In this document: piece by piece, positions 1 through 64,000 of the stretch
Position numbering within the stretch: the stretch's first letter is position 1
Layout: every line of letters begins with the position of its first letter
Assembly: GCF_900115715.1 (NCBI RefSeq)
Contig: NZ_FOXM01000009.1
Coordinates: forward strand, 62,001 to 126,000
DNA: 64,000 nucleotides
Source of the DNA: Geopseudomonas sagittaria
GTDB lineage: Bacteria; Pseudomonadota; Gammaproteobacteria; Pseudomonadales; Pseudomonadaceae
Direction of reading: 5' to 3'
Notes under the pieces: model-generated
Databases searched by the model: none
What the model saw: only the letters and a program-made list of their open reading frames with translations
Told to the model about the DNA's origin: nothing
Made by a program: the position numbers and the translations under genes

Positions 1-782
1 ACGCGCAGCTCGATGCCGGCGTCGGTACGGCGGGCCACGCCCAGATGCTTGATGCGGTAGCCCAGCGCCTCGGCGTAGTTGACGTCGGCGGTGGTCAGCG
101 CCGTGATGCCTTCGGTGTAGGCCTTGTCGAACTGCAGCGGGATGCCGAAGGCGATGGAAGCGAGGATGGTCAGCTTGTGCGCGGCGTCGATGCCCTCGAC
201 GTCGAAGGTCGGATCGGCCTCGGCATAGCCCAGCGCCTGGGCTTCCTTGAGGACGTCCTCGAAGGCGCGGCCCTTCTCGCGCATCTCGGTGAGGATGAAG
301 TTGCCGGTGCCGTTGATGATGCCGGCCAGCCAGTTGATGCGGTTGCCGGCCAGGCCCTCGCGGATCGCCTTGATCACCGGGATACCGCCGGCCACCGCCG
401 CTTCGAAGGCGACGATGACGCCCTTCTCGCGGGCCTTGGCGAAGATCTCGTTGCCGTGCACGGCGATCAGCGCCTTGTTGGCGGTGACCACGTGCTTGCC
501 GTTCTCGATGGCCTTGAGCACCAGCTCGCGGGCCACGGTGTAGCCGCCGATCAGTTCGATGACGATGTCGATTTCCGGGTTGCAGGCCACCTCGAACACG
601 TCACCGGTGATGGGGGTACCGGTGGTATCGCATTGCGGGTTGGCGTCACGCGCGGCAATCTGCGCCACTTCGATGCCGCGCCCGGCACGGCGGGCAATCT
701 CCTCGGCATTGCGCTTGAGCACATTGAAGGTGCCGCCACCGACGGTTCCCAACCCACAGATACCTACTTTGACCGGTTTCAC
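1..782 (-). CDS. hom: Homoserine dehydrogenase, N-terminal part (runs off left edge)
   Basis: This gene encodes homoserine dehydrogenase, which reduces aspartate semialdehyde to homoserine on the way to threonine and methionine. About 260 codons are visible, and the end of the catalytic domain and the expected ACT domain lie outside the window. The N-terminus has a Rossmann motif GLGTVGGGT near residue 10. It is followed by the family segments HVVTANKALIA and NGTGNF and an EADPTFDVEG stretch. The start is the GTG at 780-782, because homology begins there and a GGGG tract lies about 10 bases upstream. There is no ATG at that point. dsbC lies just upstream on the same strand, as in other pseudomonads. 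Confidence 0.95.
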   Translation of the reverse strand, partial: MKPVKVGICGLGTVGGGTFNVLKRNAEEIARRAGRGIEVAQIAARDANPQCDTTGTPITGDVFEVACNPEIDIVIELIGGYTVARELVLKAIENGKHVVTANKALIAVHGNEIFAKAREKGVIVAFEAAVAGGIPVIKAIREGLAGNRINWLAGIINGTGNFILTEMREKGRAFEDVLKEAQALGYAEADPTFDVEGIDAAHKLTILASIAFGIPLQFDKAYTEGITALTTADVNYAEALGYRIKHLGVARRTDAGIELR

Positions 783-891
783 TCTGAATTCCCCATCATC
801 ACAACACAGAACGGCCGGACATGCCGGCCGATGAAAAGATCAGCACATTACGAAGCGCTTGATTGTTAGTCAATCGGCAGCTGCCCGCCGC

Positions 892-1626
892 TCACTTCGC
901 CGCCAGCGCCGCCTCGGCCAGCTGTGGTGCCGGCTGGTAGCCGGGGATCATCTGGCCATTGGCCAGCACGATGGCCGGGGTGCCCTGCACGCCGATCATC
1001 TGGCCGAGCTGGTACTGCTTGGCCACCGGATTCTCGCACTGCGCCGCCGGCACATCCTTGCGCGCCTTGGCCAGGTTCATGGCTTCACGCGGATCCTTGG
1101 CGCACCACACGCTGACCAGGGTGTTGTAGCCGTGGCTGCCGGCACCCTGGCGCGGGAAGGCGACGTAGCGCACCTCGACACCGCGACGGTTGAGCTCGGC
1201 CACCTCGCTGTGCAGCTTCTGGCAGTAGCCACAGTCGGTGTCGGTGAACACGGTGATGTGGGTCTTCTGCGCGGCCTTGGCGTCGGCCGGGAACACCACC
1301 ATCTCCTTGCTCGGAATGGCGTTGATCACCTTGGCCACGCCTTGGCTCTCGGCCTGCTCGGTGAGGTTGACGGTCTTGCCGTCCTTGATCTGGAACAGGA
1401 AGCCCTGCAGGACGAACTGCGCGTCGGCGCTGGTGTACAGCAGGCGGCCGCCCTTGAGCTGCACCTGATACAGACCGGGCATCGGGCTTTCGCTGATCGC
1501 CTCGATCGGCAGGTCCGGCTGCAGCGCCTTGAGGGCCTGGCGGATCGCCTGGTCCGGGTCGGCGGCCAGGGCGATGGAGCTGGCCAGGCCGAAGGCGGCG
1601 GCAGCGAGGAAACGGGACAGACGCAT
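892..1626 (-). CDS. dsbC: Periplasmic thiol:disulfide interchange protein DsbC
   Basis: The 244-residue product is a DsbC-type disulfide isomerase that rearranges wrong disulfides in the periplasm. A signal peptide covers about residues 1-21 (hydrophobic LAAAAFGLASSIALAA). An N-terminal dimerisation domain follows, then a thioredoxin domain with the CGYC active site at residues 132-135. A second cysteine pair lies in the SVWC...QCENP region. I chose the ATG at 1624-1626 because an AAGGAGT ribosome binding site precedes it and the longer reading frame would put residues ahead of the signal peptide. It lies between xerD and hom on one strand, a common Pseudomonas arrangement. Confidence 0.95.
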   Translation of the reverse strand: MRLSRFLAAAAFGLASSIALAADPDQAIRQALKALQPDLPIEAISESPMPGLYQVQLKGGRLLYTSADAQFVLQGFLFQIKDGKTVNLTEQAESQGVAKVINAIPSKEMVVFPADAKAAQKTHITVFTDTDCGYCQKLHSEVAELNRRGVEVRYVAFPRQGAGSHGYNTLVSVWCAKDPREAMNLAKARKDVPAAQCENPVAKQYQLGQMIGVQGTPAIVLANGQMIPGYQPAPQLAEAALAAK

Positions 1627-1722
1627 GGAAACTCCTTGAGCGCGAGGAAGCGGCTTTAACAATGGATAAAGCCTAACATACCCACCCGCCGCCACTGCTG
1701 CAGCGGCGCACAGGGCCGACGA

Positions 1723-2619
1723 TCAGCCGCGCGGATGGTGCTCGGCGTGCAGCGCCTGCAGGCGGGCGCGCGCCACGTGGGTGTAGATCTGCGTGGTCGA
1801 CAGGTCGCGGTGGCCGAGCAGCATCTGCACCACGCGCAGGTCGGCGCCGTGGTTGAGCAGGTGGGTGGCGAAGGCGTGGCGCAGGGTGTGCGGCGACAGC
1901 GGCTTGTCGATGCCGGCGGTCCGCGTGTGCAGCTTGATGCGGTGCCAGAAGGTCTGCCGGGTCATCTGCTCGCCGCGCAGGCTGGGAAACAGCACGTCGC
2001 TGGGCTTGCCGATCAGCAGCTCGCCGCGTGCCTCGCGCAGGTAGCGCAGCAGCCAGTCGACGGCCTCCTCGCCGAGCGGCACCAGGCGCTCGCGGGCGCC
2101 CTTGCCGAACACCCGCACCACGCCCTGGCGCAGATTGACCTGCTCGAGGGTCAGGCCGACCAGCTCGCTGACCCGCAGGCCGCAGGCGTAGAGCACCTCG
2201 AGCATGGCGCGGTCGCGCAGGCCGAGCGCCTCGTCGGTGTCCGGCGCGGCCAGCAGCGCCTCGACCTCCGCCTCGCTGAGGGTGTGCGGCACCGCCCGCG
2301 ACTGTCGCGGCAGGGCGACCAGCAGGGTCGGATCCTCGGCGATGAAGTCCTCGAGCATGCAGTAATGGTAGAAGCCGCGCAGGCAGGACATCAGCCGCGC
2401 CGTGGAGCGGGCGTGGTAGCCATGGTCCAGGCGCCAGGCCAGGTGCTCGAGAATCAGCTCGCGATCGACCCGCTCGAGGTCGAAGCCGCGCTCCACCAGC
2501 CAGTCGCGAAACAGCGCCAGGTCGGTGCCGTAGGCCAGGCGGGTATGCCGGGACAGGCCCTTTTCCAGCCAGAGGGATTCGAGGAAGCGTTCGACCAGAG
2601 GATGACTGACGGCAGACAT
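1723..2619 (-). CDS. xerD: Site-specific tyrosine recombinase XerD
   Basis: The 298-residue product is XerD, which with XerC resolves chromosome dimers at dif under FtsK control. The N-terminal SAM-like core-binding domain covers about residues 1-90 and the catalytic domain covers 110-290. The full catalytic set is visible: R149 in CGLRVSEL, K173, H244 and R247 in HTLRHAF, H270 in LLGHRDL, and Y279 in the TQIYTH motif. The length is exactly that expected of XerD. The start at 2617-2619 excludes an upstream extension with no family resemblance. dsbC follows on the same strand. Confidence 0.96.
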   Translation of the reverse strand: MSAVSHPLVERFLESLWLEKGLSRHTRLAYGTDLALFRDWLVERGFDLERVDRELILEHLAWRLDHGYHARSTARLMSCLRGFYHYCMLEDFIAEDPTLLVALPRQSRAVPHTLSEAEVEALLAAPDTDEALGLRDRAMLEVLYACGLRVSELVGLTLEQVNLRQGVVRVFGKGARERLVPLGEEAVDWLLRYLREARGELLIGKPSDVLFPSLRGEQMTRQTFWHRIKLHTRTAGIDKPLSPHTLRHAFATHLLNHGADLRVVQMLLGHRDLSTTQIYTHVARARLQALHAEHHPRG

Positions 2620-2700
2620 GGGCAATACGACCGGCCAAAAGGCGCAGTCTGGCAGAGCCCGGCCAGCCCGGTCCACTGGCGCAGACCGGGCCGCCACCAC

Positions 2701-3690
2701 TCAGCAAGCCGGGCGCAGACTGCCGACACCCGGGCGGAAATACAGCCGGTCGCCGCGCTGCAGGCCGACCAGGCTGGCATGGCTCTTCACCACCTCGGCC
2801 TCGATCGGCTCGCCCTGCCCCTCGACCTTGAGGGTCACCCGGGTGATCGCGCCGAGCGGGCGGATGTCGCGCACCTCGCCACCGCGGTGCTCGGCCAGCG
2901 GCTCGCGCGACAGCGACACCTCGTGGGGGCGGAACAGGATGTGCCCCTCCTCGCCCAGGTGCAGGCGGTTGGCGTCGCCGAGGAAGTGGTAGACGAAGTC
3001 GCTGGCCGGCTGCTCGTAGACCTCGCCCGGCGAGCCGATCTGCTCGACCACGCCCTTGTTCATCACCACGATGCGGTCGGCGACCTCCATCGCCTCTTCC
3101 TGGTCGTGGGTGACGAACACGCTGGTCAGGTTGATCTCCTCGTGCAGGCGCGCCAGCCAGCGGCGCAGCTCCTTGCGCACCTTGGCGTCGAGGGCGCCGA
3201 ACGGCTCGTCGAGGAGGAGGATCTTCGGCTCCACCGCCAGCGCGCGGGCCAGGGCGATGCGCTGGCGCTGGCCGCCGGACAGCTGCTCGGGGTAGCGGTC
3301 GGCCAGCCAGTCGAGCTGCACCATGCCGAGCAGCTCGTGGACCTTGGCGGCGATCTGCGTCTCGCTCGGCCGCTCGCGCTTGGGCTTCATGCGCAGGCCG
3401 AAGGCGACGTTGTCGAACACCGTCATGTGGCGGAACAGCGCGTAGTGCTGGAACACGAAGCCGACGTTACGGTCGCGCACGTCGTGGCCGGAGACGTCCT
3501 CGCCGTGAAAGGCGATGCTGCCCGCGTCCGGGCTTTCCAGACCGGCGATGATGCGCAGCAGGGTGGTCTTGCCGCAGCCGGACGGACCGAGCAGGGCCAC
3601 CAGCTCGCCGCTGCGGATGTCCAGGTTGATGTCGTTGAGGGCCTGGAAGGCGCCGAAGCGCTTGCTGACGTTGCGGATCTCGATACTCAT
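2701..3690 (-). CDS. cysA: Sulfate/thiosulfate ABC transporter ATP-binding protein CysA
   Basis: This is the 329-residue ATPase of the sulfate/thiosulfate importer. Walker A (GPSGCGKTT) lies at residues 35-43, the signature LSGGQRQR near residue 135 and Walker B LLLDEP near 158. An H-loop TDQEEA-type segment ([12 protein letters not shown]) follows. The last 90 residues form the regulatory TOBE-type domain, with a LFRPHEVSL segment. It is the last gene of a cysT-cysW-cysA run with gaps of 3 to 13 bases, so it is presumably cotranscribed. A GC-rich hairpin at 2666-2691 follows the stop codon but has no T-tract. Confidence 0.96.
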
Positions 3691-3693
3691 GGC

Positions 3694-4569
3694 TTATTCC
3701 TCGGCAGCATTCGACTGGAGGCGCGCCAAGCGGGCCTCGCTCCACTGCTTGAGCAGAAGGATGAACAGCGCCAGCGCCAGCAGCAGGCTGGCGACGCTGA
3801 AGGCGGCGACGTGGTTGTACTCGTTGTAGAGAATCTCGACATGCAGCGGCAGGGTGTTGGTGTAGCCGCGGATGTGCCCGGAGACCACCGACACCGCACC
3901 GAACTCGCCCATCGCCCGCGCGGTGCACAGCACCACGCCGTAGATCAGGCCCCACTTGATGTTCGGCAGGGTGACGTGCCAGAACATCTGCCAGCCACTG
4001 GCGCCGAGCAGGCGCGCGGCCTCCTCTTCCTGGGTGCCCTGCTCCTGCATCAGCGGGATCAGCTCGCGGGCGACGAAGGGCACGGTGACGAACAGGGTGG
4101 CCAGGACGATGCCGGGCACGGCGAAGACGATCTGGATGTCACGGTCCTGCAGCCACTCGCCGAAGAAGCCCTGGGCGCCGAACAGCAGCACGTAGATCAG
4201 ACCGGCGATCACCGGCGACACCGAGAACGGCAGGTCGATCAGGGTGACCAAGAGGCTCTTGCCGCGGAACTCGTACTTGCTCACGCACCAGGCGGCGGCC
4301 ACGCCGAACACCAGGTTGAGCGGCACCGAGATGGCCACGGCGAGCAGGGTCAGCTTGAGCGCGGCAATGGCGTCCGGCTCGAGGATGGCGGTGAAGAACA
4401 CGCCGAGGCCCTGCTTGAGTGCCTCGCTCAGCACTATATATAGAGGCAGCAGCAGGAACAGGGCGAACACCAGCCAGGCGCCGACGATCAGCAGCTGGCG
4501 GCCCAGCGCGTGGCCGCGGCGGGCGGCATTGGCGGAGGCATTGGCGGAGGCAGCGGTTAGGGATGACAT
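3694..4569 (-). CDS. cysW: Sulfate ABC transporter permease CysW
   Basis: The 291-residue product is one of the two inner-membrane permeases of the sulfate importer. It has about six hydrophobic segments starting at residue 25 and the EAA-type cytoplasmic loop ([22 protein letters not shown]) that contacts CysA. A polar, alanine-rich N-terminal stretch of about 20 residues precedes the first segment. It sits between cysT (13 bases upstream) and cysA (3 bases downstream). The partner permease has the same overall architecture, consistent with a CysT-CysW heterodimer. Confidence 0.95.
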
Positions 4570-4582
4570 GACGGCTTCCTCC

Positions 4583-5401
4583 TCAGGGGGTTTCGATGCG
4601 GCGCTGCAGCAGGTTGACCAGCAGCAGCAGGACGAAGGACACCACCAGCATCAGCACGCCGATGGCGGTGGCGCCGGTGTAGTCGTACTGGTCGAGCTTG
4701 ACCATGATCAGCAGCGGCAGGATCTCGGTCTTCATCGGCATGTTGCCGGCGATGAAGATCACCGAGCCGTATTCGCCGACGCCGCGGGCGAAGGCCAGCG
4801 CAAAGCCGGTCAGCCAGGCCGGCAGCAGCGCCGGCAGCAGCACGTGGCGGAACACCTGCAGCGGCCTGGCGCCCAGGCAGGCGGCGGCCTCCTCGACCTC
4901 GCGCGGAATGTCGGCCAGCACCGGCTGCACCGTGCGCACCACGAACGGCAGGGTCACGAAGGTCAGCGCCAGGGTGATGCCCAGCGGGGTGTAGGCGATC
5001 TTGACACCGAGATCGCTGGCGAACTGACCGACCAGCCCGCTCGGCGCGTACAGCGCGGTCAGGGCGATGCCGGCCACCGCGGTGGGCAGGGCGAACGGCA
5101 GGTCGATCATCGCATCGATGATCTTGCGCCCGGGAAAGGTGTAGCGCACCAGCACCCAGGCCAGCAGGGTGCCGATCAGACCATTGATCAGCGCGGCGAA
5201 GAAGGCGGTGGCGAAGCTCAGCTTGAGCGCGGCCAGCACCCGCGGGGCGCTGACGATGGCCCAGAACTCGCTCCAGGTGAGTTGTGCGGCATGCACGAAC
5301 ATGGCGCCCAGCGGAATCAGCACCAACAGGCCGAGATACACCAGGGTGTAGCCCAGCGTCAGCCCGAAGCCGGGTATGACGGGGGAAGTGCGGCGGGACA
5401 T
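4583..5401 (-). CDS. cysT: Sulfate ABC transporter permease CysT
   Basis: The 272-residue product is the CysT (CysU) permease of the sulfate importer. It has six predicted membrane segments, with the EAA loop around [23 protein letters not shown]. It is the first permease gene after sbp. A clear intrinsic-terminator-like hairpin lies between sbp and this gene (5453-5481), so permease mRNA is probably less abundant than sbp mRNA. A GCGAGGA sequence just upstream serves as ribosome binding site. Confidence 0.95.
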
Positions 5402-5452
5402 GGATTCCTCGCAAGGTTGCTGGCCCGGAGGCCATCCGGGTTGGGAACAGTC

Positions 5453-5481
5453 AAAAATCCCCGGTGCCCGGCACCGGGGGT
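5453..5481 (-). terminator. Intrinsic terminator/attenuator between sbp and cysT
   Basis: On the minus strand the sequence forms a hairpin with arms CCCCGGTGCC and CACCGGGGAT, followed at once by TTTTT. It lies right after the sbp stop codon and before cysT in the same direction. It would let binding protein be made in excess over the permease while allowing readthrough. Confidence 0.75.
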
Positions 5482-5499
5482 TCGCTCAACAGGCTGCGC

Positions 5500-6498
5500 T
5501 CACTGCACCTGGTAGATCTGGTCGAACACCCCGCCATCGTTGAAGAACTTCGGCTGCGCGGTTTTCCAGCCGCCGAAATCCTTGTCGATGGTCACCAGCT
5601 TCAGCGCCGGGAACTGCTGGGCGAACTCAGCGGCCACCTTCTCGTTGCGCGGACGGTAGAAGTGCTTGGCGGCGATGCGCTGGCCCTCCGCGCTGTACAG
5701 GTGGTTCAGGTAGGCGGTGGCCACCTCACGGGTGCCCTTTCTGTCGACGTTCTTGTCGACCACCGCCACCGGCGGTTCGGCGAGGATCGACAGGCTGGGC
5801 GCGACGATCTCGAAGTTGTCGCCGCCCTCCTCCTTGAGCGCCAGGAACGCCTCGTTCTCCCAGGCCAGCAGCACGTCGCCGATGTGGTTGTTGACGAAGG
5901 TGATGGTCGAGCCACGCGCGCCGGTATCCAGTACCGGGACGTTCTTGTACAGCTGCTCGGTGAATTCCTTGGCCTTGGCCTCGCTGCCGTACTTCTGCTT
6001 GGCGAAGGCCCAGGCGGCGAGGAAGTTCCAGCGTGCGCCGCCGGAGGTCTTCGGGTTGGGGGTGATCACCTCGACGCCCGGCTTGACCAGGTCGTCCCAG
6101 TCCTTGATCTGCTTGGGATTGCCCTTGCGCACCAGGAACACGATGGTCGAGGTGTACGGGGTGCTGGCCTGCGGCAGGCGGCTCTGCCAGTCCTCGGGGA
6201 TCAGCTTGCCGAGCTTGTGCAGCTCGTCGATGTCACCGGCCAGGGCCAGGGTCACCACGTCGGCGCGCAGCCCGTCGATCACCGCACGGGCCTGCTTGCC
6301 CGAGCCGCCGTGGGACTGCTGGATGGTCAGCGCCTCGTGACCCTGGGCCTGCCAGTGCTGGTTGAACGCGGCGTTGAATTCGCTGTACAGCTCACGGGTC
6401 GGGTCGTAGGACACGTTGAGCAGGGTGGTCTGCGCCTGTACGGCGGCGCTGAAGGACAGGCCGGCGATGGCGGCCAGGGTGAAACGACGAATGGACAT
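5500..6498 (-). CDS. sbp: Periplasmic sulfate-binding protein
   Basis: The 332-residue product is a periplasmic sulfate-binding protein that feeds the CysTWA importer. A signal peptide ends near residue 22 (SAAVQAQ). Family segments are visible: [31 protein letters not shown] and the [17 protein letters not shown] region. The gene heads the sbp-cysT-cysW-cysA run and has a good ribosome binding site (AAGGAGC). A second paralogue of the same length lies at 11242-12240, so the organism has two sulfate-type binding proteins and only one permease set in view. Confidence 0.95.
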
Positions 6499-6699
6499 GC
6501 TGTTGCTCCTTGTACGTGCCGCTCTGGCACGTTGATCAATTCCGGGTGGTGAAGGTCTTGCTGAACTTCAGCGACACATTCGCCAGCAACAGCGGCGGTA
6601 GGGGTGCGTGCTCATGGCTGTGCTCGTGCTCATCTTGTTGTGGCTATGGCTCGGGGTCATGCTCACGCCCTCTGGAGGTCCAGTCGGGCCTGGCTGGAA
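6499..6699. other. sbp-oscA spacer with His-rich coding remnant
   Basis: This spacer holds the sbp ribosome binding site and a short hairpin (CGTGCC/GGCACG, about 6516-6531). A minus-strand frame reads DEHEHSHEHAPLPPLL followed by [16 protein letters not shown] and a stop. The upstream part of that frame is broken by a TAG. It looks like a decayed histidine-rich or beta-barrel C-terminus, but no intact gene can be supported. Confidence 0.3.
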
Positions 6700-6885
6700 T
6701 CAGGCCGGCTTGCTGCCGGTCGGCGACTGCAGACGGAATTTTTCCTTGCGCTCGATCTGCACCACCTGGCCGTTGTGCACGGTGATTTCCACCGCGCCGT
6801 AACGCAGGCCATTGAGGGCATTGTGGATCTCGCGCAACAGGCCGGCTTCATCCTGTCCGGCAACACTGCGTAGGTTGGCGCTCAT
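6700..6885 (-). CDS. oscA: Small sulfur-starvation protein OscA (DUF2292 family)
   Basis: The 61-residue product resembles OscA of Pseudomonas, a small YezD/DUF2292-type protein known to be needed for organosulfur use during sulfur limitation and chromate stress. The body fits that family: LREIHNALNGLRYGAVEITVHNGQVVQIERKEKFRL. I start at the second in-frame ATG (6883-6885), preceded by AAGGAGCAT, and not at the upstream one. It lies directly upstream of sbp on the same strand, and an AT-rich regulatory spacer lies upstream of it. Its molecular function is not established. Confidence 0.88.
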   Translation of the reverse strand: MSANLRSVAGQDEAGLLREIHNALNGLRYGAVEITVHNGQVVQIERKEKFRLQSPTGSKPA

Positions 6886-6966
6886 GGAAATGCTCCTTGG
6901 AAAGGGTCCGCCGCACGACACGACACGACTCGCGGCGGCTGAGCGGATATTAGGCGTGCCACGGAT

Positions 6967-6991
6967 ATTCTTAAAAATACTGTTTAAGAAT
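6967..6991. promoter_or_regulatory. Inverted repeat in the oscA upstream AT-rich region
   Basis: The arms attcttaaa and tttaagaat are perfect inverse complements separated by 7 bases. The repeat lies in an AT-rich island between divergent oscA and the hydrolase gene. It is probably an operator or activator site for one or both; the protein bound is unknown. Confidence 0.5.
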
Positions 6992-6997
6992 TTTTAT

Positions 6998-7012
6998 ATT
7001 CCTTCAAGAAAT
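6998..7012. promoter_or_regulatory. Candidate sulfur-regulon box (ATTC-N7-AAAT)
   Basis: The 15-mer attccttcaagaaat resembles the ATTC-N7-GAAT boxes found at 9589 and 12296 in the other AT-rich spacers of the sulfur block. It contains a T-N11-A core typical of LysR-type sites. CysB is the obvious candidate, by inference only. Confidence 0.45.
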
Positions 7013-7152
7013 AACAAACCGACAGCCGTCCGCCATCCTCTCCTCAGCAACAAAAAACCAGAAAAGCATAAATAAATAATTTTTTATTACTTAACAGCCA
7101 TTTCTCTACTGCCTAGACTGCGCTGATCCACAGCCTGTACGAGGGCCGCTCC

Positions 7153-7734
7153 ATGCGCCGTCACGCCATCCACTACCTGATCCTGCCGGGCTGGCAAGGC
7201 TCGCCAAGCGAGCACTGGCAGAGCCACTGGCAGCGCAGCCTGCCGGATGCCAGTCGGGTCGAGCAGGCCGACTGGCTGCATCCGCAACGCGATGCCTGGG
7301 TCGCCCGCCTCGAGCGGCACATCGCCGCGGCTCCCGGCCGGCTGATCCTGGTGGCCCACAGCCTGGGCTGCATCACCCTCGCCCACTGGGCGGCGCAGGC
7401 CTCCCCGGCGCTGCTGGCCAAGGTACAGGGCGCCCTGCTGGTGGCACCGGCGGACGTCGAGCGCCCCGGCTGTCCCGAGGCGCTGCAGAACTTCGCGCCC
7501 ATGCCACGCAGCCTGCTGCCCTTCCCCAGCCTGCTGGTCGGCTCCGACAACGATGCGGCGGCAACTCCGGAGCGGGCGCTGCAGCTGGCCCGCCAGTGGG
7601 GCGCCGAGCCGGTACTGCTAAGCGGCGTCGGGCACATCAACGTCAAGTCCGGGCACTGCCAGTGGGAACAGGGTTTCGCCTACCTGTACCGCCTGCAGAC
7701 CCTGATCGAGCAACAGGCCCGGCAACGGGCCTGA
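7153..7734 (+). CDS. RBBP9/YdeN-type alpha/beta hydrolase
   Basis: The 193-residue product is a small serine hydrolase of the RBBP9/YdeN family. It begins with HYLILPGWQGSPSEHWQSHW, the family N-terminus. The nucleophile elbow AHSLGC has Ser70. The acid is probably an Asp in the GSDNDAAATPERA loop and the base is the His in GVGHINVKSG. It lacks a signal peptide, so it is cytoplasmic. Its substrate is unknown. It is divergent from oscA and followed 80 bases later by the sigma-54-activator-like gene, and the pair may share an operon and a role in sulfur metabolism. Confidence 0.85.
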   Translation: MRRHAIHYLILPGWQGSPSEHWQSHWQRSLPDASRVEQADWLHPQRDAWVARLERHIAAAPGRLILVAHSLGCITLAHWAAQASPALLAKVQGALLVAPADVERPGCPEALQNFAPMPRSLLPFPSLLVGSDNDAAATPERALQLARQWGAEPVLLSGVGHINVKSGHCQWEQGFAYLYRLQTLIEQQARQRA

Positions 7735-7814
7735 GCGCCTGCCGCTGACCTGCTGCGCGTCGGGCGCCGAATCTTTCTGAACGGCTGGAGTCCGGCTCCG
7801 GCCCGGAGCCAGCC

Positions 7815-8639
7815 ATGAGCCCGCATCACCCGCTGAACCAACCGATCCTCACCTTCGCCGACGCCGAGCGCAGCCCGTTGAGTATCCGCGCCAAGGCGCT
7901 GGTGTTCGTCGACCCGCGCTCGCAGCAACTGCATGACCAGGTCGAGCGCCTGGCCCCCGGCTACCAGCCGCTGCTGATCCGCGGCGAGACCGGCACCGGC
8001 AAGGAACTGCTGGCCAGGCACATCCACCGCTCGAGCGGCCGCCCAGGCCTGTTCGTCGCCCTCAACTGCGCCAGCCTCAGCGCGCAGCACGCCGAAGCCG
8101 AACTGTTCGGCCACGCCCCCGGCGTCTACAACGGCTCGTCCAGCAGTCGCGCCGGCTGGTTCGGCTCGGCCCACGGCGGCACCCTGTATCTGGACGAGAT
8201 CGGCGACCTGCCGCTGGCGTTGCAGCACAAGCTGCTGCGCGCCCTGGAAACCCGCGAGGTGCTGCGCGTCGGCGCCCGCGAGGCCAGCGCGGTGGACGTG
8301 CGCCTGGTCGCCGCCACCAGCTTTGACCTGTCCCGTGCGGCGGCGGTCGGCAAGTTCGACCAGCGTCTGTTCCACTACCTGACCGATGGCCGCCTGGAGC
8401 TACCGCCGCTGCGCGAGCGGCCGGGCGACATCCTGCCGATGGCCGGCTACTTTCTCGGCGTGCACGCCCAGCGCCTCAGCCTGCCGCCCCCCAGCCTGAG
8501 CCTGGCGGCCCAGCAACTGCTCGAAGGCTACAGCTGGCCGGGCAACACCCGCGAACTGGAAAGCGTCATCCACTTCGCCCTGCTGGTGTGCGGCAAGGTG
8601 ATCGAGGCGGAGCACCTCGAGCTGCTGCCCGGCAACTGA
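7815..8639 (+). CDS. Sigma-54 activator-like AAA+ ATPase without HTH domain
   Basis: The 274-residue product is the AAA+ core of a bacterial enhancer-binding protein. Walker A is GETGTGKE at residues 57-64, Walker B is GGTLYLDEIGDL at 121-132 and a LRERPGDI segment is near 200. Two parts are abnormal. The GAFTGA loop that contacts sigma-54 reads GVYNGS at 103-108. The protein also stops at the end of the C-terminal AAA lid (SWPGNTRELESVIHFALLV... LLPGN) with no Fis-type HTH. It has no recognisable sensory domain either. It may be a co-regulator, or a non-DNA-binding activator like HrpR/PspF relatives. It lies in the sulfur block next to the oscA locus. Confidence 0.85.
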   Translation: MSPHHPLNQPILTFADAERSPLSIRAKALVFVDPRSQQLHDQVERLAPGYQPLLIRGETGTGKELLARHIHRSSGRPGLFVALNCASLSAQHAEAELFGHAPGVYNGSSSSRAGWFGSAHGGTLYLDEIGDLPLALQHKLLRALETREVLRVGAREASAVDVRLVAATSFDLSRAAAVGKFDQRLFHYLTDGRLELPPLRERPGDILPMAGYFLGVHAQRLSLPPPSLSLAAQQLLEGYSWPGNTRELESVIHFALLVCGKVIEAEHLELLPGN

Positions 8640-8840
8640 GCGCGCACCTGCCGGCTAGCGGTTGCGCCGGTACGCACCCGGCGGCAGGCCGACGCCAGGC
8701 TGAAATGCGTGACAGGTCCGCTCAGCCGGGCTGTTCGTCCGCCTCTGTTCGATCTGCATGCAGAGCAAATGAGGCACTATGCCCGGCATGCTAGTGCGCC
8801 GCTGGCCACCTGATCCGGACCGCCCACCAAGGAGCCCCCC
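8640..8840. other. Spacer with possible AraC C-terminal remnant
   Basis: No intact gene is present. On the minus strand a frame ending at 8655 reads GVGLPPGAYRRNR and stops, which resembles the C-terminus of AraC-type regulators (GxxPGAYRR). Nothing upstream in that frame supports a full protein. The nitroreductase ribosome binding site AAGGAGC closes the spacer. Confidence 0.3.
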
Positions 8841-9434
8841 ATGAGCAACAAAAAACGCGTCGCCACCCATGCCATCGACCCGCAGTTCATCGAGCGCTGG
8901 TCGCCGCGCGCCTTCACCGGCGAAGACATTCCCGAGGCCACCCTGCTCGGCTTCATCGAGGCCGCGCGCTGGGCGCCCTCGGCCTACAACGCGCAGCCCT
9001 GGCGCTTCCTCTACGCGCGCCGCGACAGCGCCGACTGGCAGCGCTACCTGGACCTGCTGGTCGAGGCCAACTGCGGCTGGGCGCAGCATGCCTCGGCGCT
9101 GCTGGTGATCGTCTCGAAGACCACCTTCGTGCCGCCGGGCAAGAGCGAGGAGCAGCCTGCCGCCTCGCACGCCTTCGATACCGGCGCCGCCTGGGGCTTC
9201 TTTGCCCTGCAGGCGCACCTGGCCGGCTGGCACACCCACGCCATGGCCGGCTTCGACAAGGAGCTGGCGCGCCGCGAGCTGAAGATCCCGGACGGCTACG
9301 AGGTGCACGCCATGGTCGCCGTCGGCAAGCGCGGCGACGCCGCCAGCCTGCCCGAGGCCCTGCAGGCCCGCGAGACGCCCAGCCCGCGCCTGGCGCTGGA
9401 GGCCATCGCTGCGGAGGGCGAGTTCAGCCTGTAA
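8841..9434 (+). CDS. Nitroreductase family protein (FMN-dependent)
   Basis: The 197-residue product is a nitroreductase-fold flavoprotein. Early FMN-binding features are visible: RWSPRAFTGEDIP near residue 17 and AARWAPSAYNAQPWRF near residues 42-57. A later VAVGKRGDAASLPE segment follows the typical AMVAVG strand. The length is normal for the family and no targeting signal is visible. Its substrate cannot be told from sequence. It has a good ribosome binding site (AAGGAG). It lies inside the sulfur block, bounded by a porin remnant downstream, so it may have been inserted or retained after rearrangement. Confidence 0.88.
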   Translation: MSNKKRVATHAIDPQFIERWSPRAFTGEDIPEATLLGFIEAARWAPSAYNAQPWRFLYARRDSADWQRYLDLLVEANCGWAQHASALLVIVSKTTFVPPGKSEEQPAASHAFDTGAAWGFFALQAHLAGWHTHAMAGFDKELARRELKIPDGYEVHAMVAVGKRGDAASLPEALQARETPSPRLALEAIAAEGEFSL

Positions 9435-9445
9435 CCCCGCCGTGA

Positions 9446-9487
9446 AAGCACGAGGGCGAAGTCAGCTACAGCCTGCCGCTGTTCTGA
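9446..9487 (+). pseudogene. C-terminal remnant of an OprD-type porin
   Basis: Immediately after the nitroreductase a frame reads KHEGEVSYSLPLF then TGA. The intact porin ends with IVSYTLPLL. At the DNA level positions 9461-9487 match 11047-11073 at 23 of 27 bases. The fragment is best explained as the tail of a second porin copy that has otherwise been deleted. Confidence 0.5.
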
Positions 9488-9493
9488 CCGAGC

Positions 9494-9524
9494 GCCGGCA
9501 GTGCGCGACAAACGCACTGCCGGC
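9494..9524 (+). terminator. Strong hairpin downstream of nitroreductase
   Basis: Arms gccggcagtgcg and cgcactgccggc form a 12-bp stem with a 7-base loop. No T-tract follows, so termination strength is uncertain. It probably served the lost porin whose tail lies just upstream. Confidence 0.5.
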
Positions 9525-9588
9525 CTGCCCGAGCGTCTGGGTCGGCGCTTTCCGGCGCTTGCAACACGAGCGACATGCTGCACGACAT

Positions 9589-9603
9589 ATTCCATAATAG
9601 AAT
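9589..9603. promoter_or_regulatory. Candidate sulfur-regulon box upstream of the porin
   Basis: The 15-mer attccataatagaat is an ATTC-N7-GAAT inverted repeat. It differs by one base from the box at 12296-12310 between sbp2 and the peroxiredoxin gene. It lies about 150 bases upstream of the porin ATG, in the AT-rich end of a 315-base spacer that otherwise holds only the porin remnant and the hairpin. Confidence 0.55.
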
Positions 9604-9750
9604 TTAAAAATAAATAATTATTCTTTTTTGATTTTACAATCCTGTCATACCCTCTCCGCCTGACATATAGCGGTCATCTTGCCGTGCCTCCAACGGGAAG
9701 CACGCCGATGCCCACCGCTGTACCGCCATGTACTCACGGAGAATCACGCA

Positions 9751-11073
9751 ATGAACAAGTCCCCCCTGGCCCTCGCGGTCATCGCCGGCACCCTGGCCCT
9801 GGCCGGCACCGCCCAGGCCGCCTTTGTCGAGGACAGCAAGTCCAGCCTGACCCTGCGCAACTTCTATTACGACCGCAACGACAAGAACACCGCCAACAAC
9901 AACAGCGAGGCCAGCGAGTGGGGCCAGGGCTTCATCTTCAACTATGCCTCCGGCTACACCGAAGGCACCGTGGGCTTCGGCGTCGACGCCGTCGGCCTGC
10001 TCGGCGTCAAGCTGGACTCCGGTGGCCGCGATAACAAGGCCGGGCGCGATCGCCGTCCGGGGCAGCTGTTCCCCCTGGAGAGCGACGGCAGTGCGGTGGA
10101 CGATTACAGCAAGGCCGGCCTGACCGCCAAGGCCAAGGTATCCAACACCGAACTGCGCCTCGGCACCCTGCAGCCCAAGCTGCCGGTGGTGAACTTCAAC
10201 GACGGCCGTATGCTGCCGCAACTGTTCGAAGGCGGCCAGATCACCTCCGGCGAGATCGACAACCTGACCCTGACCGCCGGCCAGCTGGAGCACGCCAAAG
10301 GTCGCAGCTCCACCGACAGCACCAGCCTGCGCATCGGCGGCGCCACCAGCGACGCCGACTCGAACAAGTTCTACTACGCCGGCGGCGACTACAAGCTGAG
10401 CAAGGACCTGACCGCCCAGTACTACTACGGCAACCTGGAAGAGTTCTACGAGCAGCACTTCGTCGGCCTGGTACACAACTGGGCGCTGCCGGTCGGTGCG
10501 CTGAAGAGCGACCTGCGCTACTTCGACAGCAGCTCCGATGGCAAGAACGCCAGCGCCGCCGGCCGCGGCGAGGGCTATGTCAGCAACGGTTTCTGGAAGG
10601 CCGGCGACGCCAACCGCGGCGAGGTCGACAACCAGACCTGGAGCGCCCTGTTCACCTATACCCTGGGCGGTCATGCGCTGAGCGCGGGCTACCAGCAGGT
10701 CGACGGCAACAGCGACTTCCCGTTCCTCAACCAGGGCGACGGCTCCTCCAGCTACCTGATCACCGACGTGCAGATCAACAAGTTCGCCAGCGCCGGCGAG
10801 CGCACCTGGCTGGCCGGCTACGCCTACGACTTCGCCAAGCTCGGCGTGCCGGGCCTGAAGGCCAGCGCGCTGTACCTGAGCGGCGACAACATTGATGCGG
10901 CCAGCGGTGACAACAAGGAGTGGGAACGCGACCTGCGCTTGGACTACGTGCTGCAGGATGGCGCGCTCAAGGGCCTGGGCTTCACCTGGCGCAACGCCAG
11001 CCTGCGCGGCAACGATAGCACCGACCTGGACGAGAACCGCCTGATCGTCAGCTACACCCTGCCGCTGCTGTAA
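9751..11073 (+). CDS. OprD-family outer membrane porin
   Basis: The 440-residue product is an OprD-type substrate-specific channel in the outer membrane. A signal peptide covers residues 1-23 (LALAGTAQA). The mature protein starts AFVEDSKSSLTLRNFYYDRND, the family opening. Family landmarks include SEWGQGFIFNYASGYTEGTVGFGVDA, the LQPKLPVV stretch, and a barrel end of NRLIVSYTLPLL. I chose the ATG at 9751, preceded by ACGGAGA and followed by the signal peptide. Position between sulfur genes and an upstream sulfur-type box suggest it admits an organosulfur compound. That is inference. Confidence 0.92.
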   Translation: MNKSPLALAVIAGTLALAGTAQAAFVEDSKSSLTLRNFYYDRNDKNTANNNSEASEWGQGFIFNYASGYTEGTVGFGVDAVGLLGVKLDSGGRDNKAGRDRRPGQLFPLESDGSAVDDYSKAGLTAKAKVSNTELRLGTLQPKLPVVNFNDGRMLPQLFEGGQITSGEIDNLTLTAGQLEHAKGRSSTDSTSLRIGGATSDADSNKFYYAGGDYKLSKDLTAQYYYGNLEEFYEQHFVGLVHNWALPVGALKSDLRYFDSSSDGKNASAAGRGEGYVSNGFWKAGDANRGEVDNQTWSALFTYTLGGHALSAGYQQVDGNSDFPFLNQGDGSSSYLITDVQINKFASAGERTWLAGYAYDFAKLGVPGLKASALYLSGDNIDAASGDNKEWERDLRLDYVLQDGALKGLGFTWRNASLRGNDSTDLDENRLIVSYTLPLL

Positions 11074-11093
11074 CTCGCCCACAGCCTGCTGCG

Positions 11094-11127
11094 CCAAAGC
11101 CCGACGGGACCACCCGCCGGGCTTTGG
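11094..11127 (+). terminator. Terminator hairpin after the porin
   Basis: Arms ccaaagcccg and cgggctttgg form a strong stem about 20 bases after the porin stop. The downstream tract (cttgcc) is a poor T-run. Confidence 0.6.
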
Positions 11128-11191
11128 CTTGCCCGGGCATCTGGGCCCTGACGCAGCGCCGCCCATGCAGGCTTTGCTGAACTGCAGACAA

Positions 11192-11228
11192 CAAAAAGCC
11201 CGGCCGGGTCATCCCGCCGGGCTTTTTG
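11192..11228. terminator. Bidirectional terminator between porin and sbp2
   Basis: Arms caaaaagcccggc and gccgggctttttg form a stem with A and T tracts on the two sides. It lies between the convergent porin and second sbp genes, so it can serve either strand. Confidence 0.85.
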
Positions 11229-11241
11229 CCGTGCAGCGCGG

Positions 11242-12240
11242 TTACTGCGCGCCGTAGGCCTGGTCGAACACGCCGCCGTCGTTGAAGTGGGTCTTCTGGA
11301 TCTGCGGCCACTCGCCGAAGGTCTGCACCGCGTCGAGCAGCTCGACCTTGGGGAAGCGGTCGGCGAACTCGGCGAGGATCGCCGGGTTGCGCGGGCGCAG
11401 GTAGTTGGCGGCGGCGATGCGCTGGCCCTCGTCGGACCACAGGTACTTGAGGTAGGCATCGGCCTCGGCACGGGTGCCCTTCTTGTCGACCACCTTGTCG
11501 ACCACCGCCACCGGCGGCTCGGCCTGCACCGACACGCTCGGGTAGACCACCTCGAACTCGCCGCGACCGAACTCGCGGGCGATCATCTCGGCCTCGTTCT
11601 CGAAGGTCACCAGCACGTCGCCGATCTGGTTCTGCATGAAGGTGGTGGTCGCCGCGCGGCCGCCGGTATCCAGCACCGGCGCCTGCCTGAACAGCTTGCC
11701 GACGAACTCGCGCGCGGCGGCCTCGTCGCCGCCGGTCTTCAGCACGTAGCCCCAGGCCGACAGGTAGGTGTAGCGGCCGTTGCCCGAGGTCTTCGGGTTG
11801 GGCACCACCACCTCGACGCCGCCCTTGAGCAGGTCCGGCCAGTCCTGCAGGCCCTTGGGGTTGCCCTTGCGGACGATGAACACGGTAGCCGAGGTGAAGG
11901 GTGCGCTGTTGTCCGGCAGGCGCGCTGCCCAGTCCTGCGGAATCAGCTGGCCGTGGTCGTGCAGGGCGTTGATGTCGGTGGCCATGTTCATGGTGATCAC
12001 GTCGGCCGGCAGGCCGTCGATCACCGCCCGCGCCTGCTTGCTCGAGCCGCCGTGGGACATCTGGATCTGCAGCGGCTGGTTGCCCGCGGCCTGCCAGTGC
12101 TTCTGGAAGGCGACGTTGTATTCCTTGTAGAAGTCGCGCATCACGTCGTAGGAGACGTTGAGCAGGCTGGCGGCCTGGGCCGTGCCGGAAGCCAGCGCCA
12201 CGCTGGCCGCCAGCAGGGAAGAAGTAAGCAGTCGCTTCAT
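11242..12240 (-). CDS. Second periplasmic sulfate-binding protein
   Basis: The 332-residue product is a paralogue of the sbp at 5500-6498. It has a signal peptide ending near residue 23 (ALASGTAQA) and the same landmarks: [53 protein letters not shown] and FVRKGNPKGLQDW-type segments. No permease genes lie beside it, so it probably delivers sulfate or a related oxyanion to CysTWA. The start at 12238-12240 places the signal peptide at the N-terminus. It is divergent from the peroxiredoxin gene, with a shared AT-rich regulatory spacer. Confidence 0.93.
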   Translation of the reverse strand: MKRLLTSSLLAASVALASGTAQAASLLNVSYDVMRDFYKEYNVAFQKHWQAAGNQPLQIQMSHGGSSKQARAVIDGLPADVITMNMATDINALHDHGQLIPQDWAARLPDNSAPFTSATVFIVRKGNPKGLQDWPDLLKGGVEVVVPNPKTSGNGRYTYLSAWGYVLKTGGDEAAAREFVGKLFRQAPVLDTGGRAATTTFMQNQIGDVLVTFENEAEMIAREFGRGEFEVVYPSVSVQAEPPVAVVDKVVDKKGTRAEADAYLKYLWSDEGQRIAAANYLRPRNPAILAEFADRFPKVELLDAVQTFGEWPQIQKTHFNDGGVFDQAYGAQ

Positions 12241-12295
12241 CGGGCAATCCCTGGGGTCTGGAGACAAGAAAATCGGACTATAGGAAATATTTTTT

Positions 12296-12310
12296 ATTCC
12301 ATAAAAGAAT
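12296..12310. promoter_or_regulatory. Candidate sulfur-regulon box between sbp2 and lsfA
   Basis: The 15-mer attccataaaagaat is an ATTC-N7-GAAT repeat nearly identical to the box at 9589. It lies 56 bases upstream of the sbp2 start, in an AT-rich spacer of about 240 bases shared with the divergent peroxiredoxin gene. CysB binding is inferred, not shown. Confidence 0.55.
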
Positions 12311-12479
12311 ATTTGGTTACTGAGCTAGGCATTTCAGGAATAAATCGCGTGAGCGCTGAGCTCGACCTTAAATATTCGTTTTAGTTATTAATAAATCAAA
12401 ATATATTCTTTTTAATGCGATCCGATCCTGCGCATAGTGGCCTCCACCCAAGGACATCCCCCTTCTGAGGAGCAGAACC

Positions 12480-13118
12480 ATGAGCATCCGCCTCGGCGAT
12501 ATCGCCCCCGATTTCGAACAGGATTCCAGCGCCGGTCGCATTCGCTTCCACGAGTGGCTCGGCGACAGCTGGGGCATTCTGTTCTCTCACCCGGCCGACT
12601 TCACCCCGGTGTGCACCACCGAGCTGGGCTTCACCGCCAAGCTGAAGGGCGAATTCGCCCAGCGCGGCGTCAAGGCCATCGCCCTGTCGGTCGACCCGGT
12701 GGACTCGCACCTGAAGTGGATCGAGGACATCAACGAGACCCAGGACACTCAGGTCAACTTCCCGATCCTCGCCGACGCCGACCGCAAGGTCTCCGACCTC
12801 TACGACCTGATCCACCCGAACGCCAGCGACACCCTCACCGTGCGCTCGCTGTTCATCATCGACCCGAAGAAGAAGGTGCGCCTGATCATCACCTACCCGG
12901 CCAGCACCGGGCGCAACTTCCACGAGATCCTGCGGGTGATCGATTCGCTGCAGCTGACCGACAATCACAAGGTCGCCACCCCGGCCAACTGGCAGGACGG
13001 CGACGAGGTGGTGATCGTGCCCTCGCTCAAGGACGAGGCCGAGATCCAGCAGCGCTTCCCTAAGGGTTACCGCGCGGTGAAGCCTTACCTGCGCCTGACC
13101 CCGCAGCCGAACCACTGA
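12480..13118 (+). CDS. lsfA: 1-Cys peroxiredoxin LsfA
   Basis: The 212-residue product is a Prx6-type 1-Cys peroxiredoxin. The peroxidatic cysteine is C45 in [14 protein letters not shown]. The C-terminal extension ([22 protein letters not shown]) is typical of the group. Pseudomonas LsfA is known to be induced by sulfate starvation, which fits its place upstream of ssuEADCB. A ribosome binding site TGAGGAG precedes the ATG. A terminator-like hairpin separates it from ssuE. Confidence 0.93.
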
Positions 13119-13163
13119 TTTTCAACGCCAAGTTTTCAACCCTTAATCCACGATGGGGTTCGG

Positions 13164-13193
13164 GGCCTGAACGGCAGGACAGGCCTCTTTTTT
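13164..13193 (+). terminator. Intrinsic terminator between lsfA and ssuE
   Basis: Arms ggcctg and caggcc with a 10-base loop are followed by tctttttt. The stem is short. It lies 23 bases before the ssuE ATG, so it may act as partial terminator or attenuator ahead of the ssu genes. Confidence 0.6.
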
Positions 13194-13216
13194 ATTCTCA
13201 CGAGAAGGAAACAGCC

Positions 13217-13804
13217 ATGCTGGTGGTATCCCTTTCTGGCAGCCCCTCGCAACAGTCGCGCTCCGGCGGTCTGCTCGAGTGGTCGCGCCGCTGGCTGAGC
13301 GCGCGCGGCGTGGAAGTGATCAGCTTCGGCGTGCGCGACTTCGCCGCCGAGGACCTGCTCTACGGGCGCTTCGACAGCCCGCAGGTGATCGAACTGGCCG
13401 AGCACGTGCGCGCCGCCGACGGCCTGCTGGTCGCCACCCCGGTGTACAAGGCCGCCTATTCCGGCGCGCTGAAGGCCCTGCTCGACCTGCTGCCCGAGCG
13501 CGCCTTGGCCCACCAGGTGGTGCTGCCGCTGGCCACCGCCGGCAGTCCGGCACACCTCTTGGCGCTGGACTACGCGCTGAAGCCGGTGCTCGCCGCGCTG
13601 AAGGCCGAGGAAGTGCTGCAGGGGGTGTTCGCCGACGATCGTCAGACCCGCTACGAAGAGGGCCACGTGGTCCTCAGCGAGGAGCTGGAGCAGCGTCTGG
13701 AAGCGGCACTGGAGCAGTTCTACCAGGCGCTGGTGCGCCGTCCGCGCCATCTGGAGCCGGGGCAGCTCGAACAGCAGCTGCTCGGCGCCCGCTGGAGCGT
13801 CTGA
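13217..13804 (+). CDS. ssuE: NADPH-dependent FMN reductase SsuE
   Basis: The 195-residue product is the SsuE flavin reductase that supplies reduced FMN to the alkanesulfonate monooxygenase SsuD. It has the flavodoxin-like start [15 protein letters not shown] (phosphate loop near residues 5-15) and the [21 protein letters not shown] segment near residues 77-98. The ribosome binding site GAAGGA is well placed. It opens the ssuEADCB-ssuF series, in the same order as in other pseudomonads. Confidence 0.95.
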
Positions 13805-13951
13805 ACCACGATTCCCCTCCGGGCGAGCGCTCCCGCGCAGTCCACGATTTTCCGTCCTCCCCCACGGGGCGAGGCACTTGAAAGTCCTCACTCGTCCGTC
13901 AACGGACCAGCAGGCATCCACCACTACCGACTTGCATACAAGGAGAGCGCC

Positions 13952-14917
13952 ATGCGCACCCCCTACCTGCGTCGCGGACTGGTCGCCCTGCTGGCAGCAG
14001 CGATCTCCTCCGCCGCCCTCGCCGCCGATGACGCCGACAACACCCTGCGCATCGGTTACCAGAAATACGGCACCTTGGTCCTGCTCAAGGCCAAGGGCAC
14101 TCTGGAGCAGCGCCTCGCCGAACAGGGCGTGAAGGTGCAGTGGACCGAGTTCCCCGGCGGCCCGCAGCTGCTGGAAGGCCTCAACGTCGGCTCGATCGAC
14201 TTCGGTGTGACCGGCGAGACCCCGCCGGTGTTCGCCCAGGCCGCCGGCGCCGACCTGCGCTACGTGGCCTACGAGCCGCCGGCACCGACCGGCGAGGCAA
14301 TCCTGGTGGCCAAGGATTCGCCGATCCAGTCCGTCGCCGAACTCAAGGGCAAGAAGGTCGCCCTCAACAAGGGCTCCAACGTGCACTACCTGCTGGTGCG
14401 CGCGCTGGAAGATGCCGGCCTGTCCATCAAGGACATCACCCCGATCTACCTGCCGCCGGCCGACGCCCGCGCCGCCTTCGAGCGCGGCAGCGTCGACACC
14501 TGGGTGATCTGGGACCCCTTCCAGGCCGCCGCCGAGCAGCAGCTGTCGGCGCGCACCCTGCGCGACGGCAGCGGGCTGGTCGACAACCACCAGTTCTACC
14601 TGGCCAGCGGCAGCTACGCCCAGCAGCACCCGCAGGTGGTCGGCGCGCTGATCGAGGAGATCCGCGCCGTCGGCGTGGAGGCCAAGGCCGATCCGGCCAA
14701 GGTGACCGCCCAGGTCGCCCCGCTGATCGGCCTGCCGGCCGACATCACCCACAAGGCGGTGACCCGCCAGGGCTACGGTGCCCAGCCGCTGACCCCCGAC
14801 GTGGTCGCCGCCCAGCAGAAGATCGCCGACACCTTCGCCGACCTCAAGCTGATTCCCAAGCGCTTGAGCATCAAGGACGTGGTCTGGACGCCGCCGGCCA
14901 AGGTCGCCCAGCAGTAA
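13952..14917 (+). CDS. ssuA: Sulfonate ABC transporter substrate-binding protein SsuA
   Basis: The 321-residue product is the periplasmic aliphatic-sulfonate-binding protein. The signal peptide ends near residue 25 (SSAALAAD). Family landmarks are LRIGYQKYGTLVLLKAKG, EFPGGPQLLEGLNVGSIDFGVTGETPPVFAQAAG, NKGSNVHYLLVRALE and VDTWVIWDPF. It lies 147 bases after ssuE, and an AAGGAGAG site precedes the ATG. SsuC and SsuB complete the importer. Confidence 0.95.
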   Translation: MRTPYLRRGLVALLAAAISSAALAADDADNTLRIGYQKYGTLVLLKAKGTLEQRLAEQGVKVQWTEFPGGPQLLEGLNVGSIDFGVTGETPPVFAQAAGADLRYVAYEPPAPTGEAILVAKDSPIQSVAELKGKKVALNKGSNVHYLLVRALEDAGLSIKDITPIYLPPADARAAFERGSVDTWVIWDPFQAAAEQQLSARTLRDGSGLVDNHQFYLASGSYAQQHPQVVGALIEEIRAVGVEAKADPAKVTAQVAPLIGLPADITHKAVTRQGYGAQPLTPDVVAAQQKIADTFADLKLIPKRLSIKDVVWTPPAKVAQQ

Positions 14918-15025
14918 CTCCCGTGGCGGGCGCGCCCTCAGGGCCGCCCGCACCTCCGATCATCGAATCATCGCGCGCATGAGCTACGCCCCGCCGCCGG
15001 CGCGCCCACTTTCAGGAATACTGCG

Positions 15026-16170
15026 ATGAGTCTGAACATCTTCTGGTTTCTCCCCACCCACGGTGACGGCCACTACCTGGGCACCGCCGAAGGCGCCCGC
15101 GCCGTCGACCACAGCTACCTGACCCAGGTGGCCCAGGCCGCCGACCGCCTCGGCTTCGGCGGCGTGCTGATCCCCACCGGACGCTCCTGCGAGGACTCCT
15201 GGCTGGTCGCTGCCTCGCTGATCCCGGCCACCCAGCGCCTGAAGTTCCTGGTCGCCCTGCGCCCGGGGATCATCTCGCCGACCGTAGCCGCACGCCAGGC
15301 GGCGACCCTCGACCGCCTGTCCAACGGCCGCGCTCTGTTCAACCTGGTCACCGGCGGCGATCCGGACGAGCTGGCGGCCGACGGCCTCAACCTCAGCCAC
15401 GCCGAGCGCTACGAGGCCGCCGTGGAGTTCACCCATGTCTGGCGCAAGGTGCTGGAAGGCGAGACCGTCGACCTCGACGGCAAGCACATCCAGGTCAAGG
15501 GCGCCAAGCTGCTCTACCCGCCGATCCAGCAGCCGCGCCCGCCGCTGTACTTCGGTGGTTCTTCCGAGGCGGCTCATGAGTTGGCCGCCGAACAGGTAGA
15601 GCTGTACCTGACCTGGGGCGAGCCGCCGCAGGCGGTGGCCGAGAAGATCGCCGACGTGCGCGGCCGCGCCGCCCGGCACGGCCGCACGGTGAAGTTCGGC
15701 ATCCGCCTGCACGTGATCGTGCGCGAGACCAACGAGGAAGCCTGGGCTGCCGCCGAGCGGCTGATCAGCCACCTGGACGATGACACCATCGCCAGGGCGC
15801 AGGCCTCGCTGGCGCGCTTCGACTCGGTCGGCCAGCAGCGCATGGCCGCCCTGCATGGCGGTCGCAAGGACAAGCTGGAAGTGGCGCCCAACCTGTGGGC
15901 CGGGGTCGGCCTGGTGCGCGGCGGCGCCGGCACCGCGCTGGTCGGCGACGGCCCGACCGTGGCGGCGCGGGTCAAGGAGTACGCGGTCTCGGCATCGACA
16001 CCTTCGTGTTCTCCGGCTATCCGCACCTGGAGGAATCCTACCGCGTCGCCGAGCTGCTGTTACCGCACCTGGACATCGCCCAGCCGCAGCGTCCCGAGAG
16101 CCGCGGCTACGTCAGCCCGTTCGGCGAGATGATCTCCAGCGACATCCTGCCCAAGGCAGCGGCCAGCTGA
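15026..16170 (+). pseudogene. ssuD: Alkanesulfonate monooxygenase ssuD, interrupted by a -1 frameshift
   Basis: SsuD is the FMNH2-dependent luciferase-fold enzyme that releases sulfite from alkanesulfonates. The frame from 15026 is a good match for about 319 codons ([56 protein letters not shown]). It then shifts at 15986/15987. The expected [12 protein letters not shown] continues one base out of frame as [20 protein letters not shown] and ends [18 protein letters not shown] at 16170. One missing base, most simply an A restoring GCG-GAT-CTC, explains it. The unrepaired frame ends at 16132 with unrelated sequence. This is either a true mutation or a sequencing error. No other decay is visible. 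Confidence 0.85.
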
Positions 16171-16176
16171 GGATCT

Positions 16177-16270
16177 GATCGTGCCCACGCTCCAGCGTGG
16201 GCACGCAGCCCGGAACGACGGACGCCGAGCGTCCACACCATGGGTTCCCACGCCGGAGCGTGGAAACCAT
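16177..16270. repeat. Multi-hairpin palindromic repeat (copy 1)
   Basis: The element starts with gatc and holds three hairpins. One is gtgcccacgct/agcgtgggcac at 16181-16204. One is ggacgc/gcgtcc at 16220-16234. One is a ttcccacgc...gcgtggaaa pair at 16245-16266. A related element lies at 41687-41790. It sits between ssuD and ssuC and may stabilise or separate transcripts. Confidence 0.75.
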
Positions 16271-16291
16271 AGTGAAAAGAGTGAATGAACG

Positions 16292-17083
16292 ATGAGTACG
16301 ACACCTATCCATCGGCTGGCCCTGCGCCTGGCACCCTGGGCACTGCCGGTCCTGCTGCTCGGCGTCTGGCAGCTGGCCGCGAGCAGCGGCTGGCTGTCCA
16401 GCCGCATCCTGCCGGCGCCCAGCGCCGTGGCCGTCGCCGGCTGGGTCCTGCTGAGCAGCGGCGAACTGTGGCAGCACCTGGCGATCAGTGGCTGGCGCGC
16501 CGCCATCGGCTTTGCCATCGGCGGCAGCATCGGCCTGCTGCTCGGCTTCATCACCGGCCTGTCGCAATGGGGCGAGCGCCTGCTCGACAGCTCGGTGCAG
16601 ATGATCCGCAACGTGCCGCACCTGGCACTGATCCCGCTGGTGATCCTGTGGTTCGGCATCGACGAGAGCGCGAAGATCTTCCTGGTCGCCCTCGGCACCC
16701 TGTTCCCCATCTACCTGAATACCTACCACGGCATCCGTAGCGTCGACGCCGGCCTGGTGGAGATGGCGCGCAGCTACGGCCTCACCGGTTTCGCCCTGTT
16801 CCGCCAGGTGATCCTGCCCGGCGCCCTGCCGTCGATCCTGGTCGGCGTGCGCTTCGCCCTCGGCTTCATGTGGCTGACGCTGATCGTCGCCGAGACCATC
16901 TCGGCCAACGCCGGCATCGGCTACCTGGCGATGAACGCCCGCGAGTTCCTGCAGACCGACGTGGTGGTGCTGGCGATCCTGCTCTACGCGGTGCTCGGCA
17001 AGCTGGCCGACCTCGCCGCGCGCAGCCTGGAACGCCTGTGGTTGCGCTGGCACCCGGCCTATCAGCAAGGAGGTGCCCGATGA
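16292..17083 (+). CDS. ssuC: Sulfonate ABC transporter permease SsuC
   Basis: The 263-residue product is the inner-membrane permease of the aliphatic sulfonate importer. It has about six hydrophobic segments, starting at residue 12 ([18 protein letters not shown]). The cytoplasmic coupling loop is [28 protein letters not shown] palindromic repeat separates it from ssuD. Its stop codon overlaps the ssuB start (ATGA), indicating translational coupling. Confidence 0.95.
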
Positions 17084-17877
17084 GCGCCCAGGACCTCAAG
17101 CGCGGCATCCCGCTGCACCTGCACGGCGTGGCCAAGGCCTTCGGCGAGCGCAGCGTGCTGCATGGCATCGACCTGCACATCCCCGCCGGCCAGTTCGTCG
17201 CCGTGGTCGGTCGCAGCGGCTGCGGCAAGAGCACCCTGCTGCGCCTGCTCGCCGGCCTGGACAGCGCCACTGCCGGCGAACTGCAGGCCGGCAACGCGCC
17301 GCTGGCCGCGGCCCGCGAGGACACCCGGCTGATGTTCCAGGAGGCGCGCCTGCTGCCGTGGAAGCGGGTGATCGACAACGTCGGCCTCGGCCTGACCGGC
17401 GACTGGCAGAGCCAGGCGCTGCAGGCCCTGGAAGCGGTCGGCCTGGCCGAACGCGCCCACGACTGGCCGGCGGCGCTGTCCGGCGGGCAGAAGCAGCGCG
17501 TGGCCCTGGCCCGCGCGCTGATCCACCGCCCGCGCCTGCTGCTGCTCGACGAGCCGCTCGGCGCCCTGGACGCGCTGACCCGCATCGAGATGCAGCAACT
17601 GATCGAGCGCCTGTGGCAGCAGCACGGCTTCACCGTGCTGCTGGTGACCCACGACGTCAACGAGGCGGTGGCGGTCGCCGACCGGGTGATCCTGATCGAG
17701 GACGGCCACGTCGGCCTCGACCTGCCGATTCCGCTGGCCCGCCCGCGTCCGCGCGCCTCGGCGGCGCTGGCCGCACTGGAAGCCCGGGTGCTCGAGCGCG
17801 TGCTGGCCCTGCCGGCGCAGGAAGAAACGGCCGAACCCGTATCACCACTGCCCACGCAGCTGCGCTGGGCCCTGTAA
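17080..17877 (+). CDS. ssuB: Sulfonate ABC transporter ATP-binding protein SsuB
   Basis: The 265-residue product is the ATPase of the sulfonate importer. Walker A is GRSGCGKST near residues 45-53, the signature is [16 protein letters not shown], Walker B is [12 protein letters not shown] and the H-loop is THDVNEAV. The family-specific Q-loop region reads [15 protein letters not shown] chose the ATG at 17080, which overlaps the ssuC stop and follows AAGGAGG. The longer frame upstream is antisense-free ssuC DNA in another frame. Confidence 0.95.
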
Positions 17878-17921
17878 CCCACTGATCCCGCAGCAACCCC
17901 TACCCTTCAAGGAGCAAGACC

Positions 17922-18137
17922 ATGACCATCAAGGCCATCAACGTGCGCAACCAGTTCAAGGGCACCATCCGCGAGATCATCCTCGGCGACGTGCTGTCGG
18001 AGATCGACGTGCAGACCGCCGCCGGCATCGTCACCTCGGTGATCACCACCCGCTCGGTCAAGGATCTCGAACTGGCGGTCGGCAGCGAAGTGATCGCCTT
18101 CGTCAAATCCACCGAGGTGTCGATCGCCAAGCTGTGA
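17922..18137 (+). CDS. ssuF: SsuF, TOBE-domain molybdopterin-binding protein
   Basis: The 71-residue product is a single TOBE (molbindin-like) domain: INVRNQFKGTIREIILGDVLSEIDVQ through LAVGSEVIAFVKSTEVSIAKL. In Pseudomonas this protein is encoded at the end of the ssu operon and named SsuF. It is needed for growth on sulfonates, and its exact role is unclear. An AAGGAG site precedes the ATG. A strong bidirectional terminator follows. Confidence 0.93.
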   Translation: MTIKAINVRNQFKGTIREIILGDVLSEIDVQTAAGIVTSVITTRSVKDLELAVGSEVIAFVKSTEVSIAKL

Positions 18138-18152
18138 GCGACAAATCGCAGG

Positions 18153-18189
18153 CACAAAAAAAGCAGCCCGAGGGCTGCTTTTTTTGTGC
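18153..18189. terminator. Bidirectional terminator between ssuF and rplS
   Basis: Arms gcacaaaaaaagcagcc and ggctgctttttttgtgc form a nearly perfect stem with A- and T-tracts. It lies between convergent ssuF and rplS. Confidence 0.95.
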
Positions 18190-18202
18190 AGGGAAGCGGG
18201 TC

Positions 18203-18559
18203 TTAGACCAGCTTCTCCTTGATGCGGGCGGCCTTGCCGGACAGCGCGCGGAGGTAGTACAGCTTGGCCTTGCGCACGTCGCCGCGACGCTTGACGTTGA
18301 TGCTGTCGACCAGCGGGCTGTAGGTCTGGAAGGTACGTTCCACGCCCACACCGTTGGAGATCTTGCGCACGGTGAAAGCGCTGTTCAGGCCGCGGCTGCG
18401 CTTGGCAATGACCACGCCTTCGAAGGCCTGCAGACGCTGACGGTCGCCTTCCTTCACTTTCACCTGGACGATCACGGTGTCGCCGGGGGCGAAGGCCGGG
18501 ATCTCTTTGCTCATCTGTTCAGCTTCGATCTGCTGAATGATCAGGTTCTTGTTGCTCAT
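18203..18559 (-). CDS. rplS: 50S ribosomal protein L19
   Basis: The 118-residue product is ribosomal protein L19, found at the 30S-50S interface. The body is typical: [35 protein letters not shown] and [18 protein letters not shown] start at MSNKNLIIQ (18557-18559), which matches the family N-terminus, preceded by GGAGCA. It is the last gene of the rpsP-rimM-trmD-rplS operon. Confidence 0.97.
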
Positions 18560-18601
18560 GCTGTGCTCCAAAGACAAGTCGTGTGACTCGCCATCGATAC
18601 G

Positions 18602-19345
18602 TTAACTATCGTCCCGCTGGCGGATGTATTCCTCCAGCAGCTTCTTCTCTTCTCCAGAAAGCGAGCGACTATCCAGAAGATCGGCACGTCGTTCCCAGGT
18701 ACGTCCCAGGGACTGCTGCAAACGCCAGCGCCGGATGTGTTCGTGGTTGCCGCTGAGCAGCACCGGCGGAACACTTCTGCCTTCGTACACCTCGGGTCGG
18801 GTGTAGTGCGGGCAATCGAGCAGGCCGTCGGTAAACGAGTCCTCCTCGGCGGAATCTGCATGCCCCAACGCTCCGGGCAGCAACCGCGTAACCGCATCGA
18901 TCAGCACCATGGCCGGCAGCTCACCGCCGGACAGGACATAATCGCCAATCGACCATTCCTCATCCACATGCGTCTCGATGAAACGCTCGTCGATGCCTTC
19001 GTAACGCCCGGCGATGAGGATCAGTCGCTCCTCGGTCGCCAGTTCGCGGACTGCCGCCTGATCCAGACGTCGTCCCTGTGGCGACAGGTAGATCACCTTG
19101 GCCACAGCGCCGGCAGCCTGCCTGGCATCGGCCAGGGCGCGCTCCAGCGGCTTGATCTTCATCACCATTCCGGGGCCGCCGCCGAAAGGCCGGTCGTCCA
19201 CCGTCTGGTGGCGGTCTTCGGTGTAGTCCCGCGGATTCCAGCAGTGCAGTTGCAGGAGACCCTGCTTCACCGCGCGACTGGTAATGCCGTACTCGCCGAT
19301 GGCAGCGAACATCTCGGGGAACAGGCTGAGAACGTCTACCCGCAT
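18602..19345 (-). CDS. trmD: tRNA (guanine-37-N1)-methyltransferase TrmD
   Basis: The 247-residue product methylates G37 of tRNAs reading CNN codons, using SAM. It starts [24 protein letters not shown], as in the family. The trefoil-knot SAM site is visible as [22 protein letters not shown] and [17 protein letters not shown]. It lies 3 bases after rimM and 42 bases before rplS in the conserved operon. Confidence 0.97.
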
Positions 19346-19348
19346 GGG

Positions 19349-19885
19349 TTAGAAATCCGCATCCCAGTCCACCCGCATCTCACCGGCAGACAGGTCGACG
19401 CTTTGCACGCATTGCCCGGTATAGGGCAACAGACGCTCGCGATCATCCAGACTGCCCGTGCAGGGCTTCACCACCAGCACGTCATTGGCACCGGTTTCCA
19501 GCAAGTGATCGACCTGGCCGAGCAACTGCCCGTCCTGATTGATGACCTTCAGACCTTCCAGCTGATACCAGTAGTACTCGTCATCCTGCAGTGCCGGCAG
19601 CTGGCTGCGCGGTACACAGATGAGGAATCCGGCATAGCCACGGGCCTCTTCGCGATCGTCGAGTCCCTTGATCTTGGCGGTCAGCACCTTGTTGTGCAGG
19701 CGCCCACTGGCCAGTTCGACCTGTCGAACCTCGCCATCGCGCGTAAGCGTCCAGTGACGGTAGCTCAGCAGGTTATCCAGCGGATCGGTGTAGGAATACA
19801 CCTTCACTTCGCCGCGGATGCCGTACACCGAACCGATTTTGCCGAGAACGACCAGATCCTCGGCGGGTGCCGGCGAATTTTGCAT
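19349..19885 (-). CDS. rimM: Ribosome maturation factor RimM
   Basis: The 178-residue product assists 30S maturation by binding S19. The N-terminal domain has LGKIGSVYGIRGEVKVYSYTDPLDNLLSY and the C-terminal PRC-barrel has EYYWYQLEGLKVINQDGQLLGQVDHLLETGANDVLVV. The frame extends to a TTG two codons upstream, but the ATG at 19883-19885 is the better start. The rpsP stop codon lies 9 bases upstream, so translation is probably coupled. Confidence 0.95.
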   Translation of the reverse strand: MQNSPAPAEDLVVLGKIGSVYGIRGEVKVYSYTDPLDNLLSYRHWTLTRDGEVRQVELASGRLHNKVLTAKIKGLDDREEARGYAGFLICVPRSQLPALQDDEYYWYQLEGLKVINQDGQLLGQVDHLLETGANDVLVVKPCTGSLDDRERLLPYTGQCVQSVDLSAGEMRVDWDADF

Positions 19886-19894
19886 GATCAAGGC

Positions 19895-20140
19895 TTAGGC
19901 TTGCGCCGCTTCCTTGAGCAGCTGGGCAGCGCGCTCGGACGGCTGGGCGCCCTGGCTCAGCCAGTACTGGGCACGTTCGGCGTTAACGGACAGGCGCACT
20001 TCAGCACCGGTGGCAACCGGGTTGAAGAAACCGATACGCTCGACGAAACGGCCGTCACGGGCGGAGCGGCTGTTGGTCACGGTCAGGTGGTAGAAAGGGC
20101 GCTTCTTGGAGCCACCACGAGCAAGACGGATAGATACCAT
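19895..20140 (-). CDS. rpsP: 30S ribosomal protein S16
   Basis: The 81-residue product is ribosomal protein S16. The sequence [21 protein letters not shown] and the [14 protein letters not shown] segment are diagnostic. It is the first gene of the rpsP-rimM-trmD-rplS operon. A promoter candidate lies upstream at 20214-20241. Confidence 0.97.
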
Positions 20141-20213
20141 TGAACTTCGTTCCTGTAGTCGGTGCTTGCAAAAACTGTATGCACACTAGGGCCCACGGCC
20201 CGAAAGGCCGCAC

Positions 20214-20241
20214 ATTTTAAGGATTATCCAGGGATTTGCAA
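20214..20241 (-). promoter_or_regulatory. Candidate sigma-70 promoter of the rpsP operon
   Basis: On the minus strand a TTGCAA -35 (20236-20241), a 16-base spacer and a TAAAAT -10 (20214-20219) precede rpsP. A small hairpin (cggccTTTCGggccg) lies in the leader. Confidence 0.55.
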
Positions 20242-20358
20242 AGCCCTTTTGCGGCGCTCGCCAAAGCGGGCACCGGCATGGAGTCATCCTCGGTTCATCG
20301 CGCACTGCCGGAGCAGGCCGCGAAGATCGGCGGCGACCCGTAGGCCGCCGCCCGATTC

Positions 20359-21735
20359 TTACATCTTCGGCATGCCGCCACCGGGCAGCAGACCACTCAT
20401 TCCGCGCATCATCTTGGCCATGCCGCCCTTGGCGGTGACCTTCTTCATCATCTTCTGCATCTGCTTGTGCTGCTTGATCAGGCGGCCGACATCCTGCACC
20501 TGGGTGCCGGAACCCAGGGCGATGCGGCGCTTGCGCGAACCGCTTATGACTTCCGGATCGCGGCGCTCGAGGGGGGTCATCGAGTTGATGATCGCCTCCA
20601 TCTGCTTGAACTGCTTCTCCGCCACGTTCTGGGCGTTGCCCATCTGGCCGAGGTTCATGCCGCCGAGCATCGGCAGCTTGTCCATCAGGCTGCCGAGGCC
20701 GCCCATGTTCTTCATCTGCTGCAGCTGGTCGCGGAAGTCTTCGAGATCGAAGCCCTTGCCCTTCTTCAGCTTCTTGGTGAGCTTCTCCGCCTTCTCGCGG
20801 TCCATGGTCTGCTCGGCCTGCTCGATCAGGCTGAGCACGTCACCCATGCCGAGGATGCGCGAGGCCACGCGATCGGGATGGAACGGATCGAGCGCTTCGC
20901 TCTTCTCGCCCATGCCGAGGAACTTGATCGGCTTGCCGGTGATGGCGCGCACCGACAGCGCGGCACCGCCACGGGCATCGCCGTCGACCTTGGTCAGCAC
21001 CACACCGGTCAGCGGCAGGGCCTCGTTGAAGGCCTTGGCGGTGTTGGCAGCGTCCTGGCCAGTCATGGCGTCGACCACGAACAGGGTCTCCACCGGATTG
21101 ATCGCCGCGTGGACCTGCTTGATCTCGTCCATCATCTCGGCGTCGATGTGCAGACGACCGGCGGTGTCGACGATCACCACGTCGATGAACTTCAGCTTGC
21201 CCTCGGCGATGGCCGCGCGGGCGATATCCACCGGCTTCTGGCTCAGGTCGGAGGGGAAGAAGGTGACTCCCACCTCGCCGGCCAGGGTCTCCAGCTGCTT
21301 GATCGCCGCCGGACGGTAGACGTCGGCCGAGACCACCAGTACCGACTTCTTCTTGCGCTCCTTGAGGAAGCGCGCCAGCTTGCCCACCGTGGTGGTCTTG
21401 CCCGCACCCTGCAGGCCGGCCATCAGGATCACCGCCGGCGGCGCGGCGGCGAGGTTGAGGTCCTCATTGGCCGCGCCCATCAGTTCTTCCAGCTCGGCGC
21501 GGACGATCTTCACGAACGCCTGACCCGGGGTCAGGCTCTTCGACACCTCGGTGCCGACCGCGCGATCCCTGACCTTGTTGACGAAGTCCTTGACCACCGG
21601 CAGGGCGACATCGGCCTCGAGCAGGGCCATGCGCACCTCGCGAAGGGTGTCCTTGATGTTGTCCTCGGTCAGCTTGGCGCGGCCGGTGACATTGCGCAGC
21701 GTCTGCGAGAGGCGGTCGGTCAAATTCTCGAACAT
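20359..21735 (-). CDS. ffh: Signal recognition particle protein Ffh
   Basis: The 458-residue product is the SRP GTPase that directs nascent membrane proteins to FtsY. The order is N domain (FENLTDRLSQTLRN), G domain with GLQGAGKTTTVGKLA, DTAGRLHID and TKVDGDARGGAAL, then the methionine-rich M domain (MMKKVTAKGGMAKMMRGMSGLLPGGGMPKM). I start at 21733-21735, where MFENLTDRL begins the N domain, and not at the upstream in-frame ATG. Confidence 0.97.
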   Translation of the reverse strand: MFENLTDRLSQTLRNVTGRAKLTEDNIKDTLREVRMALLEADVALPVVKDFVNKVRDRAVGTEVSKSLTPGQAFVKIVRAELEELMGAANEDLNLAAAPPAVILMAGLQGAGKTTTVGKLARFLKERKKKSVLVVSADVYRPAAIKQLETLAGEVGVTFFPSDLSQKPVDIARAAIAEGKLKFIDVVIVDTAGRLHIDAEMMDEIKQVHAAINPVETLFVVDAMTGQDAANTAKAFNEALPLTGVVLTKVDGDARGGAALSVRAITGKPIKFLGMGEKSEALDPFHPDRVASRILGMGDVLSLIEQAEQTMDREKAEKLTKKLKKGKGFDLEDFRDQLQQMKNMGGLGSLMDKLPMLGGMNLGQMGNAQNVAEKQFKQMEAIINSMTPLERRDPEVISGSRKRRIALGSGTQVQDVGRLIKQHKQMQKMMKKVTAKGGMAKMMRGMSGLLPGGGMPKM

Positions 21736-21877
21736 GCACGGTCCTTTGAAGGGGGAGCTTGCGGCAAGTCGGCGATTATAGCCGAGTGCGACGGCCGCCG
21801 ACACCGCCCGCAGGCTTTCGTGGATAGCCGGTTCTGTGCCAAACTCGGCAACTCCGAGGCTTCCCCCACAAGGACTT

Positions 21878-22675
21878 ATGACGCCTTTGCTGCCCAGCCT
21901 GGCTGCAGCCGGCCTGTATGCCGGTGCGGCACTCTACCAGGCCCTGCTGCTTTCCCGTCGCGCGGTGCCCGACAAGCGCCTGCTCGGCCTGCTCGGCGTG
22001 CTCGCCCTGCTGGCCCACGGCATCGGCCTGCGCCTGCTGCTGCTGGACAACGGCGCCCTGCGGCTCGACTTCTTCAACGCCGCCAGCCTGCTGGCCGCCG
22101 CGGTGATCGCCCTGACCCTGCTGGCCAGCCTGCGCATCCCGGTGGAGAACCTGCTGATGCTGCTGTTCCCGCTCGGCAGCCTGACCGCCCTGCTCGCCCT
22201 GCTGCCCGGCGGTACCACCCAGCCGATCGTCGAGGCACCGGGCATTCTCGCCCACATCCTGCTGTCGATCCTCGCCTACGGCATGCTGACCATGGCAGTG
22301 CTGCAGTCCCTGCTGCTGCTGCTGCAGAACCACCAGCTCAAGCACAAGCATCCCTCCGGGATCATCCGCAACTTCCCGCCGCTGCAGACCATGGAAAGCC
22401 TGCTGTTCAGCTTCCTGTGGGGCGGCTGGCTGCTGCTCTCGCTGTCGCTGCTGTCCGGCTGGCTGTTCCTCGACGACCTGTTCGCCCAGCACCTGGTGCA
22501 CAAGACCCTGCTCGCCTGCCTGGCCTGGGTGGTGTTCGGCGTGCTGCTGTGGGGTCGCCATCAGCTCGGCTGGCGCGGCGGCAAGGCGATCCGCTGGACC
22601 CTGGCCGGCTTCCTCCTGCTGATGCTGGCCTATTTCGGCAGCAAGCTGGTTCGCGAATTCATCCTGCACATCTAG
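21878..22675 (+). CDS. CcsA/YpjD-type cytochrome c assembly membrane protein
   Basis: The 265-residue product is an inner-membrane protein of the cytochrome-c-assembly (CcsA/HemX, YpjD) family. It has about eight hydrophobic segments. A conserved WGG-type motif lies near residue 185 (FLWGGWLLLSL), followed by the HHLVHKTLLACLAWVVFGVLLWGRHQLGWRG segment. The start is the ATG at 21878, preceded by AAGGA. It lies between ffh (divergent) and the CorC/CorB gene (13 bases downstream), an arrangement common in Pseudomonas. Its substrate is unknown. Confidence 0.88.
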   Translation: MTPLLPSLAAAGLYAGAALYQALLLSRRAVPDKRLLGLLGVLALLAHGIGLRLLLLDNGALRLDFFNAASLLAAAVIALTLLASLRIPVENLLMLLFPLGSLTALLALLPGGTTQPIVEAPGILAHILLSILAYGMLTMAVLQSLLLLLQNHQLKHKHPSGIIRNFPPLQTMESLLFSFLWGGWLLLSLSLLSGWLFLDDLFAQHLVHKTLLACLAWVVFGVLLWGRHQLGWRGGKAIRWTLAGFLLLMLAYFGSKLVREFILHI

Positions 22676-22688
22676 GGCACCTGACGCC

Positions 22689-23975
22689 GTGGGCGACTTC
22701 CATTCAAGCTTTCTGTTCGGCCTGCTGGTCTTCCTGATCATCTGCTCGGCGTTCTTCTCCAGTTCGGAGACCGGCATGCTCAGCCTCAACCGCTACCGCC
22801 TGCGCCATCTGGTGCGCGAGGGGCACAAGGGCGCGCGCCGCGCCAGCGCACTGCTCGACCGCCCGGACCGCCTGCTCGGTACCATCCTGGTCGGCAACAA
22901 CATCGTCAACATCCTCGCCGCCTCGATTGCCACCGTGCTCGCCGTGGAGCTGTGGGGCGACGCCGGCATCGCCATCGCCACGGTACTGCTGACCATCGTC
23001 ATCCTGATCTTCGGCGAGATCACCCCCAAGACCTTGGCGGCCCTGCGCCCCGAGCAGGTGGCCTACCCGGCCAGCCACCTCCTGCTGCTGCTGATGCGCC
23101 TGTTCTATCCGCTGGTGTGGCTCACCGGCGCGATCAGCAACGGCCTGCTGCGTCTGTTCGGCGTCGACCCGGCCCAGGCGCGCCAGGACAGCCTGTCCAC
23201 CGAGGAACTGCGCAGCGTGGTGCGCGAATCCGGACCAGGCCTGCCAGCCGACCGGCAGAGCATGCTGCTGGGCATCCTCGACCTGGAGAAGGTCACGGTC
23301 AACGACATCATGATCCCGCGCAACGAGGTGGTCGGCATCGACCTGGAGCAGGATCTCGAGCTGATCATCGCCCAGCTGCGCACCACCACCCACACCCGCC
23401 TGCCGGTCTACCGGCACGACTTCAACCAGGTCGAGGGGGTGATCCACATGCGCCGCATCGCCCGTCTGCTGACCCACAGCCAGCTGACCTGCGAGGCGCT
23501 GCGCAGCGCCTGCGTGGAGCCCTACTTCGTGCCGGAGAACACCCCGCTGTCGACCCAGCTGATCAACTTCCAGAAGCACAAGCGGCGCATGGGCATGGTG
23601 GTCGACGAATACGGCGAGGTGATCGGCCTGGTCACCCTGGAGGACATCCTCGAGGAGATCGTCGGCGAATTCACCACCCAGCCCAGCCAGCGCGCGGCGG
23701 ACGTGCACCCGCAGGAGGACGGCAGCTACGTGATCGACGGCAGCGCCAACATCCGCGAGGTCAACCGCGAACTGGACTGGCACCTGCCCTGCGACGGCCC
23801 GCGGACCATCAACGGCCTGGTCACCGAAGCGCTGGAAAACATCCCCGACAGCAGCGTGTGCCTGAAGATCGGTCCCTACCGCCTGGAAATCCTCGAGCCG
23901 GCGGAAAACCGCGTCAAGCACGTGCGCGCCTGGCGCGCCGACAGCCCGCCCGACGAGGCCAGCGCCGAGCACTGA
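22689..23975 (+). CDS. CNNM/CorB-type transporter with CBS domains (HlyC/CorC family)
   Basis: The 428-residue product is a DUF21/CNNM protein. It has an N-terminal membrane domain of about 180 residues with SSSETGMLSLNRYRLRHL and FGEITPKTLAAL. A paired CBS module follows (VNDIMIPRNEVVGID and GMVVDEYGEVIGLVTLEDILEEIVGEF). A C-terminal CorC/HlyC transporter-associated domain ends the protein. Relatives take part in magnesium or cobalt efflux. The start is a GTG at 22689; an ATG start is not available ahead of the first membrane segment. It lies 13 bases after the cytochrome-assembly gene. Confidence 0.9.
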   Translation: MGDFHSSFLFGLLVFLIICSAFFSSSETGMLSLNRYRLRHLVREGHKGARRASALLDRPDRLLGTILVGNNIVNILAASIATVLAVELWGDAGIAIATVLLTIVILIFGEITPKTLAALRPEQVAYPASHLLLLLMRLFYPLVWLTGAISNGLLRLFGVDPAQARQDSLSTEELRSVVRESGPGLPADRQSMLLGILDLEKVTVNDIMIPRNEVVGIDLEQDLELIIAQLRTTTHTRLPVYRHDFNQVEGVIHMRRIARLLTHSQLTCEALRSACVEPYFVPENTPLSTQLINFQKHKRRMGMVVDEYGEVIGLVTLEDILEEIVGEFTTQPSQRAADVHPQEDGSYVIDGSANIREVNRELDWHLPCDGPRTINGLVTEALENIPDSSVCLKIGPYRLEILEPAENRVKHVRAWRADSPPDEASAEH

Positions 23976-23992
23976 GCCGCGCTGACGAAACG

Positions 23993-24027
23993 AAAAGGCC
24001 GGCCCTCGCGAGAGTGGCCGGCCTTTT
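23993..24027. terminator. Bidirectional terminator between corC-type gene and purT
   Basis: Arms aaaaggccggcc and ggccggcctttt form a perfect 12-bp stem with an 11-base loop. It lies between convergent genes. Confidence 0.93.
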
Positions 24028-24044
24028 GCGTTGCGCAGCTGGCG

Positions 24045-25226
24045 TTACAGCTCGACGCTGACCGCCTGCGCCGCGGCCAGCGCCTTGGCGCGCGCCGCCT
24101 CGATCGACTCGTCACGCGCCAGCGCCACGCCCATGCGCCGCTGACCGCTGACTTCCGGCTTGCCGAACAGGCGCAGCGCGGTATCCGGCTCGGCCAGCGC
24201 CGCGCCGAGGTTGCCGAAGCGCACCGCGCGCGACTCGCCCTCGACCAGGATCACCGCCGAGGCGGACGGACCGAACTGGCGGATCGCCGGAATCGGCAGG
24301 CCGAGGATGGCCCGCGCGTGCAGGGCGAACTCGGAGAGATCCTGGGAGATCAGCGTCACCAGGCCGGTGTCGTGCGGGCGCGGCGACACCTCGCTGAACC
24401 ACACCTGGTCGCCCTTGATGAACAGCTCGACGCCGAACAGGCCGCGCCCGCCGAGGGCCTCGGTCACCGCGCAGGCGATGCGCTCGGACTCGGCCAGCGC
24501 CTGCGCCGTCATCGCCTGCGGCTGCCAGGACTCCTGGTAGTCGCCCTTCTCCTGACGGTGGCCGACCGGCGCGCAGAAGGTGGTGCCGCCGCTGTGGCGC
24601 ACGGTGAGCAGGGTGATCTCGTAGTCGAAGTCGATGAAGCCCTCGACGATCACCCGGCCCTTGCCGGCGCGACCGCCTTCCTGGGCGTAGTCCCAGGCCT
24701 TCTGCACGTCGGCCTCGCCGCGCAGCAGGCTCTGGCCCTTGCCGGAGGAGCTCATGATCGGCTTGACCACGCAAGGGAAACCCAGCTCGACCACCGCGGC
24801 GGCGTAGTCGGCGAAGGAGTCGGCGAAGCGGTACGGCGAGGTGCGCAGGCCCAGCTCCTCGGCGGCCAGGCGGCGGATGCCCTCGCGGTTCATGGTCAGC
24901 CTGGCCGCACGCGCGGTGGGCACCACGGTGAAGCCCTCGGCTTCCAGCTCGACCAGGGTATCGGTGGCGATCGCCTCGATCTCGGGGACGATGTAGTGCG
25001 GCCGCTCCTGCTCGATCACCGCACGCAGGGCGGCACCGTCGAGCATGCTGATCACGTGACTGCGATGCGCCACCTGCATGGCCGGCGCGTTGGCGTAGCG
25101 GTCGACGGCGATCACCTCGCAGCCCAGGCGCTGCAGTTCGATGGCGACTTCCTTGCCCAGCTCGCCAGAGCCGCACAGGAGCACACGGGTCGCGCTCGGC
25201 GACAGCGGGGTTCCGATCATGGTCAC
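24045..25226 (-). CDS. purT: Formate-dependent phosphoribosylglycinamide formyltransferase PurT
   Basis: The 393-residue product makes formyl-GAR from formate and ATP in purine synthesis. It is an ATP-grasp enzyme. The N-terminus is [27 protein letters not shown], followed by [13 protein letters not shown] and [14 protein letters not shown]. The start is a GTG (25224-25226), giving MTMIGTPL in register with relatives. AAGGA lies 8 bases upstream of the GTG but 14 bases from the nearest ATG. It lies downstream of the DUF1289 gene. Confidence 0.95.
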
Positions 25227-25238
25227 GGAATGCTTCCT

Positions 25239-25466
25239 TCAGAGGGGATTGGGTTTTACCAGAAAGAGTCCGCCAGCCAGGGCGCGCTGGTGGCAGCGCG
25301 CGAGCACCGCACGACGCTCGGCGTTGTCCATGCGCCCCCAGCGGGTGATTTCCTCGCCGCTGCGCTGGCAGCCGACGCAGATGTCATCGTCGTCCAGCGC
25401 GCAGACGTACACGCAGGGCGAGGCGACCGGCTTTTCCGGCGCGTCCGACGGCGGCAGCTCGGCCAT
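25239..25466 (-). CDS. DUF1289 family small protein
   Basis: The 75-residue product belongs to the DUF1289 (Fe-S protein-like) family. It holds a conserved cysteine set in SPCVYVCALDDDDICVGCQRSGEEITRW, which gives CxxxC and CxxC pairs that could bind metal. No function is known. Its ATG overlaps the stop codon of the gamma carbonic anhydrase gene (TGATG), so the two are translationally coupled. purT follows 12 bases downstream. Confidence 0.9.
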   Translation of the reverse strand: MAELPPSDAPEKPVASPCVYVCALDDDDICVGCQRSGEEITRWGRMDNAERRAVLARCHQRALAGGLFLVKPNPL

Positions 25467-25990
25467 CAGCCGGCCTGCTCGACCAGCTCGCGGGCATAGC
25501 GGCGGGCATTGTCGACGTAGTGCGCGGCATTGCTCTCCAGGCCGCGCATCTGTTCTTCAGTGAGCATGCGCACCACCTTGCCCGGCACGCCCATCACCAG
25601 GCTGCCGTCGGGAATCTCGCGACCCTCGGGAATCAGCGCGCCGGCGCCGATCAGGCAGTACCTGCCGATCTTCGCGCCGTTGAGCACCACCGCCCCGATG
25701 CCGACCAGACTGTGGTCGCCCACGGTGCAGCCGTGCAGGGTGACCTTGTGGCCGATGGTGACGCCCTTGCCGAGGGTCAGCGGCCAGCCCATGTCGGTGT
25801 GCAGCACGCTGCCATCCTGCACGTTGCTGCCCTCGCCGATGTGGATCAGCTCGTTGTCGCCGCGTAGCACGGCGCCGAACCACACGCTGGCGTCGGCATC
25901 CAGGCGCACCTTGCCGATCAGGCTGGCATCGGGAGCCACCCAGCTGTCGGGATGAGCTTCGACACGGGCATCGCCCAGGCGGTATTTCAT
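25466..25990 (-). CDS. Gamma carbonic anhydrase family protein
   Basis: The 174-residue product is a left-handed beta-helix protein of the gamma carbonic anhydrase family. Hexapeptide repeats run from about residue 15 to 145. The metal-ligand histidines are in HTDMG and GHKVTLHGC, and a [10 protein letters not shown] strand is characteristic. I start at the second of two close ATGs (25988-25990). The GAGAGG site is too close to the first. It is coupled to the DUF1289 gene. Whether it is an active anhydrase cannot be told. Confidence 0.9.
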
Positions 25991-26016
25991 TGGCATTGTC
26001 CTCTCGGGCTGGCGAA

Positions 26017-26619
26017 TCAACGGTAGTGGCTGAAGTGTTCGGGCGGCTGGTGCATCTCGATGCCGGCGTCGTAGATCAGGTTGACCAGCTCGACGATCAT
26101 GATCGCGGTCAGCCCCCAGATCTTGAAGCCGCCGTAGCGGTAGCTGGGCACGTACCAGCTGTAGCCCAGGTAGTCGATGCGATGGGTGATCTCGCGCGGA
26201 TCCTCGCGAAAGTAGTCGAGCGGCACGGAAAACACCGCGGCGATCTCGTCGTCGTTGGCCTTGAACTCCACGTAGTCGGGGATGAAGCCGACGTAGGGGG
26301 TGACCTTGATGCCGTGACGGGAGATCTGCGTACTGAGCGGGCCGATGACCTCGACCAGTCCCGGCGCCAGCCCCACCTCCTCGTGCGCCTCGCGCAGGGC
26401 GGTGAACACCAGCGACTCGTCCTCCGGATCACGCCGCCCGCCGGGAAAGGCCACCTCGCCACCGTGGGTGGACAGGCCGCTGGCGCGCAAGGTCAGCACC
26501 AGCTGCGGCTCCGCGCTGCGCGTGATCGGCATCAGCACCGCCGCTTCGGGAAAGGATTTCTCACTGGGCAGGGAACCGGGACTGTGGGCCTGTACGCGTT
26601 GGCGCAGCACGTCCAGCAT
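26017..26619 (-). CDS. NUDIX hydrolase, probable CoA pyrophosphatase
   Basis: The 200-residue product has the NUDIX box [32 protein letters not shown] and the CoA-pyrophosphatase-type preface [12 protein letters not shown]. These CoA-hydrolase features place it with NudL-type enzymes that cleave CoA and its derivatives. It ends with a [10 protein letters not shown]-like tail. Its stop lies 26 bases before the carbonic anhydrase ATG, so the three genes may form one operon. Confidence 0.88.
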
Positions 26620-26881
26620 GGGACACTCTCGTCATTGATGGTGAACGAATCATGGCACGAAAGGCCGGGCACGCCCAAGCCCCGGCTTGCCGAAGGCGAC
26701 GCACGCAGACATTTGCCCACCGCCGCCCTTCCCCCACCCTCGGCACTCACCTAAAATTCACCCATAGTCACCGCCGGCAACAGTCCGGCCCTTACCGTGG
26801 CACAGCGCGACCATCAGCCCTTGCGGCGCGCTGCATGAACAACCGGCCGCCGGGCTGACGGCCACCCTGGTTTGCACTGGA

Positions 26882-27397
26882 ATGCCCGTCATGCGCTGGT
26901 TGATCGTCCTGTTCTGCTTCTTCTTCACCAGCCTGCCCCAGGCCATGAGCACGCCCAGCCTGGAGTCGCCGACGGCGGTCGACAAGGTGCTGGTGGTCAA
27001 GTCCGAGCGCAAGCTGCACCTGCTCAGCCGTGGCGAAATCCTCAAGAGCTACCGGGTCTCGCTGGGCAAGCAGCCCAACGGCCCCAAGCGCTATCAGGGC
27101 GACAAGCGCACCCCGGAAGGCTTCTACTGGATCGACTGGCGCAAGAACAGCGACAAGTACAACCTGTCCATGCACATCTCCTACCCCAACGAGCGGGACC
27201 GCCAGCATGCCGAACAGAAGGGCCTGCCGGCGGGCGACATGATCATGATCCACGGCACCCCGCTGGACGAGGAATACCCCGAGTGGTACTTCCACACCCT
27301 CGACTGGACCGAAGGCTGCATCGCCATGCGCAACCACGACATGCGCGAGGTGTGGAGCCTGGTCAAGGACGGCACGCTGATCGAAATCCGCCCCTGA
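26882..27397 (+). CDS. L,D-transpeptidase (YkuD domain), probable murein enzyme
   Basis: The 171-residue product is a YafK/YkuD-type L,D-transpeptidase. A signal peptide covers about residues 1-21 (LIVLFCFFFTSLPQAMS). The catalytic region has HGTPLDEEYPEWYFHTLDWTEGCIAMRNHDM. The Cys is in the TEGCIA motif and the His in the upstream IHGTP. The start may be the ATG at 26882 or the one at 26891. Only the second precedes the hydrophobic stretch directly. It is divergent from the NUDIX gene. Confidence 0.9.
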   Translation: MPVMRWLIVLFCFFFTSLPQAMSTPSLESPTAVDKVLVVKSERKLHLLSRGEILKSYRVSLGKQPNGPKRYQGDKRTPEGFYWIDWRKNSDKYNLSMHISYPNERDRQHAEQKGLPAGDMIMIHGTPLDEEYPEWYFHTLDWTEGCIAMRNHDMREVWSLVKDGTLIEIRP

Positions 27398-27424
27398 GCT
27401 CAGCCGCCAGAATCTGCGCACAAT

Positions 27425-27462
27425 AAAAAAGGTGCCGGCATCCGGGGATGCGGCACCTTTTT
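27425..27462. terminator. Bidirectional terminator between transpeptidase and YqfO-like gene
   Basis: Arms aaaaaaggtgccg and cggcaccttttt form a long stem; the loop also contains a gcat/atgc pair. It lies between convergent genes. Confidence 0.93.
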
Positions 27463-27494
27463 CGCTTCAGGGCGGGTTTCGGACGGGATCGCGC

Positions 27495-27812
27495 CTAGAA
27501 CACCATGTCCGACAGCCGCCAGACGTCGAAGGCCGGCGTCTCGTAGGGGTGGCTCTGCTTGAGCGCCTTGACCGCGGCGTGGATCAGCTCGTCCGCCACC
27601 ACCAGCTCGACCTTCCACTCCGCCACCTGGGCCAGCTCGCCCTGGGCACCGACGTAGGGCTGGCTGCCCGGCAACGGATGGAACTGGCCCTGGCCGAGGG
27701 TCTGCCAGCAGCAGCTGTCGTACTCGCCGATGCGCCCGGCACCGGTGGCGAAGATCGCGGTCTTGACCGCGTCCAGATGGGACTCGGGAACGAAGAAACA
27801 CAGCTTGTACAT
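27495..27812 (-). CDS. YqfO/Nif3-like small domain protein
   Basis: The 105-residue product is the free-standing form of the domain inserted in YqfO/NIF3-like proteins. It opens YKLCFFVPESHLDAVKTAIFATGAGRIGEYDSCCW and ends SHPYETPAFDVWRLSDMVF. It is annotated as a NIF3-like or CutA-like PII-fold protein in relatives. The function is unknown. The start at 27810-27812 gives the family N-terminus; the longer frame upstream has no resemblance. It is followed by a convergent terminator. Confidence 0.85.
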   Translation of the reverse strand: MYKLCFFVPESHLDAVKTAIFATGAGRIGEYDSCCWQTLGQGQFHPLPGSQPYVGAQGELAQVAEWKVELVVADELIHAAVKALKQSHPYETPAFDVWRLSDMVF

Positions 27813-27968
27813 CAAGGTCTCCGGCACGAAGGGGTGAATCGGCAGCAATGCCCGCAGGCCGCTATCCTGCCACAACCGCTGGCGCTCTGGCGCCTCCTCC
27901 TTGACGGCTTGTCGGCACGATCCGCCGAGCGGCGGCAGATTCCCGGCCAAAGCCCGCGGCACAGATGC

Positions 27969-28000
27969 AAAAAAGGGCGTCCGCTCGCTTGCGCACGCCC
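27969..28000 (-). terminator. Intrinsic terminator of purL
   Basis: On the minus strand arms GGGCGT and ACGCCC frame a GC-rich loop and are followed by TTTTTT, right after purL. The rest of the 243-base spacer up to the YqfO-like gene has no visible gene. Confidence 0.85.
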
Positions 28001-28055
28001 TCGATGACCGACACGCCCGCCAGCGCACCAGGCGCTGGACGGGCGACGGCGCGGA

Positions 28056-31000
28056 TCAGTCGACCCAGACCCGCGCGTTGCGGAACATGCGCATCCAGCC
28101 GGCGTCTTCCTGCCAGTCGTCCGGACGCCAGGAGTTCTGCACGGCGCGGAACACCCGCTCGGGGTGCGGCATCATGATGGTGACGCGCCCGTCGCGGCTG
28201 GTCAGGCCGGTGATCCCGCGCGGCGAGCCGTTGGGGTTGGCCGGATAGGTCTCGGTGACCTTGCCGTGGTTGTCGACGAAGCGCAGCGCCACCGCGCCGG
28301 ACAGGTCGGCCTGCAGCAGGGCTTCCTCGCTGGCGTACTCGGCATGCCCCTCGCCATGGGCGATGGCGATCGGCAGACGCGAGCCGGCCATGCCCTGCAG
28401 GAAGATCGACGCCGACTCCTGCACCTGGACCATGGCCACCCGCGCCTCGAACTGCTCGGAGCGGTTGCGCACGAAGCGCGGCCAGGCCTCGCTGCCGGGG
28501 ATCAGCTCGACCAGGTTGGAGAGCATCTGGCAGCCGTTGCACACGCCGAGGGCGAAGCTGTCCTTGCGCGCGAAGAAGGCGCTGAAGTTGTCGCGGGCGC
28601 GGTTGTTGAACAGCACCGACTTGGCCCAGCCGCCACCGGCACCGAGCACGTCGCCGTAGGAGAAGCCGCCGCAGGCCACCAGGCCCTTGAAATCCTCCAG
28701 GCTGGCGCGACCGGCGATGATGTCGCTCATGTGCACGTCGACCACCGCGAAACCGGCGCGGTGGAAGGCGGCCGCCATCTCGGTCTGGCCGTTGACGCCC
28801 TGCTCGCGCAGGATCGCCATGCGCGGACGCACGCCCTTCTTGATGTAGGGCGCGGCGACGTCCTGGTTGACGTCGAAGGCCAGCTTGACCGACAGGCCGG
28901 GGTTGTTTTCCTCGAGCAGGCCGTCGTACTCCTGCTCGGCGCACTCGGCGTTGTCGCGCAGGCGCTGGATGCGGTAGCTGGTCTCGCTCCAGATGCGCTG
29001 CAGGATTCGCCGCTCGGCGCTGTACACGGTCTCGCCGTGCCAGTGCAGGCGGATGTCGCCACCGTTGAGCGGCTGACCGATCACCGCCACGCAGTCGCCC
29101 AGACCGGCGGCGCTGAACTGCGCCAGCACCTCGGCGGTGTCGCCCTGGCGAACCTGGATGACGGCACCCAGCTCCTCGTTGAACAGCACGGCGCCCAGCT
29201 CCTCGCGGCTGTTGGCCAGCGCGTCGAGCTGCAGGTCGAGGCCGCAGTGGCCGGCGAAGGCCATCTCGGTGACGGTGGCCAGCAGGCCGCCGTCGGAGCG
29301 GTCGTGGTAGGCCAGCAGGCGGCCATCGCTGTTGAGGCCCTGGATCACCGCGAAGAACGCCTTGAGGTCCTCGGCGTCGTCGACGTCGGGCACGCTGCGG
29401 CCGATCTGGCTGTAGACCTGGGCGAGGATCGAGCCGCCCATGCGGTTCTGGCCGCGGCCGAGGTCGATCAGCACCAGGTCGGTGGCGCCCTTGTCCAGGC
29501 GCAGCTGCGGGGTCAGGGTGCGGCGGATGTCGTTGACCCGGGCAAAGCCGGAGATGATCAGCGACAGCGGCGAGGTGACGCTCTTGTCCTCGCCGTTATC
29601 CTGCCAGCGGGTCTTCATGGACATCGAGTCCTTGCCGACCGGAATGGTGATGCCCAGCGCCGGGCACAGCTCCATACCGACCGCCTTGACGGTCTCGTAG
29701 AGGCGCGCATCCTCGCCCGGGTGGCCGGCGGCGGCCATCCAGTTGGCCGACAGCTTGATCTCGGAGAGCTTGTCGATGCTCGCCGCAGCCAGGTTGGTGA
29801 TGGTCTCGCCGATCGCCATGCGTCCGGACGCCGGGGCATCCAGCAGGGCCAGCGGGGTGCGCTCACCGACCGCCATGGCCTCGCCGGTGTAGACGTCGAA
29901 GGCGGTGGCGGTGACGGCGCAGTCGGCCACCGGCACCTGCCACGGGCCGACCAGCTGGTCGCGGGCTACCAGGCCGGTGATCGAACGGTCGCCGATGGTG
30001 ATCAGGAAGTTCTTGCTGGCCACCGCCGGGTGGCGCAGCACGCGCTCGACCGCCTCGTCCAGCACCAGGCCGGCGGCGGCGAAGTCGTCGCCCAGCTCCG
30101 CCTCGCGGCTCACCGAGCGGTGCATGCGCGGCGCCTTGCCGAGCAGCACGTTGAGCGGCATGTCCACGGCGTTGTTGCCGAAGTGGCTGTCGCTCACGGT
30201 CAGCTGCGGCTCGGCGGTGGCCTCGCCGACCACCGCGAACGGGCAGCGCTCGCGCTCGCAGATCTCGCGGAAAGTGTCGAGGTCGGCGGCGTCGACGGAC
30301 AGCACGTAGCGTTCCTGCGACTCGTTGCACCAGATTTCCAGCGGGCTCATGCCCGGCTCGTCGTTGGGCACGTTGCGCAGCTCGAAGCGGCCGCCGCGGC
30401 CGGCGTCGTTGATCAGCTCCGGCAGGGCGTTGGACAGACCGCCGGCGCCGACGTCGTGGATGAACTTGATCGGGTTCTGCTCGCCCATCTGCCAGCAGCG
30501 GTCGATGACCTCCTGGCAGCGGCGCTCCATTTCCGGGTTCTCGCGCTGCACCGAGGCGAAGTCGAGGTCGGCGGAGCTGGTGCCGGTGGCCATCGACGAG
30601 GCAGCACCGCCGCCCAGGCCGATCAGCATGGCCGGACCGCCGAGCACGATCAGCTTGCCGCCGACCGAGATCTCGCCCTTCTGCACGTGCTCGGCGCGGA
30701 TGTTGCCGAGGCCGCCGGCGAGCATGATCGGCTTGTGGTAGCCGCGCACTTCCTCGCCATGCGGGGTGTCGATGGCCTGCTCGAAGGTGCGGAAGTAGCC
30801 GGTCAGGTTGGGACGGCCGAACTCGTTGTTGAACGCGGCGCCGCCCAGCGGGCCCTCGATCATGATGTCCAGCGCGCTGACGATGCGCTCTGGCTTGCCG
30901 TAGGGCTTCTCCCACGGCTGCTCGAAACCGGGGATCTGCAGGTTGGAGACGGTGAAGCCGACCAGGCCGGCCTTGGGCTTGGAGCCGCGACCGGTGGCGC

Positions 31001-31952
31001 CCTCGTCGCGGATCTCGCCGCCGGAGCCGGTGGAGGCGCCGGGGAACGGGGCGATGGCGGTCGGGTGGTTGTGGGTCTCCACCTTCATCAGGATGTGCAC
31101 CGGCTCCTGGTGGGCGGCGTACTCGTGGCTGCCCGGCTGCGGGAAGAAGCGCCCGGCGGTGAAGCCCTCGATCACCGAGGCGTTGTCCTTGTAGGCGCTC
31201 AATACGCCTTCGCGGTGCAGCTCGTAGGTGTTCTTGATCATGCCGAACAGCGACTTGTCCTGGCTCTCGCCGTCGATGTCCCAGCTGGCATTGAAGATCT
31301 TGTGCCGGCAGTGCTCGGAGTTGGCCTGGGCGAACATCATCAGTTCGATGTCGTGGGGGTTGCGCCCCAGCTCGCCGAAGCTCTTCACCAGGTAGTCGAT
31401 CTCGTCCTCGGCCAGGGCCAGGCCCAGCTCGACGTTGGCGGCCTCCAGCGCGGCGCGACCGCCGCCCAGCACGTCGACCACGGTCAGCGGCTTGGGCTGG
31501 GCGTGGCTGAACAGCGCCTGCGCCTCATCCATCTGCGCCAGCACCAGCTGGGTCATGCGGTCGTGCAGGGTCGCGGCGACCAGCTCGGCCTCGGCCGCGG
31601 ACAGCTCGCCGGCCACGTAGTAGGCGATGCCGCGCTCGAGGCGCTGGATCTTGCCCAGGCCGCAGTTGCGAGCGATGTCGCTGGCCTTGCTCGACCACGG
31701 CGAGATGGTGCCGAAGCGCGGCACCACCAGGAACAGACGGCCTTGCGGCTCCTGCACCGGGACGCTCGGACCGTACTGCAGCAGACGGGCCAGCACCTGT
31801 TCCTCGTTGCTGTCGAGTGCGCTGGACACTTCAGCGAAATGGGCAAACTCGGCGTACAGACCGGTAACCGCAGGAACCTTCTGGGTCAGTTGCTCGAGCA
31901 GTTTGCCGTGACGGAAGGCGGAAAGAGCGGGAGTGCCGCGCAGGATCAGCAT
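28056..31952 (-). CDS. purL: Phosphoribosylformylglycinamidine synthase PurL
   Basis: The 1298-residue product is the large FGAR amidotransferase of purine synthesis. It converts FGAR, ATP and glutamine to FGAM. Order: N-terminal FGAM-binding domain, linker, two AIR-synthetase-type catalytic halves and a class I glutaminase. Visible features are [49 protein letters not shown] and the glutaminase Cys in GVCNGCQML with HGEGHAEY. The length fits gamma-proteobacterial PurL. The start at 31950-31952 removes an unrelated N-terminal extension. A TAGAAT -10 lies at 31996-32001. Confidence 0.97.
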
Positions 31953-32060
31953 TGTCGGAACAGCCTCTTGGGCAAGGGAGTGCGAAAGACTGCGCATTCT
32001 AGCGCAAAGCAGCCAGCCCGGCACCCGCAGCCGTCGGCTGTGCGGCCGCGGCCACGTTAG

Positions 32061-33566
<1,506 letters not shown>

Positions 33567-33596
33567 GTCCGCCGGTCACGGCGCGACAGCACGGAC

Positions 33597-34079
33597 TCAG
33601 GCCTTCTGCCGGCGCAGGCGGAAGAACTCGCTGAGGATCGCCCCGCACTCCGCCGCCAGCAGCCCGCCCTCGAGCAGCACCCGGTGATTGAGAAAGGCCT
33701 GCTCGAAGAAGCGCCCGCGACTTTCCACCACACCGGCCTTCGGCTCGGTGGCGCCGTAGACCACCCGGCCGATGCGCGAGTGCACGATCAGCCCGGCGCA
33801 CATGCTGCACGGCTCCAGAGTCACGTACAGGGTGCTGCCGGGCAGCCGGTAGTTCTCCAGGTGCCGCGCCGCATCGCGGATCGCCACCATCTCGGCATGG
33901 GCGCTGGGGTCGTGGGTGGAGATCGGGCAGTTGAAGCCGCGGCCGACGATCTCGCCGCCCACCACCAGCACCGCGCCCACCGGCACCTCGCCCCGCTCGG
34001 CGCCCAAGGCGGCGAGCGCCAGCGCCTCGCGCATGAAGCGCTCGTCGTGGCTGCGGTCGATGATCAGTGGTCTTTTCAT
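33597..34079 (-). CDS. tadA: tRNA-specific adenosine deaminase TadA
   Basis: The 160-residue product deaminates A34 of tRNA-Arg(ACG) to inosine. The zinc site is visible as HAEMVAIRDAA (His and the proton-shuttling Glu) and PCSMCAG (two Cys). The substrate loop VVYGATEPKAGVVES follows. It lies between mltF (convergent) and the multicopper oxidase gene on the same strand. Confidence 0.95.
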   Translation of the reverse strand: MKRPLIIDRSHDERFMREALALAALGAERGEVPVGAVLVVGGEIVGRGFNCPISTHDPSAHAEMVAIRDAARHLENYRLPGSTLYVTLEPCSMCAGLIVHSRIGRVVYGATEPKAGVVESRGRFFEQAFLNHRVLLEGGLLAAECGAILSEFFRLRRQKA

Positions 34080-34151
34080 GGGCGGTCGGCTGGATGCGTG
34101 AAGAAGTCCGCCAGTTTGGGAAAAGCCGCCGCGGAGTCAAGCCCGGGCGAG

Positions 34152-35525
34152 CTAGACCACGGCAATCGCCGCCATCAGCCCGGTCTCCATGTGGTCGATC
34201 ACGTGGCAGTGGAACATCCAGGTGCCCGGATTGTCGGCCACCAGCGCCACCCGCGCGGTCTCCTGCTTGCCCAGCAGGTAGGTGTCGGTGAACCAGGGCG
34301 CGTCGATCCTCCGCCGGTTGGACGACAGCACCTTGAAGCTCATGCCGTGCAGGTGGATCGGGTGCTGATACTGGCTGAGGTTGCGCAGCTCGAGGATGTA
34401 GCTCTGCCCCAGCCTGAGGGTGGCGATCGGCCGCTCGGCGCAGCTCCGGTCGGCGATGTCCCAGGCCTGGCCGTTGACCTGCCAGAAGCTGTGCGCGGCG
34501 CCCTGCGCCAGGTTGACCGACACCGCACCGGTCCACTCGAAGTTGAAACGCAGCGTCTCGGCGCCGGCCAGGTCCGGCTCGGCGATCGGATTGGCCGGCA
34601 GAGCCGGCGGCCAGTCACCGGCCGGCTCGCTGCTGGCCACGCTTTTCAGGGTCGCCAGGCGCAGCGGGCCGTTGCGCAGCGGCAACTCCACGCCAGCCGC
34701 CGGCACGCGCAGGGCCAGCTCGATGCGCATGCCCGGGCCCAGCCAGTACTCCTTGCCCAGCGGCTGCGGCGCCACCGGGTTGCCGTCCAGCGCGTAGATG
34801 CGCGCCTCGGCCTGCGGCAGGTTGAGACGGTAGGTCTGGGTATTGTCGAGGTTGAGCAGGCGCAGGCGCACGACCTGTCCGGCCGGCAGCTCGAGGGTCG
34901 GCGCGTGCACGCCGTTGATCGTGCTCAAGCGTCCCAGGGTACCGCCGCGCGCCGCCTCGCGCGGCACGCTGAAATCGCGGAAGGCGCCCTGCTCGTCGAC
35001 GTGCCAGCTCTTCAGGCTCAAGGTGCGCTCGTGGCGGAAACCGCTCGGCTCGCGCTCCTCGACGATCAAGGGGCCGACCAGGCCGCGACCCAGCTGCGCG
35101 CCGCTGGCGGTGTGCGGGTGGTACCAGAAGCTGCCGGCATCCTTTACTTGGAAGCGGTAGTCGAAGTACTCGCCGGGCAGCACCGGCAGCTGCGACAGGT
35201 AGGGCACGCCGTCCATCTCCAGCGGCAGGCGGATGCCGTGCCAGTGGATGGTGCTCGGCTCCGGCAGCCGGTTGACGAAGCGTACCCGCAGCCAGTCGCC
35301 CTGGCGCGCGCGCAGCTCCAGGCCCGGCGCCTGGCCGCCGTAGGCCCAGGCGCGGGTCGTATGCCCGGGCACCAGCTCGACGTCCAGCGGCGCGGCGATC
35401 AACTCGTAGTCGTGGGTCGCGGTGTCGGCTGGTTGTCCCAGCCAGTAGCGCGCGCCGCCGCCGGCGAGGCCGAGCACACCGAGACCGGCCAGGCCGGTGA
35501 GCATTTGTCTGCGGGTGAAGGACAT
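34152..35525 (-). CDS. cumA: Multicopper oxidase, CumA-like
   Basis: The 457-residue product is a three-domain multicopper oxidase. A twin-arginine signal (TRRQMLTGLAGLGVLGLAGG) sends it folded to the periplasm. Copper ligands are HWHG at 94-97, WYHPH at 134-138, HPIHLHG from about 388 and HCHVIDHMETGLM from 439. The mature start DYELIAAPLDVELVPGH fits Pseudomonas CumA as I recall it. CumA has been implicated in manganese oxidation in P. putida, though that role is debated. It is divergent from a di-heme cytochrome c gene. The start at 35523-35525 gives the Tat signal. Confidence 0.85.
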   Translation of the reverse strand: MSFTRRQMLTGLAGLGVLGLAGGGARYWLGQPADTATHDYELIAAPLDVELVPGHTTRAWAYGGQAPGLELRARQGDWLRVRFVNRLPEPSTIHWHGIRLPLEMDGVPYLSQLPVLPGEYFDYRFQVKDAGSFWYHPHTASGAQLGRGLVGPLIVEEREPSGFRHERTLSLKSWHVDEQGAFRDFSVPREAARGGTLGRLSTINGVHAPTLELPAGQVVRLRLLNLDNTQTYRLNLPQAEARIYALDGNPVAPQPLGKEYWLGPGMRIELALRVPAAGVELPLRNGPLRLATLKSVASSEPAGDWPPALPANPIAEPDLAGAETLRFNFEWTGAVSVNLAQGAAHSFWQVNGQAWDIADRSCAERPIATLRLGQSYILELRNLSQYQHPIHLHGMSFKVLSSNRRRIDAPWFTDTYLLGKQETARVALVADNPGTWMFHCHVIDHMETGLMAAIAVV

Positions 35526-35692
35526 CGAGCCTCCTAAGTGGGCGGCGAAGGGTGGCGCTACCGCTAGGCAGCCGCGAATGACAGAGTTTCTCATTATCCA
35601 CACCTCAGGTGCGAGCCATCGCTGCGACACAACCGCACCCCGGCGCTGGACTAGGCTTGCAACAACACCCCGCTCTCCCGGTGACACCAGCC

Positions 35693-36604
35693 ATGCCCGC
35701 CCTGCGCCGCCGTCTCCCTCTGCTCGGCCTGCTCCTCGCCGCAACCGCCAGCCAGGCGCAGCCGGTGACCTACGCCGAGCTCGCGCCGCTGCTGCAGACA
35801 CGCTGCGTACTCTGTCACTCGGGGAGCAACGCGCCGCTGGGCCTGCGCCTGGACAGCATCGCCGGCCTGCTCGCCGGCAGCCAGCGCGGTCCGGTGGTGC
35901 TCGCCGGCAAGCCGCAGGACAGCGAACTGCTGCAGCGCCTGACCGGCAGCCGCCAGCCACGCATGCCGATGACCGGCCCGCCGTTTCTCAGCGACGCGGA
36001 GATCGCCCTGTTCGAGCGCTGGATCGCCGACGGCCTGCCGGCCGGCAGCGAAGCGGCGGGCGCCGGCAGCACACCCGCAAGCCCGCCACCCCCGGCGTCC
36101 GGAGCAGTGGTGACCTATGCCCAGGTCGCGCCGATCCTCGCCCGCCGCTGCGCCAAGTGCCATGCCGCGCAGGGACTGATGGGCCCGCCGCCGGAAGGCC
36201 TGCGCCTGACCTCCTATGCCGAGACGCTGGCCAGCAGCGAGCGCGCGCGGGTGGTGCCCGGCGCGCCCGAGGCCAGCGAACTGCTGCGGCGCATCCGCGG
36301 CCAGGCGCGCCCGCGCATGCCCTACGACGGCCCACCCTGGCTCGACGAGGCGGAAATCGCCCTGATCGCCACCTGGATCGAGCAGGGTGCGCGCAATGCC
36401 GAGGGCCAGCCGGCGCCCAGTCCGAGCGGCGCGCGTCTGCGCCTGCACGGCACCCTCGGCGCCAACTGGACGCTGGACGGCCTGCCACTGCGCGTCAATG
36501 CCGGCACCCGCATCGACAAGAGTCCGCGCCCCGGCGACTACGTGCAGGTGCGCGGCCACTGGTCGGCGGGGAACGTCGAGGTGGAGCGCCTGCGCCGGCG
36601 CTGA
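35693..36604 (+). CDS. Periplasmic di-heme cytochrome c (tandem PSCyt1-like) with C-terminal OB-like domain
   Basis: The 303-residue product has a signal peptide (residues 1-22) and two repeated cytochrome domains. Heme sites are CVLCH at 38-42 and CAKCH at 153-157. Each domain ends with a similar MP-x-GPP(F/W)L(S/D)-x-AEIAL-x-x-W motif (91-110 and 209-228), and its Met is a likely axial ligand. A proline-rich linker spans 125-137. The last 57 residues form a small beta domain (LHGTLGANWTLDGLPLRVN, GDYVQVRGHW) like DUF5666/OB folds. The combination is unusual. It is divergent from the multicopper oxidase, so it may be its electron partner. That is inference. Confidence 0.85.
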   Translation: MPALRRRLPLLGLLLAATASQAQPVTYAELAPLLQTRCVLCHSGSNAPLGLRLDSIAGLLAGSQRGPVVLAGKPQDSELLQRLTGSRQPRMPMTGPPFLSDAEIALFERWIADGLPAGSEAAGAGSTPASPPPPASGAVVTYAQVAPILARRCAKCHAAQGLMGPPPEGLRLTSYAETLASSERARVVPGAPEASELLRRIRGQARPRMPYDGPPWLDEAEIALIATWIEQGARNAEGQPAPSPSGARLRLHGTLGANWTLDGLPLRVNAGTRIDKSPRPGDYVQVRGHWSAGNVEVERLRRR

Positions 36605-36614
36605 ACCTGGTGGA

Positions 36615-37883
36615 TCAGCCCAACAGCCGGGTCAGCCCATGCAGCACCAGCCCGACCATGCCGCCGACCAGGGTGCCGTTGATGCGGATGAACTGCAGAT
36701 CCTTGCCGACGTTGTGCTCCAGCTGGGCGACCAGCTCGGCGCTGTCCCAGGCCGCCACCCGCTCGGCGATGTAGCGGCGGATGTCCTCGCGGTGGCGCTC
36801 GACCAGGGTTGGCGCCACTTCCAGCAACTGGTCGTTGAGCCAGCGACGCATCGCCTCGTCCGCCGCCAGCGCCTCGCCCAGGCGCAGGCTCAGCCTGATC
36901 AGCCGGCGGCGGATGGTCGAGTCGGCGTCGGCCAGGTCGGCCTGCAGCCAGTCCACCAGCTCGTCCCACAGCCCGCGCAGGTAGCCGGCCACCGCCGGAT
37001 GGGCGAGCAGCTGCTCGCGGATCTGCTCGCCCTTGAGACGGAAGGCAGGGTCTTCCTTGAGCCTGGCGATGACACTCGCCACACAGCCATCGAACTTGCC
37101 GCGCAGCTCGTGCTGGTCGTCGCGGCTGATCTCGCCGATCAGCGCCGACACCCGGCGCACCACCTTGTCCGCCGACCACTGGCCGGCCTTCTCGTCCAGG
37201 CCGATGTCCTTGCCGAACAGGCGAAAACGCAGGGCGCTGAACTCGGCGGACAGCCCGGCGGCGATGCGCTGCTGCACCGTCTCGTCCTGCAGCAGCGCGT
37301 CCAGCTGAGCCAGCACCTCGTCGAGCATCGCCTGATGGCGGCGCTCGTGGGTCAGCAGGTCGAGCAGCTGGCCGCCGAGGCCCGCCAGATCCACCTCGCG
37401 CAGCTTGGCGGTGGCGCTGCGCTGGATGAAGCGGCGCACCCGCTCGTCGCGCAGGGCCCGGATGCCGTAGCGGGCGATGCCGACCAGCTGGCGACCGAGT
37501 GCCTCGGCATTGCTCGGCTGGCGCAGCCAGCCGGCCAGCCGCGCCGCGGCATCGAATGCCTCGAGCTTGGCCATCACCTGCGGCGTGGCGAGGAAATGGG
37601 TGCAGATGAAGTCGGCCAGGTTGCGGCCCAGGCGCGCCTGCTTGCGCGGGATGATCGCCGTGTGCGGAATCGGCAGGCCCAGCGGGTGACGGAACAATGC
37701 GGTGACGGCGAACCAGTCGGCGATCGCGCCGACCATCGCCGCCTCGGCGAAGGCCGCCAGATAGCCCCAGGCGGGGTGCGCCGCCGCCATGTGGGTGGCC
37801 AGCGCGTACAGCGCCGCCGCCAGCAACAGCAGACCGAGGGCGATGGCCTTCATCCGCGCCAGGGGGGAATTCCATGTCGACAT
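36615..37883 (-). CDS. DUF445 family membrane protein
   Basis: The 422-residue product is a DUF445 protein. A membrane segment near residues 12-35 precedes the family motif GAIADWFAVTALFRHPLGLPIPHTAIIP. A long, mostly helical domain of charged heptad-like sequence follows. The C-terminus returns to a hydrophobic LVGGMVGLVLHGLTRLLG. The start may be M1 or M11. It is convergent with the cytochrome gene (10 bases apart) and its function is unknown. Confidence 0.88.
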   Translation of the reverse strand: MSTWNSPLARMKAIALGLLLLAAALYALATHMAAAHPAWGYLAAFAEAAMVGAIADWFAVTALFRHPLGLPIPHTAIIPRKQARLGRNLADFICTHFLATPQVMAKLEAFDAAARLAGWLRQPSNAEALGRQLVGIARYGIRALRDERVRRFIQRSATAKLREVDLAGLGGQLLDLLTHERRHQAMLDEVLAQLDALLQDETVQQRIAAGLSAEFSALRFRLFGKDIGLDEKAGQWSADKVVRRVSALIGEISRDDQHELRGKFDGCVASVIARLKEDPAFRLKGEQIREQLLAHPAVAGYLRGLWDELVDWLQADLADADSTIRRRLIRLSLRLGEALAADEAMRRWLNDQLLEVAPTLVERHREDIRRYIAERVAAWDSAELVAQLEHNVGKDLQFIRINGTLVGGMVGLVLHGLTRLLG

Positions 37884-37944
37884 CGGGCGACTCCTTCGGC
37901 ATCACGGCGCAGCCTGCCGCATGCAGGCTGCAAAACCCGGACAG

Positions 37945-37972
37945 CACAAGGGCAGCCTAGGCTGCCCTTGTG
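37945..37972 (-). terminator. Strong hairpin downstream of guaA
   Basis: Arms cacaagggcagcc and ggctgcccttgtg form a nearly perfect stem with almost no loop. It follows guaA and precedes the DUF445 gene. No long T-run follows, so it may act by structure or as bidirectional stop. Confidence 0.65.
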
Positions 37973-37998
37973 TTCACTGCATCAACGAAGCCGCGGGA

Positions 37999-39579
37999 TC
38001 ATTCCCACTCGATGGTCGCCGGCGGCTTGCTCGACACGTCGTAGGTGACGCGCGAGATGCCTTCGATCTCGTTGATGATGCGGTTGGAGACCTTCTCCAG
38101 CAGCTCGTAGGGCAAGTGCGCCCAGCGCGCGGTCATGAAGTCGATGGTTTCCACCGCGCGCAGGGCGACGACCCAGGCGTAGCGACGGCCGTCACCGACC
38201 ACGCCGACCGACTTCACCGGCTGGAACACCACGAAGGCCTGGCTGGTCTTGTGGTACCAGTCGAAGTTGCGCAGCTCCTCGATGAAGATGTGGTCGGCGC
38301 GGCGCAGCAGGTCGGCGTACTCCTTCTTCACCTCGCCGAGGATGCGCACGCCCAGGCCCGGACCCGGGAACGGGTGGCGGTAGACCATGTCGTAGGGCAG
38401 GCCGAGTTCGAGGCCGATCTTGCGCACCTCGTCCTTGAACAGCTCGCGCAGCGGCTCGACCAGCTTGAACTGCATGTCTTCCGGCAGGCCGCCGACGTTG
38501 TGGTGCGACTTGATCACCTTGGCCTTGCCGGTCTTGGCGCCGGCCGACTCGATCACGTCCGGGTAGATGGTGCCCTGGGCGAGGAAGTCGATGCCCGAAA
38601 GCTTGGTCGCCTCTTCGTCGAACACCTCGATGAAGCTGCGGCCGATGATCTTGCGCTTCTCTTCCGGATCGCTGATGCCGGCCAGGCGACCGAGGAACTT
38701 GTCTTCGGCGTTGGCGCGGATCACCTTGACGCCCATGTTCTCGGCGAACATGGTCATCACCTGGTCGCCCTCGTGCAGGCGCAGCAGGCCGTTGTCGACG
38801 AACACGCAGGTCAGCTGGTCGCCGATGGCGCGATGCAGCAGCGCGGCCACCACCGAGGAATCGACGCCGCCGGACAGGCCGAGCAGCACCTTGGAGTCGC
38901 CGACCTGGGCGCGCACGTTGGCGATGGCGTCCTCGACGATGTTGGCCGGGGTCCACAGCGCTTCGCAGCCGCAGATATCCAGCACGAAGCGCGACAGGAT
39001 GCGCCCGCCCTGGCGGGTGTGGGTCACTTCCGGATGGAACTGCACGCCGTAGTAGGCGCGGCTGTCGTCGGCCATGGCGGCGATCGGGCAGCTCGGGGTG
39101 CTGGCGACGATGTGGAAGCCGGCCGGCAGGTCGGTGACCTTGTCGCCGTGGCTCATCCACACATCCAGCGCCAGCACGCCGTCGTCGTCCATGTGGTCTT
39201 CGATGCCGTCGAGCAGGCGGCTCTTGCCGACCAGGTCGACGCGGGCGTAGCCGAACTCGCGCAGGTCGGAACCCTGCACCTTGCCGCCCAGCTGCTCGGC
39301 CATGGTCTGCATGCCGTAGCAGATGCCGAACAGCGGCACGCCCAGCTCGAATACCGCCTGCGGCGCACGCGGGCTGTCGGCTTCGTGCACCGACTCCGGA
39401 CCACCGGCGAGGATGATGCCGCGCGGGGCGAAGGCGCGGATGGCCGCGTCGTCCATGTCGAACGGGTGGATCTCGCAGTACACGCCGATCTCGCGCACGC
39501 GGCGGGCGATCAGCTGGGTGTACTGGGAACCGAAGTCCAGGATCAGGACCCGGTGGGCGTGAATGTCGTGGTGGGCCAT
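37999..39579 (-). CDS. guaA: GMP synthase (glutamine-hydrolysing)
   Basis: The 526-residue product converts XMP to GMP with glutamine and ATP. The class I glutaminase covers the first 200 residues, with [20 protein letters not shown] and the Cys in GICYGMQTM. The ATP-pyrophosphatase domain has [14 protein letters not shown]. The C-terminal dimerisation domain ends PPATIEWE. I start at the second of two close ATGs (39577-39579), because GAGAG is better spaced from it. guaB lies upstream on the same strand, separated by a large inverted-repeat element. Confidence 0.96.
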
Positions 39580-39612
39580 GGCCATCTCTCGTAGCGGAAT
39601 TCACAAACGACT

Positions 39613-39645
39613 CGGGGTTGCCCGCCTTTCACAGCAGCAACCCCG
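39613..39645 (-). terminator. Hairpin in the guaB-guaA spacer
   Basis: Arms cggggttgc and gcaaccccg form a 9-bp stem with a 15-base loop, right upstream of guaA. It is intrinsic-terminator-like but has only a weak T-tract, so attenuation of guaA is possible. Confidence 0.5.
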
Positions 39646-39660
39646 GGTCTTTCTCAATCA

Positions 39661-39803
39661 GGCAAAAATCGATTTGCCGCGTCGCGAGCGCAGGACAGGC
39701 AAGGCGGAAAGAGGTGAGGAAGCGGAGTTTGCTGGAGCAAATGAGCATTCCGAACCTCTTTCCAACGCAGCATGGCCAAGCGCAGCAGCGTCAAATCGAT
39801 TTT

Positions 39804-39806
<3 letters not shown>
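39661..39806. repeat. Large inverted-repeat element between guaB and guaA
   Basis: The element is about 145 bases long. Both ends carry aaatcgattt with flanking A/T runs. Inside, ggaaagaggt (about 39706-39715) pairs with acctctttcc (39754-39763), and gtttgct pairs with agcaaat near the centre (39727-39742). Its right end overlaps the guaB stop codon. It may be a small mobile palindrome, or a structured RNA in the guaBA transcript. Neither role is proved. Confidence 0.6.
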
Positions 39807-41363
<1,557 letters not shown>

Positions 41364-41669
41364 TCAGGAGACTGCACGGCCGACCAGGCTCAGCTCCGCG
41401 ACCTTGTCGCGACGCTGGGCCAGGAAGCGGGTGCAGCTGACGCGCAGGAAGGAAGCGAAGTTGACCACCTCGCCGCGGTAGTCCATGACCTCCTCGTACA
41501 GCTTGGCGATCAGTTGGTTGGTGGTCATGCCGTCGACCTCGGCGATCTCGCGGAGGATGTCCCAGAACTGGTTCTCCAGACGCAGGGTGGTGACCACCCC
41601 GCGTATGCGCAGGGAGCGCGAGCGTGATTCGTAGAGGATTGGATCGGCCTTGACGTACAGCTCGCACAT
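41364..41669 (-). CDS. Ribbon-helix-helix domain protein
   Basis: The 101-residue product has a ribbon-helix-helix-like region (RGVVTTLRLENQFWDILREIAEVDGMTTNQLIAKLYEEV) typical of small DNA-binding or antitoxin-type proteins. It is conserved next to guaB in pseudomonads as I recall it. No partner toxin is beside it. It has a short C-terminal tail of basic and hydrophobic residues. I start at 41667-41669, where MCELYVKADP begins and a ribosome binding site GAGAG lies upstream. Confidence 0.8.
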   Translation of the reverse strand: MCELYVKADPILYESRSRSLRIRGVVTTLRLENQFWDILREIAEVDGMTTNQLIAKLYEEVMDYRGEVVNFASFLRVSCTRFLAQRRDKVAELSLVGRAVS

Positions 41670-41686
41670 GGATGCTCTCTCCGCAA

Positions 41687-41790
41687 GATCGTTCCCACGC
41701 TCCCGCGTGGGAACGCCAACCGGGGCGCTCTGCGCCCTTTCCCCCGCAGCCAGGGACGCGGAGCGTCCGCCCCGGGGCTCCCACGCTGTC
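41687..41790. repeat. Multi-hairpin palindromic repeat (copy 2)
   Basis: The element has gatc then hairpins gttcccacgc/gcgtgggaac at 41691-41714, gggcgc/gcgccc at 41723-41737 and ggacgc/gcgtcc at 41754-41768. It ends with a partial ctcccacgct. Copy 1 lies at 16177-16270 with the same order of palindromes. It fills the spacer between the RHH and DJ-1 genes. Confidence 0.75.
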
Positions 41791-42370
41791 AAAGTTCGAT
41801 GCGGGTGCCGAGCACCTTGAGGAACGCCGCCAGCCAGGCCGGATGCGCCGGCCAGGCGGGGGCGCTGACCAGGTTGCCGTCGGTGTGGGCCTGGTCGACC
41901 GGGATCTCCACGTAGCGGCCGCCGGCCAGGCCAACCTCCGGGGCGCAGGCCGGGTAGGCGCTGCACTCGCGATCCTTGAGCACGCCGGCGGCGGCGAGCA
42001 GCTGGGCACCGTGGCAGATCGCGGCGATCGGCTTGCCGGCCTGGGCGATGGCCTGCACCAGGGCGATCACCTCGGCATTCAGGCGCAGGTACTCCGGCGC
42101 GCGGCCGCCCGGCACCACCAGGGCGTCGTAGTCGGCTGCCTGCACCGCAGCGAAGTCGAAGTTGAGGGCGAAGTTGTGCCCCGGCTTCTCGCTGTAGGTC
42201 TGGTCGCCCTCGAAGTCGTGGATCGCGGTGCGCACACTCTGCCCGGCGCTCTTGCCCGGACACACCGCGTGCACCACGTGGCCGACCATGCTCAGCGCCT
42301 GGAACGGCACCATCACTTCGTAGTCTTCGACGTAGTCGCCGACCAGCATGAGGATCTTCTTCGCAGCCAT
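41789..42370 (-). CDS. DJ-1/PfpI family protein
   Basis: The 193-residue product is a class I glutaminase-like DJ-1/PfpI domain protein. It starts [19 protein letters not shown], has [11 protein letters not shown], and the nucleophile Cys in [14 protein letters not shown]. Relatives are proteases, chaperones or deglycases; the substrate cannot be told here. The start at 42368-42370 follows GGGAGAG. A second frame upstream is antisense-free non-homologous sequence. The hypothetical zinc-ribbon gene lies upstream on the same strand. Confidence 0.9.
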
Positions 42371-42460
42371 GGTTCTCTCCCTGTTGCGGGTGGTGAAGGT
42401 CCGTGCAGTATCGACCATGGCGCGGCGGGCGGGTAACAGCCGCCTACTACAGGGCATGAC

Positions 42461-43009
42461 TCAGGGCTCGAAAAACACCTGACGCACCGCAAAGCCCAGC
42501 CGCTCGGCGAAGGCGGCGAGGAAGTCCGGGCGGAACTGCGCCTGCGCCCAGCCGTTGAAGATGAAGCCCAGATTGGAGAAGCCGCACGGCTGCAGGAACA
42601 GGAAGCCGTTGATGTCGTCCTCGAAGCCGCACTCGGGGCAGGTGAAGTTGTCGGTCTCCCCCGGCCACCACTGCTCCAGACTCTCGAACAGCGGCTCGCC
42701 GATCTCCTGGCGGCACTGCGGGCAGCCGGCCTCCTCGCGGAAATCACGGGTCGGCGTATAGATGCAGCGCTGGGTGACAATCTCCAGGCCGTTGTGCGGC
42801 TGGCCGAACGGCAACAGCTGCGGATGCTCGACCACCCGCCGCGCCCCCGGGGCGATGGCGTAGGCCATGCCGTTGCCGCCCTGGCCGCAGGTGCTCGGCA
42901 GCGCCTCGACGATCTCGCGCTTGACCAGCCAGTTCAGCAACTGGCGCGCCTTCGCCTCGTGGGCGGGGACGCTGGAAAGCTGCGGGACGAGGATGATGTG
43001 TTCGGTCAT
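42461..43009 (-). CDS. Hypothetical zinc-ribbon protein
   Basis: The 182-residue product is conserved in pseudomonads as a hypothetical protein, as far as I recall. It has two CxxC pairs, CPQC near residue 96 and CPEC near 124. Together they look like a zinc ribbon. The N-terminal part (LNWLVKREIVEALPSTCGQGGNGMAYAIAPGARRVV) is unfamiliar. No membrane segment or signal is present. Its ORF has the same codon bias as its neighbours. Confidence 0.7.
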   Translation of the reverse strand: MTEHIILVPQLSSVPAHEAKARQLLNWLVKREIVEALPSTCGQGGNGMAYAIAPGARRVVEHPQLLPFGQPHNGLEIVTQRCIYTPTRDFREEAGCPQCRQEIGEPLFESLEQWWPGETDNFTCPECGFEDDINGFLFLQPCGFSNLGFIFNGWAQAQFRPDFLAAFAERLGFAVRQVFFEP

Positions 43010-43063
43010 GACGGCAGGCCGGAAACGAAGTAGCCGGGCAGCTTAGGCGCTGGAGCGGACAAA

Positions 43064-43540
43064 TCAAGTCCGCTCCGCAACGCCCTCGGCGCACGGGGCG
43101 CCCCTCCGGGCCAGCCAGCGCTCGCGCAGCACATCCCAGCTCCAGTTGAAGCCCACGGTGTAGGGCAGGAAGAACAGGATCAGGCCGATGTCGAGCAGCA
43201 GCGCCTCGAGCAGACCGACCGCCAGCCACCAGGCCGCCAGCGGCACCAGCACGACGATCAGCCCCGCCTCGAACAGCGCGGCATGGCACAGCCGCGCCTG
43301 CAGGTTGCGCTGGAAGCCCAGGCGGCGCTGGGCGCGGTCGAACAGCCAATTGAACAGCATGTTCCAGAGCATGGCGACGGTCGAGAACATCAGGGTCAGC
43401 GCCCCCAGGTGCAGCAGCGGCTGGTCCAGCAGCCAGGCCAGGGCCGGTGCGCAGATCGCCAGGGCGATGAGCTCGAAGGCGAGCGCATGGCCGATGCGCT
43501 CGCCCAAGGAGCGTTGCGGCGGATTGCCAGGCGGGTTCAT
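43064..43540 (-). CDS. PACE-family efflux protein (AceI-like)
   Basis: The 158-residue product is a small inner-membrane protein of the proteobacterial antimicrobial compound efflux family. Two duplicated halves have about four membrane segments. FELIALAICAPALAWLL, TLMFSTVAMLWNMLFNWLFDRAQRRLGFQRNLQARLCHAALFEAG and VGFNWSWDVLRERW are family landmarks. It exports biocides such as chlorhexidine or natural polyamines in relatives. A divergent LysR gene starts 88 bases away and probably regulates it, as for AceI/AceR. Start 43538-43540 excludes the antisense LysR region. Confidence 0.9.
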   Translation of the reverse strand: MNPPGNPPQRSLGERIGHALAFELIALAICAPALAWLLDQPLLHLGALTLMFSTVAMLWNMLFNWLFDRAQRRLGFQRNLQARLCHAALFEAGLIVVLVPLAAWWLAVGLLEALLLDIGLILFFLPYTVGFNWSWDVLRERWLARRGAPCAEGVAERT

Positions 43541-43628
43541 GGGGCAGACCTCGTGATCGACAGCGTGGGACGCTATCCTCATCGGAGATCCAGCCACCGA
43601 CAAACCAGCTGCCATCGGCGAAACCGAT

Positions 43629-44507
43629 ATGAACCTCTCCCCCGAATCGCTCCAGGCCTTCGCCCAGGCAGCCAGCTGCGGCTCGCTCAGCGCCGCCGCG
43701 CGGCGCCTGGGCAAGAGCCAGTCGACCATCAGCGAGGCGGTGGCGCGCCTGGAGATCGACCTCGGCGTCGAGCTGTTCCGCCGCGGCCCGCGCCGGCTCG
43801 AGCTGACCGCGGCCGGCGCCAGCCTGCTGGCCCACGCCGAGGCGGTGCTGGCCGCCGGCGACCGCCTGGCACGCCATGCCGCCCGCCTGGCGCAGGGCCA
43901 GGAGGCGCGCCTGACGCTGGCCCTCTCCGACGCCTACCAGCCCCGCCAGTACGAGGCACGCCTGCTGGAACTCGACCAGCGCTTCCCCGATCTGGAGTTC
44001 GAGTGCCTGATCGCCGAGCACGCCGACGTGCTCGACCTGGTCAGCCAGGGCCGCGCCCAGCTCGGCCTGCTCGCCGCCCGCACCGGCTATCCGCCGGACA
44101 TCGCCCACGCCAGCCTGGCGACCAGCGCCGAGTTCGGCCTGTTCGTCGCCCACGGCCATCCGCTGGCCGGGCTGGCGCGGGTCACCGCCGAGGACCTGGC
44201 GCAGTGGCGCGTGCTGCGCCTGAGCAGCGTGGCGGTCGGCGAAATGCCCGCCGACGACCTGCCCGGCGACGGCGGGTGCTGCTGGTCGGCGCCCGACTAC
44301 CTGCTGCTGCTGGAAATGGCCAGGCTCGGCTTCGGCTGGGCGGCTCTGCCGCGCCAACTGGTCGCCGACTACGGGAATGAGCGCCTGCAGGCGCTGACGC
44401 TCGACGGCTGGCCCAAGCGCGTCCGGGTGGACGCGGTCTGGTCGCGCCAGCGCGAACTCGGCCCGGTCGCCGCTTGGCTGCTCGACCGCTTGCTCGCCGA
44501 CGACTGA
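43629..44507 (+). CDS. LysR-type transcriptional regulator
   Basis: The 292-residue product is a LysR regulator. The winged helix covers residues 1-60 (SLQAFAQAASCGSLSAAARRLGKSQSTISEAVARLEIDLGVELF). A periplasmic-binding-type effector domain follows from about residue 90. It is divergent from the PACE efflux gene, so that gene is its likely target. The effector may be a polyamine or biocide; that is inference. A weak TATCCT -10 lies upstream. Confidence 0.92.
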   Translation: MNLSPESLQAFAQAASCGSLSAAARRLGKSQSTISEAVARLEIDLGVELFRRGPRRLELTAAGASLLAHAEAVLAAGDRLARHAARLAQGQEARLTLALSDAYQPRQYEARLLELDQRFPDLEFECLIAEHADVLDLVSQGRAQLGLLAARTGYPPDIAHASLATSAEFGLFVAHGHPLAGLARVTAEDLAQWRVLRLSSVAVGEMPADDLPGDGGCCWSAPDYLLLLEMARLGFGWAALPRQLVADYGNERLQALTLDGWPKRVRVDAVWSRQRELGPVAAWLLDRLLADD

Positions 44508-44537
44508 ACGACTGTCGCACCCGCCGCGCTCCCGGCT

Positions 44538-44543
44538 TATCAT
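44538..44543 (+). promoter_or_regulatory. -10 element just before the xseA ATG
   Basis: TATCAT ends 8 bases before the ATG at 44551, with no ribosome binding site. If used, the transcript would be leaderless. The -35 is weak. Confidence 0.4.
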
Positions 44544-44550
44544 GCCGGCC

Positions 44551-45930
44551 ATGATTACAGACCCGTTCCAGCGGCTCGGCCTCGATCGCGAGGTGCTGAC
44601 CGTCAGCCAGCTCAACCAGCGCGCCCGTCACCTGCTCGAGGACGTGTTCCCGCAGGTGTGGGTCGAGGGCGAGATCTCCAACCTGGCGCGCCCCTCCTCC
44701 GGGCACGTCTACTTCACCCTCAAGGACGCCGGCGCCCAGGTGCGCTGCGCGCTGTTCCGCTCCAGCGCGGCGCGCGTGCGCCAGGCGCTGCGCGATGGCC
44801 TGGCGGTGAAGGTGCGCGGCAAGGTCTCGCTGTTCGAGGGCCGCGGCGACTACCAGATGATCCTCGACACGGTGGAGCCGGCCGGCGACGGCGCGCTGCG
44901 CCTGGCCTTCGAGGCGCTCAAGGACAAGCTGGCCGCCGAGGGCCTGTTCGCCGCCGAGGGCAAGCGCACCCTGCCCGCCCATCCGCAGCGCATCGGCATC
45001 GTCAGCTCGCCAAGCGGCGCGGTGATCCGCGACATCATCAGCGTGTTCCGCCGCCGCGCGCCACAGGTCGAACTGACCCTGGTGCCCACCGCCGTGCAGG
45101 GCCGCGACGCTACTCCACAGATCGTCCGCGCCCTCGAGCTGGCCGACCACCAAGGCTTCGACGCGCTGATCCTCGCCCGCGGCGGCGGCTCGCTGGAGGA
45201 CCTGTGGTGCTTCAACGAGGAGGCGGTGGCGCGCGCCATCGCCGCCTGCCAGACGCCCATCGTCAGCGCGGTCGGCCACGAGACCGACGTGTCGATCGCC
45301 GACTTCGTTGCCGACGTGCGCGCGCCAACACCCTCGGCCGCCGCCGAACTGCTGGCCCCCGACTCCAGCGACCTGCAGCGTCGCCTCGACAGCCTGCAGC
45401 GCCGCCTGACCCTGCGCATGCAGCACCTGCTAGAAGCCCGGCGGATGCAGCTGGACGGCCTGCGCCGGCGCCTGCGCCATCCCGGCGAGCGCTTGCGCCA
45501 GCAGGCCCAGCGTCTCGACGACCTGGAGCTGCGCCTGCAGCGCGCCATGGCCCGGCGCCTGCAGAGCGCCAGCGAGCAGCTGGCGCGACTGGACGCGCGC
45601 CTCACCGCCCAGCATCCCGAGCGCCTGCTCGTCCTGCTGCGCCAGCGTCTCGAGCATCTGCGCCAGCGCCTGCCGCGCGCCATGCACACCCGCCTGCGCG
45701 AACGCCGCCAGCAGCTGGAGGCCACGGTGCAGACCCTGCAGGTGGTCAGTCCGCTGGCCACCCTCGGCCGCGGCTACAGCATCCTCCTCGACGACCGCGG
45801 CCGCGCCGTGCGCCGCGCCGCCGACACTGTCCCCGGCCAGCGCCTGAGCGCGAAACTGCACGAAGGCGAGCTGGCGCTGCGCGTCGAGGCAAGCTCAGTG
45901 ACGCCGGCCACGCTGGAGCTGCCGTTGTAG
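44551..45930 (+). CDS. xseA: Exodeoxyribonuclease VII large subunit
   Basis: The 459-residue product is the large subunit of exonuclease VII, which degrades single-stranded DNA. It starts DPFQRLGLDREVLTVSQLNQRARHLLEDVFPQVWVEG, the OB-fold domain. The catalytic region has IGIVSSPSGAVIRDIISVFRRR, ARGGGSLEDLWCFNEE and VGHETDVSIADFVADVRAPTPSAAAEL. A coiled coil of about 130 residues follows. The ending NPLATLGRGYSIL-like VSPLATLGRGYSIL is typical. An ATG three codons earlier (44542) is possible, but MITDPFQ aligns best with relatives. Confidence 0.95.
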   Translation: MITDPFQRLGLDREVLTVSQLNQRARHLLEDVFPQVWVEGEISNLARPSSGHVYFTLKDAGAQVRCALFRSSAARVRQALRDGLAVKVRGKVSLFEGRGDYQMILDTVEPAGDGALRLAFEALKDKLAAEGLFAAEGKRTLPAHPQRIGIVSSPSGAVIRDIISVFRRRAPQVELTLVPTAVQGRDATPQIVRALELADHQGFDALILARGGGSLEDLWCFNEEAVARAIAACQTPIVSAVGHETDVSIADFVADVRAPTPSAAAELLAPDSSDLQRRLDSLQRRLTLRMQHLLEARRMQLDGLRRRLRHPGERLRQQAQRLDDLELRLQRAMARRLQSASEQLARLDARLTAQHPERLLVLLRQRLEHLRQRLPRAMHTRLRERRQQLEATVQTLQVVSPLATLGRGYSILLDDRGRAVRRAADTVPGQRLSAKLHEGELALRVEASSVTPATLELPL

Positions 45931-46092
45931 GGTGGACCGCGCGCGGCGCAACCCACCGTCGATGCCGCCAGGCAGCGCGACTGCCGGCCTGCCGGCCGGT
46001 TGGTGGGTTACGACCTGCGGTCTAACCCACCCTACGCTACGGCTGCTGTAGGGTGGACAACGGCGCAGCCTTGTCCACCATCCGGCACACTC
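45928..46092. repeat. Tandem gtagggtgg-type inverted repeats after xseA
   Basis: The block begins at the xseA stop codon with gtagggtgg and contains ggtgggtta...taacccacc ending at cccaccctac. A second unit, gtagggtggacaa...ttgtccacc, runs to about 46080. These are REP-like palindromes of the kind common in Pseudomonas. They lie between the xseA and piuB 3' ends and may act as transcription stops. Confidence 0.7.
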
Positions 46093-48388
46093 AATACAGA
46101 TCGCGCCGGTAGCGCCCGCTGTCCTGCAGCTCGACCAGCGCAGCCTCGCCGAGCAGCTCGCGCAACACGCCATCGACACCCTCGCCCATGCCCTTGAGGC
46201 TGCCGCACACGTAGATGGCCGCGCCGTCCGCCAGCCAGGCGCGCAGCTCTCCGGCCGCCTCGCGCAGGCGGTCCTGCACGTAGACCCTCTCCGCCTGGTC
46301 GCGGGAGAACGCCAGGTCGAGGCGCTGCAGGAGGCCCTCGGCCTGCCAGGCCAGCAGCTCGTCGCGGCAGAGGAAGTCGTGCGCCGCGCTGCGCTCGCCG
46401 AACAGCAGCCAGTTGCGCTGCTGCCCGCGCCGCGTCCGCTCGCGCAGCAGGCTGCGCAGGCTGGCCAGGCCGGTGCCGTTGCCGATCAGCAGCAGCGGGC
46501 GGTCGTCCTCCGCCAGCCGGAAGCCAGGGTTGCGGCGCAGGCGCAGCGGCGCCGTGGCGCCCTCGGCCAGCTGCACGCACAGCCAGCCGGAACACAGTCC
46601 CGGGGTGCCGTCGGCATGCAGTTGCAGACGCACCAGCAGCTCCAGTGCACCGTCCTCGGCCAGCGAGGCAATCGAGTAGCTGCGCGGCCGGGCGCCGGCC
46701 TGCCGCGGCAGAATCTCGACCAGATCGCCGGCCTGCCAGCGCTGACCGGCCGGCACCTGGAACACCAGGCGCCAGACCGGCGCGGCGGCGCTGCCGGGGT
46801 TGAGCCACTGGCGCTCGCGCAGCGTCCACTCGGCGAAGCCGGGCTCGGCCGGGGCCTCTGGCGGCGTGCTGCCGGTCAGCTCGCCGAGCCGCGCATGCCA
46901 GCGCTGCAGCGCCGAGTAGTCACCGTTGTCCACCTCCACTGGGGCGAACAGGCTGCGCGCGCCCTGCCCCTGCAGCCAGTCGTGCAGCTGGCGGCCAAAA
47001 CCGCAGAAGCGCTGGTACTGGCGGTCGCCGAGGCCGAGCAGGGCGTATTCGAGATGGCGCAGGTCGAACTCGCCGGCGAGCACCCGGCGCACGAAGCCGC
47101 GCAGGACCTGCTCGTCGAGCTGGGCCAGCGAGCGCACCTGTACCGTCGCGCCGGCCGCCTGCAACTGGCCGGCGGTCTGCCAGGCCAGCTGCTCGGCGAA
47201 GCCGTTCTGGCTGGCGAAGCCGATCAGCCAGGGCCGGCCGTTGCCGCTCGCCCCATCCAGCACCTGGCGCCCGGCGCGGGCGGCGCGCCGCGAACGGCGG
47301 CGGCCGAGGTAGAGCTGCCAGCCGGTGATGAAGAACAGCGGCATGCCCAGGCTGGCCAGCAGCATGAGGATGCGCCCGGGCTGGCCGAAGTAGTCGCCGG
47401 TGTGCAGCGGGTAGACGCTGGCCAGCAACTGCTGCACGTCGCTCTTCTCGCTGTAGCGCTCGTGCTGCAGCAGCTTGCCGTCGGCGTCCAGGCTGACGCG
47501 ATTGAAGGCGCGGTTGTGCTCGGCGGCCTGCGGCAGGTACATCACCTGCAGCGGCTGGCCGGCGCGCTCGGGCAGGCGCAGGCTGGCCAGGCGGTAGTCG
47601 TCGCGCACCTCGTGGCGGAACGCGTTCCACAGCGGGTCGATGCTCACTGGCGCAGGCGGCGCTTCGGACTGCGGCGGCGGTCCGCGACGCTTGCCCGGCC
47701 CGCCGTGCTGCGGGGCCGACTCGCCGGCCAGGGCATGCACGCCGTCGCGGTACCACTCGTAGGACCAGTAGAGCCCGGTCAGCGCCGCCAGTAGGTAGGC
47801 GAGCAGCACCCAGGTGCCGGCCACCGCGTGCAGGTCCCAGAGGAAACCGCGCCCCGTGCGCCGCCAGTCGAGGGTCAGCCAGGCGCGCCAGTTGCCGGCC
47901 TGGCGCGGCCAGCGCAGGTACAGCCCGGACAGACAGAGGAACACCAGCGCCAGGGTCGCCGCACCAGTGATCGGCTTGCCGGCGTCGCCGATGGCCAGCC
48001 AGCGGTGCAGCTGCATCAGGAACTGGAACAAGCCGGCGCCGCGCGCGGCGCCGAGCACCTCGCCACTGTAGGGGTCGGCGTACAGCGTCTCGCCGCGCGG
48101 CCCGCCGCCGCTGACGTTGACCTTGACCGCGTCCAGGGCGTCGGCGGAGAAGCTCAGGCCGAGCACCTGCCGGTTGGGCAACTGTTCGCCGACTCGCCCG
48201 ACCAGTTCGTCCGGGCTCAGCGGTCGCGCGCCGACGGCCGGCTCGACGCTCATCACGCCGGGATTGAGCAGGCGCAGCAGCTCGTCCTGGTAGGACAGGC
48301 TGGCGCCGGTCACGCCCATCAGCGCCAGCACCAGCCCGGCGCTGATGCCCAGCAGCCAGTGCAGCTGGAAGAGGATTTTCTTGACCAC
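46091..48388 (-). CDS. piuB: PiuB-type PepSY/flavoprotein reductase
   Basis: The 765-residue product fuses a PepSY-type membrane domain to a sulfite-reductase-like flavoprotein. Membrane segments lie near residues 7-28, 143-166, 188-212 and 345-368, with conserved HWLLGISAG and LHRW. A flavodoxin-like domain (IGFASQNGFAEQL) starts near 405. The FAD/NAD(P) reductase follows, with RPRSYSIAS, GNGTGLASLRSLL and VCGSLKGMGEGVD. PiuB-type proteins are thought to reduce iron after siderophore entry. It lies downstream of piuC but has its own Fur-like box at about 48487. Confidence 0.9.
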   Translation of the reverse strand: MVKKILFQLHWLLGISAGLVLALMGVTGASLSYQDELLRLLNPGVMSVEPAVGARPLSPDELVGRVGEQLPNRQVLGLSFSADALDAVKVNVSGGGPRGETLYADPYSGEVLGAARGAGLFQFLMQLHRWLAIGDAGKPITGAATLALVFLCLSGLYLRWPRQAGNWRAWLTLDWRRTGRGFLWDLHAVAGTWVLLAYLLAALTGLYWSYEWYRDGVHALAGESAPQHGGPGKRRGPPPQSEAPPAPVSIDPLWNAFRHEVRDDYRLASLRLPERAGQPLQVMYLPQAAEHNRAFNRVSLDADGKLLQHERYSEKSDVQQLLASVYPLHTGDYFGQPGRILMLLASLGMPLFFITGWQLYLGRRRSRRAARAGRQVLDGASGNGRPWLIGFASQNGFAEQLAWQTAGQLQAAGATVQVRSLAQLDEQVLRGFVRRVLAGEFDLRHLEYALLGLGDRQYQRFCGFGRQLHDWLQGQGARSLFAPVEVDNGDYSALQRWHARLGELTGSTPPEAPAEPGFAEWTLRERQWLNPGSAAAPVWRLVFQVPAGQRWQAGDLVEILPRQAGARPRSYSIASLAEDGALELLVRLQLHADGTPGLCSGWLCVQLAEGATAPLRLRRNPGFRLAEDDRPLLLIGNGTGLASLRSLLRERTRRGQQRNWLLFGERSAAHDFLCRDELLAWQAEGLLQRLDLAFSRDQAERVYVQDRLREAAGELRAWLADGAAIYVCGSLKGMGEGVDGVLRELLGEAALVELQDSGRYRRDLY

Positions 48389-48486
48389 CTGGGATCACCT
48401 GATCGCTATGCCGCGGCTGCGGCGAAGTTGGACTCGGACGCGGCGACAGGCCGCATCGCACCGCCAGCGGATGCGGCAGTGCGAAA

Positions 48487-48508
48487 CGATTCTATTCGAG
48501 AATAATTT
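48487..48508 (-). promoter_or_regulatory. Fur-like box upstream of piuB
   Basis: The plus-strand sequence starts cgattctattcgagaataat. It matches the site before piuA at 51541 through cgattctattYgagaa. It contains a dyad GATTCTATTCGAGAATAATTT, which fits a degenerate Fur box. It lies about 100 bases upstream of the piuB start. Confidence 0.6.
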
Positions 48509-48568
48509 GCAACAAATTGGCTTTACCCAACCTTTACCCACCCGCGACACGGGCGGGAAGGCAGGCCG

Positions 48569-49249
48569 TCACAGCGCCCAGCGGCGCAGCAGGTTGTGGT
48601 AAACGCCGGTGAGCTGCACGCTGGCGCCGTGGTCGGCACCGAGCTCCTGGTTGATGCGCTGGATGCCGGTATCCAGGTCGAACAGCAGGCTGCGCTGGCC
48701 GTCGTCGCGCACCATGCTCTGGATCCAGAAGAACGAGCAGACCCGCGCCCCGCGGGTGACCGCGCTGACCCGGTGCAGGCTGGTGGAGGGATAGAGGATC
48801 AGGTCGCCGGCCGGCAGCTTGACGCTGTGCGCGCCGTAGGTGTCCTCCACCACCAGCTCGCCGCCGTCGTACTCGTCGGGGCCGGTGAAGAACAGGGTGG
48901 CCGACAGGTCGGTGCGCACCCGCGCGCCGCTGGCGCGGTCGAGGCGCACCGAGTTGTCCACGTGCAGGCCGAACGACTGGCCGCCCTGGTAGCAGTTGAA
49001 CAGCGGCGGGAAGATCCTGTCCGGCAGCGCCGCGGCGATGAACAGCGGGTTGCGCTCCAGCGCCTGGAGGATCAGCGCGCCGATCTGCCGCGCCTCGGCG
49101 CAGTCTTCCGGCAGTTGCAGGTTGTCCTTGGCCATCGCCGACTGGAAGCCGGCGGTGCTCTTGCCGTCCGCCCAGGGCGCCTGCTGCAGCAGGCGGCGGC
49201 AGTCGAGGACCTGATCCTGAGTAAGCACTTCGGGGATGTGCAGCATCAT
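48569..49249 (-). CDS. piuC: PiuC, Fe(II)/2-oxoglutarate-dependent hydroxylase
   Basis: The 226-residue product is a PKHX-type hydroxylase. The double-stranded beta-helix has the iron ligands in HVDNSV (His and Asp) and LHRVS (His). An Arg further on ([15 protein letters not shown]) binds 2-oxoglutarate. PiuC proteins accompany catecholate-siderophore receptors and affect susceptibility to siderophore-antibiotics. The ribosome binding site AGGAG is 9 bases before the first ATG. It lies between piuA and piuB. Confidence 0.93.
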
Positions 49250-49309
49250 GGCGTTGCGCTCCTGGTACGGCGAAGCCCCGCCGGAGCGGGGCCTGCCTGG
49301 ACGTGAAGG

Positions 49310-51511
49310 TTAGAACGAATAGTTGGCCGAGAGGATCGCCGCACGGGCGTCGCCGTACTCGATCGCCGAGGAGCGCGCGTCGGTGCCCGGGTTCTGGCGC
49401 ACCCGCTCCACGTAGTCCTCGTCGAACAGGTTGTTGACGTTCAGCTGCAGGTCGAGGTTCTTGCTGACTTGGTAGCCGACCATGGCGTTGTGCAGCCAGT
49501 AGGCGTCCAGCTTGGCGCTGTCGGTGGCGGTCACGTTGCGCTCGCTGACGTAGCGGGCGCCGTAGCCCAGGGTCCAGCCGGCCGGCAGCTCGTAGGTGGT
49601 CCACAGGTTGAACGAGCGCGGCGGGGTGTTGCCCAGTGCCTGGCCTTCGCGGCTCGGGTCGTTGACCGACTTGAGGGTCTCGCTGTCGAGGAAGGTGTAG
49701 TTGGCGTAGACGTTCCACTGCTCGCTGACCTTGCCGGTCACGCCCAGCTCGACGCCCTGCACCCGCTGTTCGCCGGCCAGCACGAAGGAGCCGTCGGCCA
49801 GCTCTTCGCGGGCATCGGTCTTCTCGACGCGGAACAGCGCGCCATCCAGCTGCAGGCGGCCACCCAGCAGTTCCCACTTGGTACCCAGTTCCCAGGTCTC
49901 GTTCTTCTCCGGCGACAGGTCGGCGGTAGCGGCGCTCACCCCGGCGCCGCTGGTGGCGAGGAACTCGGCCGAGGGGTTGAACGAGGTGCCGTAGGCGACG
50001 TAGATGCGCCCATTGTCGGCCGGCTTGAACACCAGGCCGGCACGCCCGCTGAGCTTCTCGTCGCTGGTTTCCAGATCGGTGACGGTGCCGGCCGGCAGCG
50101 CGGTGTTACGGTATTCGCCGTCGAGCCAGTCGTAACGCAGGCCGAGGCTCAGGTCCCAGCGAGGATCGAGGGCGATGGTGTCGAAGACGTAGAGCGCCTT
50201 GCTGTCCAGCACGGTCGAGGTGTCGGCGCTGCGGGTCTTGTTCACCGGACCGCTCCAGTAGCCCGGCGGGTTGGCCAGGGCGTAGCCGTCGGCCGGATAG
50301 AGTGCGCTGGCCAGGCCATGGTTGTAGGTGATGCGCTCGTAGTCCTCGCGGGAGATCTCCGCGCCGGTGACCAGGGTGTGGCCCAGACCGAGGGTGTCGA
50401 AGTAGGCGCTCAGGTTGGTCTGGTTGATCCACATGTCGGTGGTCACATCACGGCCGTAGGCCTGCGGACCGGCCGGCTTGTAGCGCCCGGCGCTGACGCC
50501 GGTGGTGTTGACGTGGGAAGCCGAGACCACCGCATCACGGTCGATGCGGCTGTAGCGGGTCAGGTTCTGCAGGCTGAGGCTGTCGTTGAACTCGTGCTCC
50601 AGCTTGACGGTGAAGGCGTCGCTCTCCACCTCGTCCTTGTCGAGGTTTTTCCAGCCGAAGTAGGCCTCGCGGTCGACCCCAGCGAGCTTCTTGCCGTCGC
50701 GGGCCGGCACGCCGTAGTCGGGCAGGTTGTCGTCGGTCTGGTGGAAGTAGCTGAGGGTCAGGCGGGTGGCGTCGCTCAGGCCCAGGGCCAGGGACGGCGC
50801 GATGCCCCAACGCTCGCGGTCGATCTCGTCGCGGCCCGGCACGTCGTTTTCGTGGGCCATCAGGTTGAGACGGAAGGCGCTGTCGGTACCCACACCCTCC
50901 AGGGTCTGGTTGGTGTCCAGGGTCATGCGCTTGTAGTTGTCGGTGCCGAGGCTGGCGCCGATCTGGGTGAAGTCGCGCTGGCGCGGTTCCTTGCTGACCT
51001 GGTTGATGCTGCCGCCAGTGGTGCCGCTGCCGCCGAACACCGAGTTGGGGCCCTTGATCACCTCCACCGCCTCGATGTTGAAGGTGTCGGTGCGGTTGGT
51101 CTGGCTGCTGTCGCGCAGGCCGTCGATCTGCATGTTGGCGTTGGCGCTGAAGCCGCGGATGTTGATGCTGTCGCCCGAGCCGCCGCCGCCCTCGCCGGCG
51201 TTGAAGGTGATGCCGGAGACGTTGGACAGCACCTGGCGCAGGCTCAGCGCCTGCTGCTCCTGGATCACCTGCTGGGGCACCACGCTGATGGTCTGCGGGG
51301 TATCCAGCAGCGGCGCGGTGTATTTCGGCGAGGAAACCGACTCGGTCTTGTAGCCGCTGTCCTGCTCACCCTGCACGCTGACGTTGTCGAGCTGCAGAGC
51401 GCCCTGCTCCTCCGCCAGAGCTGGAACGGCCAGGGAAGCCACGGCCAGGCCGACGGCGGTAGCCAGCAGGCGCTGGGGTTGACGGGTAGAGGCTTTGATG
51501 AACGCACGCAT
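49310..51511 (-). CDS. piuA: TonB-dependent catecholate siderophore receptor PiuA
   Basis: The 733-residue product is a Fiu/PiuA-type outer membrane receptor. A signal peptide covers about residues 1-33. The TonB-box region (ALQLDNVSVQGE) precedes the plug, with NIRGFSANANMQIDGLRD and GSGTTGGSINQVSKEP. The beta-barrel runs from about residue 190 to the final ANYSF, whose terminal Phe is standard. Catecholate iron complexes are the probable substrate. I start at 51509-51511, preceding MRAFIKAS. A Fur-like box lies 30 bases upstream. Confidence 0.95.
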   Translation of the reverse strand: MRAFIKASTRQPQRLLATAVGLAVASLAVPALAEEQGALQLDNVSVQGEQDSGYKTESVSSPKYTAPLLDTPQTISVVPQQVIQEQQALSLRQVLSNVSGITFNAGEGGGGSGDSINIRGFSANANMQIDGLRDSSQTNRTDTFNIEAVEVIKGPNSVFGGSGTTGGSINQVSKEPRQRDFTQIGASLGTDNYKRMTLDTNQTLEGVGTDSAFRLNLMAHENDVPGRDEIDRERWGIAPSLALGLSDATRLTLSYFHQTDDNLPDYGVPARDGKKLAGVDREAYFGWKNLDKDEVESDAFTVKLEHEFNDSLSLQNLTRYSRIDRDAVVSASHVNTTGVSAGRYKPAGPQAYGRDVTTDMWINQTNLSAYFDTLGLGHTLVTGAEISREDYERITYNHGLASALYPADGYALANPPGYWSGPVNKTRSADTSTVLDSKALYVFDTIALDPRWDLSLGLRYDWLDGEYRNTALPAGTVTDLETSDEKLSGRAGLVFKPADNGRIYVAYGTSFNPSAEFLATSGAGVSAATADLSPEKNETWELGTKWELLGGRLQLDGALFRVEKTDAREELADGSFVLAGEQRVQGVELGVTGKVSEQWNVYANYTFLDSETLKSVNDPSREGQALGNTPPRSFNLWTTYELPAGWTLGYGARYVSERNVTATDSAKLDAYWLHNAMVGYQVSKNLDLQLNVNNLFDEDYVERVRQNPGTDARSSAIEYGDARAAILSANYSF

Positions 51512-51540
51512 GAGAATCACTCCCTTGTCTTAATGGGATG

Positions 51541-51561
51541 CGATTCTATTTGAGAAATATT
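51541..51561 (-). promoter_or_regulatory. Fur-like box upstream of piuA
   Basis: On the plus strand it begins cgattctatttgagaaatat, and on the minus strand GATAATATTTCTCAAAT follows the Fur consensus loosely. It lies 30 bases upstream of the ATG. It matches the piuB box at 48487 in 15 of the first 16 bases. Confidence 0.65.
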
Positions 51562-51650
51562 ATCAGTAAAGAAAAGAGCCTCGTCTTTACATTTTCTTTA
51601 CATTCATCAGGGAACTCCCCTCGCGCACCTCGCGACCCACCCCTACAAAC

Positions 51651-51679
51651 GACAAAACCCCGCCGCAGCGGGGTTTGTC
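51651..51679 (-). terminator. Intrinsic terminator of speC
   Basis: Arms gacaaaccccgc and gcggggttttgtc (minus strand) form a strong stem just downstream of speC, followed by gtttg. It separates speC from piuA. The rest of the 220-base spacer has no gene. Confidence 0.8.
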
Positions 51680-51733
51680 GATCTCACCAGGACCGCGTCC
51701 TCCCCCGGTGCGGGAGAGGACAGCGGCGGCCCG

Positions 51734-52897
51734 TTACAGGTAGTAGGCCTTCAGCGGCGGGAAGCCGTTGAATTCCACCGCGCTGTAGCTGGTGGTGTAG
51801 GCACCGGTGGACAGCCAGTACAGGCGGTCGCCGATGGCCAGGTTCAGCGGCAGGCCGTACTTGTAGTTCTCGTACATGATGTCGGCGCTGTCGCAGGTCG
51901 GACCGGCGATCACCACCTCTTCCAGCTCGCCCTTCTTCTCGGTCCAGATGGGGAACTTGATGGCTTCGTCCATGGTTTCGATCAGGCCGGAGAACTTGCC
52001 CACGTCGGTGTACACCCAGCGCTCGACGGCGGTACGCGACTTGCGCGCGACCAGCACCACTTCGCTGACCAGGATGCCGGCGTTGGCGATCAGCGAGCGG
52101 CCCGGCTCAAGGATGATTTCCGGCAGGTCGTCGCCGAAGTCTTCCTTGAGGAAGCGGATGATCTCTTCGGCGTAGGTTTCCAGGCTGTTGGTGCGGGTGA
52201 TGTAGTTGGCCGGGAAGCCGCCACCCATGTTGATCATCTTCAGCTCGATGCCGTCTTCTTCCTTGAGGCGCTCGAAGATCACCTTGACCTTGGCGATGGC
52301 GGCGTCCCACACGGAGATGTCGCGCTGCTGCGAGCCGACGTGGAAGGACACGCCGTAGGGCACCAGGCCCAGATCGCGGGCGAGGATCAGCAGGTCCATG
52401 GCCATGTCGGTCTGGCAGCCGAACTTGCGCGACAGCGGCCAGTCGGCCGTGGTCGAGCCTTCGGTGAGGATGCGCACGTAGACCTTGGAGCCCGGCGCGG
52501 CCTTGGCGATGTTGCGCAGGTCGGCTTCCGAGTCGGTGGCGTACATGCGCACGCCCTTGTCGTAGAAGTAGCGGATGTCCTTGGACTTCTTGATGGTGTT
52601 GCCGTAGCTGATGCGCTCCGGACCGACGCCGCGGGACATCACCTTGTCCAGCTCGTAGATCGAGGCGATGTCGAAGTTGGAGCCCTTTTCCTTGAGCAGG
52701 TCGATGATCTCGACCGCCGGGTTGGCCTTGACCGCGTAGTAGACCTTGGCGAACTCGAAGCCGGCACGCAGGTCGTCGTAGGCCTTGTCGATGATCGCGG
52801 TGTCGATCAGGACGAAGGGGGTTTCCTTCTGGTCGGCAAACGCCTTCATCTTCTTGAAGGTGTCGCGGTCGTAATAGTCTTCAACCTTGATGGTCAT
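51734..52897 (-). CDS. speC: Ornithine decarboxylase (fold III, PLP-dependent)
   Basis: The 387-residue product is a eukaryotic-type ornithine decarboxylase that makes putrescine. The PLP lysine is in VYYAVKANPAVEII. Other landmarks are GVSFHVGSQQRD (His stacking on PLP), GGGFP, EPGRSLIANAG and GPTCDSADIMYENYKYGLPL with the Cys of the partner subunit. I start at 52895-52897. An upstream ORF and hairpin lie in its leader, which suggests regulation by polyamines or ornithine. Confidence 0.93.
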   Translation of the reverse strand: MTIKVEDYYDRDTFKKMKAFADQKETPFVLIDTAIIDKAYDDLRAGFEFAKVYYAVKANPAVEIIDLLKEKGSNFDIASIYELDKVMSRGVGPERISYGNTIKKSKDIRYFYDKGVRMYATDSEADLRNIAKAAPGSKVYVRILTEGSTTADWPLSRKFGCQTDMAMDLLILARDLGLVPYGVSFHVGSQQRDISVWDAAIAKVKVIFERLKEEDGIELKMINMGGGFPANYITRTNSLETYAEEIIRFLKEDFGDDLPEIILEPGRSLIANAGILVSEVVLVARKSRTAVERWVYTDVGKFSGLIETMDEAIKFPIWTEKKGELEEVVIAGPTCDSADIMYENYKYGLPLNLAIGDRLYWLSTGAYTTSYSAVEFNGFPPLKAYYL

Positions 52898-52984
52898 GCT
52901 CGGCTGGGCTCCAAAATGGGAAAAACACAAAAGTTTCAAGGGGCTGTCACTGAACGCCTAATCCGTATCCCCACTTTGGTTCGC

Positions 52985-53101
52985 CTACTTCCCAAGGCAT
53001 GTCGCCGAAAGCAAAAAGGTCAACCGCGCGTCGTGCTCGATGGCGGGTTGACCTTGCTGTCTCGTCGTCAGTACTTGAGCCGGATGGATCGTTTCCAGCA
53101 T
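52985..53101 (-). other. Possible 38-codon leader ORF upstream of speC
   Basis: An ATG at 53099-53101 opens a frame of 38 codons ending in TAG at 52985. It begins MLETIHPAQVLTTRQQG and ends DARLTFLLSATCLGK. Its middle is the terminator-like hairpin at 53013-53055. No good ribosome binding site precedes the ATG, so translation is uncertain. It lies in the speC leader on the speC strand. Confidence 0.4.
53013..53055 (-). terminator. Intrinsic-terminator-like hairpin in speC leader
   Basis: On the minus strand AAGGTCAACC pairs with GGTTGACCTT, then TTT follows directly. The loop also has CCGC/GCGG pairing. It lies 120 bases upstream of the speC ATG. It is a complete terminator ahead of a gene in the same direction, so either it attenuates speC or it ends a separate short RNA. 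Confidence 0.75.
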
Positions 53102-53208
53102 GGACGTTCGGGCGCGAACTTTAGGACCAAGGGGGGTCAAGATCAACCAGAAATTTCCCCAATTTGCCCCCGCTCATCACCAGCGGGTCAGCAGGGGGGC
53201 GCATCCGC

Positions 53209-53214
53209 TATAAT
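53209..53214 (+). promoter_or_regulatory. -10 element of prfC
   Basis: A perfect TATAAT lies 48 bases upstream of the prfC ATG. No clear TTGACA is present at the right spacing. The 364-base spacer between speC and prfC also holds the speC leader. Confidence 0.6.
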
Positions 53215-53262
53215 CGCCGCCTTTTTTGACAGACATTCATTACGCCGAGGCGTTCCACGCTT

Positions 53263-54846
<1,584 letters not shown>

Positions 54847-54910
54847 CAACCTGCGGTTCCAGCGGGGCGCTGCGGCGCCCCGCTACACTTTCGGCATGAG
54901 CGGAGGCGCC

Positions 54911-55690
54911 ATGCAGCTGATCGACACCCACACCCACCTCGACTTCCCCGACTTCGACGCCGACCGCGCTGCCGTGCTGGCGCGCTGCCGGGCATCGGGC
55001 GTGGAGAAGCTGGTGGTGCTCGGCGTCTACCAGGCCAACTGGCAGCGCCTGTGGGATCTGGTCGAGAGCGAGGACGGCCTGTACGCCGCCTTCGGCCTGC
55101 ACCCGGTCTATCTCGAGCAGCATCGCCCCGAGCATCTGCTCGAGCTGCGTGGCTGGCTGGAGCGTCTGGCCGGCAACCGCAAGCTGTGCGCCCTCGGCGA
55201 ATTCGGTCTCGACTGGTATGTGCCCGAGCTGGACCACGCGCGCCAGCAGGCGCTGTTCGAGGCGCAGCTGCAGCTGGCGGTAGAGTTCGAGCTGCCGGCG
55301 CTGCTGCACGTGCGCCGCGCCCACGCCCAGACCATCGCCACCCTCAAGCGCTACCGGCTCAAGCGGGCCGGCATCGTCCACGCGTTTTCCGGCAGCCTTG
55401 AAGAAGCCAAGGAATACCTGAAACTCGGCTTCAAGCTGGGCCTCGGCGGCGCCGCCACCTGGCCGCAGGCCCGACGCCTGCGCAAGCTGATCGCGCAGCT
55501 GCCGCTGGAAGCCATGGTGCTGGAAACCGACGCCCCGGACATGGCGCCGGCCATGCACGCCCAGCAGCGCAACAGCCCCGAGTACCTGGCGGAGATCTGC
55601 CAGGTACTGGCCGAGCTGCGCGGGGTGACTGCCGAGGAGCTGGCCAGCGCCAGCAGCCACAACGCCAGCGCACTGTTCGGCTGGCGCTGA
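54911..55690 (+). CDS. TatD-family metal-dependent hydrolase
   Basis: The 259-residue product is a TatD-type DNase/hydrolase with a TIM-barrel fold. Metal ligands are in DTHTHLDFP near the start, GEFGLDW, and LHVRRAH with IVHAFSG. The Asp near ETDAPDM completes the site. I chose the ATG at 54911 because GGAGG lies 5 bases upstream. The TatD role in cells is not settled (3'-5' exonuclease activity in relatives). TACACT upstream may be its -10. Confidence 0.92.
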   Translation: MQLIDTHTHLDFPDFDADRAAVLARCRASGVEKLVVLGVYQANWQRLWDLVESEDGLYAAFGLHPVYLEQHRPEHLLELRGWLERLAGNRKLCALGEFGLDWYVPELDHARQQALFEAQLQLAVEFELPALLHVRRAHAQTIATLKRYRLKRAGIVHAFSGSLEEAKEYLKLGFKLGLGGAATWPQARRLRKLIAQLPLEAMVLETDAPDMAPAMHAQQRNSPEYLAEICQVLAELRGVTAEELASASSHNASALFGWR

Positions 55691-55715
55691 CCCTCACCCA
55701 ACCCGAGACCATTCC

Positions 55716-56603
55716 ATGACCCTGCGCTTCGGCATCGACCTCGGCGGCACCAAGATCGAAATCATCGGCCTCGACGGCGAGCGCGAATGCCTGCGCCGGC
55801 GGGTGCCTACCCCCCAGGGCGACTACCCCGCCACCCTCGCCGCCATCGCCGGCCTGGTGCAGGGCGCCGAGCGCGAGCTGGGCCGCCGCGGCAGCGTCGG
55901 CGTCGGCATCCCCGGCACGCGCTCGCCGGACCACGGACGGATCAAGAACTCCAACTCGGTGTGCCTGATCGGCGAGGACCTGCAGGGCGATCTGCAGCGC
56001 CTGCTCGAGCGCCCGGTGCGCCTGGCCAACGACGCCGACTGCTTCGCCCTGTCGGAAGCCAGCGACGGCGCCGCAGCCGGCGCGCGCAGCGTGTTCGGAG
56101 CAATTCTCGGCACCGGGACCGGCGGCGGCATCGTCATCAACGGCCAGCTGCTCGGCGGACCGAATGCCATCGCCGGCGAGTGGGGCCACAACGCCCTGCC
56201 CTGGCGCAGCGCGGCGGATGGCGAGCCACGGCGCTGCTACTGCGGTCTCGACGATTGCATCGAGACCTTCCTCAGCGGTCCCGGCTGGGCGGCGCGCAGC
56301 CAGCTCGGCCTGGATGCCGGCCAGCTGTACCGCGCGGCCGCCGCCGGCAAGCCGGCGGCTCAGGCCGCCCTCGCCCGTTACTGCGACCAGCTGGCGCGGG
56401 CATTGGCCTCGGTGATCAACCTCCTCGACCCGGAAGTCATCGTCCTCGGTGGCGGCCTGTCGAACATGTCGGTGCTGTATCGCGACGTGCCGCCGCTGCT
56501 GGTGCGCCACGTGTTCTCCGACCAGGTCAACACCCGCCTGCTGCCAGCCCGCCACGGCGACTCCAGTGGCGTGCGCGGCGCTGCCTGGCTGTGGCCGGCC
56601 TGA
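55716..56603 (+). CDS. ROK-family sugar kinase
   Basis: The 295-residue product is a ROK kinase. The phosphate-binding motif is GIDLGGTKIEIIGL at residues 5-18. ADVGIPGT-like VGVGIPGTRSPDHG follows, then LANDADCFALSEA and GTGTGGGIVING. The ROK zinc site is EWGHNALPW...CYCGLDDCIETFLSGPG. N-acetylglucosamine or fructose is a likely substrate, but it cannot be fixed. It is 25 bases after tatD and convergent with ampE (4 bases apart). Confidence 0.9.
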   Translation: MTLRFGIDLGGTKIEIIGLDGERECLRRRVPTPQGDYPATLAAIAGLVQGAERELGRRGSVGVGIPGTRSPDHGRIKNSNSVCLIGEDLQGDLQRLLERPVRLANDADCFALSEASDGAAAGARSVFGAILGTGTGGGIVINGQLLGGPNAIAGEWGHNALPWRSAADGEPRRCYCGLDDCIETFLSGPGWAARSQLGLDAGQLYRAAAAGKPAAQAALARYCDQLARALASVINLLDPEVIVLGGGLSNMSVLYRDVPPLLVRHVFSDQVNTRLLPARHGDSSGVRGAAWLWPA

Positions 56604-56607
56604 CCCG

Positions 56608-57432
56608 CTACAGCAGCAGGATCCACAGCGCCAGGGCGCTGTACCAGATCAGCCCGGCGCGCAGCAGCAGGCTCCACAGCTCGTCCAGCGTCTCCACTCC
56701 GCCCGTGCCCGCGGCGCTGTCCGCCGCCGCGCGGCCGGCATCGACCACCAGCTGCGCGGCACTCGCCTGCAGATCGAACAGGCGCGCCCAGAGCACTCGG
56801 TTGGCGGTGACGAAGTTGCCGGCCAGCGCCAGGCTCAGCGCCAACAGGCGCGCCGGCAGCCAGTCGAGCGCCTGGCGCAGGCCTACCGCGTGCCGGCGCA
56901 GCGCCTCGTCGCCGGCATGCTCTGCCAGCAGCGCCAGCAGGCGATAGGCCAGCGCCGCCAGCGGACCGAGCAGCGCGTACCAGAAGACCACCGCAAAGAA
57001 GCCTTGGTAGACCTGCCAGAGCAGGAAACCCTGCACCTGCGCCAGCAATGCCGGGGCATCCGCGGCCTGCACACCGAGATCGCGCCGGGCGTCGAGATAC
57101 GCCGCCTCGGCATCGCCGCGCTGCCAGCTGGCGCGGAACGGCGCGAGGCTAGACTGCGGATCGCCGCGACCGAGGCTCCACAGCAACACCGCGACATGCA
57201 GCGGCAGCAGCAGCCAGCCGTAGGCCAGCGGCGCCAGCGCCCACAGCAGCAGCGCGACCAGCAGCAATGGCACGCCCAGCACCAGCAGCTGGCGCAGCGG
57301 CCGCCCGACCAGACGCGGCTCGCTCTCCACCCGGCCCAGGGCGCGCAGGAACAGATCGTCGCGCTGCAGGCGCGCGCGCCAGCCGCTGGTCTTTTCCAGC
57401 AGCAGGATCAACAGCAACACCAGAAAGCTCAT
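56608..57432 (-). CDS. ampE: Regulatory signalling modulator AmpE
   Basis: The 274-residue product is an inner-membrane protein of the AmpE/CobD-like family. It has four or more hydrophobic segments, the first at residues 1-12 ([13 protein letters not shown]). FAVVFWYALLGPLAALAYRLL is a family landmark. Its start overlaps the ampD stop (ATGA), as in other ampDE operons. AmpE has been linked to beta-lactamase induction, though its function is unclear. Confidence 0.9.
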   Translation of the reverse strand: MSFLVLLLILLLEKTSGWRARLQRDDLFLRALGRVESEPRLVGRPLRQLLVLGVPLLLVALLLWALAPLAYGWLLLPLHVAVLLWSLGRGDPQSSLAPFRASWQRGDAEAAYLDARRDLGVQAADAPALLAQVQGFLLWQVYQGFFAVVFWYALLGPLAALAYRLLALLAEHAGDEALRRHAVGLRQALDWLPARLLALSLALAGNFVTANRVLWARLFDLQASAAQLVVDAGRAAADSAAGTGGVETLDELWSLLLRAGLIWYSALALWILLL

Positions 57433-57989
57433 GCCTGCACCTCGGCGCCCAGCGAGCCCAGGTAGCGCGCCCAGTCGAACGCCGGGCCTGGATCGGTCTT
57501 GCGCCCCGGAGCGATGTCGCTGTGTCCGCAGATACGCGCGGGGGTGATCTGCGGGTAGACCCGCAGCAGCTCACGGGTCAGCGCCAGCAGGCTCGCGTAC
57601 TGCGCGTCGCTGTAGGGCAGCTCGTCGGTGCCCTCTAGCTCGATGCCCAGGGAGAAGTCGTTGCACTGCTCACGCCCGGCAAAGCACGACACCCCGGCAT
57701 GCCAGGCGCGCTGGTTGCAGGACACGAACTGGATCAGCGTGCCGTCACGCTCGATCAGAAAGTGCGCCGACACCTGCAGGTGGGCGATGCCGGCGAAATA
57801 CGGATGGGCCTGCGGGTCCAGCTGGTTGCGAAACAGCGCCTGCACCTGGCCGGTAGCGAACTGCCCCGGCGGCAGACTGATGTTGTGGATGACCAGCAGC
57901 GACACCTCGCCGGCCGGCCGTGCGTTGAAGTTCGGCGAGGGACAGTGCTGCGCACCAACGCACCAGCCGCTCTGCGGATCGATCTGCAT
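57429..57989 (-). CDS. ampD: 1,6-anhydro-N-acetylmuramyl-L-alanine amidase AmpD
   Basis: The 186-residue product is the cytoplasmic zinc amidase of muropeptide recycling. It limits the signal that induces chromosomal ampC beta-lactamase. Zinc ligands are His in [10 protein letters not shown], His in AWHAGVSCF (catalytic region) and the [14 protein letters not shown] motif with His and Asp. The start follows AAAGGAG. ampE follows with a 4-base overlap. Confidence 0.96.
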
Positions 57990-58137
57990 CTCGACTCCTT
58001 TCCTGGACTGCCACAGCGCGACAGCCCTCGTTCATTCAGCTCACTCTAGAGCAGCGCCGCGCCCAGACCAAGCACGCCGCCAGTACTTGTTGCATCCCCT
58101 GCGCGACAGGCACACGCCCGGCACCGGCAAACCGGCC

Positions 58138-58143
58138 TATAAT
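58138..58143 (+). promoter_or_regulatory. -10 element of nadC
   Basis: TATAAT lies 27 bases upstream of the nadC ATG. No clear -35 is seen. It falls in the divergent spacer with ampD. Confidence 0.5.
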
Positions 58144-58170
58144 CCGCCGAAAACGCACAGGGAGCCCGTC

Positions 58171-59019
58171 ATGCCCAACCTTCGCCTTGCCGATCTCGGC
58201 GCCGAAATCACCGCCAACGTGCGCGCCGCGCTTGCCGAAGACATTGGCAGTGGCGACATCACCGCCCAGCTGATCCCTGCCGAGCGCCTGGCGCGGGCGA
58301 AGATCATCACCCGCGAGGCCGCCACCATCTGCGGCACCGCCTGGGTCGACGAGGTGTTCCGCCAGCTCGACCCGCGCGTGCAGGTGACCTGGAACGTCGC
58401 CGACGGCGAGCGCGCCATGCAGGACCAGACCCTGTTCAGCCTCGAAGGCCCGGCGCGCGCCCTGCTCAGCGGCGAACGCAGCGCGCTGAACTTCCTGCAG
58501 CTGCTCTCCGGCGTCGCCACCCGCTGCCGCGAATACGCCGACCTGGTCGAAGGCACCGCCGTACAGTTGCTCGACACCCGCAAGACCCTGCCCGGCCTGC
58601 GCCTGGCGCAGAAGTACGCGGTCACCTGCGGCGGCTGCCACAACCACCGCATCGGCCTGTACGACGCCTTCCTGATCAAGGAAAACCACATCGCCGCCTG
58701 CGGCGGCATCGCCCAGGCCGTCGCCAGCGCCCGGCAGATCGCCCCCGGCCGCCCGGTGGAAGTGGAAGTGGAGAACCTCGAGGAACTGCAGCAGGCGCTG
58801 GACGCCGGCGCCGACATCATCATGCTCGACGAGCTCGACCACGACGACATGCGCACCGCCGTCACCCTCAACGCCGGCCGCGCCAAGCTGGAAGCCTCCG
58901 GCGGAGTGAACCAGACCACCCTGCGCGCCATCGCCGAAACCGGCGTCGACTACATCTCCATCGGCACCCTGACCAAGGACGTCAAGGCCGTCGACCTGTC
59001 GATGCGCCTGAGCCTGTAA
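58171..59019 (+). CDS. nadC: Nicotinate-nucleotide pyrophosphorylase (carboxylating)
   Basis: The 282-residue product makes nicotinate mononucleotide from quinolinate and PRPP in NAD synthesis. Motifs are [33 protein letters not shown] with the catalytic Lys, [21 protein letters not shown], and [25 protein letters not shown]. The start is ATG 58171, preceded by GGGAG. It is divergent from ampD and is followed by a terminator and tRNA-Thr on the opposite strand. Confidence 0.96.
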
Positions 59020-59042
59020 ACGTCTTTTATTGCCGTGCAAAG

Positions 59043-59083
59043 AAAAACAGCCCGTTGCGCAGTGATGTGCAACGGGCTGTTTT
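59043..59083. terminator. Bidirectional terminator between nadC and tRNA-Thr
   Basis: Arms aaaaacagcccgttgc and gcaacgggctgtttt form a long stem with A and T tracts. It can stop nadC on the plus strand and the tRNA on the minus strand. Confidence 0.93.
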
Positions 59084-59094
59084 GTCTGAAGCGA

Positions 59095-59170
59095 TGGTGC
59101 CGGTGAGAGGAATCGAACCCCCGACCTTCGCGTTACGAGTGCGCTGCTCTACCGACTGAGCTACACCGGC
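59095..59170 (-). tRNA. tRNA-Thr (anticodon CGT)
   Basis: The minus strand folds into a full cloverleaf of 76 bases including an encoded CCA. The acceptor is GCCGGTG/CACCGGC, the D arm is GCTC-AGTCGGTA-GAGC and the T arm has GGTTCGATTCC. The anticodon loop CTCGTAA gives CGT, read as ACG codons for threonine. The anticodon stem has an A-C mismatch at 31-39 and a G-A at 27-43. The E. coli thrW product also has the second. Confidence 0.95.
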
Positions 59171-59192
59171 TGGAAACGTGGCGCGAAGGCTA

Positions 59193-60296
59193 TCATTGCG
59201 CCCGGCGCAGACGCAAGGCGGGCGCGTAGGGGGCTGGATCGACAATCGGCGCCTGCCCCAGCAGCAGGTTGGTCAGCAGCTGGCAGGACGCCGGCGCCAG
59301 CACCAGGCCATTGCGGAAATGTCCACAGTTCAGCCACAGGCCGTCATGCTCCGGCACCGGACCGATAAACGGAATGCCGTCCGGCGAACCCGGGCGCAGA
59401 CCGGCCCAGTGCTTGACCACCTCGGCGTCGGCCAGCGCCGGCAGCAGCTCGATGGCCGAGGCGCGCAGGCTCTCCAGCGCCTCCCCGGTCGGGGTCTTGT
59501 CGAAGCCTTCGTATTCCAGGGTGCTGCCGACCAGGATATGGCCGTCGCGGCGCGGGATCGCGTAGCGGCCGCCCGCCATCACCATCGCCGGCAGGAAGTC
59601 CGCCGCGCACTTGAACAGGATCATCTGCCCCTTCACCGGCTCCACCGGCAGCTCGAGACCGAGAGTCTTGAGCAACTCGCCGCTCCAGGCACCGGCCGCC
59701 ACCACCACTGCATCGGCACGCAACTCGCCCTGCGCCGTGCGCACGCCTACCACTCGCCCACCCTCGCGCACGAAACCATCGACCGCACACTGCTCGCGGA
59801 TCTCGACATTCGGCAGCTGCTCCAGCGCCGCGCGCAGCGACTTAAGCAGGCGCGGATTGCGCACGTTGGCCACCCCGGCCATGTGGATCGCATGCTGGTA
59901 GCCGTGGCGCAGCACCGGCACCGCCGCTTCCACCTCAGCCATCGGCACCGCACGCAGCGGCCGCCCCTCGCGCGCGGCCCAGGCCAGCGCCTCGGCCTCG
60001 TCCTCCAGATCCAGCCAGTACAGCCCGGTGACGTGCACCTCCGGATCGACACCGCCCTCCTCGATCAGCCGCTCGCCGAGGCGCGGATAGAAATCCTGCG
60101 ACCAGTGCGCCAACGCCGTCACGGCCGGACTGTAGCGCCACGGATACAGCGGCGAAACGATGCCGCCGCCGGCCCAGGACGCTTCGCTGCCGACAGCGGA
60201 CTGATCGAGCAGGGTGACCTGGCAGCCGGCCTGCGCCAGCAAGCGCGCCGACTGCAGGCCGATGGCCCCGGCGCCGATGATGAGGATGTTGTGCAT
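59193..60296 (-). CDS. thiO: Glycine oxidase ThiO
   Basis: The 367-residue product is an FAD-dependent amine oxidase of the ThiO type. It forms iminoglycine for the thiazole of thiamin. The dinucleotide motif GAGAIG lies at residues 8-13. Other features are DQSAVGSEASWAGGGIVSPLYPWRY, VKGQMILFK and the C-terminal GLRPGSPDGIPFIGPVPEHDGLWLNCGHFRNGLVLAPAS. I start at 60294-60296, because MHNILIIG opens the FAD-binding fold and the longer frame does not. It lies between tRNA-Thr and the pilin genes. Confidence 0.93.
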   Translation of the reverse strand: MHNILIIGAGAIGLQSARLLAQAGCQVTLLDQSAVGSEASWAGGGIVSPLYPWRYSPAVTALAHWSQDFYPRLGERLIEEGGVDPEVHVTGLYWLDLEDEAEALAWAAREGRPLRAVPMAEVEAAVPVLRHGYQHAIHMAGVANVRNPRLLKSLRAALEQLPNVEIREQCAVDGFVREGGRVVGVRTAQGELRADAVVVAAGAWSGELLKTLGLELPVEPVKGQMILFKCAADFLPAMVMAGGRYAIPRRDGHILVGSTLEYEGFDKTPTGEALESLRASAIELLPALADAEVVKHWAGLRPGSPDGIPFIGPVPEHDGLWLNCGHFRNGLVLAPASCQLLTNLLLGQAPIVDPAPYAPALRLRRAQ

Positions 60297-60310
60297 GGGG
60301 AAGCCTATTG

Positions 60311-60365
60311 AGAAAAACAAAGCCCGTACTACTGGCTACTGGGTTGCAGAGAGCGAGTACGGGCT
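60311..60365 (-). terminator. Intrinsic terminator of the minor pilin operon
   Basis: On the minus strand AGCCCGTACT pairs with AGTACGGGCT, followed by TTTGTTTTTC. It ends transcription after the FimT/GspH gene and before thiO. Confidence 0.88.
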
Positions 60366-60414
60366 AGAGTTTAAGCCTTTGCGAAGGCCTTGGGTGTGCT
60401 GCACCTGAAGCTCA

Positions 60415-60972
60415 TCAGGCCGAGGGACAGCTCCCGTCCGTGGTTTTTTCTACGGAGGTACGACCGGTCGCAGAGATGGTCACCACGCGTTCCTGACTCC
60501 CTGCGCTCGGACTTGCTCGACAGATTCGCAAGGTAGTCTGCGTGGCCCCCACCCCGGAGGGCCTGAAAGCAATGCTGGTGACGTCATCGACAGCAGTAAC
60601 CCGGTAACCAGCAGCCAGAGACTGTTGCTGGTGGATAACAGTCGCACCTTGCAAAACTATCCAACCCTGTTCCCAGCTGCCGCTATTTGCACAACTCGTA
60701 CCATTGGCGGACATGCAGAGGGTCACATCCCTGTTACGTTTGATCGCCTCACTGCGGGCCAACTGGGCACTGGCCACTAGGCTGGTGCCATAACTGCGCA
60801 ATCTGCTGCTCAGCGAAAACTCGCTGAAGGATGGAATGGCAATCCCCATCAGGACTGCCAGTACCGCGATGGTGACCATCAGCTCAATCAGCGTGAAGGC
60901 TCGCTGTCGTCTCCGTGAGCGCCCAGGCACCGTGGAGCCCTGAGCGGCATAGCGCTCCAATCGACAGATCAT
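60415..60972 (-). CDS. GspH/FimT-type minor pseudopilin
   Basis: The 185-residue product is a type IV pilin-like protein with a long leader. The prepilin site is RAFTLIELMVTIAVLAVLMGIAIPSF, with Phe+1 and Glu+5 and a leader of about 24 residues. The body has a GspH/FimT-type SYGTSLVASAQLARSEAIKRNRDVTLCMS and a Cys pair (CANSG, CRASP). I start at 60970-60972, which overlaps the pilY1 stop (ATGA), so the two are coupled. It would be processed by PilD and join the pilus-initiating minor pilin complex. Confidence 0.88.
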   Translation of the reverse strand: MICRLERYAAQGSTVPGRSRRRQRAFTLIELMVTIAVLAVLMGIAIPSFSEFSLSSRLRSYGTSLVASAQLARSEAIKRNRDVTLCMSANGTSCANSGSWEQGWIVLQGATVIHQQQSLAAGYRVTAVDDVTSIAFRPSGVGATQTTLRICRASPSAGSQERVVTISATGRTSVEKTTDGSCPSA

Positions 60973-63900
60973 GGCAATGGATCCTGCTGGTCTTCGATAT
61001 TCCAATAAACCTTGGCTCGGGGTTGTCCTGCCACGTTAGGGGCTGGTGCCTCCCCCCCCTGCAAAGGCGACTCTGGGTTCGAGCCAATCACGAAGGGAAC
61101 AGTCGTTCCATCGTCAAGAGTAACCATGCCGGCCACTGGCGACGGCGGCAGACCACCGCCAGCGATCTCCTCGAAGCGCAAGCCGGTACCATTCAGGCTC
61201 TTGGCATTGGTGTAGTCGATGTTATACACACTTGCAGTGCCCAGGGTCGGGCACTGGCCGGGCTGGTAATGTTCAGGGATGTGGGTACTAAACGTGACCA
61301 CCCCGTAGACGGTGATTGCCGAGGTAACCACCTGCTCATCATTACGTAGCTCAAGGTACCAGCCTTTCTTGGTGTTCACGACACTCTCGGTGGGCGAATC
61401 GGCAGTCGCGCCTATCGGGTACAGCGAGTCCAAGCAGATGACAGAAGGCTCGCCATCAGGAACCGAACAGGTACTACGCTCACTGCTCAGCCAGTTGGTA
61501 TCGGTCGGGATATCACGAACCATGTAGAAATGGTTCGCCACCGTGGTAGCTGCACTAGCCACGCCCTCGTCATTATTTTCCAAGGGCTTTTCGCGATCAC
61601 CCGAGCCGACCAACACATAGTAGGTGTTGCCGTCCACCACCACATCGGGGGCGAACATGAACTTGCGGTTGGCATTGCAGGAAGCCAGCGAGTCGCACCC
61701 CAGCGCAGCGATCCGGGTCATGCTCCAGTTGTCCTCGGTGGACTCGCCAATGGTGATCCGGTAGACATTGCCGCCAAGATCGGCAGCATAGGCGTACTGG
61801 GTCATACCGTTGCTTCCGGTCACCAGGGTCACATCGCCAACCACCCCTCGCTCGGTCTCGAAAGCCCTGACGACATCGCCCGAATCGGCGTCCAGGATGT
61901 AGATCTGGTTGCCTTTGGATGAAGCACTGCAATTATGGTTTTGGGTGCCATTATCGAAGTCCTCGCAGACATCGTAACCGCCGCCCATGATCAGCAGAGG
62001 AGCGGCCCCTGCCTCATAGCCCTGCGCCAGGAACGGCTTGGCCGACGACCAGGTCTGACCGATATCGCTGAGTCCCGTGGTGCAGCCGGTATCGCTGGCC
62101 ACATCCGGGCTGGGGCAGCCGATCCGCCACTTCAGGCTCGGCGAGGCTGGATTGTCCACGTCAAAGGCATACAGAGCGCGACCTCCGCGACGCATGGCCG
62201 CATACAGCCAGGCATCGCTACTGTCCTTGTGGGCGGTAACCGGACCATCGAAGCCGTAACGCTTGGGCTCAGGTGTAGGGAGCCCCGTGACTACAGGAAA
62301 ATTGGGGAAGTCGATGCCTACTTCGTTGTCGCGAATCCGCTTGATATGCGGATAGAACTCCGGCGGCATGAATGACCACAACTCTCGACCAGGCTCCAGC
62401 CCACCGATAGCGCCCTCACCATCACGGTTGCCATTGACGGCGCGCAGCAGGCCATCGTTGCCGCCGTAGAACACCACGACTTCCTTGCTGGTATCACTAC
62501 CGAAGTTGATCGCCACCGGGCGGGAATGCACCACGTCACCATGTACCGATGGACGCATCGTGCTTGTCGTGGTGTACACCCGGCCATCAGAAAACTCGCT
62601 GTCAGCACCGGCATCGGCCCCGCGCGCCCAGTTGATCAGTGCCGTGCGCTCAGTCGCAGTTACCGTGGCCCCCAGCTCCGCAGCAGTCACACTGTGACTG
62701 GTATCGAACTGGTCTAGTAGACCGACCGCCGGAGCCGGGGGCGTCGTGCAGTCGCTTTGGGTGCAGGCCAGAACATTGCGCGTCGTGGCATTGGCCAGGA
62801 GCAGCGAACCGCCAGTGCGCAACTTGTAGCCCTGGGCGCCCTTTTCCACGACGTTGCCGTCCGGATAGTCTGCTTGTGCGGAGCCGGATACCGCCATACA
62901 CCCCCCCGCCTTGCCTTCCGGCACCTTGCTCCAGTAGGGCAGGGTCGCGTCGCCCCAATAATTCGCTGGGGTGGTCGTTTTGGGCGTCCAGAAGCTGCGG
63001 GCGCACTCGGTCACGAAGCCCGTCGAGCTGTTGATCGCCGATGCACCATCGGCATCCTGCAACACCAGCTCGCCACCGGAGAGGCCCATCTTGTACTGCT
63101 TGAGGTTGCCAGCCCAGCGCGGCAAGGCATTCTCATCGGGACGGAACATACCGACGAACACCTGATTGAGATAGGTGCCCTGGGTGTTGACACTGACCGG
63201 CAGGCTGACCGAGGCAAACACGCTGCTGACCGACTTGATCTCGGACAGCGCAGTCTGCAGCGCCACCGCGATCGCATCTTCATTGGTGGCAGCGAAGTAC
63301 CCTCCCCCGCCAACGTCCCCCATGCTGCGCAGCAGCTTCTCGTGCGCAGCGCTGGGCTTGGCATTGTAGACATCGATGGTGTAGGTGACTACATTCTGGA
63401 AACCAGGCGCCGGGCTGACATCGGTCTGGTACATGAAACGCGCCATTTCGTCGGCATAACGGACATCGGAAGACGAGGTCGGATAGATCTGCTGGGTGGG
63501 ATCCTCACCCACGTTGCGCAGCAAGGTTGCCGCATCCGACTCCGTCGGCCCCGGCCAGCCATTGCCGATCAGGATCACGTAGTTCTTCGCCTTGCAGACC
63601 TCCTCGGTGGGGGCCGCTGGTTTGTAGGTGGTCTGCGCCAGATCGGCAAAAGCCAAAGGGTCCCGCTTCGCGAATACTGCATCGCCCGAATAACGGTACG
63701 ACCCGAAATGGGTGGAGTTGCGCGGCTGGCTCCCACCCTCGATATCGCTATAGGCTTCAGCGATACGGGTATGACCACCGAAGTACTTGAATACCTCGAA
63801 CATCGCCCGGTCATAGCCGACCGAAGAGGAAACCTTTTCCGAGGGATCCTGAAAGTTGGCCAGAATATGATCAATCTTTCTGATAAATTCCACCCGATTG

Positions 63901-64000
63901 GCCCAGGTCATTTCCATGACTCGGGAGCGCACATAGCCACCGTCAGGGATCTGTCCACTACCCTCGTTGAGCATCATCAGGCCGATATTGACCTTGGCAT
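60969..64000 (-). CDS. pilY1: Type IV pilus tip protein PilY1, C-terminal part (runs off right edge)
   Basis: About 1010 codons are visible. The N-terminal part, including most of any von Willebrand A domain, is off the right edge. The frame stays open to 64000 (AKVNIGLMMLNEG), so the ATG at 63975-63977 is not the start. The C-terminal seven-bladed propeller begins near the DVVHSRPVAINFG stretch, with DGLLRAVNGNRDGEGAIGGLEPGRELWSFMPPEFYPHI. Calcium-type loops such as DADSGD are seen. PilY1 is needed for pilus assembly, adhesion and surface sensing. Confidence 0.93.
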   Translation of the reverse strand, partial: AKVNIGLMMLNEGSGQIPDGGYVRSRVMEMTWANRVEFIRKIDHILANFQDPSEKVSSSVGYDRAMFEVFKYFGGHTRIAEAYSDIEGGSQPRNSTHFGSYRYSGDAVFAKRDPLAFADLAQTTYKPAAPTEEVCKAKNYVILIGNGWPGPTESDAATLLRNVGEDPTQQIYPTSSSDVRYADEMARFMYQTDVSPAPGFQNVVTYTIDVYNAKPSAAHEKLLRSMGDVGGGGYFAATNEDAIAVALQTALSEIKSVSSVFASVSLPVSVNTQGTYLNQVFVGMFRPDENALPRWAGNLKQYKMGLSGGELVLQDADGASAINSSTGFVTECARSFWTPKTTTPANYWGDATLPYWSKVPEGKAGGCMAVSGSAQADYPDGNVVEKGAQGYKLRTGGSLLLANATTRNVLACTQSDCTTPPAPAVGLLDQFDTSHSVTAAELGATVTATERTALINWARGADAGADSEFSDGRVYTTTSTMRPSVHGDVVHSRPVAINFGSDTSKEVVVFYGGNDGLLRAVNGNRDGEGAIGGLEPGRELWSFMPPEFYPHIKRIRDNEVGIDFPNFPVVTGLPTPEPKRYGFDGPVTAHKDSSDAWLYAAMRRGGRALYAFDVDNPASPSLKWRIGCPSPDVASDTGCTTGLSDIGQTWSSAKPFLAQGYEAGAAPLLIMGGGYDVCEDFDNGTQNHNCSASSKGNQIYILDADSGDVVRAFETERGVVGDVTLVTGSNGMTQYAYAADLGGNVYRITIGESTEDNWSMTRIAALGCDSLASCNANRKFMFAPDVVVDGNTYYVLVGSGDREKPLENNDEGVASAATTVANHFYMVRDIPTDTNWLSSERSTCSVPDGEPSVICLDSLYPIGATADSPTESVVNTKKGWYLELRNDEQVVTSAITVYGVVTFSTHIPEHYQPGQCPTLGTASVYNIDYTNAKSLNGTGLRFEEIAGGGLPPSPVAGMVTLDDGTTVPFVIGSNPESPLQGGEAPAPNVAGQPRAKVYWNIEDQQDPLP

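Follow-up and report, generated by a model that had tools for sequence, protein, structure and literature searches.

The hairpin upstream of the ornithine decarboxylase gene speC of Geopseudomonas sagittaria belongs to a larger conserved RNA in the speC 5' leader, of which it forms the variable arm, P3. We identified this RNA in a 64,000-nucleotide stretch of DNA (the window) and found it in all eight genomes of the window's genus. Based on the RNA structure, covariation in its closing stem P1, the P3 hairpin, the link to speC, and the spacing from the promoter, we consider it probable that the leader is an undescribed riboswitch-type cis-regulatory element, which would act on the translation of SpeC. 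The site is not convincing as a terminator and unsupported as a peptide, whereas the case for a riboswitch-like RNA family, apparently undescribed, is strong.

A conserved structured RNA in the speC leader

The leader RNA measures 120 to 180 nt in most loci, and the window copy, which was part of the covariance model's alignment, scored 147.2 bits with cmsearch. In the proposed architecture, stem P1 closes the element, hairpins P2 and P4 present invariant loops, P3 forms a variable peripheral arm, and the joints are long, invariant, and single stranded (Table 1). Mean identity over 400 random pairs of leaders was 0.96 and 0.93 in the core blocks, compared to 0.77 in the first 120 nt of speC, 0.60 in the linker, and 0.62 in the upstream sequence. 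This comparison and the P3 tests cover 170 of the 178 leaders, as the other 8 could not be parsed. The first-pass annotation had marked positions 53101 to 52985, which lie within the actual feature and make up only a fragment of it.

Table 1. Positions of the speC leader RNA, its parts, and neighboring features in the window
Feature	Positions	Strand	Remarks
Whole conserved structured leader RNA (P1 to P1)	53109-52952	minus	191-nt query matches 389/398 family genomes
P1 5' strand GAACGTC	53103-53109	minus	Covaries with 52958-52952
P1 3' strand GGCGTTC	52952-52958	minus	Covaries with 5' strand
P2 hairpin GCUG...CGGC	53079-53099	minus	Loop with invariant ACGAUCCAU; stem invariant in 97 distinct rows
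Lower pairs flanking P3	53070-53066 with 53004-53000	minus	One pair changes from U-A to C-G
P3 arm	53006-53064	minus	Contains hairpin 53055-53016
Hairpin AAGGTCAACC...GGTTGACCTT	53055-53016	minus	Inside arm P3
P4 hairpin GCCU/AGGC	52983-52998	minus	Invariant loop UGGGAAGU; stem unvarying except for a one-row gap
38-codon ORF	ATG 53101 to TAG 52985	minus	Rejected as a conserved gene: frame not conserved
Conserved segment GGCGAACCAAAGUGGGGAUAC	52965-52985	minus	Candidate anti-Shine-Dalgarno strand
Linker stretch UUCCCAUUUUGG	52911-52922	minus	Complements CCAAAGUGGGGA (52979-52968), runs into the Shine-Dalgarno sequence
Sigma-70-type speC promoter	53146-53118	minus	TTGATC 53146-53141, 17-nt spacer, TAAAGT 53123-53118
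speC Shine-Dalgarno sequence GGAG	52909-52912	minus	11 nt before ATG; 3/4 bases paired in the minimum-energy fold
speC, alanine-racemase-fold ornithine decarboxylase	51734-52897	minus	Pfam PF02784 (8.5e-55) and PF00278

Pairing in P1 is maintained across the family through compensatory changes, with A-U going to G-C and C-G, G-C to A-U, U-A to C-G, and C-G to U-A. In alignment A3 (100 sources selected for diversity, 97 distinct rows), every lettered P1 cell pairs and four of the seven pairs are changed on both sides; the rows of A3 had been fitted to the structure of the covariance model. A recount over 178 distinct cores gave 1243 paired cells out of 1246. The pattern used to extract leaders required the first five bases of P1 and most of its last five, and at the two positions that it left free, 353 of 356 cells pair. 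This pattern missed 10 loci: nine members with P1 variants, which were added by hand for a wider P1 count, and one (L215) cut by the end of its locus. The wider count covered 224 loci, some genomes being counted twice. It showed 11 combinations of P1 strands, and 1564 of its 1568 cells pair. Variants include GAACATC/GATGTTC (G-C to A-U), GAGCGTC/GGCGCTC (A-U to G-C), and GACCGTC/GATGGTC (A-U to C-G). Ten loci that repeat another place were excluded from the leader set. A further alignment, A2, held 63 of 100 distinct cores, with L044 and L080 omitted for their long P3; four degraded leaders (L106, L107, L109, and L110) and two insert-bearing leaders (L087 and L104) were omitted from both alignments.

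Over the 23 pairs of the whole structure, 99.5% of cells pair compared to 98.4% after shuffling, and 36 cells are double-changed compared to 1.5, with 0 of 500 shuffles as high in either test, the shuffles ignoring relatedness. Further pair types numbered 14 against 11.9 in shuffles, 14 of 500 being as high. The P2 and P4 stems are invariant, as is a possible pseudoknot of UUGG with CCAA in the P4 region, so these pairings are proposed from the sequence. RNAalifold additionally offered small UCA/UGA and CCA/UGG hairpins in nearly invariant columns. Among the 100 aligned leaders, 42 unpaired positions are invariant, including ACGAUCCAU, UCAAGUAC, UGGGAAGU, and CCAAA.UGGGGA.AC. P1 and the inner stem of P3 are thus covarying helices around an invariant unpaired core, as is expected of a riboswitch.

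The closing pairs of P3 form in 167 of 170 leaders, with a mean z of -3.48 against mononucleotide shuffles, and the inner stem covaries with some cells broken. Because the length of this arm between the two P1 strands ranges from 21 to 170 nt, P1 would reflect pairing in RNA and not a DNA dyad. P3 occurs in two types, one of which (CGAGACAGC...) is that of the window. In L087 and L104, insertions in the P3 region extend the cores to 270 and 280 nt, which is consistent with a peripheral arm.

The first-pass annotation had read the hairpin as an intrinsic-terminator-like structure spanned by a 38-codon ORF. The hairpin is real: it ends 119 nt before the speC ATG, lies in conserved surroundings, and is directly followed by TTTGCTTTC, which gives five consecutive T. 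The coordinates of the ORF were also borne out, and we agree that no Shine-Dalgarno sequence is seen before it. Folded alone, positions 53075 to 52980 reach -37.1 kcal/mol compared to -27.0 +/- 3.4 for shuffled sequences, with 3 of 200 shuffles as good. A consensus terminator scan, which accepts loops of 3 to 8 nt only, did not list the hairpin; terminator-like sites between 51000 and 54500 showed no excess (2 found, 2.5 expected), and the exact hairpin pattern occurs in one place only in its own genome. The strongest evidence that the hairpin is more than chance is comparative, as the surrounding sequence is kept across the family. Sites resembling AAGGTCAACC with at most one mismatch number 11 in the whole window against 2.0 expected (0 of 100 shuffles as many); 8 of the 11 lie outside the leader region, and coding bias is the probable cause of the excess.

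The promoter is positioned such that the speC transcript is predicted to start at about 53111, only a few bases away from P1. Of 151 distinct upstream sequences, 143 have a TA(A/C)AGT-like hexamer that begins 13 to 16 nt before P1. In the stretches upstream of the 178 leaders, TTGATC at a spacing of 17 was counted 126 times. The nearest solved structures to SpeC are lysine/ornithine decarboxylases (5gjm, 9.3e-50); NCBIfam matches are all below threshold, the best being lysA, so the exact substrate assignment rests on relatives. SpeC converts ornithine to putrescine (PMC12152252). A divergent gene on the plus strand (53263-54846) shares the intergenic region, and a TATAAT lies on its strand in that gap. 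This gene is putatively prfC, encoding release factor 3.

Distribution and association with speC

Counted as matches to the 191-nt query, the leader reaches 18 of the 19 genera of the family. Eight of the nine unmatched genomes had no detectable SpeC ortholog, and the ninth had only SpeC residues 106 to 387; completeness is under 90% in four of these nine genomes. Five of them carry only SpeC relatives of 28 to 30% identity, which are probably diaminopimelate decarboxylases, and in three no relative reaches E 1e-20. In the family, at least four genomes retain speC behind a shortened or degraded leader (L106, L107, L109, and L110 in G166, G342, G267, and G396, respectively), which indicates that the element can be lost. 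The decay in these four leaders amounts to a set of natural experiments on function.

Across the species-genome collection, a pattern for the 3' core matched at least 119 stretches. Of the 119 loci listed, 116 have speC downstream in the same orientation, and the other three end first; the titles listed name Pseudomonas, Stutzerimonas, Halopseudomonas, Azomonas, and Pseudomonadaceae or gammaproteobacterial bins. Genome counts and promoter position together would place a conserved structured RNA in the 5' untranslated region of one metabolic gene, as is expected of a riboswitch. Wherever the covariance model was applied, it found one copy per matched genome or locus. A 31-nt match on a second contig (C28, L009) was considered as another genomic copy and dismissed as chance, since it lies inside a long open frame and lacks the T-tract.

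A covariance-model search of the order matched 14 of 293 genomes, comprising 13 from the family and one weak match outside it (E 0.044); because the filters of this search were stricter and only few candidates in each genome were scored, it might have missed divergent copies. We judged the weak match to be chance; it lies upstream of a gene that presumably is gltX-like. Filter-free searches of five SpeC relatives from outside the family (58 to 80% identity) revealed no motif, the best score being 10.5 bits compared to at least 119 for aligned members. One of these loci, L164 of a genome outside the order (G801), encodes a SpeC 80% identical to that of the window and lacks the leader, which suggests that only the coding sequence was transferred horizontally. 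Phages and plasmids searched with blastn and viral contigs searched with the exact pattern gave no match.

Pairing near the Shine-Dalgarno sequence and a proposed switch

The 3' core of the RNA, GGCGAACCAAAGUGGGG, complements the stretch immediately before the speC Shine-Dalgarno sequence. In the window, UUCCCAUUUUGG and CCAAAGUGGGGA form 12 consecutive pairs with a duplex energy of -18.0 kcal/mol, and the same 12 pairs appear in the minimum-energy fold of the leader. The partner word of GGCGAAC, GTTY[N]GCC, occurs in 114 of 166 speC linkers compared to 3 of 251 control Shine-Dalgarno regions, which precede the presumed starts of other long ORFs in these loci. Two other partner words are GTTTCCC (7/166 versus 1/251) and TTTGG (49/166 versus 2/251); all three words are absent from 24 of the 166 linkers. 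For the consensus 21-nt segment, the duplex energy is -15.77 kcal/mol in speC linkers compared to -11.45 kcal/mol in control regions, and the reversed segment showed no difference between linkers and controls; the linkers are mutually related, and therefore the P values of this comparison overstate the case. When each genome's own core segment was used, the complementarity was clear in 14 of 18 genera, which stood at -13.2 or lower. Of the other four, g18 (-12.6) and g19 (-11.5) were close to the control mean of -11.45, and g7 (-10.6) and g12 (-10.2) were weaker than it; nine of the 18 genera are represented by one or two members.

The register of the complementarity varies between clades. A pairing between CCAAAGUGGG and CCCAUUUUGG, our first guess, suits the window as well as some clades but beat shuffled linkers in only 72% of loci, while AGGCGAACCAAAGT and CGGCGACATGCCTT each did so in 92%. 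The P3-side segment CGGCGACAUGCCUU equals AGGCGAACCAAAGU against shuffled linkers, the core segment CGGCGACAUGCC is likewise above its controls, and CUGGAAACGAUCC from P2 also has a weak excess (-6.61 versus -5.76). A GGCUC/GAGYC pairing at the Shine-Dalgarno sequence was rejected, with GGCTCAAGTACTGA beating shuffles in 72% and CATCCGGCTCAAG being weaker than controls. In four g7 loci (L096, L097, L101, and L105) and six of eight g5 loci, the linker between motif and speC holds a second CGTTC or GGCGNTC that resembles the P1 3' strand and might possibly serve there as a platform for strand exchange. CGTTC also occurs in 8 of 159 other linkers, which are shorter (mean, 67 nt).

These complementarities are consistent with two exclusive states, in which either the core masks the Shine-Dalgarno region or the core is folded with P1 and P4. 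In the absence of signal, the invariant 3' core would pair just before the speC Shine-Dalgarno sequence and hinder ribosome entry; with signal bound, the core would be kept in its P1/P4 fold and the linker released. If these states hold, a signal that stabilizes the core would turn translation on. In nearest-neighbor fold ensembles of 196 leaders, pairing of GGCGAA with the Shine-Dalgarno region has a mean probability of 0.61 and the Shine-Dalgarno sequence is unpaired with 0.56, while in whole leaders P1 (about 0.00) and P4 (0.06) hardly ever form. The aptamer-like state of the window lies at -68.8 compared to a minimum of -80.9, making it 12 kcal/mol less stable, a cost greater than the binding of a ligand by itself usually covers. 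Because this gap is large and the energy model takes no account of pseudoknots or tertiary contacts, polarity is the weakest step of the proposal.

In the loci checked, speC is the only gene with which the element occurs. The natural guess is therefore a signal from the ornithine-polyamine pathway, probably one of its metabolites. With an ON polarity, L-ornithine would be the first candidate ligand, through feed-forward control; a polyamine acting with the opposite polarity, as an OFF switch, is possible. Association with one gene in one family means that gene context cannot narrow the ligand. We propose only tentatively that the leader represents a new riboswitch class, spread across the Pseudomonadaceae and dedicated to speC, whose natural ligand would be L-ornithine or one of the polyamines putrescine and spermidine.

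Alternative readings, known leaders, and significance

The regulation of speC through its leader, as anticipated by the first-pass annotation, is likely. The same conserved RNA might be the binding site of a protein that controls speC translation up or down; candidates would be SpeC, a ribosomal protein, an RNA-binding protein, or Hfq acting together with a partner. Strong conservation ahead of a single target gene fits this reading equally well, and autoregulatory leaders are often confined to one gene and one lineage. However, the 42 unpaired positions that never vary are distributed among several joints and loops and would exceed what most protein sites need, and we regard a protein site as rather unlikely. 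Transcription attenuation, in which the P3 hairpin and T-tract would end some transcripts at least in the window's clade, is less likely again. The stem and T-tract do resemble an intrinsic terminator, and at least four T follow in 86 of 98 leaders of the window's P3 type despite varying stem sequence. However, such a run is found in only 1 of the 80 other leaders and in 87 of 178 overall, which argues against attenuation as the conserved function. No alternative antiterminator pairing was seen by eye, the T-rich strand partly pairs inside P3 (UUGCU with AGCAA), and the conserved RNA extends beyond the hairpin. Leaky termination in the window's own clade is conceivable.

The first-pass annotation had also raised a separate small RNA ending at the hairpin and a leader peptide encoded by the 38-codon ORF. 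The promoter and the hairpin with its T-tract would delimit a free transcript of about 100 nt, but the 3' half of the element, including the P1 closing strand that covaries with the 5' half, lies past the hairpin, and the element is attached to speC in the loci checked; for this reason, a small RNA appears very improbable. Even less credible is a peptide that senses ornithine or arginine in the manner of orf34 or SpeFL, the leader peptide of speF in Escherichia coli. In its favor, the window does contain the ORF, and a start codon stands at the corresponding position in 164 of 178 leaders. Alignment of the speC leaders, however, showed that the frame is not conserved: the start codon is missing in 14 of the 178, the last eight residues of the window's ORF are kept in 19, and ORF lengths range from 8 to about 450 codons. 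Indels in P2 (GCTGGAAACG to GCTGAAACG) and length changes in P3 break the frame, and the predicted transcript start leaves scant room for a Shine-Dalgarno sequence ahead of the ATG.

Among known systems, translational ON riboswitches of the add adenine type have an aptamer core closed by P1 and a strand that can alternatively mask the Shine-Dalgarno region. The speC leader likewise is a 5' leader with a P1-closed conserved core and a core strand that may mask the Shine-Dalgarno region, but it differs in the layout of its variable P3 arm and in having no match in Rfam 15. With an intrinsic terminator, the window shares a GC-rich stem followed by a T-run, but the run is absent in 91 of 178 homologs and the hairpin is an arm of a larger fold. 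The spermidine riboswitch, a SAM-I variant, is also an RNA leader of polyamine biosynthesis genes; PMC10853860 places it in Gram-positive genera, with a SAM-I fold and control by transcription termination, whereas the speC leader has no covariance match to SAM-I, including the spermidine variant. The Salmonella speF leader with orf34 is, like the speC leader, a long ornithine decarboxylase leader with alternative structures, one of which masks the ribosome-binding site, but according to PMC6386406 it requires a translated conserved short ORF and Rho, and the speC leader has no conserved ORF. Both the spermidine riboswitch and the speF leader thus resemble the speC leader in purpose and not by descent.

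No Rfam 15 family matched the window's leader, or 20 diverse homologs, at the gathering threshold; below threshold, only microRNA families appeared (E 3.8 in the window; E 0.12 outside the motif in L042). None of the publications at the top of our literature search results described the speC leader. By title or abstract start, no publication found to mention PA4519, which we take to be the speC tag of Pseudomonas aeruginosa, concerned the leader; uses of this term in drug databases presumably mean something else. If our reading is true, the leader would be, as far as known and searched, the first natural aptamer for ornithine or putrescine, or else the first Gram-negative polyamine riboswitch. 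To our knowledge, polyamine control through RNA has long been proposed and rarely proven. The evidence for earlier claims of this kind is called unconvincing in PMC10853860.

A highly conserved leader with no Rfam 15 match in a much-studied family would offer a tractable system in harmless laboratory strains, for example, in Pseudomonas putida KT2440. Searches based on GC contrast, which have yielded many recent riboswitch candidates, favored low-GC genomes (PMC11109978), so GC-rich genomes like those of Pseudomonas may hold more such RNAs. In Pseudomonas syringae, loss of the SpeA or SpeC route alone leaves intracellular polyamines unchanged (PMC10017717). The way in which the SpeA and SpeC routes share putrescine production might also find its explanation in the leader.
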